A stretch of DNA of 64,000 nt from the NCBI GenBank assembly GCA_025055235.1, contig JANWYN010000113.1, forward strand, positions 1 to 64,000, written 5' to 3'. Origin of the DNA: Candidatus Roseilinea sp. Its GTDB lineage: Bacteria > Chloroflexota > Anaerolineae > J036 > Brachytrichaceae. Made by a program: the position numbers and the translations under genes. Positions 1 through 64,000 of the stretch are shown one piece after another (position 1 is the stretch's first letter; the number at the start of each line of letters is the position of its first letter). The notes under the pieces were generated by a model that ran no database searches, was not told where the DNA came from, and saw only the letters and a list, made by a program, of their open reading frames with translations.

Positions 1-368
1 TCCGTCACGCTCAGCGCTGCCAGGTCGGATGGCAGCACCAGGACGGCGGAAGCATGGGCGTAACGCCCGCGCGCCTCTCGCAGCGCTGCGTTCAACCCGC
101 GCCGGTGCTCGCGCATGTGCCCCACGCGCCAGCGTTCGGCCCAATCCGCAACCTGCGCATCGCGGCTGATAATGACGATGTCGCCGATGCCCGCCGTGGA
201 TTGCAGCGTATGCACCACGCGCCGGAGCGAATCGTGCGTCAACTCGATGCGGCGCGCCAGGTCGAGTTGCCCGCTCAAGCGCGACTTGCCGTGGACGAGT
301 GGCTTGACCGGGATGAACGCAGTGACGAGGAAGCCGGCCCGGTTGCGGTTCGCTTCACCGTTTTGCAT
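1..368 (-). CDS. cofC: 2-phospho-L-lactate guanylyltransferase (CofC/FbiD), 3' end cut by window edge
   Basis: Only the first ~122 residues are in the window; the gene runs off the left edge. The family activates phospholactate (or phosphoenolpyruvate in many bacteria) with GTP, making the donor that CofD uses in coenzyme F420 synthesis. The nucleotide-binding start IPVKPLVHGKSRLS is at residues 19-31, followed by VIISRD and LNAALREA blocks and VLVLPSDLAAL near the cut, all typical of CofC. The start ATG (366-368) overlaps the end of cofD by 14 bp, so the two genes are translationally coupled. Assignment rests on motif recognition; MobA-like nucleotidyltransferases are the main alternative, but the cofD neighbour argues against that. 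Confidence 0.85.
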   Translation of the reverse strand, partial: MQNGEANRNRAGFLVTAFIPVKPLVHGKSRLSGQLDLARRIELTHDSLRRVVHTLQSTAGIGDIVIISRDAQVADWAERWRVGHMREHRRGLNAALREARGRYAHASAVLVLPSDLAALSVT

Positions 369-1371
369 CCGTAGATCGAACGGATTGTTCCCGTGCTGGC
401 GCGGGCGGGTTGAGCTTGCAGCCGCCCAGCCGCTCCGGGCGCAGCCGGTCGGCGAACGTGACGACTTCGCAGGCAAGCCGCGCGCGGTCGTCGGCGTCCC
501 GCATGAGCGTGTCGGCCAGCAACACGCCCACACCCATCGCCTCGATGCGCGGCTGTAGCTCGGCGTCCCGTTCATCGAGCACGAACCCGTTGAGGAATTC
601 GGCGTAATGCTGAGCGACCGCGGCAGCCGAGGCCTCGTTGCCCAGCTCGCGCATGAGTTTGGCAGCCGGCCCTTTCACCGCCTCGCCGCCGATGATCGGC
701 GTAATGGCGATGATCGGCGCGCTGGCGTTCAACAGCGCATCGCGCATGCCCGGAATCGCCAGGATCGGGTCTATGCTGAGATACAGGTTGGACGGCGCGA
801 TGATGATCGTGTCCGCCGTCTCGATCGCGCGCAGCGCGTCGGGCAACGGCTCTGCTTCCTCGGCGCCTTCGTAGATCAGGCTGCGCACCTCGGGCTGCCA
901 GTGCAGCTTGACAAAGTATTCCTGAAAGGCGTATAGGCCTTCGTCGGTGTCCACGACCGTGCGCACGCGGTCGTTCGTCATGGGCAGGATGCGCGCCTTC
1001 ACGCCGAGCCGTTCGGCCAACGTGCGCGTCACCTCGGCGAGCGTCACGCCGTCGCGCAGCATCTGCGTGCGCAGCAGATGGGTGGCCATGTCGCGATCGC
1101 CGATGTGGAACCAGGGCGATACGCCATATCGCGCGAGCATGTCGAAGTTCTGGAAAGTATCCCCCGCAATCCCCCAGCCGGTTTCGGGATTGGCGATGCC
1201 GGCCAGCGTATACATCACCGTGTCCAGGTCCGGCGAGATGTGCAAGCCGTAGAGTTCGAAGTCATCGGCGGTATTGACGATGATCGTGAGTGACGCGCCA
1301 TCTACGCTGCGCGCCATGCCGTCCGCCAGCTTCGCGCCGCCCACACCCCCGGCGAAAACCACGAAATTCAT
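355..1371 (-). CDS. cofD: 2-phospho-L-lactate transferase CofD (F420 biosynthesis)
   Basis: 338 aa, the usual family length. CofD transfers the phospholactyl (or enolpyruvyl) group from the CofC product to the deazaflavin Fo, giving F420-0 or its dehydro form. The N-terminal loop GGVGGAK (residues 8-14), NTADDFELYGLHISPDLDT and IGDRDMATHLLRT are family hallmarks. The open frame extends 44 codons further upstream, but that part is non-conserved and lies next to a dispersed repeat; the ATG at 1369-1371 starts directly on the conserved MNFVVFAGG strand, so I chose it. It is followed by cofC in the same direction with a short overlap. Confidence 0.93.
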   Translation of the reverse strand: MNFVVFAGGVGGAKLADGMARSVDGASLTIIVNTADDFELYGLHISPDLDTVMYTLAGIANPETGWGIAGDTFQNFDMLARYGVSPWFHIGDRDMATHLLRTQMLRDGVTLAEVTRTLAERLGVKARILPMTNDRVRTVVDTDEGLYAFQEYFVKLHWQPEVRSLIYEGAEEAEPLPDALRAIETADTIIIAPSNLYLSIDPILAIPGMRDALLNASAPIIAITPIIGGEAVKGPAAKLMRELGNEASAAAVAQHYAEFLNGFVLDERDAELQPRIEAMGVGVLLADTLMRDADDRARLACEVVTFADRLRPERLGGCKLNPPAPAREQSVRSTDAKR

Positions 1372-1434
1372 GCATTTGATTGTGCGCCAGACCATCTGAT
1401 TGTGCAAGCAATGAACCACACGTCGTTGCCCAGA

Positions 1435-1575
1435 AGTGCATTCGCGAATGGGGCAAAACATCGTGCGGTAGGGCGCGGACACCGTTCCGCGCCTGTGACG
1501 CATCGGCGAGGGCGCGCTGCAGAGAGCGCGCTCTACTCAACTTCGCGCATTTGCCCTCACTGACGAAATGCGTCG
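1435..1575 (-). repeat. Dispersed ~145-bp structured repeat, copy A
   Basis: Between cofD and the next leftward gene. Read on the minus strand it shares long blocks with copies at 37706-37886 and 63662-63810: a GTAGAGCGCGCTC block, a GGCGCGGAACGG block and CCCTACCGCACGATG. It holds two internal hairpins (arms GCGCGCT/AGCGCGC and GCGCGGA with a partner), between outer GTGCATTCGCG-like ends. No open reading frame. The rest of the 334-bp gap shows nothing further. Confidence 0.8.
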
Positions 1576-1705
1576 TTGACCGGCGACTTAAAGGCGCAGG
1601 CAATCCGAGGCACGTTTCGCTTGCGCAGACTAAACTGCGGGTCGTCGGAGGGCGACCTTGCTTCGCGTAGCGCGATTTCTAAATCGCCGCGTGACCGGCG
1701 GAGCA

Positions 1706-3004
1706 TCACTGCAGCGCGCAGTCGCTATTCAGCAGCGTCTGGGCACGCGTCTGCGCCAGCACGAGCGTGCTGTCCAGCGGCTGGCCCTCGATGATCTGAC
1801 GCAGAGCGTTCGATAGCTCCGCTTGCACACATGGCCAGCCGCTTACTAGCGGCGCAGGTCGGGCGACCGGCGCGATCCGCTGCAGCGCCTTGATGCGCAG
1901 TGCGTCGAGCGGCTGTTCTGGGTTCAACTCCATCGCGGCGAGCGCAGAAATGCGCGCCGGCATCTGCTCGGTCTCGGCAGCCCATTGGGCCGTCTGTTCG
2001 GTCTCCAGCAGCCAGTGGATGAACTTCCAGGCTGCGCGCTCGCGGTCGTCTGTGCGCTTTAGAACCACCCATAGCGGCGCGCGGATCGAAGCGGTAGGAG
2101 CGTTCGTCGCCGTGGGAAACGTCCCCACGTCTAACCCGAAGTTGCCCCGTTCGCGCACGGTCTGCGTAAAGTTGTGCAGGCGGTCGGTCGAGGTCAACGC
2201 GAAAAGCACGCGCGCTGCGGCGAAGTCATCGCGGCTGCGTTCCGAGGATATGGCGCGATACGCACGTCCGGACTGCAAGTAGTTGAGCAGCGCTTCGATT
2301 GCCGATACGACCTCGGGCGAGGCGATTTGTAATTGCTGCGTCGGCGGGTCATAGATCGGCGCGCCGTGCGCATACAACCAGTCCTCTGCCGAGGCGTCGT
2401 TCGGATCGAAACCAAAGCATGCCGTGCCGGCGATCCGGTCGGTCGCGCCATCGCAGGCTTTACCGAATGCCTCCCAGTCCGCCGGTATTTCGGCCTGGCC
2501 GAGCGAGTTCATCCAGTCCCGGTTGGTCAGCACGATCTGCATATCGCCGCCGAACGGCGCGCCCAGCAGTTGTCCCCGCGGCGTGCGCCCCGCTTGTTGC
2601 ACGAATGGGAACAAGTCGGCCCGGTCGGCGGCATCCCAGTTCAACATCGCGTCGTCGCTGCCGGTGAACCGGTCGAGCTGAGCCAGCAGCCCGCGTTGCG
2701 CGTAGAGCGCCGCTTCCGCCGGCTGAACCAGCGCGAGATCGGGCAACAAACCCGTCGCCGCGCCCTCCAGCAAAGCACGATGCTGCGCGGCAGGCTCACG
2801 GCGCTCCGGCACGACGACGATGTCGTCGCCGTTGGTCTGGTTCCAACGATCCACGAGCCGCAGGAAGGCGCGCTCGCGCGCGCCGCTCAGGGTGTGCCAT
2901 GCCACGATCACCCGGCGCGGCTGCATGTTCGCGCATGCGACGAGCATGAGCAGGCTGAGCGCCAGCAGCGCGTGCACGGCTCGCTGCTTGATGCCGATTC
3001 TCAT
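1706..3004 (-). CDS. Extracellular solute-binding lipoprotein (ABC family 1 type)
   Basis: 432 aa. Residues 1-24 form a lipoprotein signal peptide with the lipobox LVAC, cysteine at 24, so the protein should be anchored on the outer face of the membrane. The mature part resembles family 1 (sugar/oligosaccharide-type) binding proteins: IVAWHTLSGARERAFLRLVDRWN near the start, LLPDLALVQPAEAALYA, then WKFIHWLLETEQTAQWA late in the protein. No permease or ATPase genes are adjacent, so this is an orphan binding component. Its start overlaps the stop of the upstream hydrolase gene by 4 bp (ATGA), indicating co-translation. The ligand cannot be told from sequence. Confidence 0.8.
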   Translation of the reverse strand: MRIGIKQRAVHALLALSLLMLVACANMQPRRVIVAWHTLSGARERAFLRLVDRWNQTNGDDIVVVPERREPAAQHRALLEGAATGLLPDLALVQPAEAALYAQRGLLAQLDRFTGSDDAMLNWDAADRADLFPFVQQAGRTPRGQLLGAPFGGDMQIVLTNRDWMNSLGQAEIPADWEAFGKACDGATDRIAGTACFGFDPNDASAEDWLYAHGAPIYDPPTQQLQIASPEVVSAIEALLNYLQSGRAYRAISSERSRDDFAAARVLFALTSTDRLHNFTQTVRERGNFGLDVGTFPTATNAPTASIRAPLWVVLKRTDDRERAAWKFIHWLLETEQTAQWAAETEQMPARISALAAMELNPEQPLDALRIKALQRIAPVARPAPLVSGWPCVQAELSNALRQIIEGQPLDSTLVLAQTRAQTLLNSDCALQ

Positions 3005-3924
3005 TCAGCCGTGCCTCCTGCCTCGAGCGGGACGACCGAGAACAATCCTTTGTCGTTGCGCACCAACCGGCCCACCGGCTGGCGCGTGTCGTGGCACGAG
3101 ACGAGCACAGCGCCTTGCTCGAGCGCCCAGCGTTGCCACCGACGCTTGGTCTCGATCGTCACCATCGGCAACACATCATAGGCCGTGACCCAGGGCAGGC
3201 GCTCGAAGTGGATCATGAACGGCGCCATATCGCCGATCAGGAACACAGGGGCAGATTCGGCGCCGTTCGACGTAGGCTCGACAATCACGCTTTGATGGCC
3301 GGCGGTGTGGCCGGGCGTGGGCACTACGCGCACCGAGGGCGTGATCTGCGCTTCGCCGTCGAGCAGCGTCAGCACGCCGTGGTGCATGAGCGGGACGAAG
3401 TTCTCGGCGAAGTAGGTATTGCGCGTGCGCTCGTTCGGATGCGTCGCATCTTCGTATTCCTGGCGCTGCACATAGTAGCGCGCGTTGATAAACGTAGGCA
3501 ACGGGTGCAATGCTTCGCTACCGGCGTGCGCTGCCCCCGCACTCAGCACGGTTGCCCAGCCGGAATGATCGCCGTGAAGGTGGGTGAGGATCACGATGTC
3601 AATGTCTTGAGGGCGTAGGCCATGCCGCGCGAGGTCGTCCATGAGCGTGCCGTGCGGCCGGCGCACGTCGTACTGCGTGGCGATCAAATCGTTGGGCTTG
3701 TCGCCGACGCCGCAATCCACCAGGATGCGCTTGCCGTCGGCCTCGATTAGCACGCAGCGCAACTCCTGCGGGACGCGGTTGAGGTCGTCGGGGGGCAACA
3801 GTTTCATCCACCGAACGCGCGGCACCAACCCAAACGTGCCGCCGCCATCCCAGTAGGACGTGCCATCGCTGAGTAGGTGGACGCGCGCCCGGCCGCAGCG
3901 CAGCGTGAGGGTATTCGCGTTCAT
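3001..3924 (-). CDS. MBL-fold metallo-hydrolase (lactonase-like)
   Basis: 307 aa. The metal-binding motif HLHGDH lies near residue 115, with a following TPGHTAGHQSV histidine and IGDMAPF aspartate that complete the two-zinc site of the metallo-beta-lactamase fold. The overall layout, with VDCGVGDKPNDL before the motif, resembles the AHL-lactonase/AttM-like branch, but the fold covers many hydrolases and the substrate is unknown. It is the first gene of a two-gene leftward unit with the binding lipoprotein. The ATG at 3922-3924 gives the family's usual length. Confidence 0.82.
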   Translation of the reverse strand: MNANTLTLRCGRARVHLLSDGTSYWDGGGTFGLVPRVRWMKLLPPDDLNRVPQELRCVLIEADGKRILVDCGVGDKPNDLIATQYDVRRPHGTLMDDLARHGLRPQDIDIVILTHLHGDHSGWATVLSAGAAHAGSEALHPLPTFINARYYVQRQEYEDATHPNERTRNTYFAENFVPLMHHGVLTLLDGEAQITPSVRVVPTPGHTAGHQSVIVEPTSNGAESAPVFLIGDMAPFMIHFERLPWVTAYDVLPMVTIETKRRWQRWALEQGAVLVSCHDTRQPVGRLVRNDKGLFSVVPLEAGGTAE

Positions 3925-4057
3925 GTCTGCAGGCCGCCAACTATAGCGCGCCTCTCATCGTCCGGTAATCTCCGCGCGGTATGATGGTTTGCGTTCAAAA
4001 GTAAAAGCCGGGTCGCCCCGAGCTACTAGGTTCACACAACTCAGGAGAATAGTGATC

Positions 4058-4384
4058 ATGGCAAAACCAGTCGTTCTAACTGACGCCACCTTCGAAGAAC
4101 TGGTGGAGAAGAGCAAGGGCGTGACGCTCGTGGATTTCTGGGCGGAGTGGTGCGGCCCCTGCAAGATGATCGCGCCGATCGTCGAGCAGATCGCCGAGGA
4201 GAACGACGGCAAGCTGACCGTCGGCAAGCTCGATGTGGATGCAAACAGCGAAACGGCGATGAAGTTCGGCGTGATGAGCATCCCGACGCTGATTTTGTTC
4301 AAGGACGGCGAGCCGGTGGAGCGCCTCGTCGGCTATCGCCCCAAGGAACAGCTCATGGCGAAAATCCGCCCGTATCTGAGCTAG
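4058..4384 (+). CDS. trxA: Thioredoxin
   Basis: 108 aa, exactly thioredoxin size. The redox motif WCGPC lies in [10 protein letters not shown] at about residues 27-36, and the cis-proline loop [11 protein letters not shown] follows. It reduces protein disulfides in the cytoplasm. The ATG at 4058 has an AGGAG ribosome site at 4043-4047; the longer in-frame start at 3989 adds only non-conserved residues and was rejected. It is transcribed alone, convergent with mreC, with a set of palindromes between them. Confidence 0.95.
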
Positions 4385-4430
4385 CGGCACCGCTCAACCG
4401 CGCCAGATGCCGACGGGTGTACTTCCCGCT

Positions 4431-4546
4431 GGGGGCAAAATGCCCGGCGACTGAAGTCGCGGGCAATTTGCAGCAAAGCCGGCCATGCGCCGGCTTTGCC
4501 ATGCGTTGCGCGCGGATTCATCCGCGCATATCCGCGCAATGCCCCC
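4431..4546. repeat. Cluster of three palindromes between trxA and mreC
   Basis: Three hairpins in a row: 4441-4465 (TGCCC with GCGACT/AGTCGC), 4473-4499 (GCAAAGCCGGC and its perfect complement, 5-nt loop) and 4510-4527 (GCGCGGAT/ATCCGCGC). The block is bracketed by GGGGGCA at 4431 and TGCCCCC at 4540-4546, which are complementary. It lies between two converging genes and may stop transcription both ways, but has no T tract, so a REP-like dispersed element is also possible. Confidence 0.7.
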
Positions 4547-4628
4547 GTTAGAAAATGCACCCCTGCCGACTCGGACACGGGTCAGCATCTGGCGCGGTTG
4601 CTTTTCTCGCGATTTGCGCGGCGCTGCG

Positions 4629-5558
4629 CTATCGCGCAGGCGCCGTCGGTGTCGGTGGGATGGCCTGCGATGCGAGCGGCCGCGTGATGACCAGCACCGC
4701 CTCGAGTTTGTCGAAGTCCACACCGGGACGCACAATTGCCTGGCGCGATGTCTCGACATCCTGGCTGATCACGCGCTCGACGATGCCCACCGGCAGCGCC
4801 TGCGGCAGGGTACCGCCTAGGCCACTCGTGACGATCAGGTCGCCCGGCTTCAACTCCTCGGTCTGCGGCACGTTCTGCAGCAGCAAAATCCCCTCGCTCG
4901 TGCCGGCCACGGTGCCCGAGGCGCGTGACTCGACCAGCCGGACGTTGATGAACGACGCCGGATCGGTGAGCAATTGCACCTGCGACGTAGCGTAGCTCAC
5001 CTCGCCCACGCGGCCCACCAGCGCCAGTCCACCGGCGACCACCGGCATGCCGATCTGGATGCCGTCGCGTTCGCCCACGTCTATGGTGATGTAGCGCACG
5101 AACGGGCTGGCATCGCCGGCGATGACGTTGGCGCACTTGCCCGCGTCCGGTGCGGTCGGCGCTTTGTCCTTGCAACGGATTGCATCGCCGATGCCGATCA
5201 CGTCGGCGCCGACCAGCTCATAGGCCGGGTTGTCGTTGGCGAACTTCAACAGGTCGCGATACTGCTTGATCTCGGCCTGGAATTCGCGCAGGCGCACATT
5301 CTCCGCCTGCAGCGCAGTGACCTCGCGCTGCAGTGCTTCGGCGCGGGCGCGCAGATCCACCAGCTCGCCGGTCGAGCGGAAGAAATCGCTGATGATGCGC
5401 CCGGCGTCGCTCATCACTTGTTGGATCGGCCCGATCACGACCGAAAGGGGGCCTTGAGCGACCGGCGCCTGGGCAAGGAAGCTCAGCGCGAGCAAGATCG
5501 CGCTGAGCGCTACGAGCACGATGATCAAGATAGGTGAGCGGGAACGGGGACGGCTCAT
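4629..5558 (-). CDS. mreC: Rod shape-determining protein MreC
   Basis: 309 aa. One transmembrane helix at about residues 9-30 (ILIIVLVALSAILLALSFLA), a coiled coil at about 65-100 (DLRARAEALQREVTALQAE), then the beta-rich extracytoplasmic core with VIAGDASPFVRYITID and GLVGRVGEVSYATSQVQLLTD. MreC links the cytoplasmic MreB filaments to the cell-wall synthesis machinery. It follows mreB by 55 bp on the same strand. The expected mreD is not downstream: the next gene is trxA on the opposite strand. The last ~15 residues are Pro/Ala/Thr-rich. Confidence 0.93.
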   Translation of the reverse strand: MSRPRSRSPILIIVLVALSAILLALSFLAQAPVAQGPLSVVIGPIQQVMSDAGRIISDFFRSTGELVDLRARAEALQREVTALQAENVRLREFQAEIKQYRDLLKFANDNPAYELVGADVIGIGDAIRCKDKAPTAPDAGKCANVIAGDASPFVRYITIDVGERDGIQIGMPVVAGGLALVGRVGEVSYATSQVQLLTDPASFINVRLVESRASGTVAGTSEGILLLQNVPQTEELKPGDLIVTSGLGGTLPQALPVGIVERVISQDVETSRQAIVRPGVDFDKLEAVLVITRPLASQAIPPTPTAPAR

Positions 5559-5613
5559 CGCACCATGGGGCGCAGCGGCGCGCGTGCGCGCGGGTGTTGT
5601 TCGGCGCCGGCGT

Positions 5614-6705
5614 TCAGGCGACGCGCCGTGCGCTGGTCATCGCCGGCCGCGAGGTGCTGTTGCGCTCTAAGCCGACCAGCACCTGACGCAGCTCGTCCAA
5701 ATTTGCCAACACGGCTTCGGCGCCGCGTGCCACACAGGTGAGCGCGTCCTCGGCGATCCAAGTATGAATGTTGGTCTCGTCGGCGATGCGCTCGACCAGC
5801 CCTTGCAGCAGCGCGCCGCCGCCGGCCAGCGCGATGCCGGTCTCCATCAGATCGGCCACCAGCTCCGGCGGCGTTTCGTCCAGCGTGCTGCGCACCGTCT
5901 CGACGATGGTGTTGACCGAGTTCGACAGTGCCTCGCGGATCTCGATCGAAGACACCTCGACCGATTCCGGCAGGCCCGTCACCAGGTTGCGCCCGCGCAG
6001 CGTCATCGTCTTCTCTTCAGGCAGCGAGAACGCAGAGCCGATAGCGATCTTGATCTTTTCGGCCATGCGCTCCCCGATCAGCAGGTTGTATTTCTGGCGC
6101 GCGTAGTTGATGATGTCTTCGTCCATCTCGTCGCCGGCGACGCGGATGGAGCGGCTGACCACAATGCCGCCGAGGGCGAATACGGCCACCTCGGTCGTGC
6201 CGCCGCCGATGTCCACTACCATTGAGCCGTGCGCCTCGGTCACCGGCAGGCCGGCGCCGATCGCAGCGGCCATCGGCTCTTCGATCAGATAGACCTCACG
6301 CGCGCCGGCAGAGAGCGCGGCATCGTGCACGGCGCGCTTCTCCACTTCCGTCACACCGGAGGGAATGCCGATCACCACGCGCGGCCGGGGCACGTTGAAC
6401 AGGTTGCGGCTATGCGCTTTGCGGATGAAGTAGTCCAGCATCGCCTCGGTGATCTCGAAGTCGGAGATCACGCCGTCGCGCAGCGGGCGAATGGCGACGA
6501 TCTTGGCGGGTGTGCGCCCCACCATCTCTTTGGCTTCAGCACCGACCGCCAGCACCTGACGCGTTTTGCGGTTGACGGCAACCCATGAAGGCTCGTTGAT
6601 CACGATGCCTTGCCCACGAACGGCGACGAGGGTGTTGGCCGTGCCCAGGTCAATTCCCAGGTCGAGCGAGAACAACCCGAGGAATCGGTCTATGATGCTT
6701 GGCAT
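5614..6705 (-). CDS. mreB: Rod shape-determining protein MreB (actin homologue)
   Basis: 363 aa. Phosphate-1 loop IDLGTANTLV at residues 18-27, phosphate-2 VVDIGGGTTEVAVFALGG near the middle, and adenosine-loop GIALAGGGALLQGL late in the protein are all present. MreB forms membrane-bound ATP-dependent filaments that steer lateral wall synthesis, implying a rod or filament cell shape. First gene of a mreB-mreC pair; the 249-bp upstream gap is shared with the divergent proC. The C-terminal tail (NSTSRPAMTSARRVA) goes beyond the usual end and is probably unstructured. Confidence 0.95.
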   Translation of the reverse strand: MPSIIDRFLGLFSLDLGIDLGTANTLVAVRGQGIVINEPSWVAVNRKTRQVLAVGAEAKEMVGRTPAKIVAIRPLRDGVISDFEITEAMLDYFIRKAHSRNLFNVPRPRVVIGIPSGVTEVEKRAVHDAALSAGAREVYLIEEPMAAAIGAGLPVTEAHGSMVVDIGGGTTEVAVFALGGIVVSRSIRVAGDEMDEDIINYARQKYNLLIGERMAEKIKIAIGSAFSLPEEKTMTLRGRNLVTGLPESVEVSSIEIREALSNSVNTIVETVRSTLDETPPELVADLMETGIALAGGGALLQGLVERIADETNIHTWIAEDALTCVARGAEAVLANLDELRQVLVGLERNSTSRPAMTSARRVA

Positions 6706-6954
6706 GTCTTAGTCCTCATAAACCCGTTGGTTGCCCGGTTAGCGTTCCGAGGCCCTACTAAGGATCAACGCGCGCGAGGCGATTAGAAGTCTCTCAGCGC
6801 GCGCAAACTGGAATCCTTGTCGGGGTTCCGGGATGCACGGTATAACCTCGATTATTATAGTTGACCGCCCGCAAACGGATTTCGAGATCTTCCCGGCGGA
6901 TGCCCTCTAGGTGTTCGCCGGACGATAAGTTATCCACAGGAGATTCACAAAATT
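6706..6954. other. Divergent mreB/proC intergenic region
   Basis: 249 bp between divergent genes. On the minus strand a TATAAT hexamer (plus coordinates 6854-6859) could be the -10 of an mreB promoter with a ~150-nt leader; no good -35 is visible. TTATCCACA at 6930-6938 matches the DnaA-box consensus but is single and overlaps the proC ribosome-site region. Confidence 0.35.
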
Positions 6955-7806
6955 ATGCTCTTCGATTCACATGTTGCGTTCATCGGCGGCGGCGTCATGG
7001 GCGAAGCGATGATCAAAAGCCTGCTTCGCTCCGGCACGTTGCGACCTGAGCAAATCACGCTCTCCGAGCCGAATACCGACCGGCGTAGCTTGGTCAGCGA
7101 CCAGTATCACGTGCACGCCTATGCCGACAACGCCAGTTGCGCGCGCCACGCCGACGTGGTCGTGCTCGCCGTCAAGCCCCAAGTGATGGATCGAGTGCTC
7201 GAAGACCTGCGCGGCGCAATCCGGCCGAACGCGCTGATCTTCTCCATCGCCGCCGGCATCTCGATTGACACGCTGCGCGAGGGGCTAGGCGGGCACGAGT
7301 ACATCGTGCGCGTGATGCCCAACACACCGGCGCAGATCGGCCAGGGGATCTCGGTGTGGACGTGTACCGATGCGGTGACCGACGTGCAGCGCGAACAGGC
7401 CATCCAGATCCTCAAGGCGATGGGCGACGAGGTGTTCGTCGAGGACGAGCAATACCTCGACATGGCGACGGCGCTCAGCGGCACCGGCCCGGCCTACGTC
7501 TTCCTGTTCATGGAAGCGCTGATAGACGCCGGCGTCCACATGGGCTTCTCCCGGCCCATCGCCGAACGGCTGGTGATTCAGACCATCCGCGGGAGCATCG
7601 AGTACGCCGCGGCTTCCAAGCTGCATGCGGCCCAACTGCGCAACCAGGTCACCTCGCCGGGCGGCACGACCGCTGCCGCGCTCTACCAGCTCGAGAAAGG
7701 CGCCTTCCGCACGGTGATCTCCAAGGCGGTATGGGCTGCCTACGAGCGCAGCTTGCAGTTGGGACGGAAGAAGGAGGACGCACGACGCAGGACGCAAGAC
7801 GCATGA
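6955..7806 (+). CDS. proC: Pyrroline-5-carboxylate reductase
   Basis: 283 aa. Last step of proline synthesis: NAD(P)H reduction of pyrroline-5-carboxylate. N-terminal Rossmann loop FIGGGVMGEAMIKSLL, then VVLAVKPQVM, and the C-terminal signature with TALSGTGPAYVFLF and VTSPGGTTAAALYQLEKG. The final ~12 residues (EDARRRTQDA) and the stop codon are encoded by a heptanucleotide array that runs into the gene, so the original C-terminus was probably GRKK or slightly longer. Start ATG lies just after a CAGGAG ribosome site. Confidence 0.94.
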   Translation: MLFDSHVAFIGGGVMGEAMIKSLLRSGTLRPEQITLSEPNTDRRSLVSDQYHVHAYADNASCARHADVVVLAVKPQVMDRVLEDLRGAIRPNALIFSIAAGISIDTLREGLGGHEYIVRVMPNTPAQIGQGISVWTCTDAVTDVQREQAIQILKAMGDEVFVEDEQYLDMATALSGTGPAYVFLFMEALIDAGVHMGFSRPIAERLVIQTIRGSIEYAAASKLHAAQLRNQVTSPGGTTAAALYQLEKGAFRTVISKAVWAAYERSLQLGRKKEDARRRTQDA

Positions 7807-7847
7807 CGCAAAACGTCCCGCGTCCCGCGTCTTGCGTCTTACGTGTC
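7777..7847. repeat. Heptanucleotide array, ACGCANG word, inside and after proC 3' end
   Basis: Five consecutive 7-bp units of the form ACGCANG (ACGCACG, ACGCAGG, ACGCAAG, ACGCATG, ACGCAAA) are followed by five units of GCGTCYY type (ACGTCCC, GCGTCCC, GCGTCTT twice, ACGTGTC). The second half is the reverse complement of the first, so the array can fold into one long hairpin, and it encodes the last codons of proC. Confidence 0.88.
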
Positions 7848-7861
7848 ACACCTCGCGCGTT

Positions 7862-8965
7862 TCACCGCTCGCAACTCAGCGCCAGCAGCTCGCCCAGCGA
7901 CTCGACGTCGTGCTCCATCGCATAGAGCAAGATGCCGCTTACGCCCTCAATCTGGTGTAGGCGGGTGATGAAGTCGGCGGTCCAGCGCAGGGCGGCCGCG
8001 CGCCTGCGGCCGGGCAGCTCGCGCGTCAGGGCGTCTATGAAGTCCGGCGAGACGCATGCGCCGGGCACGTTGTCGTCCAGCCAGCGCGCTTGTTCCAGCG
8101 TCGTCACCACCGCAACGCCGGCGATCAGCCGGCCGCGCGCCAGCGCCCCGAAGCCGGCCATCTGCTGGACGAAGGTCGCGAAGCGCGCCAGGTCGAAGAC
8201 GGGCTGCGTCGCAATGAAGTCCGCGCCGGCAAAGACCTTAGCCGCGGCGCGCTCGGCCTGGATTTCGACCGGCCGGGTGAACGGGCTGCCCGCCGCGCCG
8301 ATCAGGTAGCCGGGCCGGCCCGCAACGGCGCGCCCGCTGTCGAACCGCCCGTCGTCGCGTAGCTGCTTGGCCAGCCGGATCAGGCCGAACGAGTCGAGGT
8401 CGTAGACCGGCTGGGCTGTCCGGTGGTCGCCCAGGGCCGGATGGTCGCCGGTGATGCACAGCACGGCGTTGATGCCGAGCGCGCCGGCGCCCATCAGCTC
8501 GGCCTGCAACGCGATCCGGCTGCGGTCTTTGCACGACAGATTCATGATGGCTTCTATGCCGGCTTGCCGGAAGGCGGCGCACACGGCCAGCGACGACATG
8601 AACGGCTGCGCCAGCGGGCTGTCGGCCACGTTCACTGCATCCACCTGTGGGCCGAGCGCCCGGTAGCGGGCGATGGTCCGGCTCAAGTCGGCGTCCGCCG
8701 GCGGCCACAGCTCGGCCAAGATGACGAATTCGCCGGCGGCCAGTTTGCGTGCCAGCCGCCCGGGGATGTGCGGTACGGTCGGTGCGGCGTCTTCATTGCG
8801 CGCGGCCTGCGCCAGCCGCCACGGCAGTTGGTCGAGGATGAACGGGTAAGGGCAGGTGATGTGGGGGCCAACCTCGCATGTGCCGTCGTCGCGCACGCCG
8901 CCGCAGGGGCCGTTCAACATGCGCTTCGGGCAACGCGCGCGGGCTTGGTCAAGTGTAAGCGTCAT
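7862..8965 (-). CDS. metF: Methylenetetrahydrofolate reductase with N-terminal MetV-like zinc motif
   Basis: 367 aa. Residues 12-38 carry four cysteines in CPKRMLNGPCGGVRDDGTCE plus C38, the motif of the MTHFR C-terminal (MetV-like) domain, here placed ahead of the catalytic domain. The rest is a MetF TIM barrel: EIAMNLSCKDRSR-type block (EAIMNLSCKDRSR), GINAVLCITGDHP and FIATQPVFDLARF. It reduces 5,10-methylene-THF to 5-methyl-THF for methionine synthesis or acetyl-CoA pathways. In acetogens MetV and MetF are separate subunits, so this looks like a single-chain version. The start lies next to an array shared with the divergent gene, and no Shine-Dalgarno sequence is visible. Confidence 0.85.
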   Translation of the reverse strand: MTLTLDQARARCPKRMLNGPCGGVRDDGTCEVGPHITCPYPFILDQLPWRLAQAARNEDAAPTVPHIPGRLARKLAAGEFVILAELWPPADADLSRTIARYRALGPQVDAVNVADSPLAQPFMSSLAVCAAFRQAGIEAIMNLSCKDRSRIALQAELMGAGALGINAVLCITGDHPALGDHRTAQPVYDLDSFGLIRLAKQLRDDGRFDSGRAVAGRPGYLIGAAGSPFTRPVEIQAERAAAKVFAGADFIATQPVFDLARFATFVQQMAGFGALARGRLIAGVAVVTTLEQARWLDDNVPGACVSPDFIDALTRELPGRRRAAALRWTADFITRLHQIEGVSGILLYAMEHDVESLGELLALSCER

Positions 8966-8972
8966 GCGGTTT

Positions 8973-9127
8973 GGGATTGCAGATTTGCGATTGCGGATTT
9001 ACGATTTGCCCACCGGAAGAGCGCCGTGTGTAGATTGTGGATCGTGGATCGTGAGTCGCCAATCGCCAATCATCACTCATCAATCATCAATCATCAATCG
9101 TAAACCGTAAATCGCCAATCGCAAATG
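8973..9127. repeat. Heptanucleotide array in the divergent metF/ATP-grasp promoter region
   Basis: Left block: GGATTGC, AGATTTG, CGATTGC, GGATTTA, CGATTTG (7-bp phase). A short spacer follows, then fourteen units from GTAGATT through GTGGATC (twice), GCCAATC (twice), ATCAATC (three times), GTAAATC, GCCAATC and GCAAATG. The right block is complementary to the left. The final unit contains the start codon of the rightward gene. Confidence 0.88.
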
Positions 9128-10576
9128 GATCACGTCCTCTCTGCCGCCGATGAACGCGGGTTGAAGGCGCTGTCGCTGGACAGCCGGCTGCGCCGCGCGT
9201 TCTTCGACCTGCCGGCCAGCACGATCTGGGAGCTGGCCGAGGCCGTGCCGGAGCACGCCCGCCGCCGCGGCCTGGTCTACTGGCGCGACGGCAAAGAGGA
9301 GGTGATCAACATCTTCCTGCGCCCCACCGGCGTGCTGGCCGAGCAGATGAACTACTTCCACACGGTGTCCATCACGCTGCAGGAAGCGTTGAAGCGCGTG
9401 CCCGACCTCTACTTGGAAAATGCTGCAGTGCGCGAGGTGACGCCGCTGCAGCCGGAGGAAGAGGCCTGGCTGCGCGAGCTGTGGACGCCGGCGCATCGCA
9501 ACGCGCATTGCGTGTTCGGCCGGCTGGATGCGATGGTGGACTTCACCAGCCCAACCTGGAAGGACACGCTGGCGTTCGTCGAGCCGAACCTGGTGGGCGT
9601 GGGCGGCATCTCGCTCATCCCCAGCGCGGAGGACGTGGCGATGGAGGTGATCGTGCCGGCCTTGCAGCGCGTCGCGCCGGATTTGCACCTGGAGCGGCAC
9701 GAAGACCTGCGCGAGCTATTCATGCGCGAGCTGCAGGATCACCTCGAACAGATCGGCCGGCCGGGGGGCAACATCGTGCTGGCCGACGCCAAATACTCCG
9801 GCGACGGCCCGGCAGAGTTCGAGACGCTGCGCCAGTACTACACCGAGCGCGGCTACAACGTGTTCTACGCCGACCCCGCCGAACTCTACCTGCGCGACGA
9901 TGAGGTGTGGTACGAGGATAAGCGCGTGGACCTGCTGTATCGCGACTATGCGCTGGCCGACTTTCCTTACATCGGCGAGGAGGGCGGCGACGTCGAGGCG
10001 ATCCGGCTGCTCTTCAAGCGCAACCAGGTGGTCTCTTCGATGGCCGGCGACTTCGACCACAAGAGCACCTTCGAGCTGCTGACCGACTCGCGCTTCAGCC
10101 AGTTCTTCACGCCGGGCGAGCGGCAGCTCCTGCGCCGGCATGTGCTGTGGACGCGCGTGCTGACCGACCGCAAGACGACCGATCCCACCGGCGATGAGGT
10201 GGATTTGCCCGAATACACGCGCGCCAACCGCGAGCTGCTGGTGATCAAGCCGAACCGCTCGTACGGCGGCGACCGGGTGTTGATCGGGCCGGCGGCCAGC
10301 GACGCCGAGTGGCACGACGCGATTGACCATGCATTGACCGAGCCGGGCGATTGGGTCGTGCAGCGCCTGGCGCGCATCACCGCCTACGAGTTTCCGGTCG
10401 TCCAGCCCGACCGGACGATCAGCGTGCAGCCGTTCTACATGGTGGTCGGCTTCGCGCCGACGAAGTACGGCACGGCGGTGTTGGGCCGCGCCTCGCAAAA
10501 GCAGGTGGTGAACGTGGCGCAGCGCGGCGGCATGTGCGCGGTGCTGGTGGGCCGGCACGGCGAGCGGCTGAGGTAG
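9125..10576 (+). CDS. ATP-grasp-like enzyme of unknown substrate
   Basis: 483 aa, cytoplasmic (no signal or membrane segments). The C-terminal third carries blocks typical of ATP-grasp ligases in circularly permuted order: ELLVIKPNRSYGGDRVLIG, then DWVVQRLARITAYEFPV and GTAVLGRASQKQVVNV, with lysine and glutamate at expected nucleotide-binding sites. The N-terminal part (DYALADFPYIGEEGGD around residue 275) resembles permuted type-2 ATP-grasp proteins. Such enzymes join a carboxylate to an amine or thiol using ATP; the substrate here is unknown. The start codon is the last heptamer of an array, and no ribosome site is visible. I do not recognise a named family. Confidence 0.6.
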   Translation: MDHVLSAADERGLKALSLDSRLRRAFFDLPASTIWELAEAVPEHARRRGLVYWRDGKEEVINIFLRPTGVLAEQMNYFHTVSITLQEALKRVPDLYLENAAVREVTPLQPEEEAWLRELWTPAHRNAHCVFGRLDAMVDFTSPTWKDTLAFVEPNLVGVGGISLIPSAEDVAMEVIVPALQRVAPDLHLERHEDLRELFMRELQDHLEQIGRPGGNIVLADAKYSGDGPAEFETLRQYYTERGYNVFYADPAELYLRDDEVWYEDKRVDLLYRDYALADFPYIGEEGGDVEAIRLLFKRNQVVSSMAGDFDHKSTFELLTDSRFSQFFTPGERQLLRRHVLWTRVLTDRKTTDPTGDEVDLPEYTRANRELLVIKPNRSYGGDRVLIGPAASDAEWHDAIDHALTEPGDWVVQRLARITAYEFPVVQPDRTISVQPFYMVVGFAPTKYGTAVLGRASQKQVVNVAQRGGMCAVLVGRHGERLR

Positions 10577-10760
10577 TGTTAGGGTGTCGGGGGTGTCAGG
10601 TGGGTTGTCGAGTAGTGTTGCTTCGCAACAGGTCAGACCGCTCGGAGCGGTCTGACCTGTAGTAACGCCACCTCAAGTCGGCTAACGCGCTGTTAACCGC
10701 AAGGCAAGCCGGCCTTAACGCAACTGTGTTATTCTGCCTTGCGAGCGAAGGCTGGCAACC
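10577..10760. other. Intergenic hairpins and short GTGTC run
   Basis: A weak GGTGTC-word run (10578-10612) is followed by a TGTTGC/GCAACA hairpin (about 10616-10630) and a perfect 15-bp inverted repeat, CAGGTCAGACCGCTC with its complement, at 10629-10659 with a 1-nt centre. The strong hairpin follows the ATP-grasp gene and may end its transcript, although no T tract follows. Confidence 0.6.
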
Positions 10761-11393
10761 ATGACATATCCCGCTGCGCCCGGCCAAGTCGCGCCGGAAG
10801 CGCTGTTCGTACCACCCCTGCGCCAACCGCGCCTCGACCGCGTCGCCGGTTGGGTCTCCAACGCGACTCATCCCCCCATCGTCGGCGTCTTCAGCGTGAT
10901 CATTGCGGCGCTCGTCTCGGCGAAGCTCACTGCCTGGGCGTGGGGGGTGGGATACCTGTCACTGGCTGTTCTGTTGCCCACGCTCTATGTGGCCTGGTTG
11001 GTGCGGCGCGGTGAGATCGCCGACATGCAACTGCCGGATCGCCGTCAGCGCCTCAAGCCGTACTGCGTCGCCATCGCCTGCATGGGCTTGGCGGCGCTGG
11101 TGTTGCAGTGGGCACATGCGCCCCGCCTGTTACAGCAAATCGCGTTGATCAACGTTGTCCAGTCTGCTGCCTTGTTCTTAGCCACCCTGCGCTGGAAGAT
11201 CAGCGCGCATTGCGCCTCGATGGGCGCGCTGGCCATGTTGACCTGGACGCTGTTCGGCGCCGGCAGCTTGCCGTTCTGCGCCGCTGTGCCGGCGGTGGCA
11301 TGGGCGCGCGTGCGGCTGAAGCGACACGACGCCATGCAAGTGCTGGCCGGCGCGATGCTTGGCGCCGCTGTGGCCTGGATCGTCCTGCGCTGA
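10761..11393 (+). CDS. PAP2-like integral membrane protein
   Basis: 210 aa with about five hydrophobic helices. Degenerate phosphatase motifs are visible: DRRQRLKP (like KxxxxxxRP), KISAHCAS (like PSGH) and [10 protein letters not shown] (like SRxxxxxHxxxD, with Q where the usual Asp sits). PAP2 proteins remove phosphates from lipids, including undecaprenyl pyrophosphate; the altered residues make activity uncertain. The gene stops 10 bp before a glycosyltransferase and is probably co-transcribed with it, which fits a lipid-glycan role. Confidence 0.65.
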
Positions 11394-11403
11394 AATACAC
11401 CCG

Positions 11404-12579
<1,176 letters not shown>

Positions 12580-12591
12580 CTCGCCCGGCCG

Positions 12592-13920
12592 ATGGCCTTC
12601 GATCCGGCAACCGAAGCACGTCTCACCCTGCTGCGGCTGGCCGCGATCGTCGTCGTCAGCTTCGGCCTCACCCTCATCAGCAGCACGCTCGAACCGGCGC
12701 TGCTGAGCAGCAAAGTCATCGCCCTCGTCCCCGACCGCACGGCCGATGCCGCAGTGTTCGGCGCGGTCACGTTCGGTGGCTTGTTGGTAGCCGTCTTTGC
12801 CCAGCCGCTCATCGGCGCGTGGTCGGATCGGGCGCGCACGCGGCTGGGCCGGCGTCTGCCGTTCATGCTGGCCGGTGCGACCGGTGCCGTCGCCGGCTTG
12901 ATCCTGATCGCGTCGGCGGACTCGATCGCGCTGCTGGTGGCCGGCCTGCTCCTCACCCAGCTCAGCACGAACAGCGTCCTGGCGTCGTGGCAGCCGGTCA
13001 TCGCCGAGGGCGTGCCACAGGCGCAGCGCGGCCTGGCCTCGGGCTTCAAGGCCGGCTTCGATTTGCTGGCGGCGATCGTGGGCCGGCTGGCGGCTGCGGA
13101 GCTGGTGAGCCTTCAGCCGGAATGGGGGAGCGCGGCGCTCTATGCCGCAATCACCGTCCCGATCGCCGGCCTGCTCCTCACGCTGCTTATCACGGTGCGG
13201 GCGATGGGCGTGGACCGGTCGGCGCCAAAAGTCGAAGCGCCCCTGCCCGTCGCGAGCGCACTGCGCCAAGCCTTCACCGTGGACGTGCGCGCGCATCCCA
13301 CGTTCGGCTGGTGGTTCGCTAATCGCGTGCTGTTCTGGGCCGGGGTCATCGGGTCGAGCGTCTTCTTGCTGTTTGCCGCGCGCGACGTGTTCGGGATGAG
13401 CGAGGCCGAGGCGCAGCGCGTGATCGGACGGGTGATCGTGGTGCTGGGCACGGCGCTGGGGCTGGTGATCCTGCCGGCGGGTTGGCTGGCGGATCGGGTA
13501 GGACGCCGGCCGATGGTGATTGCCGCGGGGCTGATGGCTGCGACCGGCGCGGCGCTCGCCGTGGTCAACTTCAACCTGATCTTGCCGGTGGCGATCTTGA
13601 TCGGCGCAGGCACAGGCATCTATCTGAGCAGCAGCCTGGCGCTGATCAACGACATCGTGCCGAAGACGGAGGCGGCGCGTTACCTGGGCGTAGCAAACAT
13701 CGCGACGGCCAGCGGGAGCGCGTTGGCCCGGCTGGGGGGCGGCGCGCTCATCAGCGGGCTAAACGGCGCGACCGGCTCCAGCGTGATCGGCTACCAGGCG
13801 CTCTACGCAGTCGTCGCAGTGTTCTTTGTGCTTAGCGTGATCGTGATGGCGCTTGCGCCGGCGGCGCGTCCGACCAGTAGCCCCAGTCGCGCCCGCGCCA
13901 GCGCGACGGCAGCAGATTGA
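12592..13920 (+). CDS. MFS transporter
   Basis: 442 aa with twelve predicted membrane helices. The loop GAWSDRARTRLGRRLPFM after helix 2 and LADRVGRRPMVIAAG after helix 8 are the paired MFS signature loops. The first resembles the sugar:cation (GPH/SLC45-like) branch, suggesting a sugar or glycoside substrate, but this is not certain. It closely follows the glycosyltransferase. Its last ~89 bp overlap the end of a convergent glycosyltransferase gene. Confidence 0.85.
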   Translation: MAFDPATEARLTLLRLAAIVVVSFGLTLISSTLEPALLSSKVIALVPDRTADAAVFGAVTFGGLLVAVFAQPLIGAWSDRARTRLGRRLPFMLAGATGAVAGLILIASADSIALLVAGLLLTQLSTNSVLASWQPVIAEGVPQAQRGLASGFKAGFDLLAAIVGRLAAAELVSLQPEWGSAALYAAITVPIAGLLLTLLITVRAMGVDRSAPKVEAPLPVASALRQAFTVDVRAHPTFGWWFANRVLFWAGVIGSSVFLLFAARDVFGMSEAEAQRVIGRVIVVLGTALGLVILPAGWLADRVGRRPMVIAAGLMAATGAALAVVNFNLILPVAILIGAGTGIYLSSSLALINDIVPKTEAARYLGVANIATASGSALARLGGGALISGLNGATGSSVIGYQALYAVVAVFFVLSVIVMALAPAARPTSSPSRARASATAAD

Positions 13921-14572
13921 AATACAGCAGGAAGCAGCGCAGCGAGGAGTGCGCGATTTTGCGCATCACGCCGCGTTCCAGCCGGCGATGGTCGCGCGCA
14001 TAGACCACCAGGCCGGGCGCGAACATCGTCCGGTAGCCGTGCCGCTTGATGCGCCAGGCGATCTCGGAGTCTTCGTTGCAGGTCAGGCGCAAGTCGAAGC
14101 CGCCTACGTCGCGGAAGGCCGCGCGGCTGATGAGCAGGTTCGAGCCGGTGGCGGCAGGGATGCCCAGCATGGCGAAGAACCCTTGGGCGCGGGTGAACCA
14201 GCGATGGTAGGGGATGAAGCGATCGCAAGCTTTCTTCGCGCCGTAGATCGCGCCAAGGCGCGGGTCACTCGTATCCATCCGGGCCAGATCGCTGAAATAG
14301 GTGAGCGAGAAGATCACATCGGCGTCGGTGAAGAGCAGCCAGGGCGTGTTGGCCGCTTCTGCGCCGATCTGGCGCGCAGCCACGACGTTGCACGGCTGCT
14401 GGATGATCACGGTGCGGCGCGGCCGGATGTCGTGCACGAGCTGGGGCGTCTCGTCGTCGCTGGCGTCCACCACGATGAGCTGCACGTCGTCGGGCAACGA
14501 CGCCAGAAAGGCGCGGATGTTGTAGCGCTCGTTGCGCGTCGGCAGGATGATGGTCAGATCCTCGATCTGCAC
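13832..14572 (-). CDS. GT2-family glycosyltransferase
   Basis: 246 aa. GT-A fold: LTIILPTRNERYNIRAFLASLP at the start, VVDASDDETPQLV, the metal-binding DADV (LLFTDADVIF) and GGFDLRLTCNEDSEIAWRI. A longer ATG-started frame exists, but it runs through the upstream gene; the GTG at 14570-14572 follows that gene's stop by 2 bp, with GAAGAGGA ahead of it, so I chose it. The 3' end overlaps the convergent MFS gene. Glycosyl donor and acceptor are unknown. Confidence 0.83.
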   Translation of the reverse strand: MQIEDLTIILPTRNERYNIRAFLASLPDDVQLIVVDASDDETPQLVHDIRPRRTVIIQQPCNVVAARQIGAEAANTPWLLFTDADVIFSLTYFSDLARMDTSDPRLGAIYGAKKACDRFIPYHRWFTRAQGFFAMLGIPAATGSNLLISRAAFRDVGGFDLRLTCNEDSEIAWRIKRHGYRTMFAPGLVVYARDHRRLERGVMRKIAHSSLRCFLLYFNLLPSRWRGRDWGYWSDAPPAQAPSRSR

Positions 14573-14574
14573 GG

Positions 14575-14808
14575 TCAATCGTCCTCTTCGTTCAGCAACC
14601 AGTGGGCCAGCCGGCGCTCGAGCAACAGTTGCGCGGCATCTTCGGCATCGCTGCCCTGCGCTGCCGGCCGAAAGGTAACTTGGCACACGCGCCAGCCCTG
14701 CCGGCCCCACTTGTTGAGCGCCTGCGTCAGTTGCTCATCGGCCGACTTGGTGCGCTCGAGCGCGATGGTCTCGATGCGATACTCGAAGCGTTGCACAAGT
14801 CGAATCAT
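14575..14808 (-). CDS. Small DUF4177-like protein
   Basis: 77 aa. The pattern FEYRIETIALE, LTQALNKWGRQGWRVCQVTF and a closing LLLERRL matches the small DUF4177 family (two or three strands and a helix), whose function is unknown. It is immediately followed by a GT2 gene (2-bp gap), so the two form an operon. No signal peptide or membrane segment. Confidence 0.7.
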   Translation of the reverse strand: MIRLVQRFEYRIETIALERTKSADEQLTQALNKWGRQGWRVCQVTFRPAAQGSDAEDAAQLLLERRLAHWLLNEEDD

Positions 14809-14834
14809 CGGTCGCGCGTGTTGCGCCGTGATTA

Positions 14835-14911
14835 AGAGGGTGTGAAGTGGGGGTGAAGAGAGTGTCGGTGGTGTCGAAGAGTGTCGGCGGTGTCAAGGGT
14901 GTCGCGAGTGG
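14835..14911. repeat. 9-bp GACAC-type array
   Basis: Read on the minus strand, consecutive ~9-bp units begin with GACAC: GACACCCTT, GACACCGCC, GACACTCTTC, GACACCACC, GACACTCTC. Same word class as arrays at 35521, 36577 and 45839. One-directional here, with no complementary half. Confidence 0.75.
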
Positions 14912-15139
14912 CCGGGTGGTGATCAGCATGCCCGCGCAGCTTATCTTCGTGCATGCGCGTTGAAGATCGCTCGTGTGCGTTTGCTGATAGGGACATACGC
15001 CCCGACCGATTGTTTGATCTGCGCATCGCGTCTCCCCTGGCGCTGCAGCACGGGCCAGAGCCTAAACATGGCGCAAACCGGCAATAGCTTTTGATGGCAT
15101 TACCGTGAGTGCTACTCTGTCACTAGCCTGCACAGGCAG

Positions 15140-15215
15140 CATGTCATGCCCGCGAACGCGGGCATCCAGATCTGCGCATAGCTGGATTCCCACTTTAATC
15201 CCACGGCCGTTAGGT
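15140..15215. repeat. REP-like palindrome of the GTCATxCCCGCGAA type
   Basis: ATGCCCGCG and its complement at 15146-15165 around an AA loop, followed by CATCCAG and, 20 bp on, CTGGATTCCC. This arrangement is a common dispersed repeat in many bacteria. Related fragments lie at 27138-27160 and 27372-27390. The surrounding 14912-15374 gap shows no gene. Confidence 0.65.
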
Positions 15216-15374
15216 CACAGCAGTTTGACAATTCACCCGCCCATGCCTAAATTCTCTGCATTCCCGCGCGGCATGCTGGGCCACGACGCTGCCACATCAC
15301 CAGCCGGCTGCCGGGTCAGCGAGAGGATCGAGAAAGCAACAGTTGGTTTCTTTATTCGTCACGAGGAGGAAGAC

Positions 15375-17093
15375 ATGTCAAGTCGCTCAGATCGCATCCA
15401 TCCTGCCGTGCCCAAGCTGCAAAAACAGCTCCAACACGGGCGCATCAGCCGCCGTGAGTTCTTGCGCACGGTGACCTTGCTCGGCGTGAGCGCCTCGACC
15501 GCTTACGCGATGGCGGCGTGCGCGCCCGCGCCGGCTGCGCCTGCGGCCCCGGCAGCGCCGGCCCAGCCGGCCGCCGAACAACCCACAGCAGCGCCTGCGC
15601 CGGCCACCGGCATGCCCAAGCGCGGCGGCGTGCTCAAGGTCGGCATCCCCGTGCCGGCCGTGGATCACCCGGCGCGCTTCTCGTGGGTGTTCGACAGCAA
15701 CGAGTTCCGCCAGGTCTACGAATACCTCACCGAAACCGGGCCCGACAACATCACCCGACCGTATCTCTTGGAGAAGTGGGAGGTCAACGACGACCTGACC
15801 GAATGGACGCTCTTCCTCAGGAGGGGCATCAAGTGGAGCAACGGCGATGAGTTCACCAGCGAGGACGTGCTGTTCAACTTCAAGGAGTGGCTGAAGCCGG
15901 AGACCAAATCGTCCATCCTCGGCTTGTGGGAAGGCTTCCTCAAGATCGAGAACGTCAAAGCAGTGGACGACTACACCGTCAAGCTCATGCTCGACGCGCC
16001 CAAGCTGGACGTGCCGGAAACGTTGTTCCACTACCCGGCACAGATCATGCACCGCAGCTTCAACGGCGACCTGACTACGCTGAAGAACCCCGGCACCGGC
16101 CCGATGAAGCTGGACGAGTTCAAGGTCGGCGAGCGCGTGGTGGTCAGCCGGCGGGACGGCTATTGGCAGAACGGCGCCGACGGCAAGCCGCTGCCTTATC
16201 TCGACGGCATCGAGTACATTGACCTGGGCAACGACCAGACGGCTTACGTCGCTGCGCTGCAGTCCGGCCAGATTGACGTGATCTACGACCCGACGGTGGA
16301 CACCTACCTCGCCCTGCGCGACAAGCCCGGCATTGTGGTCGAACCGATCACCACCAGCCAGGTGCGCGTGTTGCGCATGCGCGTGGATCTCGACCCGTGG
16401 AAGGACAACCGGGTGCGCCAGGCCTTCAAGCTGATTCAGGATCGTGAGGCCATCCTGGAGAAGGCCTACTTCGGCCAAGGCCAACTGGGCGGCGACTTCC
16501 ACGTCTCGCCGGTGCACCCCGAATACGCGCCGATAGACCTCCCCAAGTACGACCCCGAGCGCGCGAAGCAACTGCTGGCCGAAGCCGGCATCACCACGCC
16601 GCTCAAGATGAAGATCAGCGTGGGCACGGGCTGGACGGATGTGGTGGCCTACGCCGAGGCAGTGAAAGAAAGCGGCAAGGCCGGCGGCTTCGACATCGAG
16701 CTGGACACCATGCCCAACAGCGCCTACTGGGACTTGTGGACGGAGACGCCGGTGGGCATCACCCCGTGGACGCACCGCCCGCTGGGCGTGATGGTGCTGC
16801 CGCTGGCCTACATCGCCGACGCGAACGGCAACCCGGTGCCGTGGAACGAGAGCCGCTGGGTGGACGAAGAGTTCAGCGCGCTGCTCAAGAAAGCACAGGG
16901 GACAATTGACATCGAGGCGCGCCGGGCCATCATGAAGGATATCGAGACCATCCAGCGCGATCGCGGCTCGGTCGCCATCGCCTGGTGGCAGAACGTGTGG
17001 GACATCAAGTCGCCTAAGGTGAAGGGCACTTCGGCCCACCCGACGCACTACCAGCTTTGGCGCGAAGCGTGGCTCGACCCTGACGCGAAATAG
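15375..17093 (+). CDS. Peptide/oligopeptide ABC transporter substrate-binding protein (family 5)
   Basis: 572 aa. A twin-arginine-type signal ([13 protein letters not shown], about residues 24-36) is followed by a lipobox ending MAAC, then a Pro/Ala-rich linker and the mature domain starting at [12 protein letters not shown]. Family 5 blocks are [33 protein letters not shown] and [23 protein letters not shown]. It delivers peptides or similar ligands to the permeases encoded next. The ATG at 15375 has an AGGAGGA ribosome site; the frame opens 270 bp earlier but only through repeat sequence. First gene of a four-gene importer operon. Confidence 0.9.
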
Positions 17094-17094
17094 G

Positions 17095-17174
17095 AATTGA
17101 AAATTGAAAATTGAGAATTGAAAAGAGAGCGTGCAAAATCGCGTTCTCAATTTTCAATTCTCAATTTTCAATTC
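17095..17174. repeat. Heptanucleotide array, AATTGAA word, ahead of the permease start
   Basis: AATTGAA, AATTGAA, AATTGAG, AATTGAA are followed by a 25-bp centre and then CTCAATT, TTCAATT, CTCAATT, TTCAATT. The two halves are complementary and could form a ~28-bp hairpin between the binding protein and the first permease. The right arm runs into the CTGGAG ribosome site of the permease. Confidence 0.9.
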
Positions 17175-17181
17175 TGGAGTA

Positions 17182-18507
17182 ATGGCTCGTTTTCTTCTCC
17201 GTCGCAGCCTTTCCCTGGTATTGACGTTGTTCCTCGTCTCGATCGCCGTCTTCGCGATCAGCGAGATCGCGCCCGGCAACATCGCCATCAACTCGCTGGG
17301 CAACACCATCACCCCGCAACAAGAGGCCAGCTTCAACGCGCAGAACGGGCTGGACCAGCCGGTGCTCACGCGCTACGTGCGCTGGCTGATCGGCAGCGAC
17401 TGGCAGGCGCAGCAGTTGATCGGCAATCCGGTCACGCGCATCTACGACGAGGCCAACAACCGAACAAGCTGGTGGGGCGTGCTGCCCGACGGCACGCTCT
17501 ATCAGAACAAGGCGACCGACGACGGCAACGCCATCATCCGCATCGAACGCCGGCTCGACCCGGCCACCGGCCAGCCCGTGATCCGCGAAGTGACGCTAGG
17601 CGAGGACGCGTGGACGACGAACGCCGAGGGTTTTCAGGTGTATTGGGGCGTGGACACCGAGGGGCGCGCTGCGATGTGGGTGAAGGGCGAGCAAAACGAA
17701 GCCTGGGTGTTGACGCAAGCCTCGTGGAAGAACACCAAAGGCGCGCCGAGCCAATACATCCCGCTGCAGTATGGCTTGCTGCGCGGCGATCCGGGCGTGT
17801 CGTTCCGCACGCGCAAACCGGTAGCCGAAACCATCATCCCCTGGACGTTGAACTCGCTGCTGCTGGCCGGCATCGCGTTCGTCGTCGTCATGCCGCTGGC
17901 GTTGCTGCTCGGGCTGATCGCCGGGCTGAACGAGGGCAAATTCGTGGATCGCTTCCTCTCGGTGACCAGTCTGATCGCCACGGCGACGCCGGAGTTCGCC
18001 ACCGGCGTCTTCCTCATCGTCATCTTCTCATCGTGGCTGGGCCTGCTGCCCGGCGCCGTCGTCGTCACCAGCAACCAGTCCATCCTGGCCAACCCAGCGC
18101 AGCTCATCCTGCCCGTCCTTACGCTCACGCTGATCGAGTTGGGCTACGTGTTGCGCATCACCCGCGCCAGCATGGTCGAAGTGATGCGCACGAACTACAT
18201 CCGCACGGCCACGCTGAAAGGTTTGCCGCGCTCGCGCATCGTCTTCAAGCACGCGTTGCGCAACGCGCTGATGGCGCCGATCACGGTCATCATCCTGCAC
18301 GTGAACTGGCTAATCGGCGGGATTGTGGTGGTCGAGACGCTGTTCGGCTATCCCGGCCTAGGGCGCTATGTGCTGGAGGCGGCGCTGTTCAAGGACGTGT
18401 TCGCCATCGAGGCAGCGGCGATGCTGCTCGTCGTCATCGCCGTCGGCACACAGCTCATCGCGGATATCATCTACACGTACCTCAATCCGAGAATCAGGTA
18501 TGCCTGA
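17182..18507 (+). CDS. Peptide ABC transporter permease (DppB-like) with large extracytoplasmic insertion
   Basis: 441 aa, about 100 more than a usual DppB. Helix 1 is at about residues 9-30. Then comes an unusual soluble stretch at about 55-210, with DGTLYQNKATDDG and DAWTTNAEGFQVYWGVDTEG, before the conserved permease core. The core's EAA-like loop is in NYIRTATLKGLPRSRIVFKHALRNAL. The insertion lies outside the membrane after helix 1 and could contact the binding protein. Start ATG at 17182 follows GGAG at the end of an array. Partner of the next permease. Confidence 0.88.
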   Translation: MARFLLRRSLSLVLTLFLVSIAVFAISEIAPGNIAINSLGNTITPQQEASFNAQNGLDQPVLTRYVRWLIGSDWQAQQLIGNPVTRIYDEANNRTSWWGVLPDGTLYQNKATDDGNAIIRIERRLDPATGQPVIREVTLGEDAWTTNAEGFQVYWGVDTEGRAAMWVKGEQNEAWVLTQASWKNTKGAPSQYIPLQYGLLRGDPGVSFRTRKPVAETIIPWTLNSLLLAGIAFVVVMPLALLLGLIAGLNEGKFVDRFLSVTSLIATATPEFATGVFLIVIFSSWLGLLPGAVVVTSNQSILANPAQLILPVLTLTLIELGYVLRITRASMVEVMRTNYIRTATLKGLPRSRIVFKHALRNALMAPITVIILHVNWLIGGIVVVETLFGYPGLGRYVLEAALFKDVFAIEAAAMLLVVIAVGTQLIADIIYTYLNPRIRYA

Positions 18508-18509
18508 TT

Positions 18510-18595
18510 TCACATTTGTCATTTCTCATCTTTCATTTCGGCGTGCATATGCGCTGCTCACTTCAAATGAGCAATGAAAGATGAAAGATGAAAGA
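18510..18595. repeat. Heptanucleotide array, ATTTCNN / GATGAAA words
   Basis: ATTTCAC, ATTTGTC, ATTTCTC, ATCTTTC, ATTTCGG are followed by a ~30-bp centre, then AATGAGC, AATGAAA, GATGAAA, GATGAAA. The halves are complementary. The last unit runs directly into the ATG of the second permease gene. Confidence 0.88.
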
Positions 18596-19536
18596 TGGTT
18601 ACCGCGGAGCGTTCGCTACAACTTCCCGCAAGCCCGTCGCGTTGGGATCGCTTCAAAGCGCGATTGCAGCCGCTCGTGCGCTCGAAGACGGCGCTGGTCG
18701 GCTTGAGCCTGGTGATGTTCTGGGTGGTCGCGGCGCTGTTTGCCGACGACTGCCTGATCAACCCGGCCTGTTGGTTCGGCAGCCCGGACTATACCCCGCG
18801 GCCGCTGATCGCTCGCTACGACCCGTATCAGTCCTTCCGCGGCGCCGGCCTGCAAGGCCCCAGCGCCGAGCACTGGCTGGGCACCGACCGGCAGGGGCGC
18901 GATCTGTGGGCGCGCATCATCCACGGCGCGCGCATCATCCTGGTGCTTGCGCCGGTCAGCGTGCTGATGGCGCTGCTGGTCGGCGGCACGCTCGGCCTGG
19001 TCGCCGGCTACTTCGGCGGCGGCGTGGACGAAGTGGTGATGCGCTTCCTCGACGCGATGATGGCCTTCCCGCAGATTCTGCTGTATCTGGTCATCATCGC
19101 CGCGTTGGGGCCGAGCGCGGTGAACATCGTGCTGGCGATCACCATCGCCGGCGCGCCCGGCATCGCCCGGCTGGTGCGCAGCCTCACGCTCGACATCAAG
19201 ACGCGCGACTACATCGCCGCCGCGCAGACGCGCGGCGAAAGCCCGTGGTACATCATGTTCGTCGAGATCCTGCCCAACGCGCGCGGGCCGATCTTGATTG
19301 ACGCGATGCTGCGCGTGGGCTACGCCGTGTTCGCCATCGGCACGCTCGGCTTCCTCGGCCTGGGCCTGCCGCCGCCGTCGCCGGATTGGGGCAGCATCGT
19401 CAACGCCGGCCGCAAGTTCATCCAAGCCGGCCATATCTGGGACGCGCTGTGGGCGTCGCTGGCCACGGCGTCGCTGGTGGTCGGCCTCAGCCTGCTGGCC
19501 GATGGGCTATCGGAGCAGTTGAACAAGTATCGCTAG
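18595..19536 (+). CDS. Peptide ABC transporter permease (DppC-like)
   Basis: 313 aa. N-terminal helix KTALVGLSLVMFWVVAALFA, then HWLGTDRQGRDLWARIIHGARI, the DppC hallmark, and the EAA loop DYIAAAQTRGESPWYIMFVEILPNA (split here by position; EAA at about residue 205). The protein ends with LADGLSEQLNKYR. It pairs with the DppB-like permease to form the membrane channel. The start codon abuts an array; the weak GAAAG repeat units may act as ribosome site. Confidence 0.92.
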   Translation: MVTAERSLQLPASPSRWDRFKARLQPLVRSKTALVGLSLVMFWVVAALFADDCLINPACWFGSPDYTPRPLIARYDPYQSFRGAGLQGPSAEHWLGTDRQGRDLWARIIHGARIILVLAPVSVLMALLVGGTLGLVAGYFGGGVDEVVMRFLDAMMAFPQILLYLVIIAALGPSAVNIVLAITIAGAPGIARLVRSLTLDIKTRDYIAAAQTRGESPWYIMFVEILPNARGPILIDAMLRVGYAVFAIGTLGFLGLGLPPPSPDWGSIVNAGRKFIQAGHIWDALWASLATASLVVGLSLLADGLSEQLNKYR

Positions 19537-19541
19537 TTGCC

Positions 19542-21626
<2,085 letters not shown>

Positions 21627-21680
21627 TGAGCGGATGGCGAGCGCCGGCAGCAAGCGGATCAGAAATGCAACAGCGCGAGG

Positions 21681-21710
21681 CATAGAGCCGCGCTAGGGTG
21701 CGGCTCTATG
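21681..21710. terminator. Hairpin after the peptide importer operon
   Basis: CATAGAGCCGC and its perfect complement around an 8-nt loop, 54 bp after the ATPase stop and 51 bp before a convergent gene's stop. Possibly a two-way terminator; no clear T tract on either side. Confidence 0.5.
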
Positions 21711-21761
21711 GATAATCGGCATCGGTGCACGTTCCCTGCCACTGAAACACACCTCAACCAA

Positions 21762-22454
21762 TCACGCATCGCTATCCTCGATCCGGCGCGCGATGCGATC
21801 GAGCACGGTGGCTGCGTCGGTGATCTTCGGCGCCAGCGACGGCATCGGCGTGCCGGGAATAAGGAAGGCGATCCGCCGGGCGTCAATCTCGATCCAGCCG
21901 AAGCCGGTTGCATCTGCCAGTGCTGTCAAGCCGCCTGACTGTCCGCCAACCCAGCGTTTGCGCAGGTCGAGGATCGCCGCGCGCACCTCGGCGTCGAACA
22001 GACGCGCTGCCCATGTGCCGTCTGCCGTCGCCACGCGAAAGGACGACCGGAACTCGTCATCGCCGAGGTCTGCTTCCGGCATATCGCCGAAGCGCCAATC
22101 GAGCAGCCCGCCGCGCAGCCGAGGCTCGACTGAGATCTGCGGCAGGGAAACGCCGGCGGTGACCGGCCGCACGACCATCGTGTAGATGTTCACTTTCTCC
22201 TGGCGTCGCTGCGGGCTATAGCGAACGCTGCGCTGCCAGATTTGCAGCGGCTGCCCGTTGAACATGCCTTCCAATTCTTTGGATTGCCATCCGGCGCCGC
22301 GCTCTTGGATGCGCTCCTGCGTGCGCTCGGCCGGTGGCGACAGGCCGAGCTGCTTGCCCAACGCCTGCAAGTCGCCCTTGTTGGCGCGGTATAGCCAGAT
22401 CACCACCGCGACGACGGCGGCGACTCCGATGATGAATATCAGCAGATTCTCCAT
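21762..22454 (-). CDS. Membrane-anchored protein of unknown function
   Basis: 230 aa. A single N-terminal helix at about residues 3-22 (LLIFIIGVAAVVAVVIWLY) is followed by a soluble, probably cytoplasmic domain rich in beta strands, including NIYTMVVRPVTAGV, RLRGGLLDWRFGDMPEADLG and RRIAFLIPGTPMP. I recognise no family. The frame opens far upstream, but only the ATG at 22452-22454 starts on the membrane helix. It is divergent from the tetR gene. Confidence 0.6.
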   Translation of the reverse strand: MENLLIFIIGVAAVVAVVIWLYRANKGDLQALGKQLGLSPPAERTQERIQERGAGWQSKELEGMFNGQPLQIWQRSVRYSPQRRQEKVNIYTMVVRPVTAGVSLPQISVEPRLRGGLLDWRFGDMPEADLGDDEFRSSFRVATADGTWAARLFDAEVRAAILDLRKRWVGGQSGGLTALADATGFGWIEIDARRIAFLIPGTPMPSLAPKITDAATVLDRIARRIEDSDA

Positions 22455-22601
22455 CGCAGATGCTCCGTTCGATGTGAAAAGTTTTGCCCCTCTATTTAGA
22501 CGTGACGGATGGCCTCGGGCATCTGGGAGGATAGTCGTGATGCACAGTGTCTGCTGCGCATGCATTCGACAACAGGGCAAAACGCTATAGAAACCTTTCG
22601 G

Positions 22602-22646
22602 TTGACGTTTGTTTCTACCTCTGGTATAAAATCTACCAATGGTAGA
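22602..22646 (+). promoter_or_regulatory. tetR promoter with overlapping palindromic operators
   Basis: TTGACG (22602-22607) and TATAAA (22625-22630) are spaced 17 bp, near the sigma-70 ideal. A perfect palindrome TCTACC-AAT-GGTAGA (22632-22646) covers the expected transcription start and the ATG at 22639. A second, imperfect copy TCTACC-TCT-GGTATA (22614-22628) overlaps the -10, exactly 18 bp upstream. This layout implies autorepression by the TetR protein and a very short or absent leader. Confidence 0.75.
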
Positions 22647-23265
22647 AATGACGCCAGCACGTGTGCGTCGCGAACGCGACAAGCTCAACCAGCGCCAGGC
22701 CATCCTGAACGCCGCGCGCGAGATCGCCGCCAGCGAAGGCTGGGGCGCCGTCACCACCCGCCGCGTCGCCGAGCGCATCGAATACACGCACCCCACCATC
22801 TACGAACACTTCGAGAGCAAGAGCGCGCTGCTGGCCGAGCTGACCCGCGAGGGCTACCGGCTGCTGCTGGCCGAACTGCGCGCGGCCCGCGCCAAGGCGC
22901 ATGACCCTGCGCAGGCCGCCCAAGCCATGGCACAGGCGTATTGCACCTTCGCCTGGACGCACCGCGAGCTATACGAGGTGATGCACGGCCTGAGCGGCAC
23001 GTGCATTGAACCCGACGCGTATCGCAAAGAGGGCGAGGCGGTCATCGCCGAGGCGCGCGCTGCGATCGAGGCCTGGGCCAAAGCCGAGAAGGTGAAACTG
23101 GCGAATGCAGATGACGCCGTGCTGATCCTATGGAGCGTGCTGCACGGCATCGCATCGTTGGCGTTGAACAAACAGATCGTGGGCGGCAAGAAGCATGCTG
23201 CCGCGTTGGCCGCCCGCGCCGTGGATGATTTGTTGTCCGCCTGGCGCGCGGCGAGGTGTGTGTGA
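22639..23265 (+). CDS. TetR-family transcriptional repressor
   Basis: 208 aa. Helix-turn-helix at about residues 18-65: RQAILNAAREIAASEGWG, then TTRRVAERIEYTHPTIYEHF, the TetR recognition pattern. The C-terminal part contains the LYEVMHGLSGTC and LWSVLHGIASLALN blocks of the WHG-type (TetR_C_33-like) ligand domain. Its promoter carries a tandem palindromic operator, suggesting autoregulation. An acyl-CoA dehydrogenase follows in the same direction, so the ligand could be an acyl-CoA (inference). Alternative start at 22648. Confidence 0.9.
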   Translation: MVEMTPARVRRERDKLNQRQAILNAAREIAASEGWGAVTTRRVAERIEYTHPTIYEHFESKSALLAELTREGYRLLLAELRAARAKAHDPAQAAQAMAQAYCTFAWTHRELYEVMHGLSGTCIEPDAYRKEGEAVIAEARAAIEAWAKAEKVKLANADDAVLILWSVLHGIASLALNKQIVGGKKHAAALAARAVDDLLSAWRAARCV

Positions 23266-23278
23266 TGGTGGTGTGGAG

Positions 23279-23367
23279 ATTGGTAACTGGTAACTGGTAA
23301 TTGGTAACTAGTAACTAGTAACTACCAATTACCAATTACTAGTTACCAGTTACCAATTTACCAGTTG
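23279..23367. repeat. Heptanucleotide array, CTGGTAA word
   Basis: TTGGTAA, CTGGTAA, CTGGTAA, TTGGTAA, CTAGTAA, CTAGTAA are followed directly by CTACCAA, TTACCAA, TTACTAG, TTACCAG, TTACCAA, TTTACCAG. Thus ~42 bp of one strand is followed by its near-perfect complement with almost no loop. It lies between tetR and the acyl-CoA dehydrogenase, whose own AAGGAGA ribosome site follows it. Confidence 0.93.
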
Positions 23368-23384
23368 CTCAAAAAGGAGAGAAC

Positions 23385-24650
23385 ATGAAATTTAAACAAC
23401 CGTTCGCAGCAAAGAAGGGGGATGCGGACAACTGGGCAGCGGTTGCCGGCAGCGCGCCGGTTACGCTCGCGCCGAAACCTGTTGACAAGGCCTTCGACTA
23501 CTTCGACTTCGACTCGCTCCTGAGGCCCGAGGAGCGCGAGGTGCGCGACAAAGTGCGCGCCTTCGTCGAGGCGGAGGTCACGCCGGTGATCAACGAGTAT
23601 TGGGAGAAGGACGAGACGCCGATGTTCCTGCTGGAGAAGCTGGCGTCGCTGAACATCTGCGGCGGCTCGATTCAAGGCTATGGCTGCCCGGGCTTCTCGC
23701 CGTTGCTCACCGGCCTGGTGCAGTTCGAACTCACGCGCGGCGACGGCTCGATCGGCACTATGTTCGGCGTGACCAGCGGGTTGGGCATGATGAGCATCTA
23801 CCTGTGTGGCAGCGAGGCACAGAAGCAGCACTGGCTGCCCCGGCTGGCGCGCATGGAGGCCTTCTGCTCGTTCGGCCTGACCGAGCCGTATATCGGCAGC
23901 GACGCCTCGCACATCCAGACCACGGCGAAGAAGGTCGGCGACACGTATGTGCTGAACGGCGCCAAGCGCTGGATCGGCGGCGCAACCTTCGCCGATGTGA
24001 CGGTGATCTGGGCGCAGGACGATCAAACCGGCCAGGTGGGCGGCTTCCTGGTCGAGAAGGGCACGCCGGGCTTCTATCCGACCAAGATGAAGGGCAAGCT
24101 GGCGTTGCGCGCGCTGCCCAACGCCGACATCAAGCTGGAGAACTGCGTCATCCCGGCCAGCAACCGGCTGGAGAAAGCCAATTCGTTCCGCGACACGGCG
24201 GCCGTGCTGCGCGCGACGCGCCTAGGCGTGGCCTGGGCGGCGATCGGGCATGCGCAGGCGGCGTATGAGCTGGCCTTGTCGTATGCGAAGAAGCGCCAGC
24301 AGTTCGGCCGGCCGATCGCCGGCTTCCAGCTCATCCAAGAGAAGCTGGTGAAGATGTTGGCCGAGCTGGAATACATGAAGATCACCACAGCGCACCTCAG
24401 CCGGCTGAGCGAGACGCCGAACAGGCTGACCGACGGCATGGCCTCGCTGGCCAAGATGAACAACGCGGCCAAGGCGCGGCAGATCGTCGCTATGGCGCGC
24501 GAGATTCTGGGCGGCAACGGCATCCTGCTGGAGCATCACGTCATGCGCCACTTCGCCGACATGGAAGCGGTCTACAGCTACGAGGGCACGAACGAGATCA
24601 ACACGCTCGTCGTTGGGCGGGAGATCACGGGGTTGCAGGCGTTTGCGTGA
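23385..24650 (+). CDS. Acyl-CoA dehydrogenase (glutaryl-CoA dehydrogenase-like)
   Basis: 421 aa. Flavoenzyme that oxidises acyl-CoA thioesters. FAD/substrate blocks: FGLTEPYIGSDASHIQTTA, AKKRQQFGRPIAGFQLIQEK, and the catalytic glutamate in SYEGTNEINTLVVGREITG, which is the glutaryl/short-chain type. The first ~35 residues (KFKQPFAAKKGDADNW) form a non-conserved extension. The start has an AAGGAGA ribosome site just after an array. It follows the tetR gene and may be under its control. Confidence 0.9.
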   Translation: MKFKQPFAAKKGDADNWAAVAGSAPVTLAPKPVDKAFDYFDFDSLLRPEEREVRDKVRAFVEAEVTPVINEYWEKDETPMFLLEKLASLNICGGSIQGYGCPGFSPLLTGLVQFELTRGDGSIGTMFGVTSGLGMMSIYLCGSEAQKQHWLPRLARMEAFCSFGLTEPYIGSDASHIQTTAKKVGDTYVLNGAKRWIGGATFADVTVIWAQDDQTGQVGGFLVEKGTPGFYPTKMKGKLALRALPNADIKLENCVIPASNRLEKANSFRDTAAVLRATRLGVAWAAIGHAQAAYELALSYAKKRQQFGRPIAGFQLIQEKLVKMLAELEYMKITTAHLSRLSETPNRLTDGMASLAKMNNAAKARQIVAMAREILGGNGILLEHHVMRHFADMEAVYSYEGTNEINTLVVGREITGLQAFA

Positions 24651-24843
24651 GAGCCAAGATTCAAGAGCCAAGCTCGGTAGATCCAAATTCACGGCCTTGG
24701 AGGCGTGGGGGCAGTGATTTCACGCACGCAGCAGTAACGCTGCTCCAAGGCGCGGACGATGAACTTAGCCATGCGACTGATGCTGGGGGCAGGTGCGCTT
24801 TCAGCAGGCTATGCGCGTGGTTGAGCACATTCTGATCTGTCCA

Positions 24844-25199
24844 GGCGTCGCCTACTTCGAGTTCGAGAACAGCGGCAGGGGATTTGGTAGACGGCGGCCG
24901 GAGGTTGAACGGCGGCTTAACGATGGCATTGCTGGGCACGGAGGGTTCGATTCGCGTGCTCAGCGAGGATACCCTGGTCGTGCAGAACGCAGCCGGGCAA
25001 CGCGAAGAGCGATTTCCGGCCGACCAGTTCGGCGGCTGGACCTATGCCTGGGATTGCTTGCTCAACGACTTAATCCAGTGGGTGGACGGCGGCGCGGCAC
25101 CCACGACAGGCTTGCCGAACGTCTCGAAGAGCGCCGAACTCAACCTGGCTGCCTACGTCTCCGCCGTGCGCGGCGATCGGGTGGATTTGCCCCTCGCAT
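24844..25199 (+). pseudogene. Remnant of a Gfo/Idh/MocA-family oxidoreductase (C-terminal part)
   Basis: Only a C-terminal fragment remains. AYFEFENSGRGF appears in one frame (about 24850-24886). The match then shifts frame to TMALLGTEGSIRVLSED and SAELNLAAYVSAVRGDR, ending at VDLPL near 25191. The N-terminal NAD-binding domain is missing, and no start or ribosome site is present. The 24651-24843 stretch before it holds no recognisable gene. The fragment is abutted by a truncated isomerase, suggesting a deletion between two neighbouring sugar-catabolism genes. Confidence 0.65.
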
Positions 25200-25200
25200 C

Positions 25201-25977
25201 CAGGGCTGGGGCTTCAAATACGCCGACGTGACCGACAACACCGACGGCGCATGCCTGGGCGTAGAGTTCGGTTTCACCGCTGTGGCCAGCTTGGACGCCA
25301 ATCCGTTCGACCTCAAGCGCATGTTCGAGAAGCATGGCCTGACGATCACCAGCTTCTGTGCGCACGCCAACCTGCTCGATCCCACCGCGCCATGGCGCTA
25401 CGGCACGGCCCAAATCATCAAGGCGGTGCGCGCCGCAGCCGCGATCGCGGTGAAGCACGTCATCACCACCGAGGGCGATCCCAAGACGGATTTCCGCCAT
25501 AACCTGACCGGGAAGGAGGCGCTCTTCACCATTCGCGAGAAGCTCTACGAGCCGCTGCGCGTCGCGGCGGACCACGGCGTGAAGATCCTGCTGGAGCCGC
25601 ACGGCAAGTACACCGACTCGGTAGACCACATGGAGAAGATCCTGGAGTTGTGCAACTCCGACGCGCTCGGCGTCAACCTGGATACGGGTAATCTATGGCT
25701 AGGGGGCGGCGATCCGGTCGAGATGGTGAAGCGACTCGGCTCGAAGATTGAGCATGTGCACTGGAAGGACTGGCCGGCGGATATGGAGGCCAAGCGCGGC
25801 CACATGTACGGCGCGGGCATGGCCGTCATCCCGCTGGGCAGCGGCGTGGTGGACATCAAGGGCACGTTCGAGGCCCTGACCAAAGCCGGGTTCGACGGGT
25901 ACACCACGCTGGAAGTCGCAGGCGACGAGAATGTGAAACAAAGCTATGCGTTCCTGAAGTCGCTCGGCGCAGAGTGA
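25201..25977 (+). pseudogene. Sugar phosphate isomerase/epimerase, N-terminally truncated
   Basis: About 258 codons of a xylose-isomerase-like TIM barrel: GFKYADVTDNTDGACLG at the start, then ITTEGDPKTDF, VKILLEPHGKYTDSVDH (metal glutamate), GVNLDTGNLWLGGGDP and HVHWKDWPADMEAKRG (metal histidine). The usual first strand and start codon are absent: the frame runs open into the preceding oxidoreductase remnant. The first in-frame candidates are a GTG at 25228 and an ATG at 25321, both inside conserved sequence. Active-site residues are intact, so a shortened product cannot be excluded. Confidence 0.65.
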
Positions 25978-26046
25978 CCCGGACTCCCAGAGGCGCACGG
26001 AGTAGCTCGTCGGCGCGGCATGCGGACTTGGCGATAATCCATTACC

Positions 26047-27087
26047 ATGATCCAACAAGCCATCGCCAAGCTGTTCACCCACACCTCGCTGACTGCCGAA
26101 GAGGCCGAAGAGACGATGAACGAGATCATGCGCGGCGCGGCCACGCCGGCGCAAATCGGCGCTTATCTGGCCGCGCTGCACATGAAGGGCGAATCCGCCG
26201 ACGAGATCGTGGGCAGCATGCGCGCGCTGCGGGCGCACATGGCGCGCATCCCCACCCACCAGCCCAAGCTGATTGACGTGGTCGGCACCGGCGGCGACCG
26301 CTCCAACACCTTCAACATCAGCACAACGACGGCGTTCGTGGTGGCCGGCGCAGGTGTGCCGGTGGCCAAGCACGGCAACCGCGCCGCGTCGTCGCAGAGC
26401 GGCAGCGCCGACGTGCTCAGCGCGCTGGGCGTAAAGGTGGATCTGACGCCGGAGCAAGTCGGCCGGTGCATAGACGAGATCGGCATCGGCTTCGCTTTCG
26501 CGCCGGTGCACCATCCGGCGATGAAGAACGTCGCCGGCCCGCGCCGCGAGATCGGCCAGCGCACCATCTTCAACATCATCGGCCCGCCCAGCAACCCGGC
26601 CTTCGCCCGGCATCATCTGCTCGGCGTGTGGGACCGGCGCTACGTGCGGATCATGGCTGACGTGCTGGTGCAACTAGAGGACGAACATGCGCTGGTGGTC
26701 AGCGGCTCCTCGCCGCAAGTGGCCGGCATTGACGAACTCACCACAGTTGGGCCGAACACGGTCGCCGAGGTGCGCCACGGCCAGGTGGTCGAGTATCAGC
26801 TCGATGCGCTGGACTACGGCTTCAAGCCGGCGACGCTCGACGATCTCGGTGGCGGCTCGCCGGACTTCAACGCAGCGATCACGCGCGCCATCCTCGCCGG
26901 CGAGGACGTGCAGGCGCGCTGCGACGTGGTGCTGCTGAACGCCGGCGCCGCGCTCTACGCTGCCGACGCCGCGCCGGACATCGCGACCGGCATCGAGATG
27001 GCGCGCGAGAGCATCCGCAGCGGCGCCGCCTTGAAGAAGCTGGAGGCGCTAATTGAGCTGAGCCAGAAGCTGGGCAGCGGCGGATGA
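26047..27087 (+). CDS. trpD: Anthranilate phosphoribosyltransferase
   Basis: 346 aa, family length. Second step of tryptophan synthesis: joins anthranilate and PRPP. Motifs are DVVGTGGDRSNTFNIST (PRPP loop, about residues 77-93), VAKHGNRAASSQSGSADVL, and the conserved late block FNIIGPPSNPAFARHHLLGV. No other trp genes are nearby, so it is a stand-alone gene. The start ATG at 26047 lacks a strong ribosome site. Confidence 0.95.
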   Translation: MIQQAIAKLFTHTSLTAEEAEETMNEIMRGAATPAQIGAYLAALHMKGESADEIVGSMRALRAHMARIPTHQPKLIDVVGTGGDRSNTFNISTTTAFVVAGAGVPVAKHGNRAASSQSGSADVLSALGVKVDLTPEQVGRCIDEIGIGFAFAPVHHPAMKNVAGPRREIGQRTIFNIIGPPSNPAFARHHLLGVWDRRYVRIMADVLVQLEDEHALVVSGSSPQVAGIDELTTVGPNTVAEVRHGQVVEYQLDALDYGFKPATLDDLGGGSPDFNAAITRAILAGEDVQARCDVVLLNAGAALYAADAAPDIATGIEMARESIRSGAALKKLEALIELSQKLGSGG

Positions 27088-27412
27088 GTCGTTGTGCCGA
27101 GCTTAGCGCTGCTATGTCTGCCGGAGCGCGTGTCCAGTCGCATTTCTGGATTCCCCGCTTGCGCGCTGATCGTTATACAAAGATCTTTCGTTTCTCGCCC
27201 TTCGCGCGGGAATTTATGAGGCAGCGCGGCCATGGAATGGTGCGCGCTGAAGGAGGCGGGGCGATGAGCAATCCGTGCGGTAGCTGAGGCGCGGGCTGAG
27301 CTTGTCGAAGCCCGCCGATGCCTGCCGAAGCCCGCCCATCACCTTAGCCCGGTGGTTTAGCGCCGGGCTTCCTTCGCGGGAATGACGAGCCGGAAACCGA
27401 GCTGCCGCCGTT
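27088..27412. other. Intergenic region with dispersed palindromes
   Basis: No gene seen in these 325 bp. It holds CTGGATTCCCCGC (27138-27150) and GCGGGAATGACG (about 27376-27387), fragments of the REP-like family also seen at 15140. A GCGGGCT/AGCCCGC hairpin lies at 27289-27313 and an AGCCCGG/CCGGGCT hairpin at about 27346-27369. The last could end the leftward arginine transcript or the rightward trpD transcript. Confidence 0.5.
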
Positions 27413-29350
27413 CTAGGACTCACCTTGTGATGGCGTACGCGTCACGCGCCGGCGGTCGAGCTGCGCTTTCACCCGCATCGGCAAACCGTAGAGCTTGACG
27501 AAGCCGTCGGCGTCGTCGTGGTCATAGGTTGCATCGGTGTTGAAGGTGGCCAGGTCTTCGCGATAGAGCGAGAAGGCGGCCCGGCGCTGCACGACCATAG
27601 CATTGCCCTTGAACAGCTTGACGCGCACGCTGCCGGTCACGTCACGCTGGGTGACGGTGACGAAGGCCTGCAGCGCGTCGCGCAGTGGGGTGAACCACTG
27701 GCCGTTGTATACCAGCTCGGCGTACTTCAACGCCACGATCTGCTTGAAGTGCATGGTCTCGCGGTCGAGCGTGATCTCCTCCAGCCCTTGGTGAGCGACG
27801 CGCAGAATGGTGCCGCCGGGCGCTTCGTCCAGCCGGCGCGATTTCATGCCGATCAGCCGGTTCTCCACGATGTCGGCGCGACCGATGCCGTGGAGCGCGC
27901 CGATCTCGTTCAGCCGCTCGATGAGCGCCGCGCCGTTCAGCGCGACGCCGTTCAGTCGCTTGGGGATGCCGCTGACGAATTCGATCTCGACATACTCTGG
28001 CCGATCGGGCGTTTCCTCGATGGCGTTCGTCCATTCCCACAGGTGCTCCTCCGGCTCGTACTCCAGGTCCTCCAGCCGGCCGCCCTCGTGGTTGAAGTGC
28101 CAGAGGTTCTCGTCCATCGTGTACACACCCTTCTCGTATTCGCCCAGCGGCACGCCGCGCGAGCGGGCATATTCGTAGACCTCCTGGCGGCCGTTGAACT
28201 CCCACTCTCGCCATGGCGCGATCACGCGCAGCTTGGGGTTCATGGCCATGTAGGTCAGCTCGAAGCGCACCTGGTCGTTGCCTTTGCCGGTCGCGCCGTG
28301 CGCCACGGCATCGGCGCCTTCGGCTTCGGCCACGTCCACCTGGTGCTTGGCGATGAGCGGGCGCGAGATGGATGAGCCGAGCAGATACTTGTTCTCGTAG
28401 ATCGCGCCGCTTTGGATCAACGGGAAGAGGTATTCGTTGGCGAACTCGTCGCGCAGGTCTTTGATGATGACTTTGCTCGCGCCGGTGCGCAGCGCCTTTT
28501 GCCGGATGGCCTCGAAGTTCTCGCGCTGGCCGATGTCGGCGACGAAGCAGATCACTTCGCAGCCGTAGTTTTCGATCAGCCACGGCACGATGGCCGACGA
28601 ATCAAGGCCGCCGTTATAGGCCAGCACGACCTTCTGCACGTCGCGCTTAGGTGCGGCGAGGCTTTGCGGGCGATGCGTCTTCACCTCTTCGGCCAGCCGG
28701 GTGACGGTTTCGAGCGGGATGAGGTTCTCGCGGCTAACGGCGCGGCGGGCAATACGGCCGGCCTGAATGGCCTGCAGCACGCGTTCGCGATCTTCGGGCG
28801 TGATGCGAATGGCGGTGGATTCACCTTGCTGTAACGGCATCATCACGGCGACTTCGTCGCAATTCTCCAGCATCGGGCAGGCGACGCAGTCGTTCCACAC
28901 CTTCTCGGGGAAGAACTCTTTTGGCGCGACGGTGAAGCCGCACTTCTCGAAGAACCCGACGGCGCGCGTGAGCGCGAAGATCGTGCCGAACTGTCGCCGG
29001 CGCGCCTCTTCGGCCAGCGCCGCGACGAGCTTCTGGCCGATGCCGGCGCCGCGCATGGCTTCGTCCACCGCCAGCGAACGCAGCTCGACCAGCGTCGAGT
29101 TCATCGGCAGGAGCGAGCCGCAGCCGACGATCTGAGGGCCAGGGGTCAGGGATCGGGGGTCGGGGTGTTCCTGACCGGCCCCTGATCCCTGATCCCCGAT
29201 CCCTGACTCTGCGACGAGGAAGTTGCCGATGTGCGCGCGGATGCTGGCCTCGCCGCGCGGCAGCAGGCCGCCCTTGCGCGCGTTCTGCGCAATGAGCATG
29301 ACGATGGCCGGCACGTCGTCGAGCGTCGCGGGTCGAATGGTGATGGTCAC
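27413..29350 (-). CDS. argG: GNAT acetyltransferase (ArgA-like) fused to argininosuccinate synthase
   Basis: 645 aa. Residues 1-~175 are a GNAT domain (IRPATLDDVPAIVMLI, RSLAVDEAMRGAGIGQKLV acetyl-CoA loop, GFFEKCGFTVAPKEFFPEKVW), typical of short ArgA-type N-acetylglutamate synthases. Residues ~235-645 are a full bacterial-type argininosuccinate synthase: AYNGGLDSSAIVPWL nucleotide site and HGATGKGNDQVRFE. The protein would cover the first and the penultimate steps of arginine synthesis. About 25 residues (near 53-77) of the GNAT domain are encoded by an in-frame array. Last gene of the leftward arginine cluster, and the second ArgG in it. Confidence 0.9.
   Translation of the reverse strand: MTITIRPATLDDVPAIVMLIAQNARKGGLLPRGEASIRAHIGNFLVAESGIGDQGSGAGQEHPDPRSLTPGPQIVGCGSLLPMNSTLVELRSLAVDEAMRGAGIGQKLVAALAEEARRRQFGTIFALTRAVGFFEKCGFTVAPKEFFPEKVWNDCVACPMLENCDEVAVMMPLQQGESTAIRITPEDRERVLQAIQAGRIARRAVSRENLIPLETVTRLAEEVKTHRPQSLAAPKRDVQKVVLAYNGGLDSSAIVPWLIENYGCEVICFVADIGQRENFEAIRQKALRTGASKVIIKDLRDEFANEYLFPLIQSGAIYENKYLLGSSISRPLIAKHQVDVAEAEGADAVAHGATGKGNDQVRFELTYMAMNPKLRVIAPWREWEFNGRQEVYEYARSRGVPLGEYEKGVYTMDENLWHFNHEGGRLEDLEYEPEEHLWEWTNAIEETPDRPEYVEIEFVSGIPKRLNGVALNGAALIERLNEIGALHGIGRADIVENRLIGMKSRRLDEAPGGTILRVAHQGLEEITLDRETMHFKQIVALKYAELVYNGQWFTPLRDALQAFVTVTQRDVTGSVRVKLFKGNAMVVQRRAAFSLYREDLATFNTDATYDHDDADGFVKLYGLPMRVKAQLDRRRVTRTPSQGES
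29135..29212. repeat. Heptanucleotide array inserted in frame in the GNAT-argG gene
   Basis: On the plus strand AGGGGTC, AGGGATC, GGGGGTC are followed by a centre and then CCCCTGA, TCCCTGA, TCCCCGA, TCCCTGA. The halves are complementary. It encodes about 25 Gly/Pro/Ser/Asp-rich residues between two conserved strands of the GNAT domain (FLVAE before, IVGCGSL after), keeping the frame open. Confidence 0.88.
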
Positions 29351-29363
29351 GGTGGATCGAATC

Positions 29364-29444
29364 GAGTCGCTGGTTACCGGTTGCTAGTCGTTGGTCGCTT
29401 GCTAGTCGCTGGTTGCTGGTCGCTGGTCGCTAGTTGGCGGCTGG
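29364..29444. repeat. Heptanucleotide array, left flank of the four-helix-bundle gene
   Basis: Units TCGCTGG, TTACCGG, TTGCTAG, TCGTTGG, then TCGCTGG, TTGCTGG, TCGCTGG, TCGCTAG, TTGGCGG in 7-bp phase. It begins just upstream of the GNAT-argG start codon and contains the stop codon and last ~22 codons of the small protein gene. It is complementary to the array at 29819-29868. Confidence 0.9.
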
Positions 29445-29805
29445 AACGTGCTACTCTTTGGCGCAACGAGTTCAGTTGGCGACCGAGACTGTTCATTTCA
29501 TCGGCGAGTTGATGGCTATCTTCTTCGGGGAGACACGCGATGCGTAGCGCTATTTCTGATTGCGTTTCTAGCTCAGCCAACGAGCCAAGCGCTACTTCCA
29601 GAAATCGCCCAAACTCCTTTGCCGAACGACCGAAGCCTTCAGCGATATTGGAGGCGATTGACACCGCCGCTCTTCTCATTTGATTCGTCAAGCCATACTG
29701 CTCAGATTTTGGGAAGGCCTCTGTCAACTTGTAGACCGAGACGGCCAACGCAACGGCCTCTTGCCAGACGCGCAAATCTCGGTAGCTCCTGATCTTCTCC
29801 GACAT
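29374..29805 (-). CDS. S23/bAvd-like four-helix-bundle protein
   Basis: 143 aa. Matches the small four-helix-bundle family first known from 23S rRNA intervening sequences (S23, TIGR02436-type) and related to bAvd of diversity-generating retroelements: YRDLRVWQEAVALAV, then FPKSEQYGLTNQMRRAAVSI, SNIAEGFGRSAKEFGRFLEVA and GSLAELETQSEIALRI. These proteins are basic and thought to bind nucleic acid. The ATG at 29803-29805 has a perfect AGGAGG site. The last ~22 residues (RQLATSDQQPATSKRPTTSNR) and the stop are encoded by array units. Both sides are flanked by inverted arrays, so the gene looks like cargo of a repeat element placed between two arginine genes. Confidence 0.88.
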   Translation of the reverse strand: MSEKIRSYRDLRVWQEAVALAVSVYKLTEAFPKSEQYGLTNQMRRAAVSIASNIAEGFGRSAKEFGRFLEVALGSLAELETQSEIALRIACLPEEDSHQLADEMNSLGRQLNSLRQRVARSSRQLATSDQQPATSKRPTTSNR

Positions 29806-29818
29806 ACCGTTGCCTCCT

Positions 29819-29868
29819 CTACTAGCCACCAGCCACTAGCAACCAGCGACCAGCCACTAGCGACTAAC
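29819..29868. repeat. Heptanucleotide array, right flank of the four-helix-bundle gene
   Basis: CTAGCCA, CCAGCCA, CTAGCAA, CCAGCGA, CCAGCCA, CTAGCGA, CTAAC in 7-bp phase. It is the inverted partner of the left array at 29364-29444; for example AGCAACCAGCGACCAGC differs by one base from the complement of the left array. It ends 2 bp before the argG stop codon. Confidence 0.9.
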
Positions 29869-29870
29869 TC

Positions 29871-31310
<1,440 letters not shown>

Positions 31311-31316
31311 TCAGCG

Positions 31317-31718
31317 CTATAGCACGATGATGGCATCGGCAAAAGCCAGAAGGTCGTTAAGATCGTTCTGGATAACCGATGCAACGATGGCCAGGCCGAG
31401 CGTCTGGTAAGCGTGCACGGCGATGTTGCGAAAGCCGATCATTCTGTTTAGCCAATCACATGGCGCTGACGAGATCAAACCAGCGTCACGCAACAACGCG
31501 AATGCCTCGCGGCTAGATGATGGCACGCCTAGCTTGCGCCGGCGGATCACGTATGAAGCAAGATCAATTTTCTGCTCACAGGCGCGCAGCACGTTCAAGA
31601 TCGCTGCGTCCTGGCGCGTGTAATCCGAGAGGAAGTCGTCCGTCTGCGCGTATTCTTCACGGGCGCGCTTCACGCAGCGCTGGATGCTCTGCACTTTGTT
31701 AACGATGATATCGTCCAT
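31317..31718 (-). CDS. hepT: HepT-like ribonuclease toxin (DUF86)
   Basis: 133 aa. HEPN fold; the catalytic motif RxxxxHxY is present as RNIAVHAY near residue 103. HepT proteins cleave or are proposed to cleave RNA and are neutralised when the partner MntA adds AMP groups to a tyrosine next to the active site; the Y of this motif is that site. The gene starts 2 bp after the mntA stop, an arrangement typical of this toxin-antitoxin pair. It lies inside the arginine gene cluster. Confidence 0.88.
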   Translation of the reverse strand: MDDIIVNKVQSIQRCVKRAREEYAQTDDFLSDYTRQDAAILNVLRACEQKIDLASYVIRRRKLGVPSSSREAFALLRDAGLISSAPCDWLNRMIGFRNIAVHAYQTLGLAIVASVIQNDLNDLLAFADAIIVL

Positions 31719-31719
31719 A

Positions 31720-32160
31720 CTACACGTCGTACGCTCGGCGCGTCTCGCGGAACTGTCGCAGGATATCCGCCCGCTCTTCGTTGAGCTTCATGTAGAACGA
31801 CAAAGTCAGCATCTCGAACTCTCGACGCGCCGGCTCATCACCGGAATAGATTAGCTTGCCGGAATGAATGATCTGATTCTGAAAGACGGTAGAGACCAGG
31901 CGCAAGTTCACCAGGTCTACGTCTCTACGCACGTGCTTGGATAGCGCCAGCGCCGTATCGCTCAAGCGCAGATCGCCCGCGACACGCGCCTCCCTCACCG
32001 GCAGCAATACGGCAACATCTACATCGCTCCCTGCATGCTGCATGCCTTGCGCATAGCTGCCGAACAGATAAATGGCCTGCGTGGAAGGGAAGTCGCGCAG
32101 AATGATCGCGACCAATGCCTCGACCTGCTCCGCGGCCAACGCGTCTGCGTGCATCGCCAT
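31720..32160 (-). CDS. mntA: MntA-like nucleotidyltransferase antitoxin
   Basis: 146 aa minimal nucleotidyltransferase. The motif GSYAQGMQHAGSDVDVAVLL carries the GSx10DxD catalytic pattern. MntA proteins AMPylate the paired HepT toxin. The region VDLVNLRLVSTVFQNQIIHSG is typical of the family. It directly precedes hepT, with a 1-bp gap, and follows argB by 11 bp, so all are probably on one transcript. Confidence 0.88.
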   Translation of the reverse strand: MAMHADALAAEQVEALVAIILRDFPSTQAIYLFGSYAQGMQHAGSDVDVAVLLPVREARVAGDLRLSDTALALSKHVRRDVDLVNLRLVSTVFQNQIIHSGKLIYSGDEPARREFEMLTLSFYMKLNEERADILRQFRETRRAYDV

Positions 32161-32171
32161 ACCTCCAAGTT

Positions 32172-33404
32172 TTACGCAGGCGATGCAAACACCGTCCCGC
32201 CACCACTCGCCAGCCCGGCGAGATCGGTGATGCGCACCCGGCGCACGCCGGCGTCGAGCGCCTCCAGCGCCGTGCGCACCTTCGGGATCATGCCGCCGAA
32301 GATCGTGCCATCGGCAATCATCGCCTCGACCTGCGCCGCGGAGAGATGAGGGATGAGCAATTTATCTCGGTCGAATACCCCCGGCACATTGGTCACGAAC
32401 GTGAGCAAATCGGCGTCCACGGCAGCGGCAATCGCACCGGCGACGTGATCGGCGTTGACGTTGTAGATCTCGCCATCGCAGCCCAGCGACATCGGCGCGA
32501 TCACCGGCGTGAGGCCCTGTTCGATCCATGCTGTGAGCAGTGTGGCACGCACGCCGACCGGCCGGCCTACGAAGCCAAGGGCATCGTTCAGACGCTCTGC
32601 GCGGATCAAGCCGGCGTCGAGGCCGCTGAGGCCGATGGCATCTACGCCTTGCGCGATCAGGGCAGCGACCAGCCGTTTGTTGGCCAGCCCACTCAGCACC
32701 ATGAGCGCTGCGTCGCGCGTTTTGGCGTCGGTTACCCGCAGGCCATCTACGAACTGCGTCGGCGCGTTCATCAGAGTGAGCAGTTGGGTCAGCTCTTTGC
32801 CGCCGCCGTGCACGACGATCGGCTGTGCGCCGGCGCGCTTCATCTGCGCAACGGCGGCGGCGAATTGCGCTAAGAACGCCGGATCGTCCAGCTCGCTGCC
32901 GCTGACCTTGACCACCTGCATGCCGGACGGCTGCGCCGGTGACAGATTGAGCCCGAGATAGATGACGTCGGGGACGGTCGAGGCCTTGAATGGCGGAATC
33001 TCCGTGAAGCCGAGCTTACGATACAGCGCGATGGCGTCCGTTGCGTCGGCCCAGGTGCTGATAGCAACTTGTGCGAAGCCGCGCGCGCGGGCGATCTCGA
33101 TCACGTGTTGAGAAAGCGCACGCGCGATGCCTTTGCGGCGGTGCTCCGGCTGCACATACACGCGCTTCATTTCGACCAGCGCCGGCGTGTGCTGCGTCCA
33201 GGCGGCCGTGGCGACGGGCCGGCCATCGCACAGCGCCAGGAACATGCCGCCGCGCGGCGCGGCGTAGCGTCCGGGCAAGTCGCGCAAGTCCTGCGCCATG
33301 CGCTCACTGAAGCCGTTGGGTCGCTCCTGGAAGTATTCCAGCAGGAGTGCGCGAAACTGCTCGATCTGTTCCGGCGACGTCGCCTCGATGATCTCGATGT
33401 TCAT
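32172..33404 (-). CDS. argB: GNAT acetyltransferase fused to acetylglutamate kinase
   Basis: 410 aa. Residues 1-~150 are a GNAT domain (VYVQPEHRRKGIARALSQHVI acetyl-CoA loop, LYRKLGFTEIPPF). Residues ~160-410 are an amino acid kinase domain (VVKVSGSELDD, PIVVHGGGKELTQLL, NVNADHVAGAIA, FVTNVPGVFD) of the ArgB type that phosphorylates N-acetylglutamate. In known bifunctional NAGS-kinases the acetyltransferase is C-terminal, so the order here is reversed. The GNAT half may be an acetylglutamate synthase or an unrelated acetyltransferase. The start overlaps the argC stop by 4 bp. Confidence 0.9.
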   Translation of the reverse strand: MNIEIIEATSPEQIEQFRALLLEYFQERPNGFSERMAQDLRDLPGRYAAPRGGMFLALCDGRPVATAAWTQHTPALVEMKRVYVQPEHRRKGIARALSQHVIEIARARGFAQVAISTWADATDAIALYRKLGFTEIPPFKASTVPDVIYLGLNLSPAQPSGMQVVKVSGSELDDPAFLAQFAAAVAQMKRAGAQPIVVHGGGKELTQLLTLMNAPTQFVDGLRVTDAKTRDAALMVLSGLANKRLVAALIAQGVDAIGLSGLDAGLIRAERLNDALGFVGRPVGVRATLLTAWIEQGLTPVIAPMSLGCDGEIYNVNADHVAGAIAAAVDADLLTFVTNVPGVFDRDKLLIPHLSAAQVEAMIADGTIFGGMIPKVRTALEALDAGVRRVRITDLAGLASGGGTVFASPA

Positions 33405-34477
33405 CGCAACCCCTCACACTCGTCCAGGCCGAACATCACATTCATGTTCTGCACGGCCTGGCCGCTGGCGCCCTTCACCAGGTTGTCTATACACGAGACG
33501 ATCTGCAAGCGATCCGGCATGCCGGCGACGGGGTGTACCGAGAGCACGGCGTAGTTGGTGTGCGCGGCGTGGGCGATCGTCGCGATCTGGCCCTTGGGCA
33601 ACACGCGCACGAAAGGCTCGCCTTCGTAGCGCTGGGTGAAGATGGCGTGCCAGTCCTGCGCTGCTGCCTGCGGCGTCAGCCGGACGTAGATCATGCTCAA
33701 CATGCCGCGCGAGATGGGCAAGAGGTGCGGGCTGAAGATGACGTGAATCGTGGCTCGTGGATCGTGAGCTGGCTCCTCTCGATCCACGATCCACGATCCA
33801 CTGTCCCCATCACCTCGCCACGCCGCGTTCAGCTCCTGTTCGATCTCCGGCACGTGACGGTGCACGTGGCCGATGTTGTAAGGGGCAAGCGATTCGTTCA
33901 CCTCGACGAAGTGCGTCGTCTGTGATGGCTTGCGCCCTGCGCCACTCACGCCGCTCTTGCTATCGGCGATGATCACCGGATCGGCCAGCGCACCCAGCTC
34001 CAGCAGCGGCAGCAGGCCGAGGATGATGCTGGTGGGATAGCAGCCCGGGTTGGCCACGAGCTGCGCATCGGCGATGTCGCGCCGGTAAATTTCCGGCAGG
34101 CCATATACGGCCTCGTCGAGCAACTCGGGATAGGGGTGCGCGTGCTTATACCACTCGGCGTAGGCAGCGGCGTCGCGCAGCCGGAAGTCCGCCGAGAAAT
34201 CCACGACGCGCTTGCCGGCGTCCAGCGCGCGCTTGCACAGCTCGGCGCTCGCGCCGTGCGGCAAGCATGAGAAAACCACGTCCACCTGGTCGAGCGGCGC
34301 ATCATCCGCTTGCACCAGGGGCAGGTCGAACAAGCACGGCATCACGTCGCTCAGCCGCGCGCCGGCATGACTTTCGCTGTGCGCAAAGACGATGCGCGCC
34401 TGGCGATGCCGCGCCAGCCATTTGATCAATTCCGCGCCGGTGTAGCCGGTCGCTCCGAAGATGCCCACCTTGATCAT
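33401..34477 (-). CDS. argC: N-acetyl-gamma-glutamyl-phosphate reductase
   Basis: 358 aa. Rossmann start VGIFGATGYTGAELIKWL at residues 4-21, the catalytic cysteine in VANPGCYPTS (about residue 150), and FSPHLLPISRGML in the C-terminal domain. It reduces the ArgB product in arginine synthesis. About 22 residues around 223-245 (WIVDREEPAHDPRATIH) are encoded by an in-frame heptanucleotide array between the conserved VPEIEQEL and VIFSPHL blocks. The start codon also lies in another array. First gene of the leftward arginine cluster. Confidence 0.93.
   Translation of the reverse strand: MIKVGIFGATGYTGAELIKWLARHRQARIVFAHSESHAGARLSDVMPCLFDLPLVQADDAPLDQVDVVFSCLPHGASAELCKRALDAGKRVVDFSADFRLRDAAAYAEWYKHAHPYPELLDEAVYGLPEIYRRDIADAQLVANPGCYPTSIILGLLPLLELGALADPVIIADSKSGVSGAGRKPSQTTHFVEVNESLAPYNIGHVHRHVPEIEQELNAAWRGDGDSGSWIVDREEPAHDPRATIHVIFSPHLLPISRGMLSMIYVRLTPQAAAQDWHAIFTQRYEGEPFVRVLPKGQIATIAHAAHTNYAVLSVHPVAGMPDRLQIVSCIDNLVKGASGQAVQNMNVMFGLDECEGLR
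33745..33805. repeat. Heptanucleotide array inserted in frame in argC
   Basis: ATCGTGG, CTCGTGG, ATCGTGA are followed by a centre and then ATCCACG, ATCCACG, ATCCACT. The second half complements the first. It lengthens ArgC by about 22 residues in a surface region between two conserved blocks and does not break the frame. Confidence 0.9.
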
Positions 34478-34523
34478 CTTTCATCGTTCATCTTTCATTT
34501 GTCATTTGACCAAATGAAAGATG
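34473..34523. repeat. Heptanucleotide array carrying the argC start codon
   Basis: ATCTTTC, ATCGTTC, ATCTTTC, ATTTGTC, ATTTGAC are followed by AAATGAAAGATG, the complement. The start codon of argC (plus positions 34475-34477) is one of the array's CAT/ATG words, and no separate Shine-Dalgarno sequence is visible. Confidence 0.85.
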
Positions 34524-34525
34524 CA

Positions 34526-34568
34526 AAAATGGAAAGCCCCCAACACCGTCGCCGTGTGTCAGGGGCTT
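34526..34568 (-). terminator. Intrinsic terminator upstream of argC (end of the pot operon)
   Basis: On the minus strand AAGCCCC and GGGGCTT pair around an inner ACAC/GTGT stem, and a T5 run follows (plus positions 34526-34530). It is 160 nt after the potC stop on the same strand, so it most simply ends that operon. It could instead act as an attenuator in the argC leader. Confidence 0.65.
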
Positions 34569-34727
34569 CGCTGCAAAACCAAGCGCAGTCGAGATTCAGC
34601 CTCGTCGTGCGCGCGCGCATGCGCCGGACACACGGCCCGCGGAACGCGGACGACGGAAGCGAATCTCGAAAGCCACCATTTCGCCGCGCATTATATGGGG
34701 GTGAGAGCACATGTCAACGCTGGTCGC

Positions 34728-35513
34728 TCAATGCACGTCTGTTGTCCGGCTCGTCCACCGGTAGGCCAGGTAGATGGGGATGGTGGTAATGGCGATGACG
34801 ATGAAAGCCGCGACGTTGGTCACCGGCCGCTGGCGTGGCCGGGTGAGCTGGGCGAACATCCAGATCGGCAACGTTTGTTGCTGGCCGGCGGTGAACGTGG
34901 TGACGATCACTTCGTCGAACGACAACGCGAAAGCCAGCATCGCGCCGGCCAGCAGTGCCGTCGCCAGCTCCGGCAGGATCACATAGCGGAAGGTCTGGAA
35001 GCTGTTCGCGCCCAGGTCCATCGAAGCCTCAACCAGCGACTTGCTCATGCGCCGGAAGCGCGCCAGCGCATTGTTGTAGACCGTCACCACGCAAAACGTG
35101 GCATGGCCGATCACGATCGTCCAGAAGCTGAAGGGGATCTCGAACAGGCCGATGGACGAGCGCAGGGCGATGCCGGTGACGATGCCGGGCAGCGCGATGG
35201 GCAGCAACAGCAGCAACGAGATCGTCTCGCGGCCAAAGAAGCGCGTGCGATACACCGCTGCAGCAGCAAGCGTCCCCAACACCAGCGCGATGGCCGTGGC
35301 CACGATTGCCACTTGCAGCGACAGGCCCAACGCCCGCCAGAAATCGGGGCGCTGCAGCGTCACCGCGAACCAGTTCAACGTGAGACCCGGCGGCGGGAAG
35401 GTAAACGCTGCCTCCTCGACGTTGAAGGCGTAGAAGAGCACGATGAACAGCGGTATATGCAAGAACGCGAGCGCAGCGAATGCTGCGGCCTTCAGCCCGA
35501 ACGATGCTCTCAT
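34728..35513 (-). CDS. potC: Polyamine-type ABC transporter permease (PotC-like)
   Basis: 261 aa with six membrane helices. The permease loop is [23 protein letters not shown] (EAA-type, about residues 158-180). The N-terminal helix ends [14 protein letters not shown], the PotC pattern. With potB and potA it forms a spermidine/putrescine-type importer. No binding protein lies beside it; a PotD-like gene is at 44607 on the other strand. A 9-bp-word array separates it from potB. Confidence 0.88.
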
Positions 35514-35520
35514 TTTATTC

Positions 35521-35641
35521 AGGGTGTCGTTGGTGTCGTTAGTGTCGCCAGTGTCATAGGTGTCGGTGGGTTGACACTTCCGACACTATTGACACCACTG
35601 ACACCCCCGACACCATCGGCACCACTCGCACTACAGACACC
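35521..35641. repeat. 9-bp GTGTC/GACAC array between potB and potC
   Basis: Five units beginning GTGTC (GTGTCGTTG, GTGTCGTTA, GTGTCGCCA, GTGTCATAG, GTGTCGGTGG) are followed by GACACTATT, GACACCACT, GACACCCCC, GACACCATC and a decayed end. The halves are complementary, so the whole potB-potC gap can form a hairpin. Confidence 0.9.
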
Positions 35642-35647
35642 AACTTC

Positions 35648-36553
35648 TCACAGCGCCTCCAGCGCGCCGGTGCGCTTGGCGATCAGCAAATAGACGATCA
35701 TCACGACGACCGGCACGATTGTGAACGCAGCCGCCAGCGGGATGTTGCCGCTGCTGCCCTGAAACGACAATACGGCCTGGCCGATGAAGAAGCTGGAATT
35801 GCCCAGCACCGTCGGCACGATGAAGTCGCCGAGGGTGAGCGAAAAGGTGAAGATCGAGCCGGCGATCACGCCCGGCATGGCCAGCGGCAACGTGACGTAG
35901 CGAAAGGTCGCGTTCGGCCGGGCGCCCAGATCGCCCGACGCTTCTAGCAGCGAGCGCGGCACGCGCTCTAGCGCCGCCTGCACCGGCAGGATCATATAGG
36001 GCAGCCACACATAGACAAACACGAAGAACACCCCGAGCGATGAAAAGGAGAGCGACGGCCCGCCGATGCCCGGTAGGCTCAACACTGCGTCGAGAACGCC
36101 GCTCAGCCCAAGCTGTTCGAAGAACCAGGTGATGATGCCCTCCTTCGCCAGGATCAGCTTCCACGCATACACGCGGATCAAGTAGCTCGACCAGAGCGGT
36201 AGCAGCACGGCCAGATAGAAGATCCCCTTCCAGCGCGGCGAGGCATAGCGCACGACGTAGTATGCGAGTGGGAAGGCGATGACCGCGCAGGCAATCGTCA
36301 CCACCGCTGCCATCAGCGCCGTGCGCAGGAAGATCTCCACATTGGCCGGCTGCAGCAACGCCAAGTAGTTCTGCAAGGTGAACTCGTGCACGACCTGGCC
36401 GGTGAAGTCATCCAAGCGCCAGAAGCTGTTCAGCAACAGCACCCCCAGCGGCGCGATGTAGAAGACCAGCATGTAAGCCAGCGGCGGCGCGAGCAACAGG
36501 AGCAGTGCCAACCACGGCCGCCTATAGATCGTCGTCGAGAGCGAGGTCAACAT
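35648..36553 (-). CDS. potB: Polyamine-type ABC transporter permease (PotB-like)
   Basis: 301 aa with six membrane helices. LLLLLAPPLAYMLVFYIAPL forms helix 1; the EAA loop is LLEASGDLGARPNATFRYVTLPL. NSFWRLDDFTGQVVHEFTLQNY in the first outer loop is typical of PotB/spermidine-type permeases. It pairs with the downstream PotC-like permease. Arrays of 9-bp words lie on both sides of it. Confidence 0.88.
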   Translation of the reverse strand: MLTSLSTTIYRRPWLALLLLLAPPLAYMLVFYIAPLGVLLLNSFWRLDDFTGQVVHEFTLQNYLALLQPANVEIFLRTALMAAVVTIACAVIAFPLAYYVVRYASPRWKGIFYLAVLLPLWSSYLIRVYAWKLILAKEGIITWFFEQLGLSGVLDAVLSLPGIGGPSLSFSSLGVFFVFVYVWLPYMILPVQAALERVPRSLLEASGDLGARPNATFRYVTLPLAMPGVIAGSIFTFSLTLGDFIVPTVLGNSSFFIGQAVLSFQGSSGNIPLAAAFTIVPVVVMIVYLLIAKRTGALEAL

Positions 36554-36576
36554 CTTTCCCGCGTGATTGTCTCAAT

Positions 36577-36635
36577 ACCTACGACACAAGCAACACCAAC
36601 GACACCTACGACACGAGCGACACCAGTGACACCAG
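36577..36635. repeat. 9-bp GACAC array between potA and potB
   Basis: Six units in strict 9-bp phase: CGACACAAG, CAACACCAA, CGACACCTA, CGACACGAG, CGACACCAG, TGACACCAG. One-directional, with no complementary half. Confidence 0.9.
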
Positions 36636-36644
36636 CCCCTTCCA

Positions 36645-37661
36645 CTATGCCAACCGCCGCAAGTGTTCGGGGTGCCACGCCAGCGTCACGCGCTGGCCAC
36701 GCGGCAGCTCATGAGAGTCGAGATTCTGCTCGATGACCACCAGATCGCCGCCGCTATCTAATTCGACCAGATAGCGCGTGTGCGTGCCCAAATACACGAC
36801 ATCGCGCACGACGCCGCGCGCCGATTGCAGGCCTTCAGCGACGCGCTCGTCCGCTGTACAGATGCGAATCTTCTCCGGACGAATCGAGATCGTGCCCGCC
36901 AGGCCGGTGAGGGCGCGCGCATGCTCGCCGCTCAGCAAATTCGACGTGCCCAGAAAGCCGGCGACGAACACCGTGGCCGGCTTTTCATACATCTCTTCCG
37001 GCGTGCCGATCTGCTCCACCTTGCCCTGGTTGAATACGGCGATGCGGTCGCTCATCGTCAACGCTTCCTCTTGATCGTGCGTAACGAAGACGAACGTGAT
37101 GCCAACCTTCTTTTGGATCGCTTTCAACTCGATCTGCATCTGCTGGCGCAGCTTGAGGTCGAGCGCGCCGAGCGGCTCGTCGAGCAGCAGCACGCGCGGG
37201 TGGTTGATGAGCGCGCGGGCCAGCGCGACGCGTTGGCGCTGGCCGCCGGAGAGTTGCGACGGCTTGCGCTGCTCGAACCCGCTCAACTGCACCAGGTCGA
37301 GCATCTCACGCACGCGCCGCATCCGCTCCGGCTTGGGCACTTTGCGGATCATCAAGCCGTAGGCGATGTTGTCGGCCACGTTCATGTGCGGGAAGAGCGC
37401 ATAGTCCTGGAAGACGGTGTTGACGTCGCGCTCGTAAGGTGGCTTGCCGGTCACGTCCTGGCCATGCAGGAAGACGCGGCCAGACGTAGGTTGATCGAAG
37501 CCGGCAATCAAGCGCAGGCACGTGGTCTTGCCGCTGCCGCTGGGCCCAAGCATGGTGAAGAACTCGCCGTCAGCGATGTCGAAGGTCACGTCGTCCACGG
37601 CGCGCACATCGCCGAAATGACGCGAAACGCGATCGAGACGTACGGCGTAATCGGACTGCAT
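36645..37661 (-). CDS. potA: Polyamine-type ABC transporter ATPase (PotA-like)
   Basis: 338 aa. Walker A is [10 protein letters not shown] (about residue 38), Q-loop [12 protein letters not shown], signature [15 protein letters not shown], Walker [15 protein letters not shown]-terminal TOBE domain follows ([21 protein letters not shown]), as in PotA. It powers the PotB/PotC channel. The ATG at 37659-37661 starts on the conserved N-terminus; the frame's 30 extra upstream codons run into a repeat. First gene of the potABC unit. Confidence 0.93.
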
Positions 37662-37705
37662 CGTTTGCTTGTGAAAGTGTACCGGTCTGGCCGAATTTGT
37701 CCATC

Positions 37706-37886
37706 GCACACGCGGCAGAGAGCGCATTCGCCAGCAAGGGCAAACTTGCATTGGGTAGAGCGCGCTCTGAATGGCCCGAACGGGCTGCCCCTAGCGCGCC
37801 GTCGCCAATGCATCATCGGCGCGGAACGGCATCTGCGCCCTACCGTGCGACATTTTTGCCCCCATCCGTGAATGCACACGCGGCAG
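37706..37886 (+). repeat. Dispersed ~145-bp structured repeat, copy B
   Basis: Contains GGGTAGAGCGCGCTC, CGGCGCGGAACGGC and CGCCCTACCGTGCGAC blocks shared with copies A and C, and TTTTTGCCCCC near its right end. The element is bracketed by a 13-bp direct repeat GCACACGCGGCAG (37706-37718 and 37874-37886), which could be a target duplication. The rest of the gap to 38194 holds no gene. Confidence 0.82.
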
Positions 37887-38028
37887 GGGTGGCGCATTTG
37901 AGCAGAGGTCTGCTTTCTCTAGAGGCTGTAGTCGGAGGAAAGAGCTTAATTTGGCGTTTACCATCTATTTCATGACGCGCAATTCAAACTTAATCAACAT
38001 CTCTTATCCTGACGCAATATATAGCCAT

Positions 38029-38150
38029 AGTGTTGCATAATTCACAGCATCCAATACTCGATTTGGATTGGTCGTGGGGGCTCTTGACGGAGCGATGAGC
38101 TGTTTGTCGGGCTATCTACACACAGGCAGTAGTGTTGCGTGATTCATGCA
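38029..38150 (+). promoter_or_regulatory. Two candidate CRP/FNR-like sites upstream of the exopolysaccharide genes
   Basis: TGTTGCATAATTCACA (38031-38046) and TGTTGCGTGATTCATG (38133-38148) share TGTTGCxTxATTCA, close to the TGTGA-N6-TCACA pattern. Related copies lie upstream of the secreted repeat protein at 60834-60896. The region is unusually AT-rich for the window. Regulator unknown. Confidence 0.4.
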
Positions 38151-38194
38151 GTGTTCCTCGATAGTCACGACAATCTGAGTGGCGAGGGACAGTC

Positions 38195-39046
38195 GTGACA
38201 GGATGGCGTTCGCTCGCAGATAGAACGCGCAGTCAAGTTTCGACAGATTCATCTCTCACAACAAGGCCGCCGGTTGACTATGCTGCGCAGGCTAATCCGC
38301 TAACGCAACAATTCCGGCCCATCAGAGTTGTTATGGTCGAGCTTTCTAATCAAACAGAGTTAGCACACTTCGATGCACAGGACGAGCAAGCACGGGACGA
38401 TCAAGCAATGATCCCGAAGCTCACTCGGGCACGCCGGCAATCGCGCCTGGATCAGGCGCTCAAAGCACTGATGGACTATGGGTTTACAGCAGTCGGCCTG
38501 ATATTGCTTTCGCCGTTGCTGATTGCGCTCGCCATCATCGTTAAGCTTGACAGCCCCGGGCCGGTGCTCTACCGCCGTCGCGTGATGGGCAAGGGCGGCA
38601 CGCAGTTCGATGCCTTCAAGTTCCGGACGATGTATATCAACGGCGATGAGATTCTGGCCGCTCAGCCGGAGCTGAAGGCTCAGCTCGAACGCGATCACAA
38701 GCTGCCAAACGACCCACGCGTGACGCGCTGCGGCCGGTGGATGCGTAAGTACAGCCTGGATGAGCTTCCGCAGTTGTTCAACGTCATGCTCGGCCAGATG
38801 AGCCTGGTCGGCCCGCGCATGATCTCACCGAAGGAATTGAGCCGCTACGGTGAGCATGCGGACGAGCTGCTCTCGGTCAAGCCGGGCATCACCGGCCTGT
38901 GGCAGATCTCTGGGCGATCCAACCTTCCCCCCGGCGAGCGCGTGCGCCTCGACATGGAATTCATCCGAACGCGCAGTGCATGGGGCGACCTCAAGCTGTT
39001 GCTTTTGACCATCCCTGCAGTGCTGCGGGGGCAAGGAGCTTACTGA
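38195..39046 (+). CDS. Undecaprenyl-phosphate sugar phosphotransferase (short type)
   Basis: 283 aa. One hydrophobic helix (about residues 93-115) followed by the sugar-transferase domain: [49 protein letters not shown] and [16 protein letters not shown]. It starts polysaccharide synthesis by moving a sugar-1-phosphate onto the lipid carrier. The GTG at 38195 has a GAGGGA site; an ATG at 38333 is an alternative that loses only non-conserved residues. First gene of the exopolysaccharide block; a second, longer phosphotransferase follows two genes later. Confidence 0.88.
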
Positions 39047-39049
39047 GAT

Positions 39050-40150
39050 ATGCTGATTGCACGAGCGCCGGTGCGCATCAGCTTCTTCGGCGGCGGCACA
39101 GACCTGGCGGCTTACTACGAGCGCTATGGCGGGGCCGTCCTGAGCACCACGATAGACAAGTATGTCTACGTGCATTTGAACACCAACGCCCGCGATGCCT
39201 TGCAGATCACGTCGTCGGACTACCGGACGTTCTATCGCCACACGCCGGGCGAACCATTGTTGTGGGACGGCGACTTGAGCCTGCCGCGCGCGGTATTGCA
39301 GCAGTTCGGCGTCGAGCACGGTGTGTCCATCTTCCTCGCCTCTGAAGCCCCGCCCGGAACTGGCCTAGGCTCGTCCAGCGCGGTAACCGTCGCGCTGATC
39401 AAAGGCATCAGCGCCGCGTGCGGTCTGAACTTATCCAAGGCGCAGGTGGCCGAACTCGCTTGCTACATCGAGATCGAAAAGCTAGGCAAGCCGATTGGTA
39501 TGCAAGACCAGTATGCGGCAGCCTTTGGCGGTTTGAACTGGATCACGTTCAGCGCAAGCGGCATCACCGTTCAGCCGATGGACATCCCATGGCACGTGTT
39601 GTCGCGATTGGAATCGAACTTGCTGCTCATGTTCACAGGCGCGACGCACGATTCGGCACACATTCTGGCCCAGCAAACCAAGGCGACCAAGAGCAGCAAG
39701 GGCGTTGTCGTCGAAGCCTTGCAGGCCGTCCATGAGCTCGCGCTGCAAGCCCGTGCTCACCTGCAACGTGGAGAAGTGGACCGCTTCGGTGCGTTGCTTG
39801 ATGTGGCTTGGCAACACAAGAAGAAGTTCGCACCCGGCGTCAGCAACGAGTACATAGATTATTGCTACGCCGTCGCACGCAACAATGGCGCACTCGGCGG
39901 CAAGATCGCCGGTGCCGGCGGCGGCGGATTTTTGCTGTTGTATTGCGAGGAAGGCGCGCTCGACCGTGTAGATCGGGCATTGACGCGCGAAGGGTTGCGC
40001 CGGATGGACTTCCGGTTCGAGAGCGATGGCGGCCGGGTCTTATTCAACGCCGGTTTGCGGCTGAAGCACAACCCACAATGGCAGGCGCGCAGCCTTCAGA
40101 AGATGCGATCACTCAACGGTCATCGTGAGCCGGCAGTGACGTCTGCCTGA
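39050..40150 (+). CDS. hddA: GHMP-family sugar kinase (heptose-7-phosphate kinase-like)
   Basis: 366 aa. RAPVRISFFGGGTDLAAYY at the start, the ATP loop PPGTGLGSSSAVTVALI (about residues 102-118), and KIAGAGGGGFLLLYC near the end match the HddA-type D-glycero-D-manno-heptose-7-phosphate kinases; L-fucose kinases share the fold. It starts 3 bp after the phosphotransferase. With the nucleotidyltransferase at 41805 it could supply an activated heptose to the polysaccharide (inference). Confidence 0.85.
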   Translation: MLIARAPVRISFFGGGTDLAAYYERYGGAVLSTTIDKYVYVHLNTNARDALQITSSDYRTFYRHTPGEPLLWDGDLSLPRAVLQQFGVEHGVSIFLASEAPPGTGLGSSSAVTVALIKGISAACGLNLSKAQVAELACYIEIEKLGKPIGMQDQYAAAFGGLNWITFSASGITVQPMDIPWHVLSRLESNLLLMFTGATHDSAHILAQQTKATKSSKGVVVEALQAVHELALQARAHLQRGEVDRFGALLDVAWQHKKKFAPGVSNEYIDYCYAVARNNGALGGKIAGAGGGGFLLLYCEEGALDRVDRALTREGLRRMDFRFESDGGRVLFNAGLRLKHNPQWQARSLQKMRSLNGHREPAVTSA

Positions 40151-40190
40151 TCGCCGCCAAATCTCGCACGCCTCATAGGGGGAGAACGTT

Positions 40191-41687
40191 ATGCGCAAAA
40201 TCGAATCACTCACCACAGATCCAATCACGTCCTCGACAAACCGGCGCCAATGGCGCGCGCTCATCATCGCGCTGCTCATCCTAGATGCGCTGTGTGTGCT
40301 GGGCAGCCTTGCGCTGGCCTACGTCATTCGCATTGACGGCGTGATCCCGTATTACGCCACAGTGAATAATGAGGCTTACCGGAATTTGGTCATCCTCGCG
40401 GTGCCGTTGTTTCTGGCTTGTTTTGCTATCCTCGGCCTGTATCAGCGCGACAATCTGCTGGGCGGCGTCGTCGAATACAAACAGGTCGTCAAAGGATGCA
40501 CCGCCGGCTTGATGCTGCTGGTGGTCTACGTCGTGTTCGCGCGCATGGCCGATTTCGATCCGTCGCGCGGCTGGCTGGTCTTATCGTGGGTGCTTTCGAT
40601 CGCCATGGTCGGCACGATGCGCTTCTTCGTGCGCCGCATCGTGTATCGGCTGCGCGAGATGGGCTGGCTAACCTCGCGCGTGCTGATCGTCGGCGCCAAC
40701 GATCAGGGCGTAGCCATCGCCGAACAGTGGATGAGCAATCCCTACTCCGGCATGCAGGTCGTCGGCTTCCTCGACGATTTCAAAACGGTCGGCAGCGTCG
40801 TGTTGGATAACATCCGGGTCATCGGCCGGCCGAGCGCCCTGAACGAATTGAGTCGCCTGTATCACGTGGACGAAGTCATCGTCGTATCTACAGCCGTCGC
40901 TTGGGAGTCCTTCGGCGAGTTAGTGACGCGCGATGCTAAAGCCCAGGGCTACATCCTGCGATTGTCGCCCGGCTTCTATGAGCTGCTCACTACCGGCGTG
41001 GCAGTCACGACCAAGACGTTCGTCCCGCTGCTAACGATCCACGATAGCCGCATCGTTGGGATAGATGCTTTTCTAAAGTGTCTGCTCGACTACGGGCTAG
41101 GCGGCCTACTCGCGCTGGTGAGCCTGCCTTTCGGCGTAGCGATTGCCCTTGCGCTGAAGCTGCGCAATCCGCACGCCCCGGTGCTCACGCGCACACGCAT
41201 CATCGGCCGCGGCGGCAAACCCTTCAGCATGTTGCGCTTCAATACTCAGCCATCGCCGGCGCAGCCATCCACTGGATACTCCAGGGGCAAGCTCGAGCGT
41301 TGGCTACGCATGACCGGCTTAGACAAGCTCCCCCAGCTTTGGAACGTGCTGCGTGGGCAGATGAGCCTGGTCGGGCCGCGACCTCGCGCATCGCTCAGCC
41401 GCGTCACCGATATGCACACCATGCACAATCTGCAGGCCGTGAAACCCGGAATCGTCGGGCCATGGATGCGGAAAGATCACCTTGCGTCCCCAGATCCGCT
41501 GCGCGATGAGCTGAGCTACATCCGCAATTGGCAAATCTGGACTGATCTCCCCATCCTGTTCGAAGCGGCAAACATGCTCTTCAACCGCATGTTCCGAGCG
41601 AACAAGCGGCCATCGCACCCCGTTGAGCAAGAAGAGGAATGGTTGCTGAGCGGCGACAAGAGTCTTAAGGAGGACGCGCTCTACTAA
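40191..41687 (+). CDS. Exopolysaccharide polyprenyl glycosylphosphotransferase (WbaP-like)
   Basis: 498 aa. Four membrane helices (about residues 24-140), a CoA-binding-like Rossmann domain (VLIVGANDQGVAIAEQW), then the sugar-transferase domain with [45 protein letters not shown] and AVKPGIVGPW. The catalytic acidic residue normally in KFRTM reads LRFNTQ here, so it may prefer another substrate or be altered. Second phosphotransferase in the same cluster. Confidence 0.86.
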   Translation: MRKIESLTTDPITSSTNRRQWRALIIALLILDALCVLGSLALAYVIRIDGVIPYYATVNNEAYRNLVILAVPLFLACFAILGLYQRDNLLGGVVEYKQVVKGCTAGLMLLVVYVVFARMADFDPSRGWLVLSWVLSIAMVGTMRFFVRRIVYRLREMGWLTSRVLIVGANDQGVAIAEQWMSNPYSGMQVVGFLDDFKTVGSVVLDNIRVIGRPSALNELSRLYHVDEVIVVSTAVAWESFGELVTRDAKAQGYILRLSPGFYELLTTGVAVTTKTFVPLLTIHDSRIVGIDAFLKCLLDYGLGGLLALVSLPFGVAIALALKLRNPHAPVLTRTRIIGRGGKPFSMLRFNTQPSPAQPSTGYSRGKLERWLRMTGLDKLPQLWNVLRGQMSLVGPRPRASLSRVTDMHTMHNLQAVKPGIVGPWMRKDHLASPDPLRDELSYIRNWQIWTDLPILFEAANMLFNRMFRANKRPSHPVEQEEEWLLSGDKSLKEDALY

Positions 41688-41804
41688 GCAAGCGCTTGTT
41701 CATCCCACCCGGCCGGCAGCTCAGCGCAGGCCGGCCCACGCTGCTCATCGCCACGAACCGAATGCACTATGCACCCATCCCCATCGCAGCACAACGAACG
41801 CTCC

Positions 41805-42584
41805 ATGTCAGAGATCTGTGCGTTGATCCTCGCCGCCGGCGAGGGCACGCGCCTTCGTCCACTTACCCTGGAGCGGCCCAAGCCAATGGTGCCGATCGCC
41901 GGCCGGCCGCTGCTCGACTACACGGTCGGCTGGTTGCGCGATCACGGCATCGCAGACATTGCCATCAACCTGCACTACAAGCCTGAGGTCATCGTGCAGC
42001 ATTTTGGCGATGGACGCGCATTCGGCGTCCGGATTCACTACTCGCACGAGCCGAAGATTCTCGGCACGGCCGGTGCTGCCCGCAAAATTAGAACGTGGGT
42101 GGATGGGCGTCCGCTCATCGTCGTCTATGGCGATGTATTGACGGACCTCGACCTACACGCACTGCTAAGCCACCACGCGCAGATGAGCGAGCGGGATTCC
42201 ACAACCGTAGTGACGATGAGCCTCTACCACGTGCCGAATCCAACCGAGGTCGGCCTCGTAGGCATGGATGACACAGGCCGGGTCAACCGATTCCTGGAGA
42301 AGCCGAAGCCGTCCGAGGTGTTCACCGATCTGGCAAATGCGGGCATACTCGTGCTGCAACCCAAGGCGCTCGAACTGATCCCGGAGGATACGTTTTGCGA
42401 TTTCGGCATGCACGTCTTTCCCATGCTGCTGCAAGCCGGTCTCTCTATTTACGGTTGGGTCATCCCAGAGGATACGTATCTGCTGGACATTGGCTCGCCG
42501 GAGAAGTATGCACAAGCGAATCGCGAGTGGCCGGAGCATCTGCGGCAAAAGGCGAACGCACAACCTATCGGAACGCGGTTCTAA
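41805..42584 (+). CDS. hddC: Sugar-1-phosphate nucleotidyltransferase (HddC/mannose-1-P guanylyltransferase-like)
   Basis: 259 aa. CALILAAGEGTRLRPLTLERPKPMVPIAGRPLLDY is split across the N-terminus (nucleotide loop and metal site). VVYGDVLTDLDL follows mid-protein. It activates a sugar-1-phosphate with GTP, CTP or dTTP; next to the HddA-like kinase, GDP-heptose is the likely product (inference). The ATG at 41805 starts 5 codons before the conserved loop; another in-frame ATG lies at 41769. No strong ribosome site for either. Confidence 0.82.
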   Translation: MSEICALILAAGEGTRLRPLTLERPKPMVPIAGRPLLDYTVGWLRDHGIADIAINLHYKPEVIVQHFGDGRAFGVRIHYSHEPKILGTAGAARKIRTWVDGRPLIVVYGDVLTDLDLHALLSHHAQMSERDSTTVVTMSLYHVPNPTEVGLVGMDDTGRVNRFLEKPKPSEVFTDLANAGILVLQPKALELIPEDTFCDFGMHVFPMLLQAGLSIYGWVIPEDTYLLDIGSPEKYAQANREWPEHLRQKANAQPIGTRF

Positions 42585-42707
42585 AGTTCAAAAAGGAGTG
42601 CCAAAATCGGTCGAAATGTGTTATTCTCATGCTGCAATCGGGCTATCGGCGTCCACCTCTTCCGGCCTAGGTGGTCACATGCGCAGTGCGCTTGCGGAGA
42701 GTGTTAG

Positions 42708-44429
42708 ATGGAACTAAGCCAATTCACGTCTGCCTTACGCCGCTGGTGGTGGATCATCGTCGCCAGCGTCCTCGTTGCTGCAGCGACCAGCTACTTCGTT
42801 ACGCGGTCACTGCCGAAGACCTATTACTCGCAGACGACACTGCTGGTTGGATCGGTCACGAATCCCAATCCCGATCAGAATGACTTCATGTTGGGACAAA
42901 CGCTGGCGCAGGTGTATGCCAGCTTGGCCTTGCGCGAACCTGTGCTGCGTGGCACGCTGGAGGCGCTCAACCTGGATTGGGACTGGCAAGCGCTGCGCGA
43001 GCAAGTCTCCACCCGCACCGATCTGAGATCACCTTTGATCGAGATCTCAGTCGTGGACACGGACCCGCAGCGTGCGAAAGTTCTCGCGGACGAAATTGCA
43101 CGCCAGCTCATCTTGCAGGGCCCGGGTGGCACCGACGCGGCGCGGGCGATGGATCGCGAATTCGCCATGCAGCAGCTTGCATCGCTGAAGGCCAGGATCG
43201 AGCAGGGCGAAGCGGAACTGCGCCAGTTGGACGAAGCGATTGCCAAAGCGACGAGCCGGCGCGAGATCGAAGATGCGCGTCAAAGGCAGATTGCCATCAA
43301 CACGCAGATTGCCACTTGGCAAGGCAACTATGCTCAAATCCAAGCCAACTTGCTCAAAGACGTTCCCAACTCGCTCACGGTGATCGAACCGGCGGTCGTC
43401 CCTACGGTGCCGATCGGCCCGAGGCTGACGCAGAACGTGCTCTTGGCCGCCATCGCCGGCCTGCTGCTGGCAATCGCGGCCATTGTAGTGCTCGAGCTGA
43501 TTGATGACACCATCAAGACGTCGGACGATGCGCGGCGCACGCTCGGTCTCCCGTTGCTTGGTAGCATCACCTACATCGGCGGAAGCGGATACACCGACCG
43601 GCTCGTCACCGCTTCACCCCAATACTCGCGCGTCGCCGAGGCCTATCGCGTGCTGCGAACGAACCTGCAGTTCAGCAAGGTCGGCCATTCGTTCCACACG
43701 CTGATGGTCACCAGCAGCAAACCCAAAGAAGGCAAGAGCACGACGGCAGCGAACCTGGCCGCAGTCATCGCCCAATCCGGCAAGCGCGTCATCCTCGTGG
43801 ACGCCGACCTTCGCCGGCCGGTACAACACCAAATCTTCGAGGTGGACAATCAAGAGGGCCTGACGACGGCCTTTTTGGATGAACATGTGAGCGTCGAGAA
43901 GTTGTTGAAACCGGTGATGGCCGATTCGCTCAGCGTGCTGCCGTCCGGGCCGATTCCCTACAATCCGTCGGAGCTGCTCGACTCGGAACGCATGATCCAC
44001 ATCCTGGAGGAGCTGAAGCGCAAAGCCGATCTGGTGATTCTCGACTCGCCCCCGGTTCTGAGCGTGGCCGATGCCACCATCCTGACCGCGCGCGTGGACG
44101 GCGTGTTGCTGGTCGTGGACTCGGGTTACACTCGCCGCGGCACAGCCAAGCAAGCTAGGGATGTGCTGCAGCGCGTCGGCGCGACCATCGTCGGTGTCGT
44201 GCTCAATCGTGCGCCCATCGAGCGGCAGAGCGATTACGACTACGAATACTCCCCCGAGACGGGTGAGAAGAAACGCAAGAAGCACTCCAAGAAACAAGCC
44301 GCGCCGGAGCCGGCCACAGCTGGAGCAACTGGTGGCATGCTGAAGCCCATCAAGCTGACCAAACCCGCTCTGAAGGCGGACAAACCGGCCAGCAACGGCA
44401 CCGGTGCGGCAACCGAACGCGCCAGTTGA
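42708..44429 (+). CDS. Polysaccharide co-polymerase / tyrosine autokinase (Wzz-BY-kinase)
   Basis: 573 aa. N-terminal Wzz-like domain with two helices (RRWWWIIVASVLVAAATSYF at residue 12 and ENVLLAAIAGLLLAIAAIVV-type near 246). A coiled coil lies between them. The cytoplasmic kinase domain has Walker A SSKPKEGKSTTAANLA (about residue 337) and ILVDADLRRP; Walker B is LVILDSPP. A tyrosine-containing tail (YDYEYSPETGEKKRKKHSKK) is the likely autophosphorylation site. It sets chain length in Wzx/Wzy polysaccharide export. A strong terminator follows. Confidence 0.9.
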   Translation: MELSQFTSALRRWWWIIVASVLVAAATSYFVTRSLPKTYYSQTTLLVGSVTNPNPDQNDFMLGQTLAQVYASLALREPVLRGTLEALNLDWDWQALREQVSTRTDLRSPLIEISVVDTDPQRAKVLADEIARQLILQGPGGTDAARAMDREFAMQQLASLKARIEQGEAELRQLDEAIAKATSRREIEDARQRQIAINTQIATWQGNYAQIQANLLKDVPNSLTVIEPAVVPTVPIGPRLTQNVLLAAIAGLLLAIAAIVVLELIDDTIKTSDDARRTLGLPLLGSITYIGGSGYTDRLVTASPQYSRVAEAYRVLRTNLQFSKVGHSFHTLMVTSSKPKEGKSTTAANLAAVIAQSGKRVILVDADLRRPVQHQIFEVDNQEGLTTAFLDEHVSVEKLLKPVMADSLSVLPSGPIPYNPSELLDSERMIHILEELKRKADLVILDSPPVLSVADATILTARVDGVLLVVDSGYTRRGTAKQARDVLQRVGATIVGVVLNRAPIERQSDYDYEYSPETGEKKRKKHSKKQAAPEPATAGATGGMLKPIKLTKPALKADKPASNGTGAATERAS

Positions 44430-44470
44430 TCGTTCGCAGTCACGCGGTGCCGCACTTCCCCCTTTGTTCT

Positions 44471-44507
44471 AGCTCCCTGAGCCTTTGCGGTTCAGGGAGC
44501 TTTGTTT
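44471..44507 (+). terminator. Terminator after the chain-length kinase
   Basis: AGCTCCCTGA and its perfect 10-bp complement around an 11-nt loop, followed by TTGTTT. Typical intrinsic terminator, 41 bp after the stop, closing the first exopolysaccharide block. Confidence 0.85.
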
Positions 44508-44606
44508 GCCGAGTCGTCGTCGGCTGGCTATACTGATCGCGTCTTAGCGCAGCACTCGATCACACTGCGCCAGCCAATTCTGACCAGAAGTTTAAGGAGG
44601 CCAAAG

Positions 44607-45833
44607 ATGAAGAAAGCAACCCATCCAGCTTGGACGATCTTCGGCATTCTGGCCGGGGCGACGCTCGCTTTGTCAGCGTGCGCTGTTCCACAACGGGCGG
44701 CTATGCCGGCTGCGCCCGCTGCTCCAACAGCACCGCCCAAAGGCGCGCCGCTCCAGTCCATTGGTGAAGGCGAAGGCCAAGTGGACATCGTGGCTTGGGC
44801 GGGCTACATCGAACGCGGCGAGACGGACAAGCGATTCGACTGGGTCACGAAGTTCGAGGCCGACACCGGCTGCAAAGTCAACGTCAAGACCGCTGCCACC
44901 TCCGACGAGATGGTCGCGCTGATGAATGAGGGTGGCTTCGACCTGGTCACGGCGTCGGGCGATGCCAGCAACCGTCTGATCAGCGGCGGCAAGGTGCAGG
45001 AGATCAACATCAACCTCATCCCCAGTTGGAACAAGATTGATCCGCGCCTACAAAACGCGCCCTGGCATACCGTGAACGGCAAGCACTACGGCGTGCCGTA
45101 TCAATGGGGCAGCAATGTGCTGATGTATAACACTGAAGTCTTCCCTGAACCGCCCAAGAGCTGGGACGTGGTGTTCAAAGAGATGACGCTGCCGGACGGC
45201 AAGAGCAACAAGGGGCGCGTCCAGGCCTACGACGGTCCGATCTACGTCGCCGATGCCGCGCTCTACCTCAAGTTTCACAGGCCTGAACTCGGCATCAAGG
45301 ACCCCTACGCCCTCACCCGCGAGCAGTTCAACGCCGCAATAGAGCTGTTGCGCGAGCAGCGCAAGATCGTCGGTCGCTATTGGCACGATGCATTCATCCA
45401 GATTGACGACTTCAAGAACGAAGGCGTGGTCGCCAGCAGCTCGTGGCCGTTCCAAGTGAACTTGCTACGCGCCGAGGGCAAGCCGATCGCCAGCACCATC
45501 CCGCAGGAAGGCGCCACCGGCTGGGCCGACACGACGATGATGCACATAGATGCCGCCCATCCCAACTGCGCTTACAAGTGGATGGAGTGGTCCCTGAACC
45601 CTAAGTTGCAGGGTGACCTTGCGGCTTGGTTCGGTAGCGTGCCGGTCGTGCTCGAGGCGTGTGAGGGCAATGAGCTGCTCGGCCCGGATGGCTGCAAGAT
45701 CAACGGCCTGGACAACTTCGACAAGATTTGGTTCTGGCGCACGCCGACCACCGATTGCGGCGATGGCCGGAAGGAATGCGTGCCGTATCACGAATGGGTC
45801 ACCAACTACGTGGCCGTGATCGGCGGACGATGA
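44607..45833 (+). CDS. potD: Spermidine/putrescine-type ABC substrate-binding lipoprotein (PotD-like)
   Basis: 408 aa. Lipoprotein signal ending LALSACA, cysteine at about residue 25, then a Pro/Ala linker. Mature blocks: VDIVAWAGYIERGETDKRFDW, CKVNVKTAATSDEMVALM, VPYQWGSNVLMYNTE and DTTMMHIDAAHPNCAYKWMEW, the PotD/PotF pattern. The ATG has AAGGAGG at 44594-44600. It is the probable partner of potABC (34.7-37.7 kb), but is now separated from them by the exopolysaccharide block and on the other strand. Confidence 0.9.
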   Translation: MKKATHPAWTIFGILAGATLALSACAVPQRAAMPAAPAAPTAPPKGAPLQSIGEGEGQVDIVAWAGYIERGETDKRFDWVTKFEADTGCKVNVKTAATSDEMVALMNEGGFDLVTASGDASNRLISGGKVQEININLIPSWNKIDPRLQNAPWHTVNGKHYGVPYQWGSNVLMYNTEVFPEPPKSWDVVFKEMTLPDGKSNKGRVQAYDGPIYVADAALYLKFHRPELGIKDPYALTREQFNAAIELLREQRKIVGRYWHDAFIQIDDFKNEGVVASSSWPFQVNLLRAEGKPIASTIPQEGATGWADTTMMHIDAAHPNCAYKWMEWSLNPKLQGDLAAWFGSVPVVLEACEGNELLGPDGCKINGLDNFDKIWFWRTPTTDCGDGRKECVPYHEWVTNYVAVIGGR

Positions 45834-45838
45834 TCGTT

Positions 45839-45905
45839 AGACACCACCGACACCTGACACCACCCGACACCAGAGACATCATTCGACACTAACTACTTGA
45901 CACCA
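45839..45905. repeat. 9-bp GACAC array after potD
   Basis: GACACCACC, GACACCT, GACACCACCC, GACACCAGA, GACATCATTC, GACACTAAC and a final GACACC. Same word class as the potABC gap arrays. It fills the whole gap to the dehydrogenase start, which follows by 2 bp. Confidence 0.82.
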
Positions 45906-45907
45906 AA

Positions 45908-47350
45908 ATGAACCACAAGCTCTGGATCAACGGCGCGTGGGTGGAGAGCAACGGCGGCGGCCAGATGGCCATCGAAAACCCGGCCACCGGCGAAATCATC
46001 GCCCACGTCGCCGACGCCAGCCGCGCCGACGTAGATGCCGCCGTGCAGGCAGCCAAAACGGCTTTCTACGACGGCCGTTGGAGCAAGCTCACCCCTGCCC
46101 AGCGCAGCCTGGCCATCTGGAAGCTGGCCGATCTGATCGAGAAGCGCGCCGAGGAGATCGCCCGCGTCGAGAGCGAGAACACCGGCAAGCCCTACGCCTT
46201 CGTATCGCTGGGCGGCGACATTCCCTTCGCGGTGGACAACCTGCGCTTCTTCGCCGGCGCCGCGCGCGATACCCATGGGCACCACGCCGGCGAATTTATG
46301 GCCGGCTATAGCTCGATCTACCGGCGCGAGCCGGTCGGGGTGGTCGCGCAGATTTGCCCGTGGAACTACCCCTTCATGATGGCCGCCTGGAAGATCGGCC
46401 CGGCGCTGGCCGCCGGCTGCACCGTCGTGCTCAAACCCGCACCCAGCACGCCGCTGACCACGCTCATGCTGGCCGAGCTCACCAAGGAAGCCGGCATCCC
46501 CGACGGCGTCGTCAACATCATCACCGGCGGCAACGACACCGGCCAGGCGATGGTCGAGCACCCCGATGTGCGCATGGTCAGCCTCACCGGCTCGACGAAC
46601 ACCGGCAAGAAGGTGATGCGCACTGCAGCCGACACACTGAAGCGTGTGCACCTGGAGCTGGGCGGAAAGGCGCCCTTCATCGTGTTCGACGACGCCGACC
46701 CGGAACTCGTGGCCGCCAAGGCGACGCTGGCTGCCACGCTCAACACCGGCCAGGATTGCACCGCGGCGACGCGCGTGTATGTCGCGCGGGACAGATCGAA
46801 GGTCGTGACTGAAGCGATCGTCGAGGCGATGCGCCGCGTGAAGATCGGCATGCCTTTCGACGAAGGTGTGCAGATGGGACCGTTCGTCAGCCGTGCGCAG
46901 CGCGAGCGCGTGATGGGCTTCGTCGAACGCGCTAAAGCCGGCGGCGCCAAGGTGCTCACCGGCGGCGACGTGCCTAAGGCGTTCAGCGAGCGGGGCTACT
47001 TCTATGAGCCCACGGTCATCACCAACGTGGACCAGAAGAGCGAGATCGTGCAGAGCGAGGTGTTCGGCCCGGTGCTGACCGTGAGCGAATTCAAGGACGA
47101 CGCCGAGGCGCTGCACCTGGCGAACGACGTGCTCTACGGGTTGGCGGCGAGCATATGGACGCGCGACATCGGCCGGGCGATGAAACTGGCTGCCGACCTA
47201 GAATTCGGCACGGTGTGGATCAACGACCACCTACCGCTGACGAGCGAGACGCCTCACGGCGGATTCAAGCAGTCCGGCTTCGGCAAAGACCTGAGCGCCG
47301 AAGCGATGGCCGACTATCAAATCACCAAGCATGTGATGATTGCCATCTAG
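45908..47350 (+). CDS. NAD(P)-dependent aldehyde dehydrogenase (aminobutyraldehyde/betaine-aldehyde type)
   Basis: 480 aa. Oxidises an aldehyde to its acid with NAD(P). Catalytic residues: [15 protein letters not shown] glutamate (about residue 254) and [11 protein letters not shown] cysteine (about residue 288); cofactor block [13 protein letters not shown]. The whole resembles the aminobutyraldehyde and betaine-aldehyde dehydrogenase group, which fits its place right after a polyamine-binding protein: putrescine breakdown makes aminobutyraldehyde (inference). The DapA-family gene follows. Confidence 0.88.
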
Positions 47351-47361
47351 GCCATCACCAC

Positions 47362-47400
47362 GCCCGGACGCAGGACGCCCGACGTGTTCTGCGTCCGGGC
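47362..47400 (+). other. Hairpin between dehydrogenase and DapA-family gene
   Basis: GCCCGGACGCAG and its perfect 12-bp complement around a 15-nt loop. No T tract follows; it may be an mRNA stabiliser or a pausing site within an operon. Confidence 0.6.
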
Positions 47401-47430
47401 TCAGACCGTCGCAGCTTGCATCGCAGCTCG

Positions 47431-48399
47431 ATGGAACCCATGCACAACGCGCACCCTCATCCCATCGCCGGCGTTCTGCCCGTTTTCCAAACGCCATACC
47501 ACGATGACGAGACGATTGACTTCGCGACGCTGGAGAAGGAGATCCACTGGCTCTTCGACCAGGGCGCCGACGGCATCGTCATGGCGATGGTGTCGGAGAC
47601 GCTGCGGCTGAGCAGCGACGAGCGCCGGGCGCTGGCCGAAGCGGCCTGCGCGATCGGCGGCCCACGCGGCGCGGTGGTCATCAGTGTGGGTGCGGAATCC
47701 AGCCGGGTCGCCGAGGGCTATGCCCGGCATGCTGAGGCAGCCGGCGCGCACGCGGTGATGGCCATCCCGCCAATTGCCACCGATGCTGACGAGTCCGAGC
47801 TCAAGCGCTACTACGAGCGCATCCTGGGCGCAGTCTCCATCCCGGTCATCGTGCAAGACGCCAGCGGCTACATCGGCCGGCCGATGTCCATTGCGCTGCA
47901 AGCCAACCTGTTCAACACCCACGGCCCACGCGTGATGTTCAAGCCGGAAGCGCAACCGATCGGGCCGCGCCTGAGCGAACTGCACCGCGCCACGGGCCAT
48001 CGCGCCAGCATTTTCGAGGGCTCCGGCGGCGCAGCGCTGGCCGATAGCTATGCGCGCGGCATCGCCGGCGCCATGCCCGGCGCCGACTTGATTGACGTGA
48101 TCGTCGCGCTGTGGCGCGCGCTCAAAGCCGGCGATGCAGATGTGGTCACCCGGCTCTCTGCGCCGCTGAGCACCCTGATCGGCCGGCTGACGAACCTCGA
48201 TGCCTTTCTAGCAGTGGAGAAATACCTGCTCGTCAAGCGTGGCGTGTTCAAGAACGCGATCGTGCGTGGGCCGGTCGGCTATCACTTGGACGCAGACATG
48301 CGCCGTGAAGTGGATCGCTTGTTCGACGAGATGCAAGCTGTGTTGCTGGCCAGACCATCCGGCCGGCAGAGCACGCCTGCTCAGGCGGCGGATGCTTGA
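47431..48399 (+). CDS. DapA/dihydrodipicolinate synthase-family lyase
   Basis: 322 aa TIM barrel. AGVLPVFQTPYHDDETIDF at the start, GADGIVMAMVSET, VVISVGAESSRVAEGYARHAE, and the Schiff-base lysine in VMFKPEAQP. The family covers DapA, N-acetylneuraminate lyase and sugar-acid or hydroxyproline aldolases; position after an aldehyde dehydrogenase suggests a catabolic aldolase, not lysine synthesis. The ATG at 47431 starts near the conserved strand; ATG at 47440 is an alternative. Confidence 0.82.
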   Translation: MEPMHNAHPHPIAGVLPVFQTPYHDDETIDFATLEKEIHWLFDQGADGIVMAMVSETLRLSSDERRALAEAACAIGGPRGAVVISVGAESSRVAEGYARHAEAAGAHAVMAIPPIATDADESELKRYYERILGAVSIPVIVQDASGYIGRPMSIALQANLFNTHGPRVMFKPEAQPIGPRLSELHRATGHRASIFEGSGGAALADSYARGIAGAMPGADLIDVIVALWRALKAGDADVVTRLSAPLSTLIGRLTNLDAFLAVEKYLLVKRGVFKNAIVRGPVGYHLDADMRREVDRLFDEMQAVLLARPSGRQSTPAQAADA

Positions 48400-48435
48400 C
48401 AGGCGGGGACATACTCGTTACATTTCCCGCCCGAG

Positions 48436-48636
48436 ATGCGCGCATCGTCCCGTGCCGATCGTCACGTTGCCTGGTTTCGTTTCAATTCAGAGTCCGGCGA
48501 GTTCATCCTTCAGAAAGACTGGGATCAGTACGAGAACTGCGCGCAGTGCCATGGGCGCGCCGAGATAGACGAGACGCCCGATGGTGATCTGGTTTGCCGC
48601 GTTTGCCGCGCCATGCTCCCCCGCCCGGCGACCTGA
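48436..48636 (+). CDS. Small zinc-ribbon protein
   Basis: 66 aa. The second half has a CxxC pair (CAQC) and another 15 residues on (CRVC), with DETPDGDLV between, a typical zinc ribbon. Preceded by WFRFNSESGEFILQKDWDQY. It lies between the DapA-family gene and moaA, same strand. Without homologues at hand it could be spurious, but the paired cysteines in a predicted beta context argue for a real gene. Confidence 0.45.
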   Translation: MRASSRADRHVAWFRFNSESGEFILQKDWDQYENCAQCHGRAEIDETPDGDLVCRVCRAMLPRPAT

Positions 48637-48759
48637 TAAGCCCGGCCTTCGGGCGAGCGTGCCTTGCCCCTCACCCAAGTGAAAGCTCGAACGCTGGCAG
48701 GTTCGCCGCGTTTGTGCCTGCTGCTATGATTCAGCCACGGCGCATTGCCGTCCCATTCC

Positions 48760-49809
48760 ATGTTGAGCCTAACGGAAGTAGCCACTCCCGCGCCCGGCGC
48801 AAGCCGGCCGGCCGAGCCGACGACCACCAAAACGTTTGATGCCTTCGGCAGGCACATCCACTATCTGCGCGTGTCGTTGACGGATCGTTGCAACCTGCGC
48901 TGCGTGTATTGCATGCCGGAGCAGGTGGTGTTCCGGCCAACCGAAGAGCTGCTCACCGACCATGAGTTGTTCACAGTGCTCGAGGTGATGGACGCGCTGG
49001 GCTTCGACAAATATCGCTTGACTGGCGGCGAGCCCACCGTGCGACCGGGCTTGGTCGAGATCGTGCGGCGAATCGCCAGCCTGCCGAACGCGCGCGAAGT
49101 GGCGATGACGACGAACGGCTTGAAGCTGGCCCGGCTGGCCCGGCCGTTGAAGGACGCCGGGCTGAACCGCGTGAACATCAGCATAGACTCGCTGGATCCG
49201 GTCAAGTTCAAGCGCATCACACGCTGGGGAGATGTGCGCGACGTGCTGGCCGGCATCGAAGCTGCCGAGCGCGTTGGCCTGACGCCGATTAAACTCAACG
49301 CCGTGGTGATCCGCGGCTTCAACGAAGACGACGTCGTGCCCCTCGCCCGGCTTACGCTCGAACGCGAGTGGCAGTTCCGCTTCATCGAAGTGATGCCGTT
49401 CGCCGACGTCGCTGAGTTTCAACAGGCGTCCATCGTGCCGACGCATGAGATGATGGCGCGGATCGAAGCCGAACTCGGCCTGCTGATCGAGGAGAACGGC
49501 GGCCGGCTGGACGGCGAAGCTAAGGTCTATCGCCTGCCCGGTGCGCGCGGCACGGTCGGCTTCATCAGCCCGGTGACTGCACCATTCTGCGCGAGCTGCA
49601 ACCGCGTGCGCCTCACCGCCGACGGCACGCTGCGCCTGTGCCTGCTCAAGGACGGCGAACTCGACCTGCGCACGCCGCTGCGCCGCGGCGCAAACAAAGA
49701 CGACCTGCTCGATCTGATCCGCGCGGCAATCTGGCGCAAGCCGTGGGGCCACGACCTGGCGCATGGCGTGATCCCGATGAACCGGATCATGAGCGAAATC
49801 GGCGGGTGA
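48760..49809 (+). CDS. moaA: GTP 3',8-cyclase MoaA
   Basis: 349 aa radical-SAM enzyme; first step of molybdopterin synthesis from GTP. N-terminal Fe-S motif in SLTDRCNLRCVYCMPE, the SAM site LTGGEPTVRP, and the C-terminal second cluster in PFCASCNRVRLTADGTLRLCL. It ends with Gly-Gly, the MoaA GG tail needed for activity. Start ATG at 48760 is chosen over a TTG 15 bp upstream. moaC follows 5 bp on. Confidence 0.96.
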   Translation: MLSLTEVATPAPGASRPAEPTTTKTFDAFGRHIHYLRVSLTDRCNLRCVYCMPEQVVFRPTEELLTDHELFTVLEVMDALGFDKYRLTGGEPTVRPGLVEIVRRIASLPNAREVAMTTNGLKLARLARPLKDAGLNRVNISIDSLDPVKFKRITRWGDVRDVLAGIEAAERVGLTPIKLNAVVIRGFNEDDVVPLARLTLEREWQFRFIEVMPFADVAEFQQASIVPTHEMMARIEAELGLLIEENGGRLDGEAKVYRLPGARGTVGFISPVTAPFCASCNRVRLTADGTLRLCLLKDGELDLRTPLRRGANKDDLLDLIRAAIWRKPWGHDLAHGVIPMNRIMSEIGG

Positions 49810-49814
49810 GCGAT

Positions 49815-50306
49815 ATGGCACTGACGCACCTCGATTCATCCGGCCAGGCACGCATGGTTGACGTAGGCGCTAAGCCGGACACGCATCGCACGGCTGTTGC
49901 GCGCGCGACCGTGACCATGAGCCGCGCAGCCTATGACGCCATCGTGCAGGGCAACGTGAAAAAGGGCGACGCCCTCGGCGCAGCCCGCATCGCCGGCGTC
50001 ATGGCCGCCAAGCGCACCAGCGATCTGATTCCGCTCTGCCATCCGATCACGCTGACGCGCGTCGAGGTCCGCTGCGAACCCGTTGACGGGCGCATCGAGA
50101 TCGAGGCGCGCGTCGAATGCGTGGGCAAGACCGGTGTGGAGATGGAGGCGCTCACGGCCGTGAGCATCGCCGCGCTCACCATTTACGACATGGTGAAGGG
50201 CATGGACCGCGGCATGAAGATTGGCGAAGTAAGGCTGGTCGCGCGCAGCGGCGGCAAATCCGGCGAGTGGACGGCGGATGACTACCGGCATGATCGCGAG
50301 GGATGA
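49815..50306 (+). CDS. moaC: Cyclic pyranopterin monophosphate synthase MoaC
   Basis: 163 aa, family length. ARMVDVGAKPDTHRTAVARA at the start, LIPLCHPITLTRVEV (active-site histidine), and GVEMEALTAVSIAALTIYDM with MDRGMKIGEVRLV. It converts the MoaA product to cyclic pyranopterin. Translation starts 5 bp after moaA; a longer frame opens inside moaA but carries nothing conserved. Confidence 0.95.
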   Translation: MALTHLDSSGQARMVDVGAKPDTHRTAVARATVTMSRAAYDAIVQGNVKKGDALGAARIAGVMAAKRTSDLIPLCHPITLTRVEVRCEPVDGRIEIEARVECVGKTGVEMEALTAVSIAALTIYDMVKGMDRGMKIGEVRLVARSGGKSGEWTADDYRHDREG

Positions 50307-50309
50307 AGC

Positions 50310-50555
50310 ATGGTGATCAAGCTGTTCGCTACGTTGAAGGATCGCGCCGGCGCAGGTGAGATCACCGTCTCGGCGGAGGGCGAGTGTACGGTCGCCGAGC
50401 TGCGCACCCGCATCGCTGCGCAGCACCCGGCGCTGGCCGAGCTGGTCGCGCGCTCGATCGTCGCGGTCAATCGCGAATTTGCCTTCAACGACGACGTGGT
50501 GCGCGCGACGGATGAAGTTGCCCTCTTCCCACCCGTGAGCGGCGGATGCCTATGA
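50310..50555 (+). CDS. moaD: Molybdopterin synthase sulfur carrier subunit MoaD
   Basis: 81 aa ubiquitin-like sulfur carrier. VIKLFATLKDRAG at the start and EVALFPPVSGG at the end. Normally MoaD stops at Gly-Gly, whose carboxylate carries the sulfur. Here the frame continues for Cys-Leu before the stop (GGCL), because the gene overlaps moaE by 10 bp. QbsE-type carriers have a comparable GGCF tail that a JAMM protease trims; none is seen in this window. A base-level sequencing error is the other explanation. Confidence 0.9.
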   Translation: MVIKLFATLKDRAGAGEITVSAEGECTVAELRTRIAAQHPALAELVARSIVAVNREFAFNDDVVRATDEVALFPPVSGGCL

Positions 50556-51001
50556 GTGAGCCGACGATCGTTCGAATCACAACGGATCCAATTGACTTGA
50601 ACGCGCTTCAGCGAGCCGTGACTACGCCACGCGACGGCGCCGTCGTGTTGTTCACCGGCACGGTGCGCGGCGTCACCGGCGCGGAGCGAACCGAGAAGCT
50701 TGAGTACGAGGCCTACACCGAGATGGCGATGGCCAAGCTCCGGCAAGTGGCCGATGAGATGCGCGCCAAGTTCGCGCTGATCCACGGCATCGCCTTGGTG
50801 CAGCGCGTAGGCGAAATGGCCGTCGGCGAGCCGACCGTCGCCGTCGTCGTGAGCGCCGGTCACCGTGGGGACGGCGCGTTCGAGGCCGCGCGGTATGGCA
50901 TAGACCGGCTGAAGCAGATTGTGCCGGTTTGGAAGAAGGAAACGCGCCCCGACGGCTCTGCATGGGTCGAAGGCGATTACGTGCCGAGCCGAGGGGATTA
51001 G
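50546..51001 (+). CDS. moaE: Molybdopterin synthase catalytic subunit MoaE
   Basis: 151 aa. GAVVLFTGTVRGVTGAERTE, LEYEAYTEMAMAKLRQVADEM, RVGEMAVGEPTVAVVVSAGHR and the catalytic-lysine block VPVWKKETRPDGSAWVEGD are all MoaE hallmarks. With MoaD it inserts the two sulfurs that make molybdopterin. Start ATG at 50546 overlaps moaD; ATG at 50552 is the other option. Last gene of moaA-C-D-E. Confidence 0.94.
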   Translation: MPMSEPTIVRITTDPIDLNALQRAVTTPRDGAVVLFTGTVRGVTGAERTEKLEYEAYTEMAMAKLRQVADEMRAKFALIHGIALVQRVGEMAVGEPTVAVVVSAGHRGDGAFEAARYGIDRLKQIVPVWKKETRPDGSAWVEGDYVPSRGD

Positions 51002-51086
51002 AGACGCGGCGCGGTTGGCCTTTGCCGATTGATTTGACCCGGCGAGCGAGGCAGCCGCATCGTCTCTACTTCACGCTGTTATCCCG

Positions 51087-53090
51087 ATGCTGCTCCCAGA
51101 TCACGCGTTCGGCCTAGCTGCGTTCGTCCTGATCAACCTGATTCCCGGCTATGCGCTGATCGAAATCTTCTGGCCGCGCGCGTCGTCACTTTCACCTGCC
51201 GAACGCTTCGGCCTAGCTGCCGGCGTCGGCGTCGCCATCCCGCCGCTGTTGATCTATCTGGCCGACCTCGCCGGGTTGAGATGGGGGCGCGCAGCGACGT
51301 GGCTATACGCGATAGGCGCTGCGCTGATCGTGGTGGCTGCCATCATCATGCAAGGCCGCGCCCGGCGGACGCAATCCCTAGGCCGGCAGCGGGCCGACCG
51401 GGTCTTCTTCGGGCTGCTTATCCTGACGCTGATGGCAGCGTGGGTGCGTCTGCACGCCGTGCGCGAGCTGCGCGCCGGCATGTTCGGCGACTCGGTGCAT
51501 CACACCATGATCGCGCAGCTCATGCTGGAGAACGGCGGGCTGTTCTCGTCGTGGCGCCCCTATGCGCCGCTCACCACGCTGACGTATCACTTCGGCTTTC
51601 ACGCAAACGTTGCGTTCTACGCTTGGCTGCTCGGCGCGCCGGCGACCACAAGCGTGCTCATCTACGGCCAGTTGCTGAACGCGGCCGCCGTGCCGCTGGC
51701 ATTCCTCTTGGCATCGCGCGTCATCGGCGCGTATGTGCCCGACCGCGCATCGGTCGCCGCTGCCGCCGGATTGTGGGCAGCCGCCTTCACCGGCTTTGCC
51801 AACACCATGCCGGCCTACTTCGTCAACTGGGGACGCTACACGCAACTGGCCGGCCAGATCATCCTGCCCGCACTGCTTGTCGCGTGGATCGAACTGATCG
51901 AGCGAAGTGCAGACGGCAGCATCAAGGCCGACCGGCGGCCGATTGCGCTGGCTGCGCTGCTCACGACAGCTTTGATGCTGACGCACTACATCGTCACCAT
52001 CTTCGCCGCGCTCATGGTAGGCAGCTACCTGATCGCGCGCATCTTGCAGCTCAGGACGGCACGGCCGGCGCTTTGCACAGCGCTGCCGGCGTTGGGTGCC
52101 GCCGCAGCAGCACTCGTCGCGACATGGCCGTGGATTCAGACGACGCTCGCCGGTGGGCTACTGCGCAACACATCGTTGATGGTTAGCGGCGGCATCAGCG
52201 CCGAGCGCGTGGCCGGCTATGCCACGCTGACGCCGATCACGCCGTTCTACCTGAAAGGCTGGCTGCTGGCGTTGGCAATCGTTGGCCTGGGCGTAGCGAT
52301 CGCGCAGCGACAGTGGCGGCCGACGATCTTCGCCGTATGGGCGGGCCTACTGCTGTTCACGGTCACGCCGAACACCTTCGGGCTGCCCGGCAACGGCGTC
52401 ATAGACCAGCTCACGGCATACATCGCGCTGTATGTGCCGGTCGCGCCGTTGGCCGGCTATGGCTTGGCGGAGCTGCACACCTGGGTGACGAGTCGGCTCG
52501 AAGCACGGCTACAGTGGATGGCGCACGCCTATTTGCCTGCGACGCTGGCCGCAACGCTGGCGATTGCGGCATGGGGCGCGGCCACTTGGCTGCCGCGCGT
52601 CGTCGAGCCGGTCCGACAGATGCTCACGCCTGCCGACGAGCGCGCGATGGCTTGGATCGCCGCCAACCTTCCCGAAAATGCCCGCTTCGTGGTCAACACC
52701 TTTCCGGCCTACGGCGGATCGTTGATCGCCGGCACCGACGGCGGTTGGTGGATTCCCCTGATGACCAAACGCGCGACCAACCTTCCTCCGATTACCTACG
52801 GCAGCGAGGCGTTCGAGGATCCGGCGTTTTATCGCGAAACAAACGCCTTCGCTGCTGCGCTGCGCGGTGCGCCGCTCACCGACCCTGCGCCGCGCGCCAT
52901 CAACCTGGCGACGCCGGAGAACATCCAGCGTTTGCGCGCTGCGGGATTCACGCATGTGTACAAGGGCGCCAACCAAACGCCCGGGCCGGCGCAAGCTGAC
53001 TGGATAGATACGGCTGCCCTACGAAACAGCGACCACTTTCAACTGATCTACGAAGCGGGCGGCGTCGAAATCTTCGCGCTTGTAAAATGA
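51087..53090 (+). CDS. Large multi-pass membrane protein (DUF6541-like, possible glycan glycosyltransferase)
   Basis: 667 aa with about twelve membrane helices followed by a soluble C-terminal third. RAGMFGDSVHHTMIAQLMLENG and YHFGFHANVAFYAWLL resemble the conserved loops of lipid-linked-sugar membrane glycosyltransferases (GT-C-like), including an acidic residue after helix 1. The C-terminal part has NLPENARFVVNTFPAYGG and AGTDGGWWIPLMT. A role in polysaccharide assembly (or as a polymerase) is inferred from the glycosyltransferases that follow 1 bp later. Confidence 0.65.
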   Translation: MLLPDHAFGLAAFVLINLIPGYALIEIFWPRASSLSPAERFGLAAGVGVAIPPLLIYLADLAGLRWGRAATWLYAIGAALIVVAAIIMQGRARRTQSLGRQRADRVFFGLLILTLMAAWVRLHAVRELRAGMFGDSVHHTMIAQLMLENGGLFSSWRPYAPLTTLTYHFGFHANVAFYAWLLGAPATTSVLIYGQLLNAAAVPLAFLLASRVIGAYVPDRASVAAAAGLWAAAFTGFANTMPAYFVNWGRYTQLAGQIILPALLVAWIELIERSADGSIKADRRPIALAALLTTALMLTHYIVTIFAALMVGSYLIARILQLRTARPALCTALPALGAAAAALVATWPWIQTTLAGGLLRNTSLMVSGGISAERVAGYATLTPITPFYLKGWLLALAIVGLGVAIAQRQWRPTIFAVWAGLLLFTVTPNTFGLPGNGVIDQLTAYIALYVPVAPLAGYGLAELHTWVTSRLEARLQWMAHAYLPATLAATLAIAAWGAATWLPRVVEPVRQMLTPADERAMAWIAANLPENARFVVNTFPAYGGSLIAGTDGGWWIPLMTKRATNLPPITYGSEAFEDPAFYRETNAFAAALRGAPLTDPAPRAINLATPENIQRLRAAGFTHVYKGANQTPGPAQADWIDTAALRNSDHFQLIYEAGGVEIFALVK

Positions 53091-53091
53091 C

Positions 53092-54291
53092 GTGACCGTG
53101 AAGATGTGCGTCATCGGTCCGACGTGGCCCTTTCGCGGAGGCATCGCTCACTACACCACGCTACTGGTAAAGCACCTTCGCGAGCGCCACACTGTGCGCT
53201 TCATCACCTACATCAAGCAGTATCCGAAGTGGCTCTATCCGGGCAACACGGCCATGGACCCCAGTCCAGATTCGAGCGTGCTGCGCATCGAGTGCGATCG
53301 CCTGCTCACGCCGTGGAATCCCCTCACCTGGTGGAGAACTTACCGGCTGATCAAGCGCGACCAACCCGATGTGCTGCTCCTGCAGTGGTGGACGCCGTTC
53401 TTCTCACCGATGCTGTTCTTCCTCACGCGGATGCTGAAGCACGAGACGCGCATCCGCGTCATCTTCTTGTGCCATCACCTCATCGCGCCGGATGGCGGCA
53501 TCTTCGACTGGTTCCTGGCGCGGCGCATTCTGTGGCGCGGCAACGGCTTCATCGTGATGAGCGAAGAAGACTTCGCGCTGTTGCGCCGGGCGCTGCCATG
53601 GGCGCGCATCAAAGGCACGACACATCCTCCCTACGACGTCTTCAGTCGCGCACCAATTCCGCGCGAGCAGGCGCGCGCCAAGCTGGGGCTGCCGCTTGAC
53701 GCGCCGGTCGTGCTGTTCTTCGGCTTCGTCCGGCGCTACAAGGGACTGCGCCATCTCATAGAGGCGATGCGCATTGTGCGCGACCGGCTCCCAGATGCAA
53801 AGCTACTTGTCGTGGGCGAGTTCTGGGAGGATGAACGTCCTTATCACGACCTGATCCGCCAGCTTGGCTTGCAGGACGCCGTCCAGATCTACAACCAGTA
53901 CATCCCGAACGACCAGATCACGGTGTATTTCTCCGCGGCGGACGCGGTCGCCCTGCCTTACCTAGAAGCGACGCAGAGCGGCGTCGCGCAGCTCGCCATC
54001 GGCTTCGAGCGGCCGATCATCGCGACGAACGTCGGCGGCATGGCCGAGGTTGTGCACCATGGCGAAACCGGCTTCGTTGTTCCTCCCGGCGATTCACAGG
54101 CGCTGGCCGCAGCGCTGATCGAGTTCTTCACCAAAGGCTTCGCCGAGACATTCTCACAGCGCATCCGCAAGGACAAAGAATCGGCCTCGTGGCTGCCGAT
54201 GATCCAGTTGATCGAGGAGCTGGCGCAGCCCCTGCCCGAAGCACAAGCCGAAGCGGTAGCGATTCGCCGGCCCTCGCCGCGCGTGTTCTGA
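53092..54291 (+). CDS. GT4-family glycosyltransferase
   Basis: 399 aa GT-B enzyme. N-terminal GPTWPFRGGIAHYTTLLVKHL, junction VVLFFGFVRRYKGLRHLIEAM, and the donor site YLEATQSGVAQLAIGFERPI with the conserved glutamate. Begins at a GTG 1 bp after the membrane protein's stop. First of three consecutive GT4 genes in the second polysaccharide block; donor and acceptor unknown. Confidence 0.87.
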   Translation: MTVKMCVIGPTWPFRGGIAHYTTLLVKHLRERHTVRFITYIKQYPKWLYPGNTAMDPSPDSSVLRIECDRLLTPWNPLTWWRTYRLIKRDQPDVLLLQWWTPFFSPMLFFLTRMLKHETRIRVIFLCHHLIAPDGGIFDWFLARRILWRGNGFIVMSEEDFALLRRALPWARIKGTTHPPYDVFSRAPIPREQARAKLGLPLDAPVVLFFGFVRRYKGLRHLIEAMRIVRDRLPDAKLLVVGEFWEDERPYHDLIRQLGLQDAVQIYNQYIPNDQITVYFSAADAVALPYLEATQSGVAQLAIGFERPIIATNVGGMAEVVHHGETGFVVPPGDSQALAAALIEFFTKGFAETFSQRIRKDKESASWLPMIQLIEELAQPLPEAQAEAVAIRRPSPRVF

Positions 54292-54315
54292 GCGACGCAC
54301 GCTGCGCTCATCGCC

Positions 54316-55539
54316 ATGCGCATCGCCTTTCTGTGCACGTCCGGCATGGATAACGCCTCGCCGCGCGGGCGCTGGTTGCCCATCGCGCGCGAACTAGCGC
54401 GCACGGGCCATGAGTTACATCTCTTGCTGCTGCATCCGACCTACGACAAACTCCCTGCGAACAAGCGCGAACAAGTCATCGAAGGCGTTAGAGTGACACA
54501 CGTAGCGCAGATGCACGTGTACGGGTTGCCGGGCGAACGTCGCTACTTCACTCCGGCAGAGCTGATCAAAGTATCACTTCGCGCTGCGTTCGCTTTGCGT
54601 CGCGCATGCGTTCGGCTATGCCCAGACATCATCCACGTGTGTAAACCGCAGCCTATCAACGGGCTGGCCGGCTGGCTGGCTGCGCGCCAACTCCGGCGCC
54701 CACTGTTCGTGGACTGCGACGACTACGAAGCCGAAGCCAATCGCACGAACAGCGCGTTTCAACGCAAGATGCTCGCCTGGTGGGAAGACCGCTTGCCGTT
54801 GCACGCGCAAGGCGTAACCGTGAACACGCGCTTCCTGTTCGAACGATGTCGCGCGCTGGGTGTTCCTGAGGCGCGGCTACGCTATGTGCCCAACGGGGCA
54901 GATGCGCTGCCTGCGCATGTTCCACCGCCACCTGCACTCGCTCGTTTGGTTAGACAACCCATCGTGCTGTATGTGGGCACGCTCAGCATCGCTTCGCATG
55001 CTGTAGACCTATTGCTCGAGGCATTCGCAAAGGTCGAGAGCCAACTGCCGGAGGTGCAGCTCGTAATCGTCGGTGACGGCGATGATCGCGACGTGCTCAA
55101 AGCGCAAGCGCACCGGCTGGGGCTGCACAACGTCCACTGGCTGGGTCGCCTTTTGCCGGACGAAGCGCGCCGGTGCTATGTTGCAGCCTACTGCTCGGTA
55201 GATCCGGTGCGCGACACGCCAACGATGCGCGCGCGTTCGCCGCTCAAGATCGCGGAGAGCCTTGCCGCAGGCACGCCGGTCGTCACCGGCGATGTAGGCG
55301 ACCGGCGCGAGATGCTAGCCAACGGCGAGGCCGGCGTGTTGGTGCAGGCCGGAGATGCCGGAACGCTGGCGAATGGTCTGTGCTATCTTCTCGCGAATCA
55401 TGGACGGCGCGAACGCATGGCGCAACATGCGCGCACAAAGGCGCAAGCCTATGCCTGGGACAAGCTATGTCGCCAATGGATGGAGATCTATGAAGTAGCG
55501 GCGCAACGCCAGCATATCCGAGAACCAGGAGCGCGGTAG
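54316..55539 (+). CDS. GT4-family glycosyltransferase
   Basis: 407 aa GT-B enzyme. RIAFLCTSGMDNASPRGRWL at the start, junction PIVLYVGTLSIASHAVDLLL, and donor site block ARSPLKIAESLAAGTPVVTGDVG. The donor motif has S-P-L-K-I-A-E, a variant of the usual E-x7-E. Adjacent GT4 genes on both sides, with a 24-bp gap before and 1 bp after. Sugar specificity unknown. Confidence 0.86.
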   Translation: MRIAFLCTSGMDNASPRGRWLPIARELARTGHELHLLLLHPTYDKLPANKREQVIEGVRVTHVAQMHVYGLPGERRYFTPAELIKVSLRAAFALRRACVRLCPDIIHVCKPQPINGLAGWLAARQLRRPLFVDCDDYEAEANRTNSAFQRKMLAWWEDRLPLHAQGVTVNTRFLFERCRALGVPEARLRYVPNGADALPAHVPPPPALARLVRQPIVLYVGTLSIASHAVDLLLEAFAKVESQLPEVQLVIVGDGDDRDVLKAQAHRLGLHNVHWLGRLLPDEARRCYVAAYCSVDPVRDTPTMRARSPLKIAESLAAGTPVVTGDVGDRREMLANGEAGVLVQAGDAGTLANGLCYLLANHGRRERMAQHARTKAQAYAWDKLCRQWMEIYEVAAQRQHIREPGAR

Positions 55540-55540
55540 C

Positions 55541-56704
55541 GTGAGGCGCATTCGCATTCTGCAGATCATCGCCGGCCTCGATATCGGACGAACGTTCGGT
55601 GGCGCAGAGCGCATCGGCATCGAACTTGCTTGTCACTTAGATTACAGCGAGTTCGAGCCGACCGTGTGCAGCTTCTGGCAGATGGGCAGCCGGGCCGAGT
55701 CGCGCTGGGCGCAGTTGCTCGATGAACATCGCGTGCCCATGTTCTATGCGACCCACCGCGATGAACAGCGCGACTCAGCCGACTACTTCAAGGGCGTCCG
55801 GCGCATCATTCGATGGTGCGCGCAAAACAAGGTGGACATCATTCACGCACATCACGAAGGCGGCGCTCTGGCCGGCGGAATAGCCAAGTTGCGCGGCGGC
55901 GCTTCGGCTGTCGTTAGGACAGCGCATACGCCGCTGGAACTGGAATGGGGGAGAGGATGGAAGGGCTTCGCTTTGCGCGCATCCTTCTCGCACCTGGTCT
56001 TCCCGCTTTTGCTCGATGCCGAGCTGGCCGTATCCCGTGAATACTGCGCGAAGCTGCAACGACGCATCGTTGCACGTTTGGCCGGAAAGCGTCCTCGCCT
56101 CGTGTATAGTGCCATACCGAGGAACAGCGCCCCGACCAGTCCAGACAGCGTCAGAATTGCCCGCCGCCCGCCCGTGATTGGCAGCATCGGACGATTGACT
56201 CATCAAAAGGGCCATCGCTACTTGATTGATGCGATGCCTCAGGTGCTGGCTGTTGAACCCGAGGCGCAACTATGGCTAATCGGCGAGGGTGAGCTGCGTG
56301 CAGCGCTCCAACAGCAAGCTCGTGCGCGCGGCGTCGAGTCTCAGGTGTGCTTTCTGGGCCTGCGAGACGACATTCCCGATCTTTTGAACCGTATGAATGT
56401 GTTCGTGCTCCCCTCGGTGTGGGAGGGCATACCGGTAGTCTTGCTGGAGAGCATCGCTGCAGGTGTGCCGGTGATCGCCTCGGATTTGCCCGGCAACCGC
56501 GAGCTCATCGAGCATTGCCGTTCCGGCTGGTTGACACCGCCCGGCGATACGGCGTCTCTGTCGGCAAGCATTATCGAGGCACTGCAAAATCCGCAGCGTG
56601 CAGCGGCATATGCGCGCGAAGCACAAAAGATCCTCCCGCAATTCTCCATCGCAGCAATGGTCGAGAGACATCAAACACTCTACCGAAGCCTGATCCAGGT
56701 ATGA
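55541..56704 (+). CDS. GT4-family glycosyltransferase
   Basis: 387 aa GT-B enzyme. ILQIIAGLDIGRTFGGAERI at the start, VIGSIGRLTHQKGHRYLIDAM, FLGLRDDIPDLLNRMNVFVLP, and donor site WEGIPVVLLESIAAGVPVIA, the classical E-x7-E arrangement. Start is a GTG 1 bp after the previous gene. Its stop overlaps the flippase start (ATGA). Confidence 0.88.
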   Translation: MRRIRILQIIAGLDIGRTFGGAERIGIELACHLDYSEFEPTVCSFWQMGSRAESRWAQLLDEHRVPMFYATHRDEQRDSADYFKGVRRIIRWCAQNKVDIIHAHHEGGALAGGIAKLRGGASAVVRTAHTPLELEWGRGWKGFALRASFSHLVFPLLLDAELAVSREYCAKLQRRIVARLAGKRPRLVYSAIPRNSAPTSPDSVRIARRPPVIGSIGRLTHQKGHRYLIDAMPQVLAVEPEAQLWLIGEGELRAALQQQARARGVESQVCFLGLRDDIPDLLNRMNVFVLPSVWEGIPVVLLESIAAGVPVIASDLPGNRELIEHCRSGWLTPPGDTASLSASIIEALQNPQRAAAYAREAQKILPQFSIAAMVERHQTLYRSLIQV

Positions 56705-58014
56705 AATCATCCATCCTGCTCGCCGTCCTGACTTCGCTGCGGCTTGCCACCTCTGCTTTGAGCCAGTTGTTTGTGATTACCCTGGTGGGCATCGGCTCCC
56801 GAACCGATGCTTTGATTGCCAGCTTTGTGTTGCCGCAGTTGACATCTACGCTTATCGTCGCTTCCTTAAATCAGGTGCTGGTTCCGTTGTTCACAGCAGA
56901 ACCTCCCGATTCCCGCCAACAACACGCCTGGATGGTCTTTGTCGTGCTATTCGTCATTGTCACGCCCGTTGCATTGCTGCTCATGGCAACAGCAGATGGC
57001 TGGCTAGGTCTGCTGGCCCCCGGATTCTCCGCAGAGGGAAGAGCGCTCACAGCACAACTGGTGCGCATCCAGTTGGCCGGCGTCATCTTCGCGGTGCCGT
57101 TCTCGGCGCTGTGGTCGCTACAATGCGCTCAGGGCCGGCTGCTGTGGGCGGAGGGCGCTCAGACTGCGTCAACATTCGTTGCAGCCGTCCTCATGATTGC
57201 AGCCGCGCCCAGATATGGCGTGTATGCTGCAGCATCTGCAGTCGTGCTTCGGTCTGCACTGGACGTGCTCCTGTTGATCCGCGGCCTAGGGCCGTGGCGC
57301 GGCATCATACGCGAATCGCATCTATTGCGGCGCGCATGGCACCGAGTGCGCTATCCGATCGCCGGCTCGGCCTATTTCGGCACCGAGCCGCTTGTCAACC
57401 AGTTCCTGACGTCCTTCGCCGGCCCGGGTGGCTTATCGGCTTTCTTCGCTGGCCAGCAGGTCTATGCCACGCTCTCGCTCATTGCCAACAAAGCAATCGC
57501 AGCACCGCTGCTACCCGTGCTGTCCGCCGATGCAAATGACGATGAGTGGCTCACCTTTCGACAACGCTATCGCCGTCGCGCCTGGTATGTCTTTCTGACC
57601 ACGTCAGGGTTGGTGCTCTGCATCGCGCTGCTCGGCAGGCCAATCCTGGAGTTGTTGATCGAGCGTGGGCAATCTCTGCCGGAAGCGACCGACTTGATCT
57701 GGCAAACGTTGGTCACTCTGGGTGGCGTGTGCGTCGGTGGCATCGTTGGACAGATCACGCTGACTGCGCTCCACGCCATGGGTGACACGAAGACGCCCAC
57801 ACAGATCGGCATCGTCACATACACGATCTATCTTCCTGCGAAAGTTGTAGCCTTCTTCGCTTTTGGCCTCGTCGGGCTCACCCTCGCATCCAGCGCTTTC
57901 TTTCTGGCGAACATGATCGGGCAATGGTTCTTCCTGGAGCGCACGCTCAAACAGCGCACAGCGCTAGATCGCAGCTTTCATCCCGCGGTAGAGAATGGCA
58001 TGCTCCAAAAGTGA
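56701..58014 (+). CDS. MurJ/MviN-like lipid flippase (Wzx role)
   Basis: 437 aa with about twelve membrane helices. SALSQLFVITLVGIGSRTDALI near the start, QLAGVIFAVPFSALWSLQCAQG mid-protein and GQITLTALHAMGDTKTPTQIG late are MurJ/MviN-type blocks. In a polysaccharide locus it most likely flips lipid-linked repeat units across the membrane. The ATG at 56701 overlaps the preceding stop; the open frame upstream is antisense-free but non-conserved. Confidence 0.82.
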   Translation: MKSSILLAVLTSLRLATSALSQLFVITLVGIGSRTDALIASFVLPQLTSTLIVASLNQVLVPLFTAEPPDSRQQHAWMVFVVLFVIVTPVALLLMATADGWLGLLAPGFSAEGRALTAQLVRIQLAGVIFAVPFSALWSLQCAQGRLLWAEGAQTASTFVAAVLMIAAAPRYGVYAAASAVVLRSALDVLLLIRGLGPWRGIIRESHLLRRAWHRVRYPIAGSAYFGTEPLVNQFLTSFAGPGGLSAFFAGQQVYATLSLIANKAIAAPLLPVLSADANDDEWLTFRQRYRRRAWYVFLTTSGLVLCIALLGRPILELLIERGQSLPEATDLIWQTLVTLGGVCVGGIVGQITLTALHAMGDTKTPTQIGIVTYTIYLPAKVVAFFAFGLVGLTLASSAFFLANMIGQWFFLERTLKQRTALDRSFHPAVENGMLQK

Positions 58015-58035
58015 TCGGAGTGCACTGATGGCTAG

Positions 58036-58788
58036 ATGCATAAGGTCTCACGAGACATGAAGCTGAGCGAGGACTTCACCACCTGGTCGAAGATCCGTGA
58101 CATTGGGCGATGGCACGTCAATCAATTCGTGAGACAGGCCGCTGCTTGCCTGCCCAGCGGCGTCCGCGTGCTCGATGCCGGCGCAGGAGAATGTGCCTAC
58201 AAAAAGCTGTTTGCGCATTGCCGCTACGTGGGAGTGGATCTAGCAGTAGGGGACACGTCCTGGAACTATTTCAATCTCGATGTCATCACCTCGCTCAGCA
58301 GGCTCCCCTTCCCGGATGCAACATTCGATGCGGTGCTCTCGACGCAGACACTCGAACATCTCGATGATCCTCTCGCGGGCATGTATGAGATGCATCGTAT
58401 CCTGAAACCAGGCGGTAAGCTTTTTTTGACAGCACCCATGGCTCACATGGAACACCAGGCACCTTACGACTTCTTTCGCTACACATCCTACGGGCTGCGC
58501 TCGTTGGCCCAGCGCGCTGGATTTGCGCCCGAGAACATCGCGGTCACTCCGCTCGGTGGTATGTTCACTCGCTGGGCATATGAGCTGCCGAACATGCTCA
58601 GCCTCTTCCCAAGTGCGAATCTACCCCCGCTGCAGAAAGGCCTCGTCCGGCTCCTCAAAGCAGGCCTGTTGGTGCTCATCTTGCCCATGCAGCTCTTGCT
58701 GCTGGCGCTGGACTTTCTAGATCGGCGTCGCGAGTACCCTTTCGGGTGGTCTATGATAGCGATCAAAGCGAACGAGGATCCCCGCTAG
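58036..58788 (+). CDS. SAM-dependent methyltransferase
   Basis: 250 aa. Class I motif I VRVLDAGAGECAYKKLF (about residue 45), then YVGVDLAVGDTSW, and motif LSTQTLEHLDDPLAGMYEMHRILKPGG. A hydrophobic stretch near the C-terminus (LLVLILPMQLLLLALDFL) suggests membrane association. It probably methylates a glycan or lipid-linked intermediate, given its neighbours; substrate unknown. Start could also be the ATG at 58057. Confidence 0.83.
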   Translation: MHKVSRDMKLSEDFTTWSKIRDIGRWHVNQFVRQAAACLPSGVRVLDAGAGECAYKKLFAHCRYVGVDLAVGDTSWNYFNLDVITSLSRLPFPDATFDAVLSTQTLEHLDDPLAGMYEMHRILKPGGKLFLTAPMAHMEHQAPYDFFRYTSYGLRSLAQRAGFAPENIAVTPLGGMFTRWAYELPNMLSLFPSANLPPLQKGLVRLLKAGLLVLILPMQLLLLALDFLDRRREYPFGWSMIAIKANEDPR

Positions 58789-58858
58789 ACCTATGCCTGC
58801 CACATGCCCCACCGGCGAGACATCCGGGCTGCACCGTGCCCAGGTGCGCACGGTCGCA

Positions 58859-59818
58859 ATGCTTGAGTGTTACTTGTGTTGCTCGCCGGGCGCGGTCTTA
58901 TACCGCCCACTCCACGATCGCCTCTATAGCGTTTCGGGAGAATGGTCGCTGCGCCGGTGCACCAACCCCGCATGTGGATTGGTATGGCTGGATCCAACAC
59001 CGTGGCCGGAGGACGTGGGCAAGCTCTACGAGAGCTACTTCACCCATCCAAACACGCCGCCGGCTTGGAAGAGCCGCAACCCTGTCTACCGCGCCTGGGT
59101 GATGCTTGGCGGCGCGTATCGCACTTTGGTGCGCAGCACCTTCATCGGCAAAATGCGCGCTCGCGCCGAGGCCATGTATCTGGATACAGCATCTCCGGGC
59201 CGGCTGCTCGATGTCGGCTGCGGCGATGGCAACGCGGCAGCTACCTTACAGGCCAAGGGCTGGGAAGTAGAAGGCCAGGAAATTGATGCCACGGCGGCCG
59301 AATTTGCCTCCAGGACGCACGGCTTCAAAGTGCACGTTGGGCCGTTGGAGTCGCTTAACTTGCCGGGCGGAGCCTATGATGCGATCACCCTTAGCCACGT
59401 GATCGAACATACACCAGACCCGATCGCGCTGTTGCGTGAATGCCGTCGCTTGCTCAGGCCCGGCGGCATTTTGATCGCGATCACCCCCAACATTCTCAGC
59501 TTCGGCCACGCGCAGTTCAAGGTGAACTGGGTCGCACTCGATCCGCCGAGACACCTTCTGATCCTTTCGCCTGCCACGGCTGGCGAAATGGCCCGGCGCG
59601 CCGGATTCGCGCGCTTCAACGTCTGGACCACGCCGGCGCGCGCCCAGTTCGCCTACATCGCCAGCAGGGACATAGCGTCGCACGGCCGCCATCTTCTGCA
59701 CAAGACTTACTCTGTTCCTCAACTCGTTCGCGCGTTCTGGTTTGAGCTACGTGCATGGCACGCATGGCGTCGCGACCCTTACTCGGGCGAGGAACTGGTG
59801 TTGGAAGCCTTTGCATGA
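58859..59818 (+). CDS. Zinc-motif SAM-dependent methyltransferase
   Basis: 319 aa. N-terminal zinc motif: CYLC at residues 4-7 and CTNPAC about 35 residues later. The class I core has RLLDVGCGDGNAAATLQAKG and ITLSHVIEHTPDPIALLRECRR. This layout is common in sugar C- or O-methyltransferases of polysaccharide loci. The ATG at 58859 starts on the zinc motif; an upstream ATG at 58793 adds 22 non-conserved residues. Its stop overlaps the next gene's start. Confidence 0.85.
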   Translation: MLECYLCCSPGAVLYRPLHDRLYSVSGEWSLRRCTNPACGLVWLDPTPWPEDVGKLYESYFTHPNTPPAWKSRNPVYRAWVMLGGAYRTLVRSTFIGKMRARAEAMYLDTASPGRLLDVGCGDGNAAATLQAKGWEVEGQEIDATAAEFASRTHGFKVHVGPLESLNLPGGAYDAITLSHVIEHTPDPIALLRECRRLLRPGGILIAITPNILSFGHAQFKVNWVALDPPRHLLILSPATAGEMARRAGFARFNVWTTPARAQFAYIASRDIASHGRHLLHKTYSVPQLVRAFWFELRAWHAWRRDPYSGEELVLEAFA

Positions 59819-60825
59819 GCCAGTTTACGCAGCCGCGCGTTAGCATTGCTATTCCCACGTATCAGCAAGAGCGTTGGTTGGGTGAGGCGATTGCTTCGGC
59901 ACTGGATCAGGATTATCCTCACCTCGAGGTGCTCGTATGCGACGACGCCTCGCCCGACGCTACGCCGGAGGTCGTCCAGGCGTTTATGCACGACCACCGG
60001 TTGAGATACGTCCGGCACGCGCACAACCTGGGGCGCGTTGCCAACTACCGCTATGCATTGCACCACGCCAGCGGAGATTGGCTGTTGATGCTCGATGGGG
60101 ACGACTACCTGATTGATCCGCACTACATTCGCGACGCTGTTGCGCAACTCCAATCGCACTCTGATGTGGTCCTGGTGTTTGGTGGCTGCCGGATCACCTC
60201 CAGCGCCCAGCGCGTCCGCGATTGCTGCGAAACGCGCCAAGCCTGGGAATGCACCGACGGATTCAGCTACTTCAGACGTTGGCATGCCTGGCTCGGCATT
60301 CCTCATCAGGCCGCACTCTACAACCGGGAACTGGCCCGCAGGCTCGACTTCTATCGCTTCGATATCATCTCATCGGATTGGGAATCGCTCCGCCGGCTGA
60401 TCTTGCACGGCAAGATCCTCATTCATGGCGCGCCGGTGGTTGTCTGGCGCAAACACGATCACAACGCATCGCTCAGTCCCGGTGTTGCTCAGCGCATCGC
60501 AGACCTACAGAGCATCGAAGGGCCTTACCGTTATGCGCTGGACCGAGGGTTCGATCGGAAACTCTTACAACAATGGAGACGCCGAACAATCGCAGATTAT
60601 GCCATCAACCACATGCGCATTAGTCTGCGGGCCAATCGCCTTGATGATTTTTGGAAGATGCTGAGCTACTTATCCGTCAACGACGAAGAAGCGTATCACG
60701 CTGCATTGCGCAGGCTAGTGTATCATCCGCATCTCGTCTTGATTTATGTTATTTCATTCGTAAACGGCGGCAGATTGCCCTCTCTTCTCCTCCGGGCTTG
60801 GCATCACATTGCGCCGTTCGATTAA
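59815..60825 (+). CDS. GT2-family glycosyltransferase
   Basis: 336 aa, GT-A fold. VSIAIPTYQQERWLGEAIASAL at the start, LVCDDASPDATPEVV, and the metal-binding DGDDY (LLMLDGDDYLI, about residue 98). The later part contains HDHNASLSPG, common in GT2 enzymes of polysaccharide loci. The ATG overlaps the methyltransferase stop (ATGA), so it closes this run of co-translated genes. Confidence 0.88.
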   Translation: MSQFTQPRVSIAIPTYQQERWLGEAIASALDQDYPHLEVLVCDDASPDATPEVVQAFMHDHRLRYVRHAHNLGRVANYRYALHHASGDWLLMLDGDDYLIDPHYIRDAVAQLQSHSDVVLVFGGCRITSSAQRVRDCCETRQAWECTDGFSYFRRWHAWLGIPHQAALYNRELARRLDFYRFDIISSDWESLRRLILHGKILIHGAPVVVWRKHDHNASLSPGVAQRIADLQSIEGPYRYALDRGFDRKLLQQWRRRTIADYAINHMRISLRANRLDDFWKMLSYLSVNDEEAYHAALRRLVYHPHLVLIYVISFVNGGRLPSLLLRAWHHIAPFD

Positions 60826-60833
60826 TCTCTGCA

Positions 60834-60896
60834 TAGTTGACGCGTGATTCATCGCCCATAGCGTAACTCATAGCCCGGTTGCGTGGCTCACACAGT
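60834..60896 (+). promoter_or_regulatory. Three direct repeats of a GCGTNNYTCA motif
   Basis: GCGTGATTCA (60842-60851), GCGTAACTCA (60861-60870) and GCGTGGCTCA (60881-60890) are spaced 19-20 bp, about two helical turns. The first and third are preceded by GTTGAC or GGTT, matching the TGTTGCGTxATTCA sites upstream of the first exopolysaccharide gene. This may be a shared regulator's binding array. Confidence 0.45.
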
Positions 60897-60981
60897 CTAG
60901 TAAGAAGTTATGGACATCTTCTGAGCTCTCTGCACCTCTACTCCTGTGAGTAATACGATTGAAGTATTGCCTTTCGGGACG

Positions 60982-61011
60982 TTGATGGTTAGAAAGACGG
61001 CTGCGTATAAG
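60982..61011 (+). promoter_or_regulatory. Candidate promoter of the secreted repeat protein gene
   Basis: TTGATG (60982-60987) and TATAAG (61006-61011) with an 18-bp spacer; start of transcription expected near 61018, followed by a GAGGAGGA ribosome site at about 61030-61037. Confidence 0.45.
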
Positions 61012-61042
61012 TCATGATGAGGAATCTGAGGAGGAAAGAATC

Positions 61043-62392
61043 ATGAACAAGAGAATCATAAAGACCGTTGCCGCGGCGTTAGCGGCATCCGGCCTCAGTG
61101 CCACAGCGCTGCCGCAACAGCAGGCCTCCGGCTTGGCCTTCACCTACACTGCCGGCATTCAGGTGCAGAACCTCTCTAATGCACAGGCCACCATTGTCAT
61201 TACGTTCTACAATCCCGACGGCACTCAGGCGGGCACGACGAATGACACCATTCCTGCGAATGGCTCAAAGACCTACTTCCCCCTGAGCGCCGTCTCCGCC
61301 GGTTTCGATGGCTCGGCCATCATCTCTGCCGACCAACAGGTTGCAGCCATCGTTAACGTGCTCGGGAACAACGGCGTCGCCGGCGCGGCTTACAGTGGCT
61401 CGCCCGTCGGCAGCCCAACGGTGGACTTGCCGCTGCTGATGAAGAACAACTTCGGCTTCAATACCTGGTTCAAGGTGCAAAACGCCGGCAATACCGCGAC
61501 GAACATCACGGTGAACTACTCCGATGGCACCAGTGCCTCGGCGACGAACGTGCAACCCGGCGCTTCGGCCATCTTCGATCAAAGCCTAGAGGCTCACAAC
61601 GCTGCCGTCTTCGCTGCCACGGTGACGTCGAACAACAACCAACCGCTCGTAGCCGCGGTCATTGAGGAAAGCAGCAGCGTTATGTTTGCCTACAGCGGCT
61701 TCGCCAGCGGCAGCACCAACCCGGTGATGCCTTTAGTCAACGCGAACAACTTCGGCTACATCACCGGCATTCAGATCAAGAATGGCGGCAGCAGCGCGTC
61801 CAGTGTCACGGTGACCTATACCCGTTCATCGGCGCCGTTCGATAGCTGCACCGAGACGAGGACGATTCAGGCCGGTCAGTCGGAGACATTCGCGCTCTAC
61901 GCCTTCAGCGTAGCCGGAACAACGAGCTCTAACTGCCCCTTCGGTCAGACCTTCGTGGGTTCAGCCCGGGTCACGGCGAACTCGGCCAACGTCCCACTGA
62001 CGGTGATCGTGAACCAGTTGAACAACAGCCAAGGCACCGGCGAGGCTTATGGTGGCTTCGATCCTGCCCAAGCGACCAGCAAAGTTGTGATGCCGCTCAT
62101 CATGGACAGGAACTTTGGCTACTTCACCGGCTTCAATGTGATGAATATCGGCACTGCTGCGACCAACGTGACCTGCACATTCACCAACAGCTCGCGCACG
62201 GTTACTGCCAGCCTCAACCCCGGACAGGCGCTCACCGATGTGCAGCTCAACCAGCTCGGCAATGGTTACGTGGGCAGCGCGACATGCACCGGCGGAGCCG
62301 GCAGCAAGCTCGCAGGAGTGGTCAACGAGCTGAACAACGATCCTCCGCCCAGCGACAAGTTCTTGGTGTACGAAGCAATTTCGACCAACTAG
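61043..62392 (+). CDS. Secreted protein with four ~105-residue beta-rich repeats
   Basis: 449 aa. A signal peptide (MNKRIIKTVAAALAASGLSA) is followed by about four related units, each with FGYxTGIxVxNxG (for example NNFGYITGIQIKNGG and RNFGYFTGFNVMNIG), then a TVTYT strand and GQSETFALYAF-like closing strand. Very low Lys/Arg and high Ser/Thr/Asn content suit an extracellular surface protein. Five cysteines occur, partly in C-x-C pairs within repeats. It has its own promoter and a strong terminator. Function unknown; an adhesin or sheath protein linked to the polysaccharide is plausible. Confidence 0.75.
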   Translation: MNKRIIKTVAAALAASGLSATALPQQQASGLAFTYTAGIQVQNLSNAQATIVITFYNPDGTQAGTTNDTIPANGSKTYFPLSAVSAGFDGSAIISADQQVAAIVNVLGNNGVAGAAYSGSPVGSPTVDLPLLMKNNFGFNTWFKVQNAGNTATNITVNYSDGTSASATNVQPGASAIFDQSLEAHNAAVFAATVTSNNNQPLVAAVIEESSSVMFAYSGFASGSTNPVMPLVNANNFGYITGIQIKNGGSSASSVTVTYTRSSAPFDSCTETRTIQAGQSETFALYAFSVAGTTSSNCPFGQTFVGSARVTANSANVPLTVIVNQLNNSQGTGEAYGGFDPAQATSKVVMPLIMDRNFGYFTGFNVMNIGTAATNVTCTFTNSSRTVTASLNPGQALTDVQLNQLGNGYVGSATCTGGAGSKLAGVVNELNNDPPPSDKFLVYEAISTN

Positions 62393-62418
62393 TCGCGGCG
62401 CACATCGCGCCAATCACG

Positions 62419-62457
62419 AGAGGGGACAACACGCCACGTTGTCCCCTCTTATAATTT
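62419..62457 (+). terminator. Terminator after the secreted repeat protein
   Basis: AGAGGGGACAAC and its perfect 12-bp complement around a 7-nt loop, followed by TATAATTT. It ends the repeat-protein transcript; the tail may also contain the -10 of the next gene. Confidence 0.85.
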
Positions 62458-62465
62458 GCCGCGTG

Positions 62466-62960
62466 ATGAGACATTTGTTCAAGGCGATCGTTGTCGGGAT
62501 GACTCTAGCGCTAGTTGCCGCTTGTACGTCATCGGGCACAGAACGCAGCAGCGACCTTACAACGCAAGCATCCCCGCTCACGTCGCCTTTGAGCGCATCG
62601 CCAGACGCCGTCGAAGCGACGCAAGATCCCAACCTGGGCAGCGCAACCGGGCAACTGCTGCTCAGGGGCCAACCGGTAACCAATCGCATTTTGTATCTTG
62701 CGCAGTTGACGACTGACGCCAGCGGCAAAGAGACGGCCGCCGGCATGGATAGGATCAATTCGCCCCGCACGTTTAGCCAAGCAAACGGCGCGTTTACCTT
62801 CGTGAACGTGCCCCCTGGGCGCTATGCGCTCGTCATGGATTTGATCATGCAGGCGTATATGTTGCGCAATCCCAAGACCGGCGAGGATCTGATCATCCAA
62901 ATCGAAGCAGGCCGGCGCGTGGATCTCGGCGCGCTGGACTATCAGCAACTGCCCGAGTGA
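62466..62960 (+). CDS. Lipoprotein with a carboxypeptidase-regulatory-like beta domain
   Basis: 164 aa. Lipoprotein signal ending LALVAACTSSG, cysteine at about residue 20. The mature part has GSATGQLLLRGQPVTNRILYLAQ and FTFVNVPPGRYALVMDL, the pattern of a small carboxypeptidase-regulatory-like (peptidase-associated) beta sandwich. Ends EAGRRVDLGALDYQQLPE. It lies at the end of the second polysaccharide block. The ATG at 62466 starts directly on the signal; upstream ATG at 62439 lies inside the terminator. Confidence 0.72.
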   Translation: MRHLFKAIVVGMTLALVAACTSSGTERSSDLTTQASPLTSPLSASPDAVEATQDPNLGSATGQLLLRGQPVTNRILYLAQLTTDASGKETAAGMDRINSPRTFSQANGAFTFVNVPPGRYALVMDLIMQAYMLRNPKTGEDLIIQIEAGRRVDLGALDYQQLPE

Positions 62961-62991
62961 TCCACTCACCATGGTTAGGTAGGGCGACGGG

Positions 62992-63564
62992 TCACTGCTC
63001 TGGTGTGTAGAAAAACCTCGGCGCAGCCAAGTAGTCCTTGAGCGACATGCCGGCCTGATCGCGCTTGGAGAGGATTGGGTCGTTGAAAGGCCATTGGATG
63101 CCGATGTCTGGATCGTTCCACATCACTACACCCTCCGCTGCCGGCGCGTAGTAGGCGTCGCATTTGTATTGCACCTCGGCAACCTCAGATAACACAGCAA
63201 AGCCATGCGCAAAGCCGACCGGCACGAGTAATTGCCGCGCGTTCTCCGCCGATAGCTCCACGCCGACCCACTGCGCGAACGTCGGCGAACCCACTCGCAG
63301 ATCCACTGCTACATCCAAGATGCGCCCGACCGTGCACCGCACCAACTTCGTCTGCGGCGCGGACATGTCTTGGAAATGCAGCCCGCGCAGCACCTTGTGC
63401 ACCGAGCGCGAATGGTTGTCCTGGACGAACTCGTGCGTGATGCCCCAGGCAGCGAACTCGCGCTTGTTGTAGCTCTCGAAGAAGAAACCTCGCGCATCGC
63501 AGAATACATCCGGCTCGATCACCAACACGCCGTCCAAGCTCGTCTTTGTAACGCGAATGCCCAT
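62992..63564 (-). CDS. rfbC: dTDP-4-dehydrorhamnose 3,5-epimerase (RmlC)
   Basis: 190 aa cupin enzyme; the rhamnose pathway step after the 4,6-dehydratase. GVLVIEPDVFCDARGFFFESYN at the start, FVQDNHSRSVHKVLRGLHFQ (active-site histidine), and VPVGFAHGFAVLSEVAEVQYKC. The ATG at 63562-63564 is preferred to one 33 bp upstream. Convergent with the lipoprotein gene. Implies that the polysaccharide contains rhamnose or a related deoxysugar (inference). Confidence 0.93.
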   Translation of the reverse strand: MGIRVTKTSLDGVLVIEPDVFCDARGFFFESYNKREFAAWGITHEFVQDNHSRSVHKVLRGLHFQDMSAPQTKLVRCTVGRILDVAVDLRVGSPTFAQWVGVELSAENARQLLVPVGFAHGFAVLSEVAEVQYKCDAYYAPAAEGVVMWNDPDIGIQWPFNDPILSKRDQAGMSLKDYLAAPRFFYTPEQ

Positions 63565-63661
63565 GTGATGACTGTCGTGCCGGCGAAGCATGTCCACCGG
63601 CGAAGCCGATTATCCCCTTCCCCGCACGCAGCATCATACCTGCTCTTTCGCCCTACGGCTG

Positions 63662-63810
63662 GGTGCATTCGCCGGCGAGGACAAATGTGCAGGTTGGGTA
63701 GGGCGCGCTCACCGCAGCGCGCCATCGCCGATGCTCATAGGCGCGGAACGGCGTCCGCGCTCTACCGCACGATGCTTGGTCTCCACTTGCCCCTATACAC
63801 GAATGCACCC
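63662..63810 (+). repeat. Dispersed ~145-bp structured repeat, copy C
   Basis: Best-preserved copy. Ends: GGTGCATTCG at 63662 (GGGTGCATTCG from 63661) and CGAATGCACCC at 63800-63810, a perfect inverted pair. Inside are two hairpins: GGCGCGCT/AGCGCGCC and GCGCGGA/TCCGCGC. Shares long blocks with copies A and B. No open frame of its own. Confidence 0.85.
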
Positions 63811-63848
63811 CCTACAGCCCGCGCAGTCGCTATAATCGGAGTTGCCAC

Positions 63849-64000
63849 ATGGCCGAAAGATTCGTATTCGCAGCGAAGCTGGACGAAGTCAAAGAAGGCG
63901 AAATCATAGCCGTCATTGTTGACGAAACGCCTATCGCGCTCACCAAGCTGAACGGCGAGGTGCGCGCCTTCGGCGACATCTGCACGCACGATGACGGCCC
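63849..64000 (+). CDS. Rieske [2Fe-2S] ferredoxin, 3' end cut by window edge
   Basis: Only the first ~50 residues are in the window. FVFAAKLDEVKEGEIIAVIVD, then LNGEVRAFGDICTHDDG, where CTH is the first half (CxH) of the Rieske cluster motif; the second half is beyond the edge. Such small proteins pass electrons to ring-hydroxylating oxygenases or act with nitrite reductase; which applies cannot be told. Start ATG at 63849. Confidence 0.85.
   Translation, partial: MAERFVFAAKLDEVKEGEIIAVIVDETPIALTKLNGEVRAFGDICTHDDG

Follow-up and report, generated by a model that had tools for sequence, protein, structure and literature searches.

The Gly-Gly-Cys-Leu end of a Chloroflexota MoaD and its probable uncapping by a shared JAMM protease

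The moaD gene of Candidatus Roseilinea sp. raises the question of how a sulfur carrier can work when its two glycines are not its last residues. Judging from the sequence, a working MoaD would need a free C-terminal Gly-Gly, which is not encoded here, and cleavage would be required. The gene (50310–50555, forward strand) lies in the window, which is the whole stretch of 64,000 nucleotides analysed (contig JANWYN010000113.1, assembly GCA_025055235.1, positions 1 to 64,000). Translation of 50310–50555 gives 81 residues ending in PPVSGGCL before the stop. The codons GGC GGA of Gly78-Gly79 (50541–50546) are followed by the cap codons TGC CTA (Cys80 and Leu81, 50547–50552) and by TGA. A tail of two residues past the Gly-Gly is kept within the genus, and the mature form is predicted to consist of residues 1–79.

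The protein matches the ThiS/MoaD beta-grasp profile PF02597 (E 4e-14, 53.3 bits against a cut-off of 22.5), and its score against the NCBIfam moaD profile TIGR01682 (65.2 bits) is slightly below the cut-off of 66.15. By sequence, its nearest solved relatives are SAMP1 and MoaD proteins. Profile searches of the window ORFs place the gene in a moaA-moaC-moaD-moaE cluster for molybdenum cofactor (moco) synthesis, all on the forward strand, in which it adjoins moaE. The ORF start of moaA (48745–49809; PF06463 and PF04055) is uncertain, and moaC (PF01967, E 4e-55) is given as 49815–50306 with a likely start picked by eye, its ORF being listed from 49638. The moaE gene (50552–51001; PF02391, E 1e-33, and NCBIfam) encodes the large subunit of molybdopterin synthase (149 aa), and its start overlaps the moaD stop in an ATGA (50552–50555) that is kept in four congeners. 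An upstream ATG at 50546, which was the ORF finder's pick for the moaE start, was ruled out by the ACG found at that position in the congener G019. Because the upstream ATG is missing there and the ATGA overlap is conserved, the moaE start is placed at 50552. Scanning the moa cluster for promoters and terminators yielded no signal better than expected by chance, and no slippery run for a frameshift into a MoaD-MoaE fusion was seen by eye at GGCGGATGCCTATGAG.

A sequencing or assembly error that displaced the moaD stop codon would also give such an end, and the window does come from an assembly of 151 contigs (3.99 Mb, 92% complete). Four species of the genus carry this moaD, namely the window genome (G000), G019, G021 and G023. 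The TGC CTA TGA junction is identical in G000, G021 and G023, which all end in GGCL, and G021 is a one-contig assembly. The moaD genes of these three differ at 25–36 of 237 nucleotides (27 for G021, 25 for G023), and most of the differences are synonymous. G019, an independently deposited MAG identical in this sequence to the public MAG HOT.MB2.30 of an Anaerolineae bacterium (locus L027), has CGA CCA TGA, which gives GGRP with the TGA likewise overlapping the moaE start. The VSGG end is invariant across the four congeners. Because four species share a two-residue tail, a base error in a single genome is excluded, and we regard an error at this junction as extremely improbable. The original observation that the frame ends in Gly-Gly-Cys-Leu is confirmed by the codons at 50541–50555 and by the sister species, and the corrected stop directly after Gly-Gly that it had allowed for is excluded by the junctions of G019, G021 and G023.

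Short moaD tails and MoaD-MoaE fusions are common in Chloroflexota. Among the 20 genomes of the same family with a match, moaD ends in GGCL or GGRP in four, in GGAA in one and in exact GG in four, and the remaining 11 have an in-frame MoaD-MoaE fusion in which MoaE comes directly after GG. The long open frame of G043 was rejected as a fusion without JAMM, being a split moaD that ends exactly in GG. On a tree of MoaD and MoaE, whose rooting is unsure, the fused state must have changed a minimum of three times and the two-residue tail twice. By precedent, MoaD-MoaE fusions would need a cut after GG (PMC4326299, PMC8832034); the fusion genomes without a strong JAMM are G075 (about 91% complete) and G010 (75% complete).

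The tail lengths were related to the moaE start by taking offsets from the 3' end of the Gly-Gly codon pair. In the window, GGC GGA resembles a Shine-Dalgarno sequence 5 nt before the moaE start, and the same +5 spacing is found in relatives. The moaE start falls at +5 in 9 families, more than at any other offset, and it lies at other positions in many further lineages. With the form GGAGGN or GGNGGN, the two Gly codons resemble a Shine-Dalgarno sequence. With moaE at +5, moaD stops were observed at +0 (TGACGATG, exact GG), at +3 (NNNTGATG, one extra residue) and at +6 (NNNNNATGA, two extra residues). The tail residues in the Chloroflexota survey vary freely (CL, RP, AA, RA, AR, C, A, R, S and longer ones), and the cap as a specific conserved signal was rejected for this reason. 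The Gly-Gly codons may serve as the ribosome-binding site of moaE. Short caps are probably common because the moaE start signal lies inside the moaD tail, and the tail is probably an arithmetic by-product of the moaD/moaE overlap that is tolerated where a JAMM exists.

A JAMM protease had also been expected in this genome, and one strong candidate was found. The profile search gave a single strong Prok-JAB match (PF14464, E 6e-27) at C120:14442-14825, in a protein of 149 aa. Its motif HSHPDHPSQPSEMD fits H-x-H-x7-S-x2-D with all metal-ligand motif residues intact, and the closest solved chains are 2kcq and 2kks, followed by JAMM1 (5lda/5ld9). The gene is flanked by a cysM-like gene and by a 532-aa ORF whose N-terminal start is uncertain (L005:5923-7521, contig C120). 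This ORF is an in-frame fusion of a CysO-like (ThiS) carrier, MoeZ/MoeB and rhodanese, and a similar CysO-MoeZ junction is seen in most congeners. Because the GG of the fused carrier is internal (VAGG-AAPSP), a cut is needed to release the CysO-like carrier as well. The MoeZ-rhodanese E1 is the only strong ThiF match in the genome, which has three ThiS-family proteins. The third one, a ThiS/MoaD-family protein of 106 aa on contig C124 (L006:4088-4408, reverse strand), has a 17-residue tail after GG (SRAEEGGGDVGAASQRA) and is another candidate JAMM substrate.

The JAMM gene (contig C120) and moaD (contig C131) are on different contigs, and the JAMM clusters with another carrier. Four species of the genus (G017, G020, G022 and G024) keep the JAMM without this moaD, so its main job is probably CysO. 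Since it is kept in such congeners and sits in a cysM-JAMM-CysO operon, it would take on the trimming of MoaD as an additional task. With a single E1 here, and with the mycobacterial MoeZR serving both MoaD and CysO (PMC3227635), it is plausible that both carriers share one E1 and one JAMM.

Caps and JAMM were then compared in 102 Chloroflexota genomes with a split moaD, which were drawn from similarity-ranked lists; a JAMM was called strong when its best E was below 1e-9. Between 1 and 44 residues follow GG in 53/102 of these genomes, and 49/102 end exactly in GG. A strong JAMM is present in 51/53 capped versus 36/49 exact-GG genomes (Fisher p 0.0015, in a genome count that is not corrected for relatedness). 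With kinship handled by family counting only, a capped member occurs in 20/24 JAMM-bearing versus 1/5 JAMM-less families (p 0.013), a family being counted as JAMM-less when a strong JAMM was absent from all of its sampled split-moaD genomes. Four families (f17, f26, f39 and f72) have no strong JAMM in their sampled split-moaD genomes, and all their moaD genes end exactly in GG. Two capped genomes lack a strong JAMM. In the case of G400, one is present in the relatives G365 and G393; the other, G394, has a MoaD-like gene with no adjoining moaE. The association is support for uncapping by JAMM, not proof. JAMM is nearly universal in the phylum and persists in congeners without this moaD, so that finding one does little to identify MoaD as its substrate.

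Taken together, we consider it probable that this MoaD is a capped sulfur carrier of the ordinary kind, comparable to QbsE, PtmS2/S3 and MoaX, and that it is uncapped by the shared JAMM. The Gly-Gly codons would act as the moaE ribosome-binding site, with the ATG of moaE fixed 5 nt behind them, and the moaD stop at +6 would overlap the moaE start, which would leave Cys-Leu as two extra residues. The JAMM of the cysM-JAMM-CysO-MoeZ-rhodanese operon would then cut the MoaD precursor after Gly79, the single E1 (the MoeZ-rhodanese part of the operon) would adenylate and thiocarboxylate Gly79, and the thiocarboxylated MoaD would pair with MoaE. The cleavage of MoaD, the identity of the protease and the use of this E1 are steps that we infer. 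The window genome needs molybdenum cofactor because it has several domains of xanthine-dehydrogenase-family molybdoenzymes. This moaD may not be necessary for it, as five congeners (G017, G018, G020, G022 and G024) have xanthine-dehydrogenase-family domains without it.

Another enzyme, such as a carboxypeptidase or a housekeeping protease, might remove the cap instead of JAMM. The lack of linkage between JAMM and moaD fits this explanation, as does the case of mycobacterial MoaX, for which the cutting protease is unidentified in PMC4326299. We nevertheless think it unlikely, since lineages without JAMM keep exact GG ends and DRJAMM was demonstrated to cut MoaD-MoaE to the C-terminal Gly (PMC8832034). 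Still less likely is that the cap is never removed, so that MoaD is inactive or otherwise employed and the CysO domain or the C124 ThiS-like protein serves MoaE. Such a replacement would be compatible with three ThiS-family proteins in one genome and with the molybdoenzymes of the five congeners that lack this moaD, but moaD keeps its place in the moaACDE cluster, it is strongly conserved with changes that are mostly synonymous, its VSGG end is invariant, and the same-family fusions to MoaE argue that MoaD is the partner of MoaE.

If the shared JAMM does uncap MoaD, lineages that have a JAMM can make a working MoaD from a gene that does not end in Gly-Gly codons, and it would therefore be wrong to call a short-tailed or fused moaD broken. 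Overlap with the start of moaE would also be a simple and testable reason for the exact tail lengths, and cysteine synthesis and molybdenum cofactor synthesis would seem to share a single protease and a single E1. A wider picture for Chloroflexota can be offered tentatively, and we hold it with some doubt. The moaE ribosome-binding site would lie within the moaD Gly-Gly codons and the shared JAMM would have relaxed selection on the moaD stop, so that tails of 0, 1, 2 or more residues interchange freely with one another and with complete MoaD-MoaE fusions; JAMM would thereby couple moco synthesis to the CysO cysteine pathway.

The locus had originally been compared with QbsE-type carriers. QbsE carries a GGCF tail, and the logic of that comparison is apt, with a JAMM present in the genome; however, this JAMM belongs to a CysO/cysteine operon and is no dedicated MoaD protease, and extensions like this one are not rare in the phylum. 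In the QbsE/QbsD and PtmS2/PtmS3-PtmS1 systems, as in the window genome, the carrier has one to two residues past GG and a JAMM is encoded; PtmS2 (MV) and PtmS3 (C) are capped in this way and occur with the JAMM PtmS1 (PMC6006322). E1-type activation follows uncapping in the QbsE/PtmS systems (PMC6006322), and the same is proposed for the window MoaD. Those carriers serve thiocarboxylate natural products, whereas the window carrier is a MoaD beside moaE. The qbsE and ptmS2 genes cluster with their protease gene (this is not reported for ptmS3), whereas the JAMM here is in a separate cysteine operon. The operon type with cysteine synthase, JAB and E1-rhodanese was described in 2006 (PMC1779556), and the JAMM of the window genome likewise accompanies cysM and CysO-MoeZ-rhodanese, as in the CysO-CysM-Mec+-MoeZ pathway (PMC3227635). 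In contrast to that pathway, the window genome has CysO and MoeZ in one protein, from which the JAMM would have to release CysO as well.

MoaX of Mycobacterium tuberculosis is cleaved at Gly82 (PMC4326299), and the Deinococcus MoaD-MoaE fusion DR2607 is cut by DRJAMM (DR0402) to a C-terminal Gly (PMC8832034). As in the window MoaD, their GG is not C-terminal and must be freed for a working molybdopterin synthase. Their extension is a whole MoaE, whereas that of the window MoaD is two residues, although its close relatives have the fusion. SAMP1 is encoded with a terminal GG, in contrast to the GGCL of the window MoaD, and the solved SAMP1 chains end at GG. In Haloferax volcanii, SAMP1 as a MoaD-like protein and HvJAMM1 jointly govern molybdopterin synthase (PMC4443979); for the window MoaD there is no sign of conjugation. 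Carriers capped by one or two residues and accompanied by a JAMM are already known, and the window MoaD would add a member to them.
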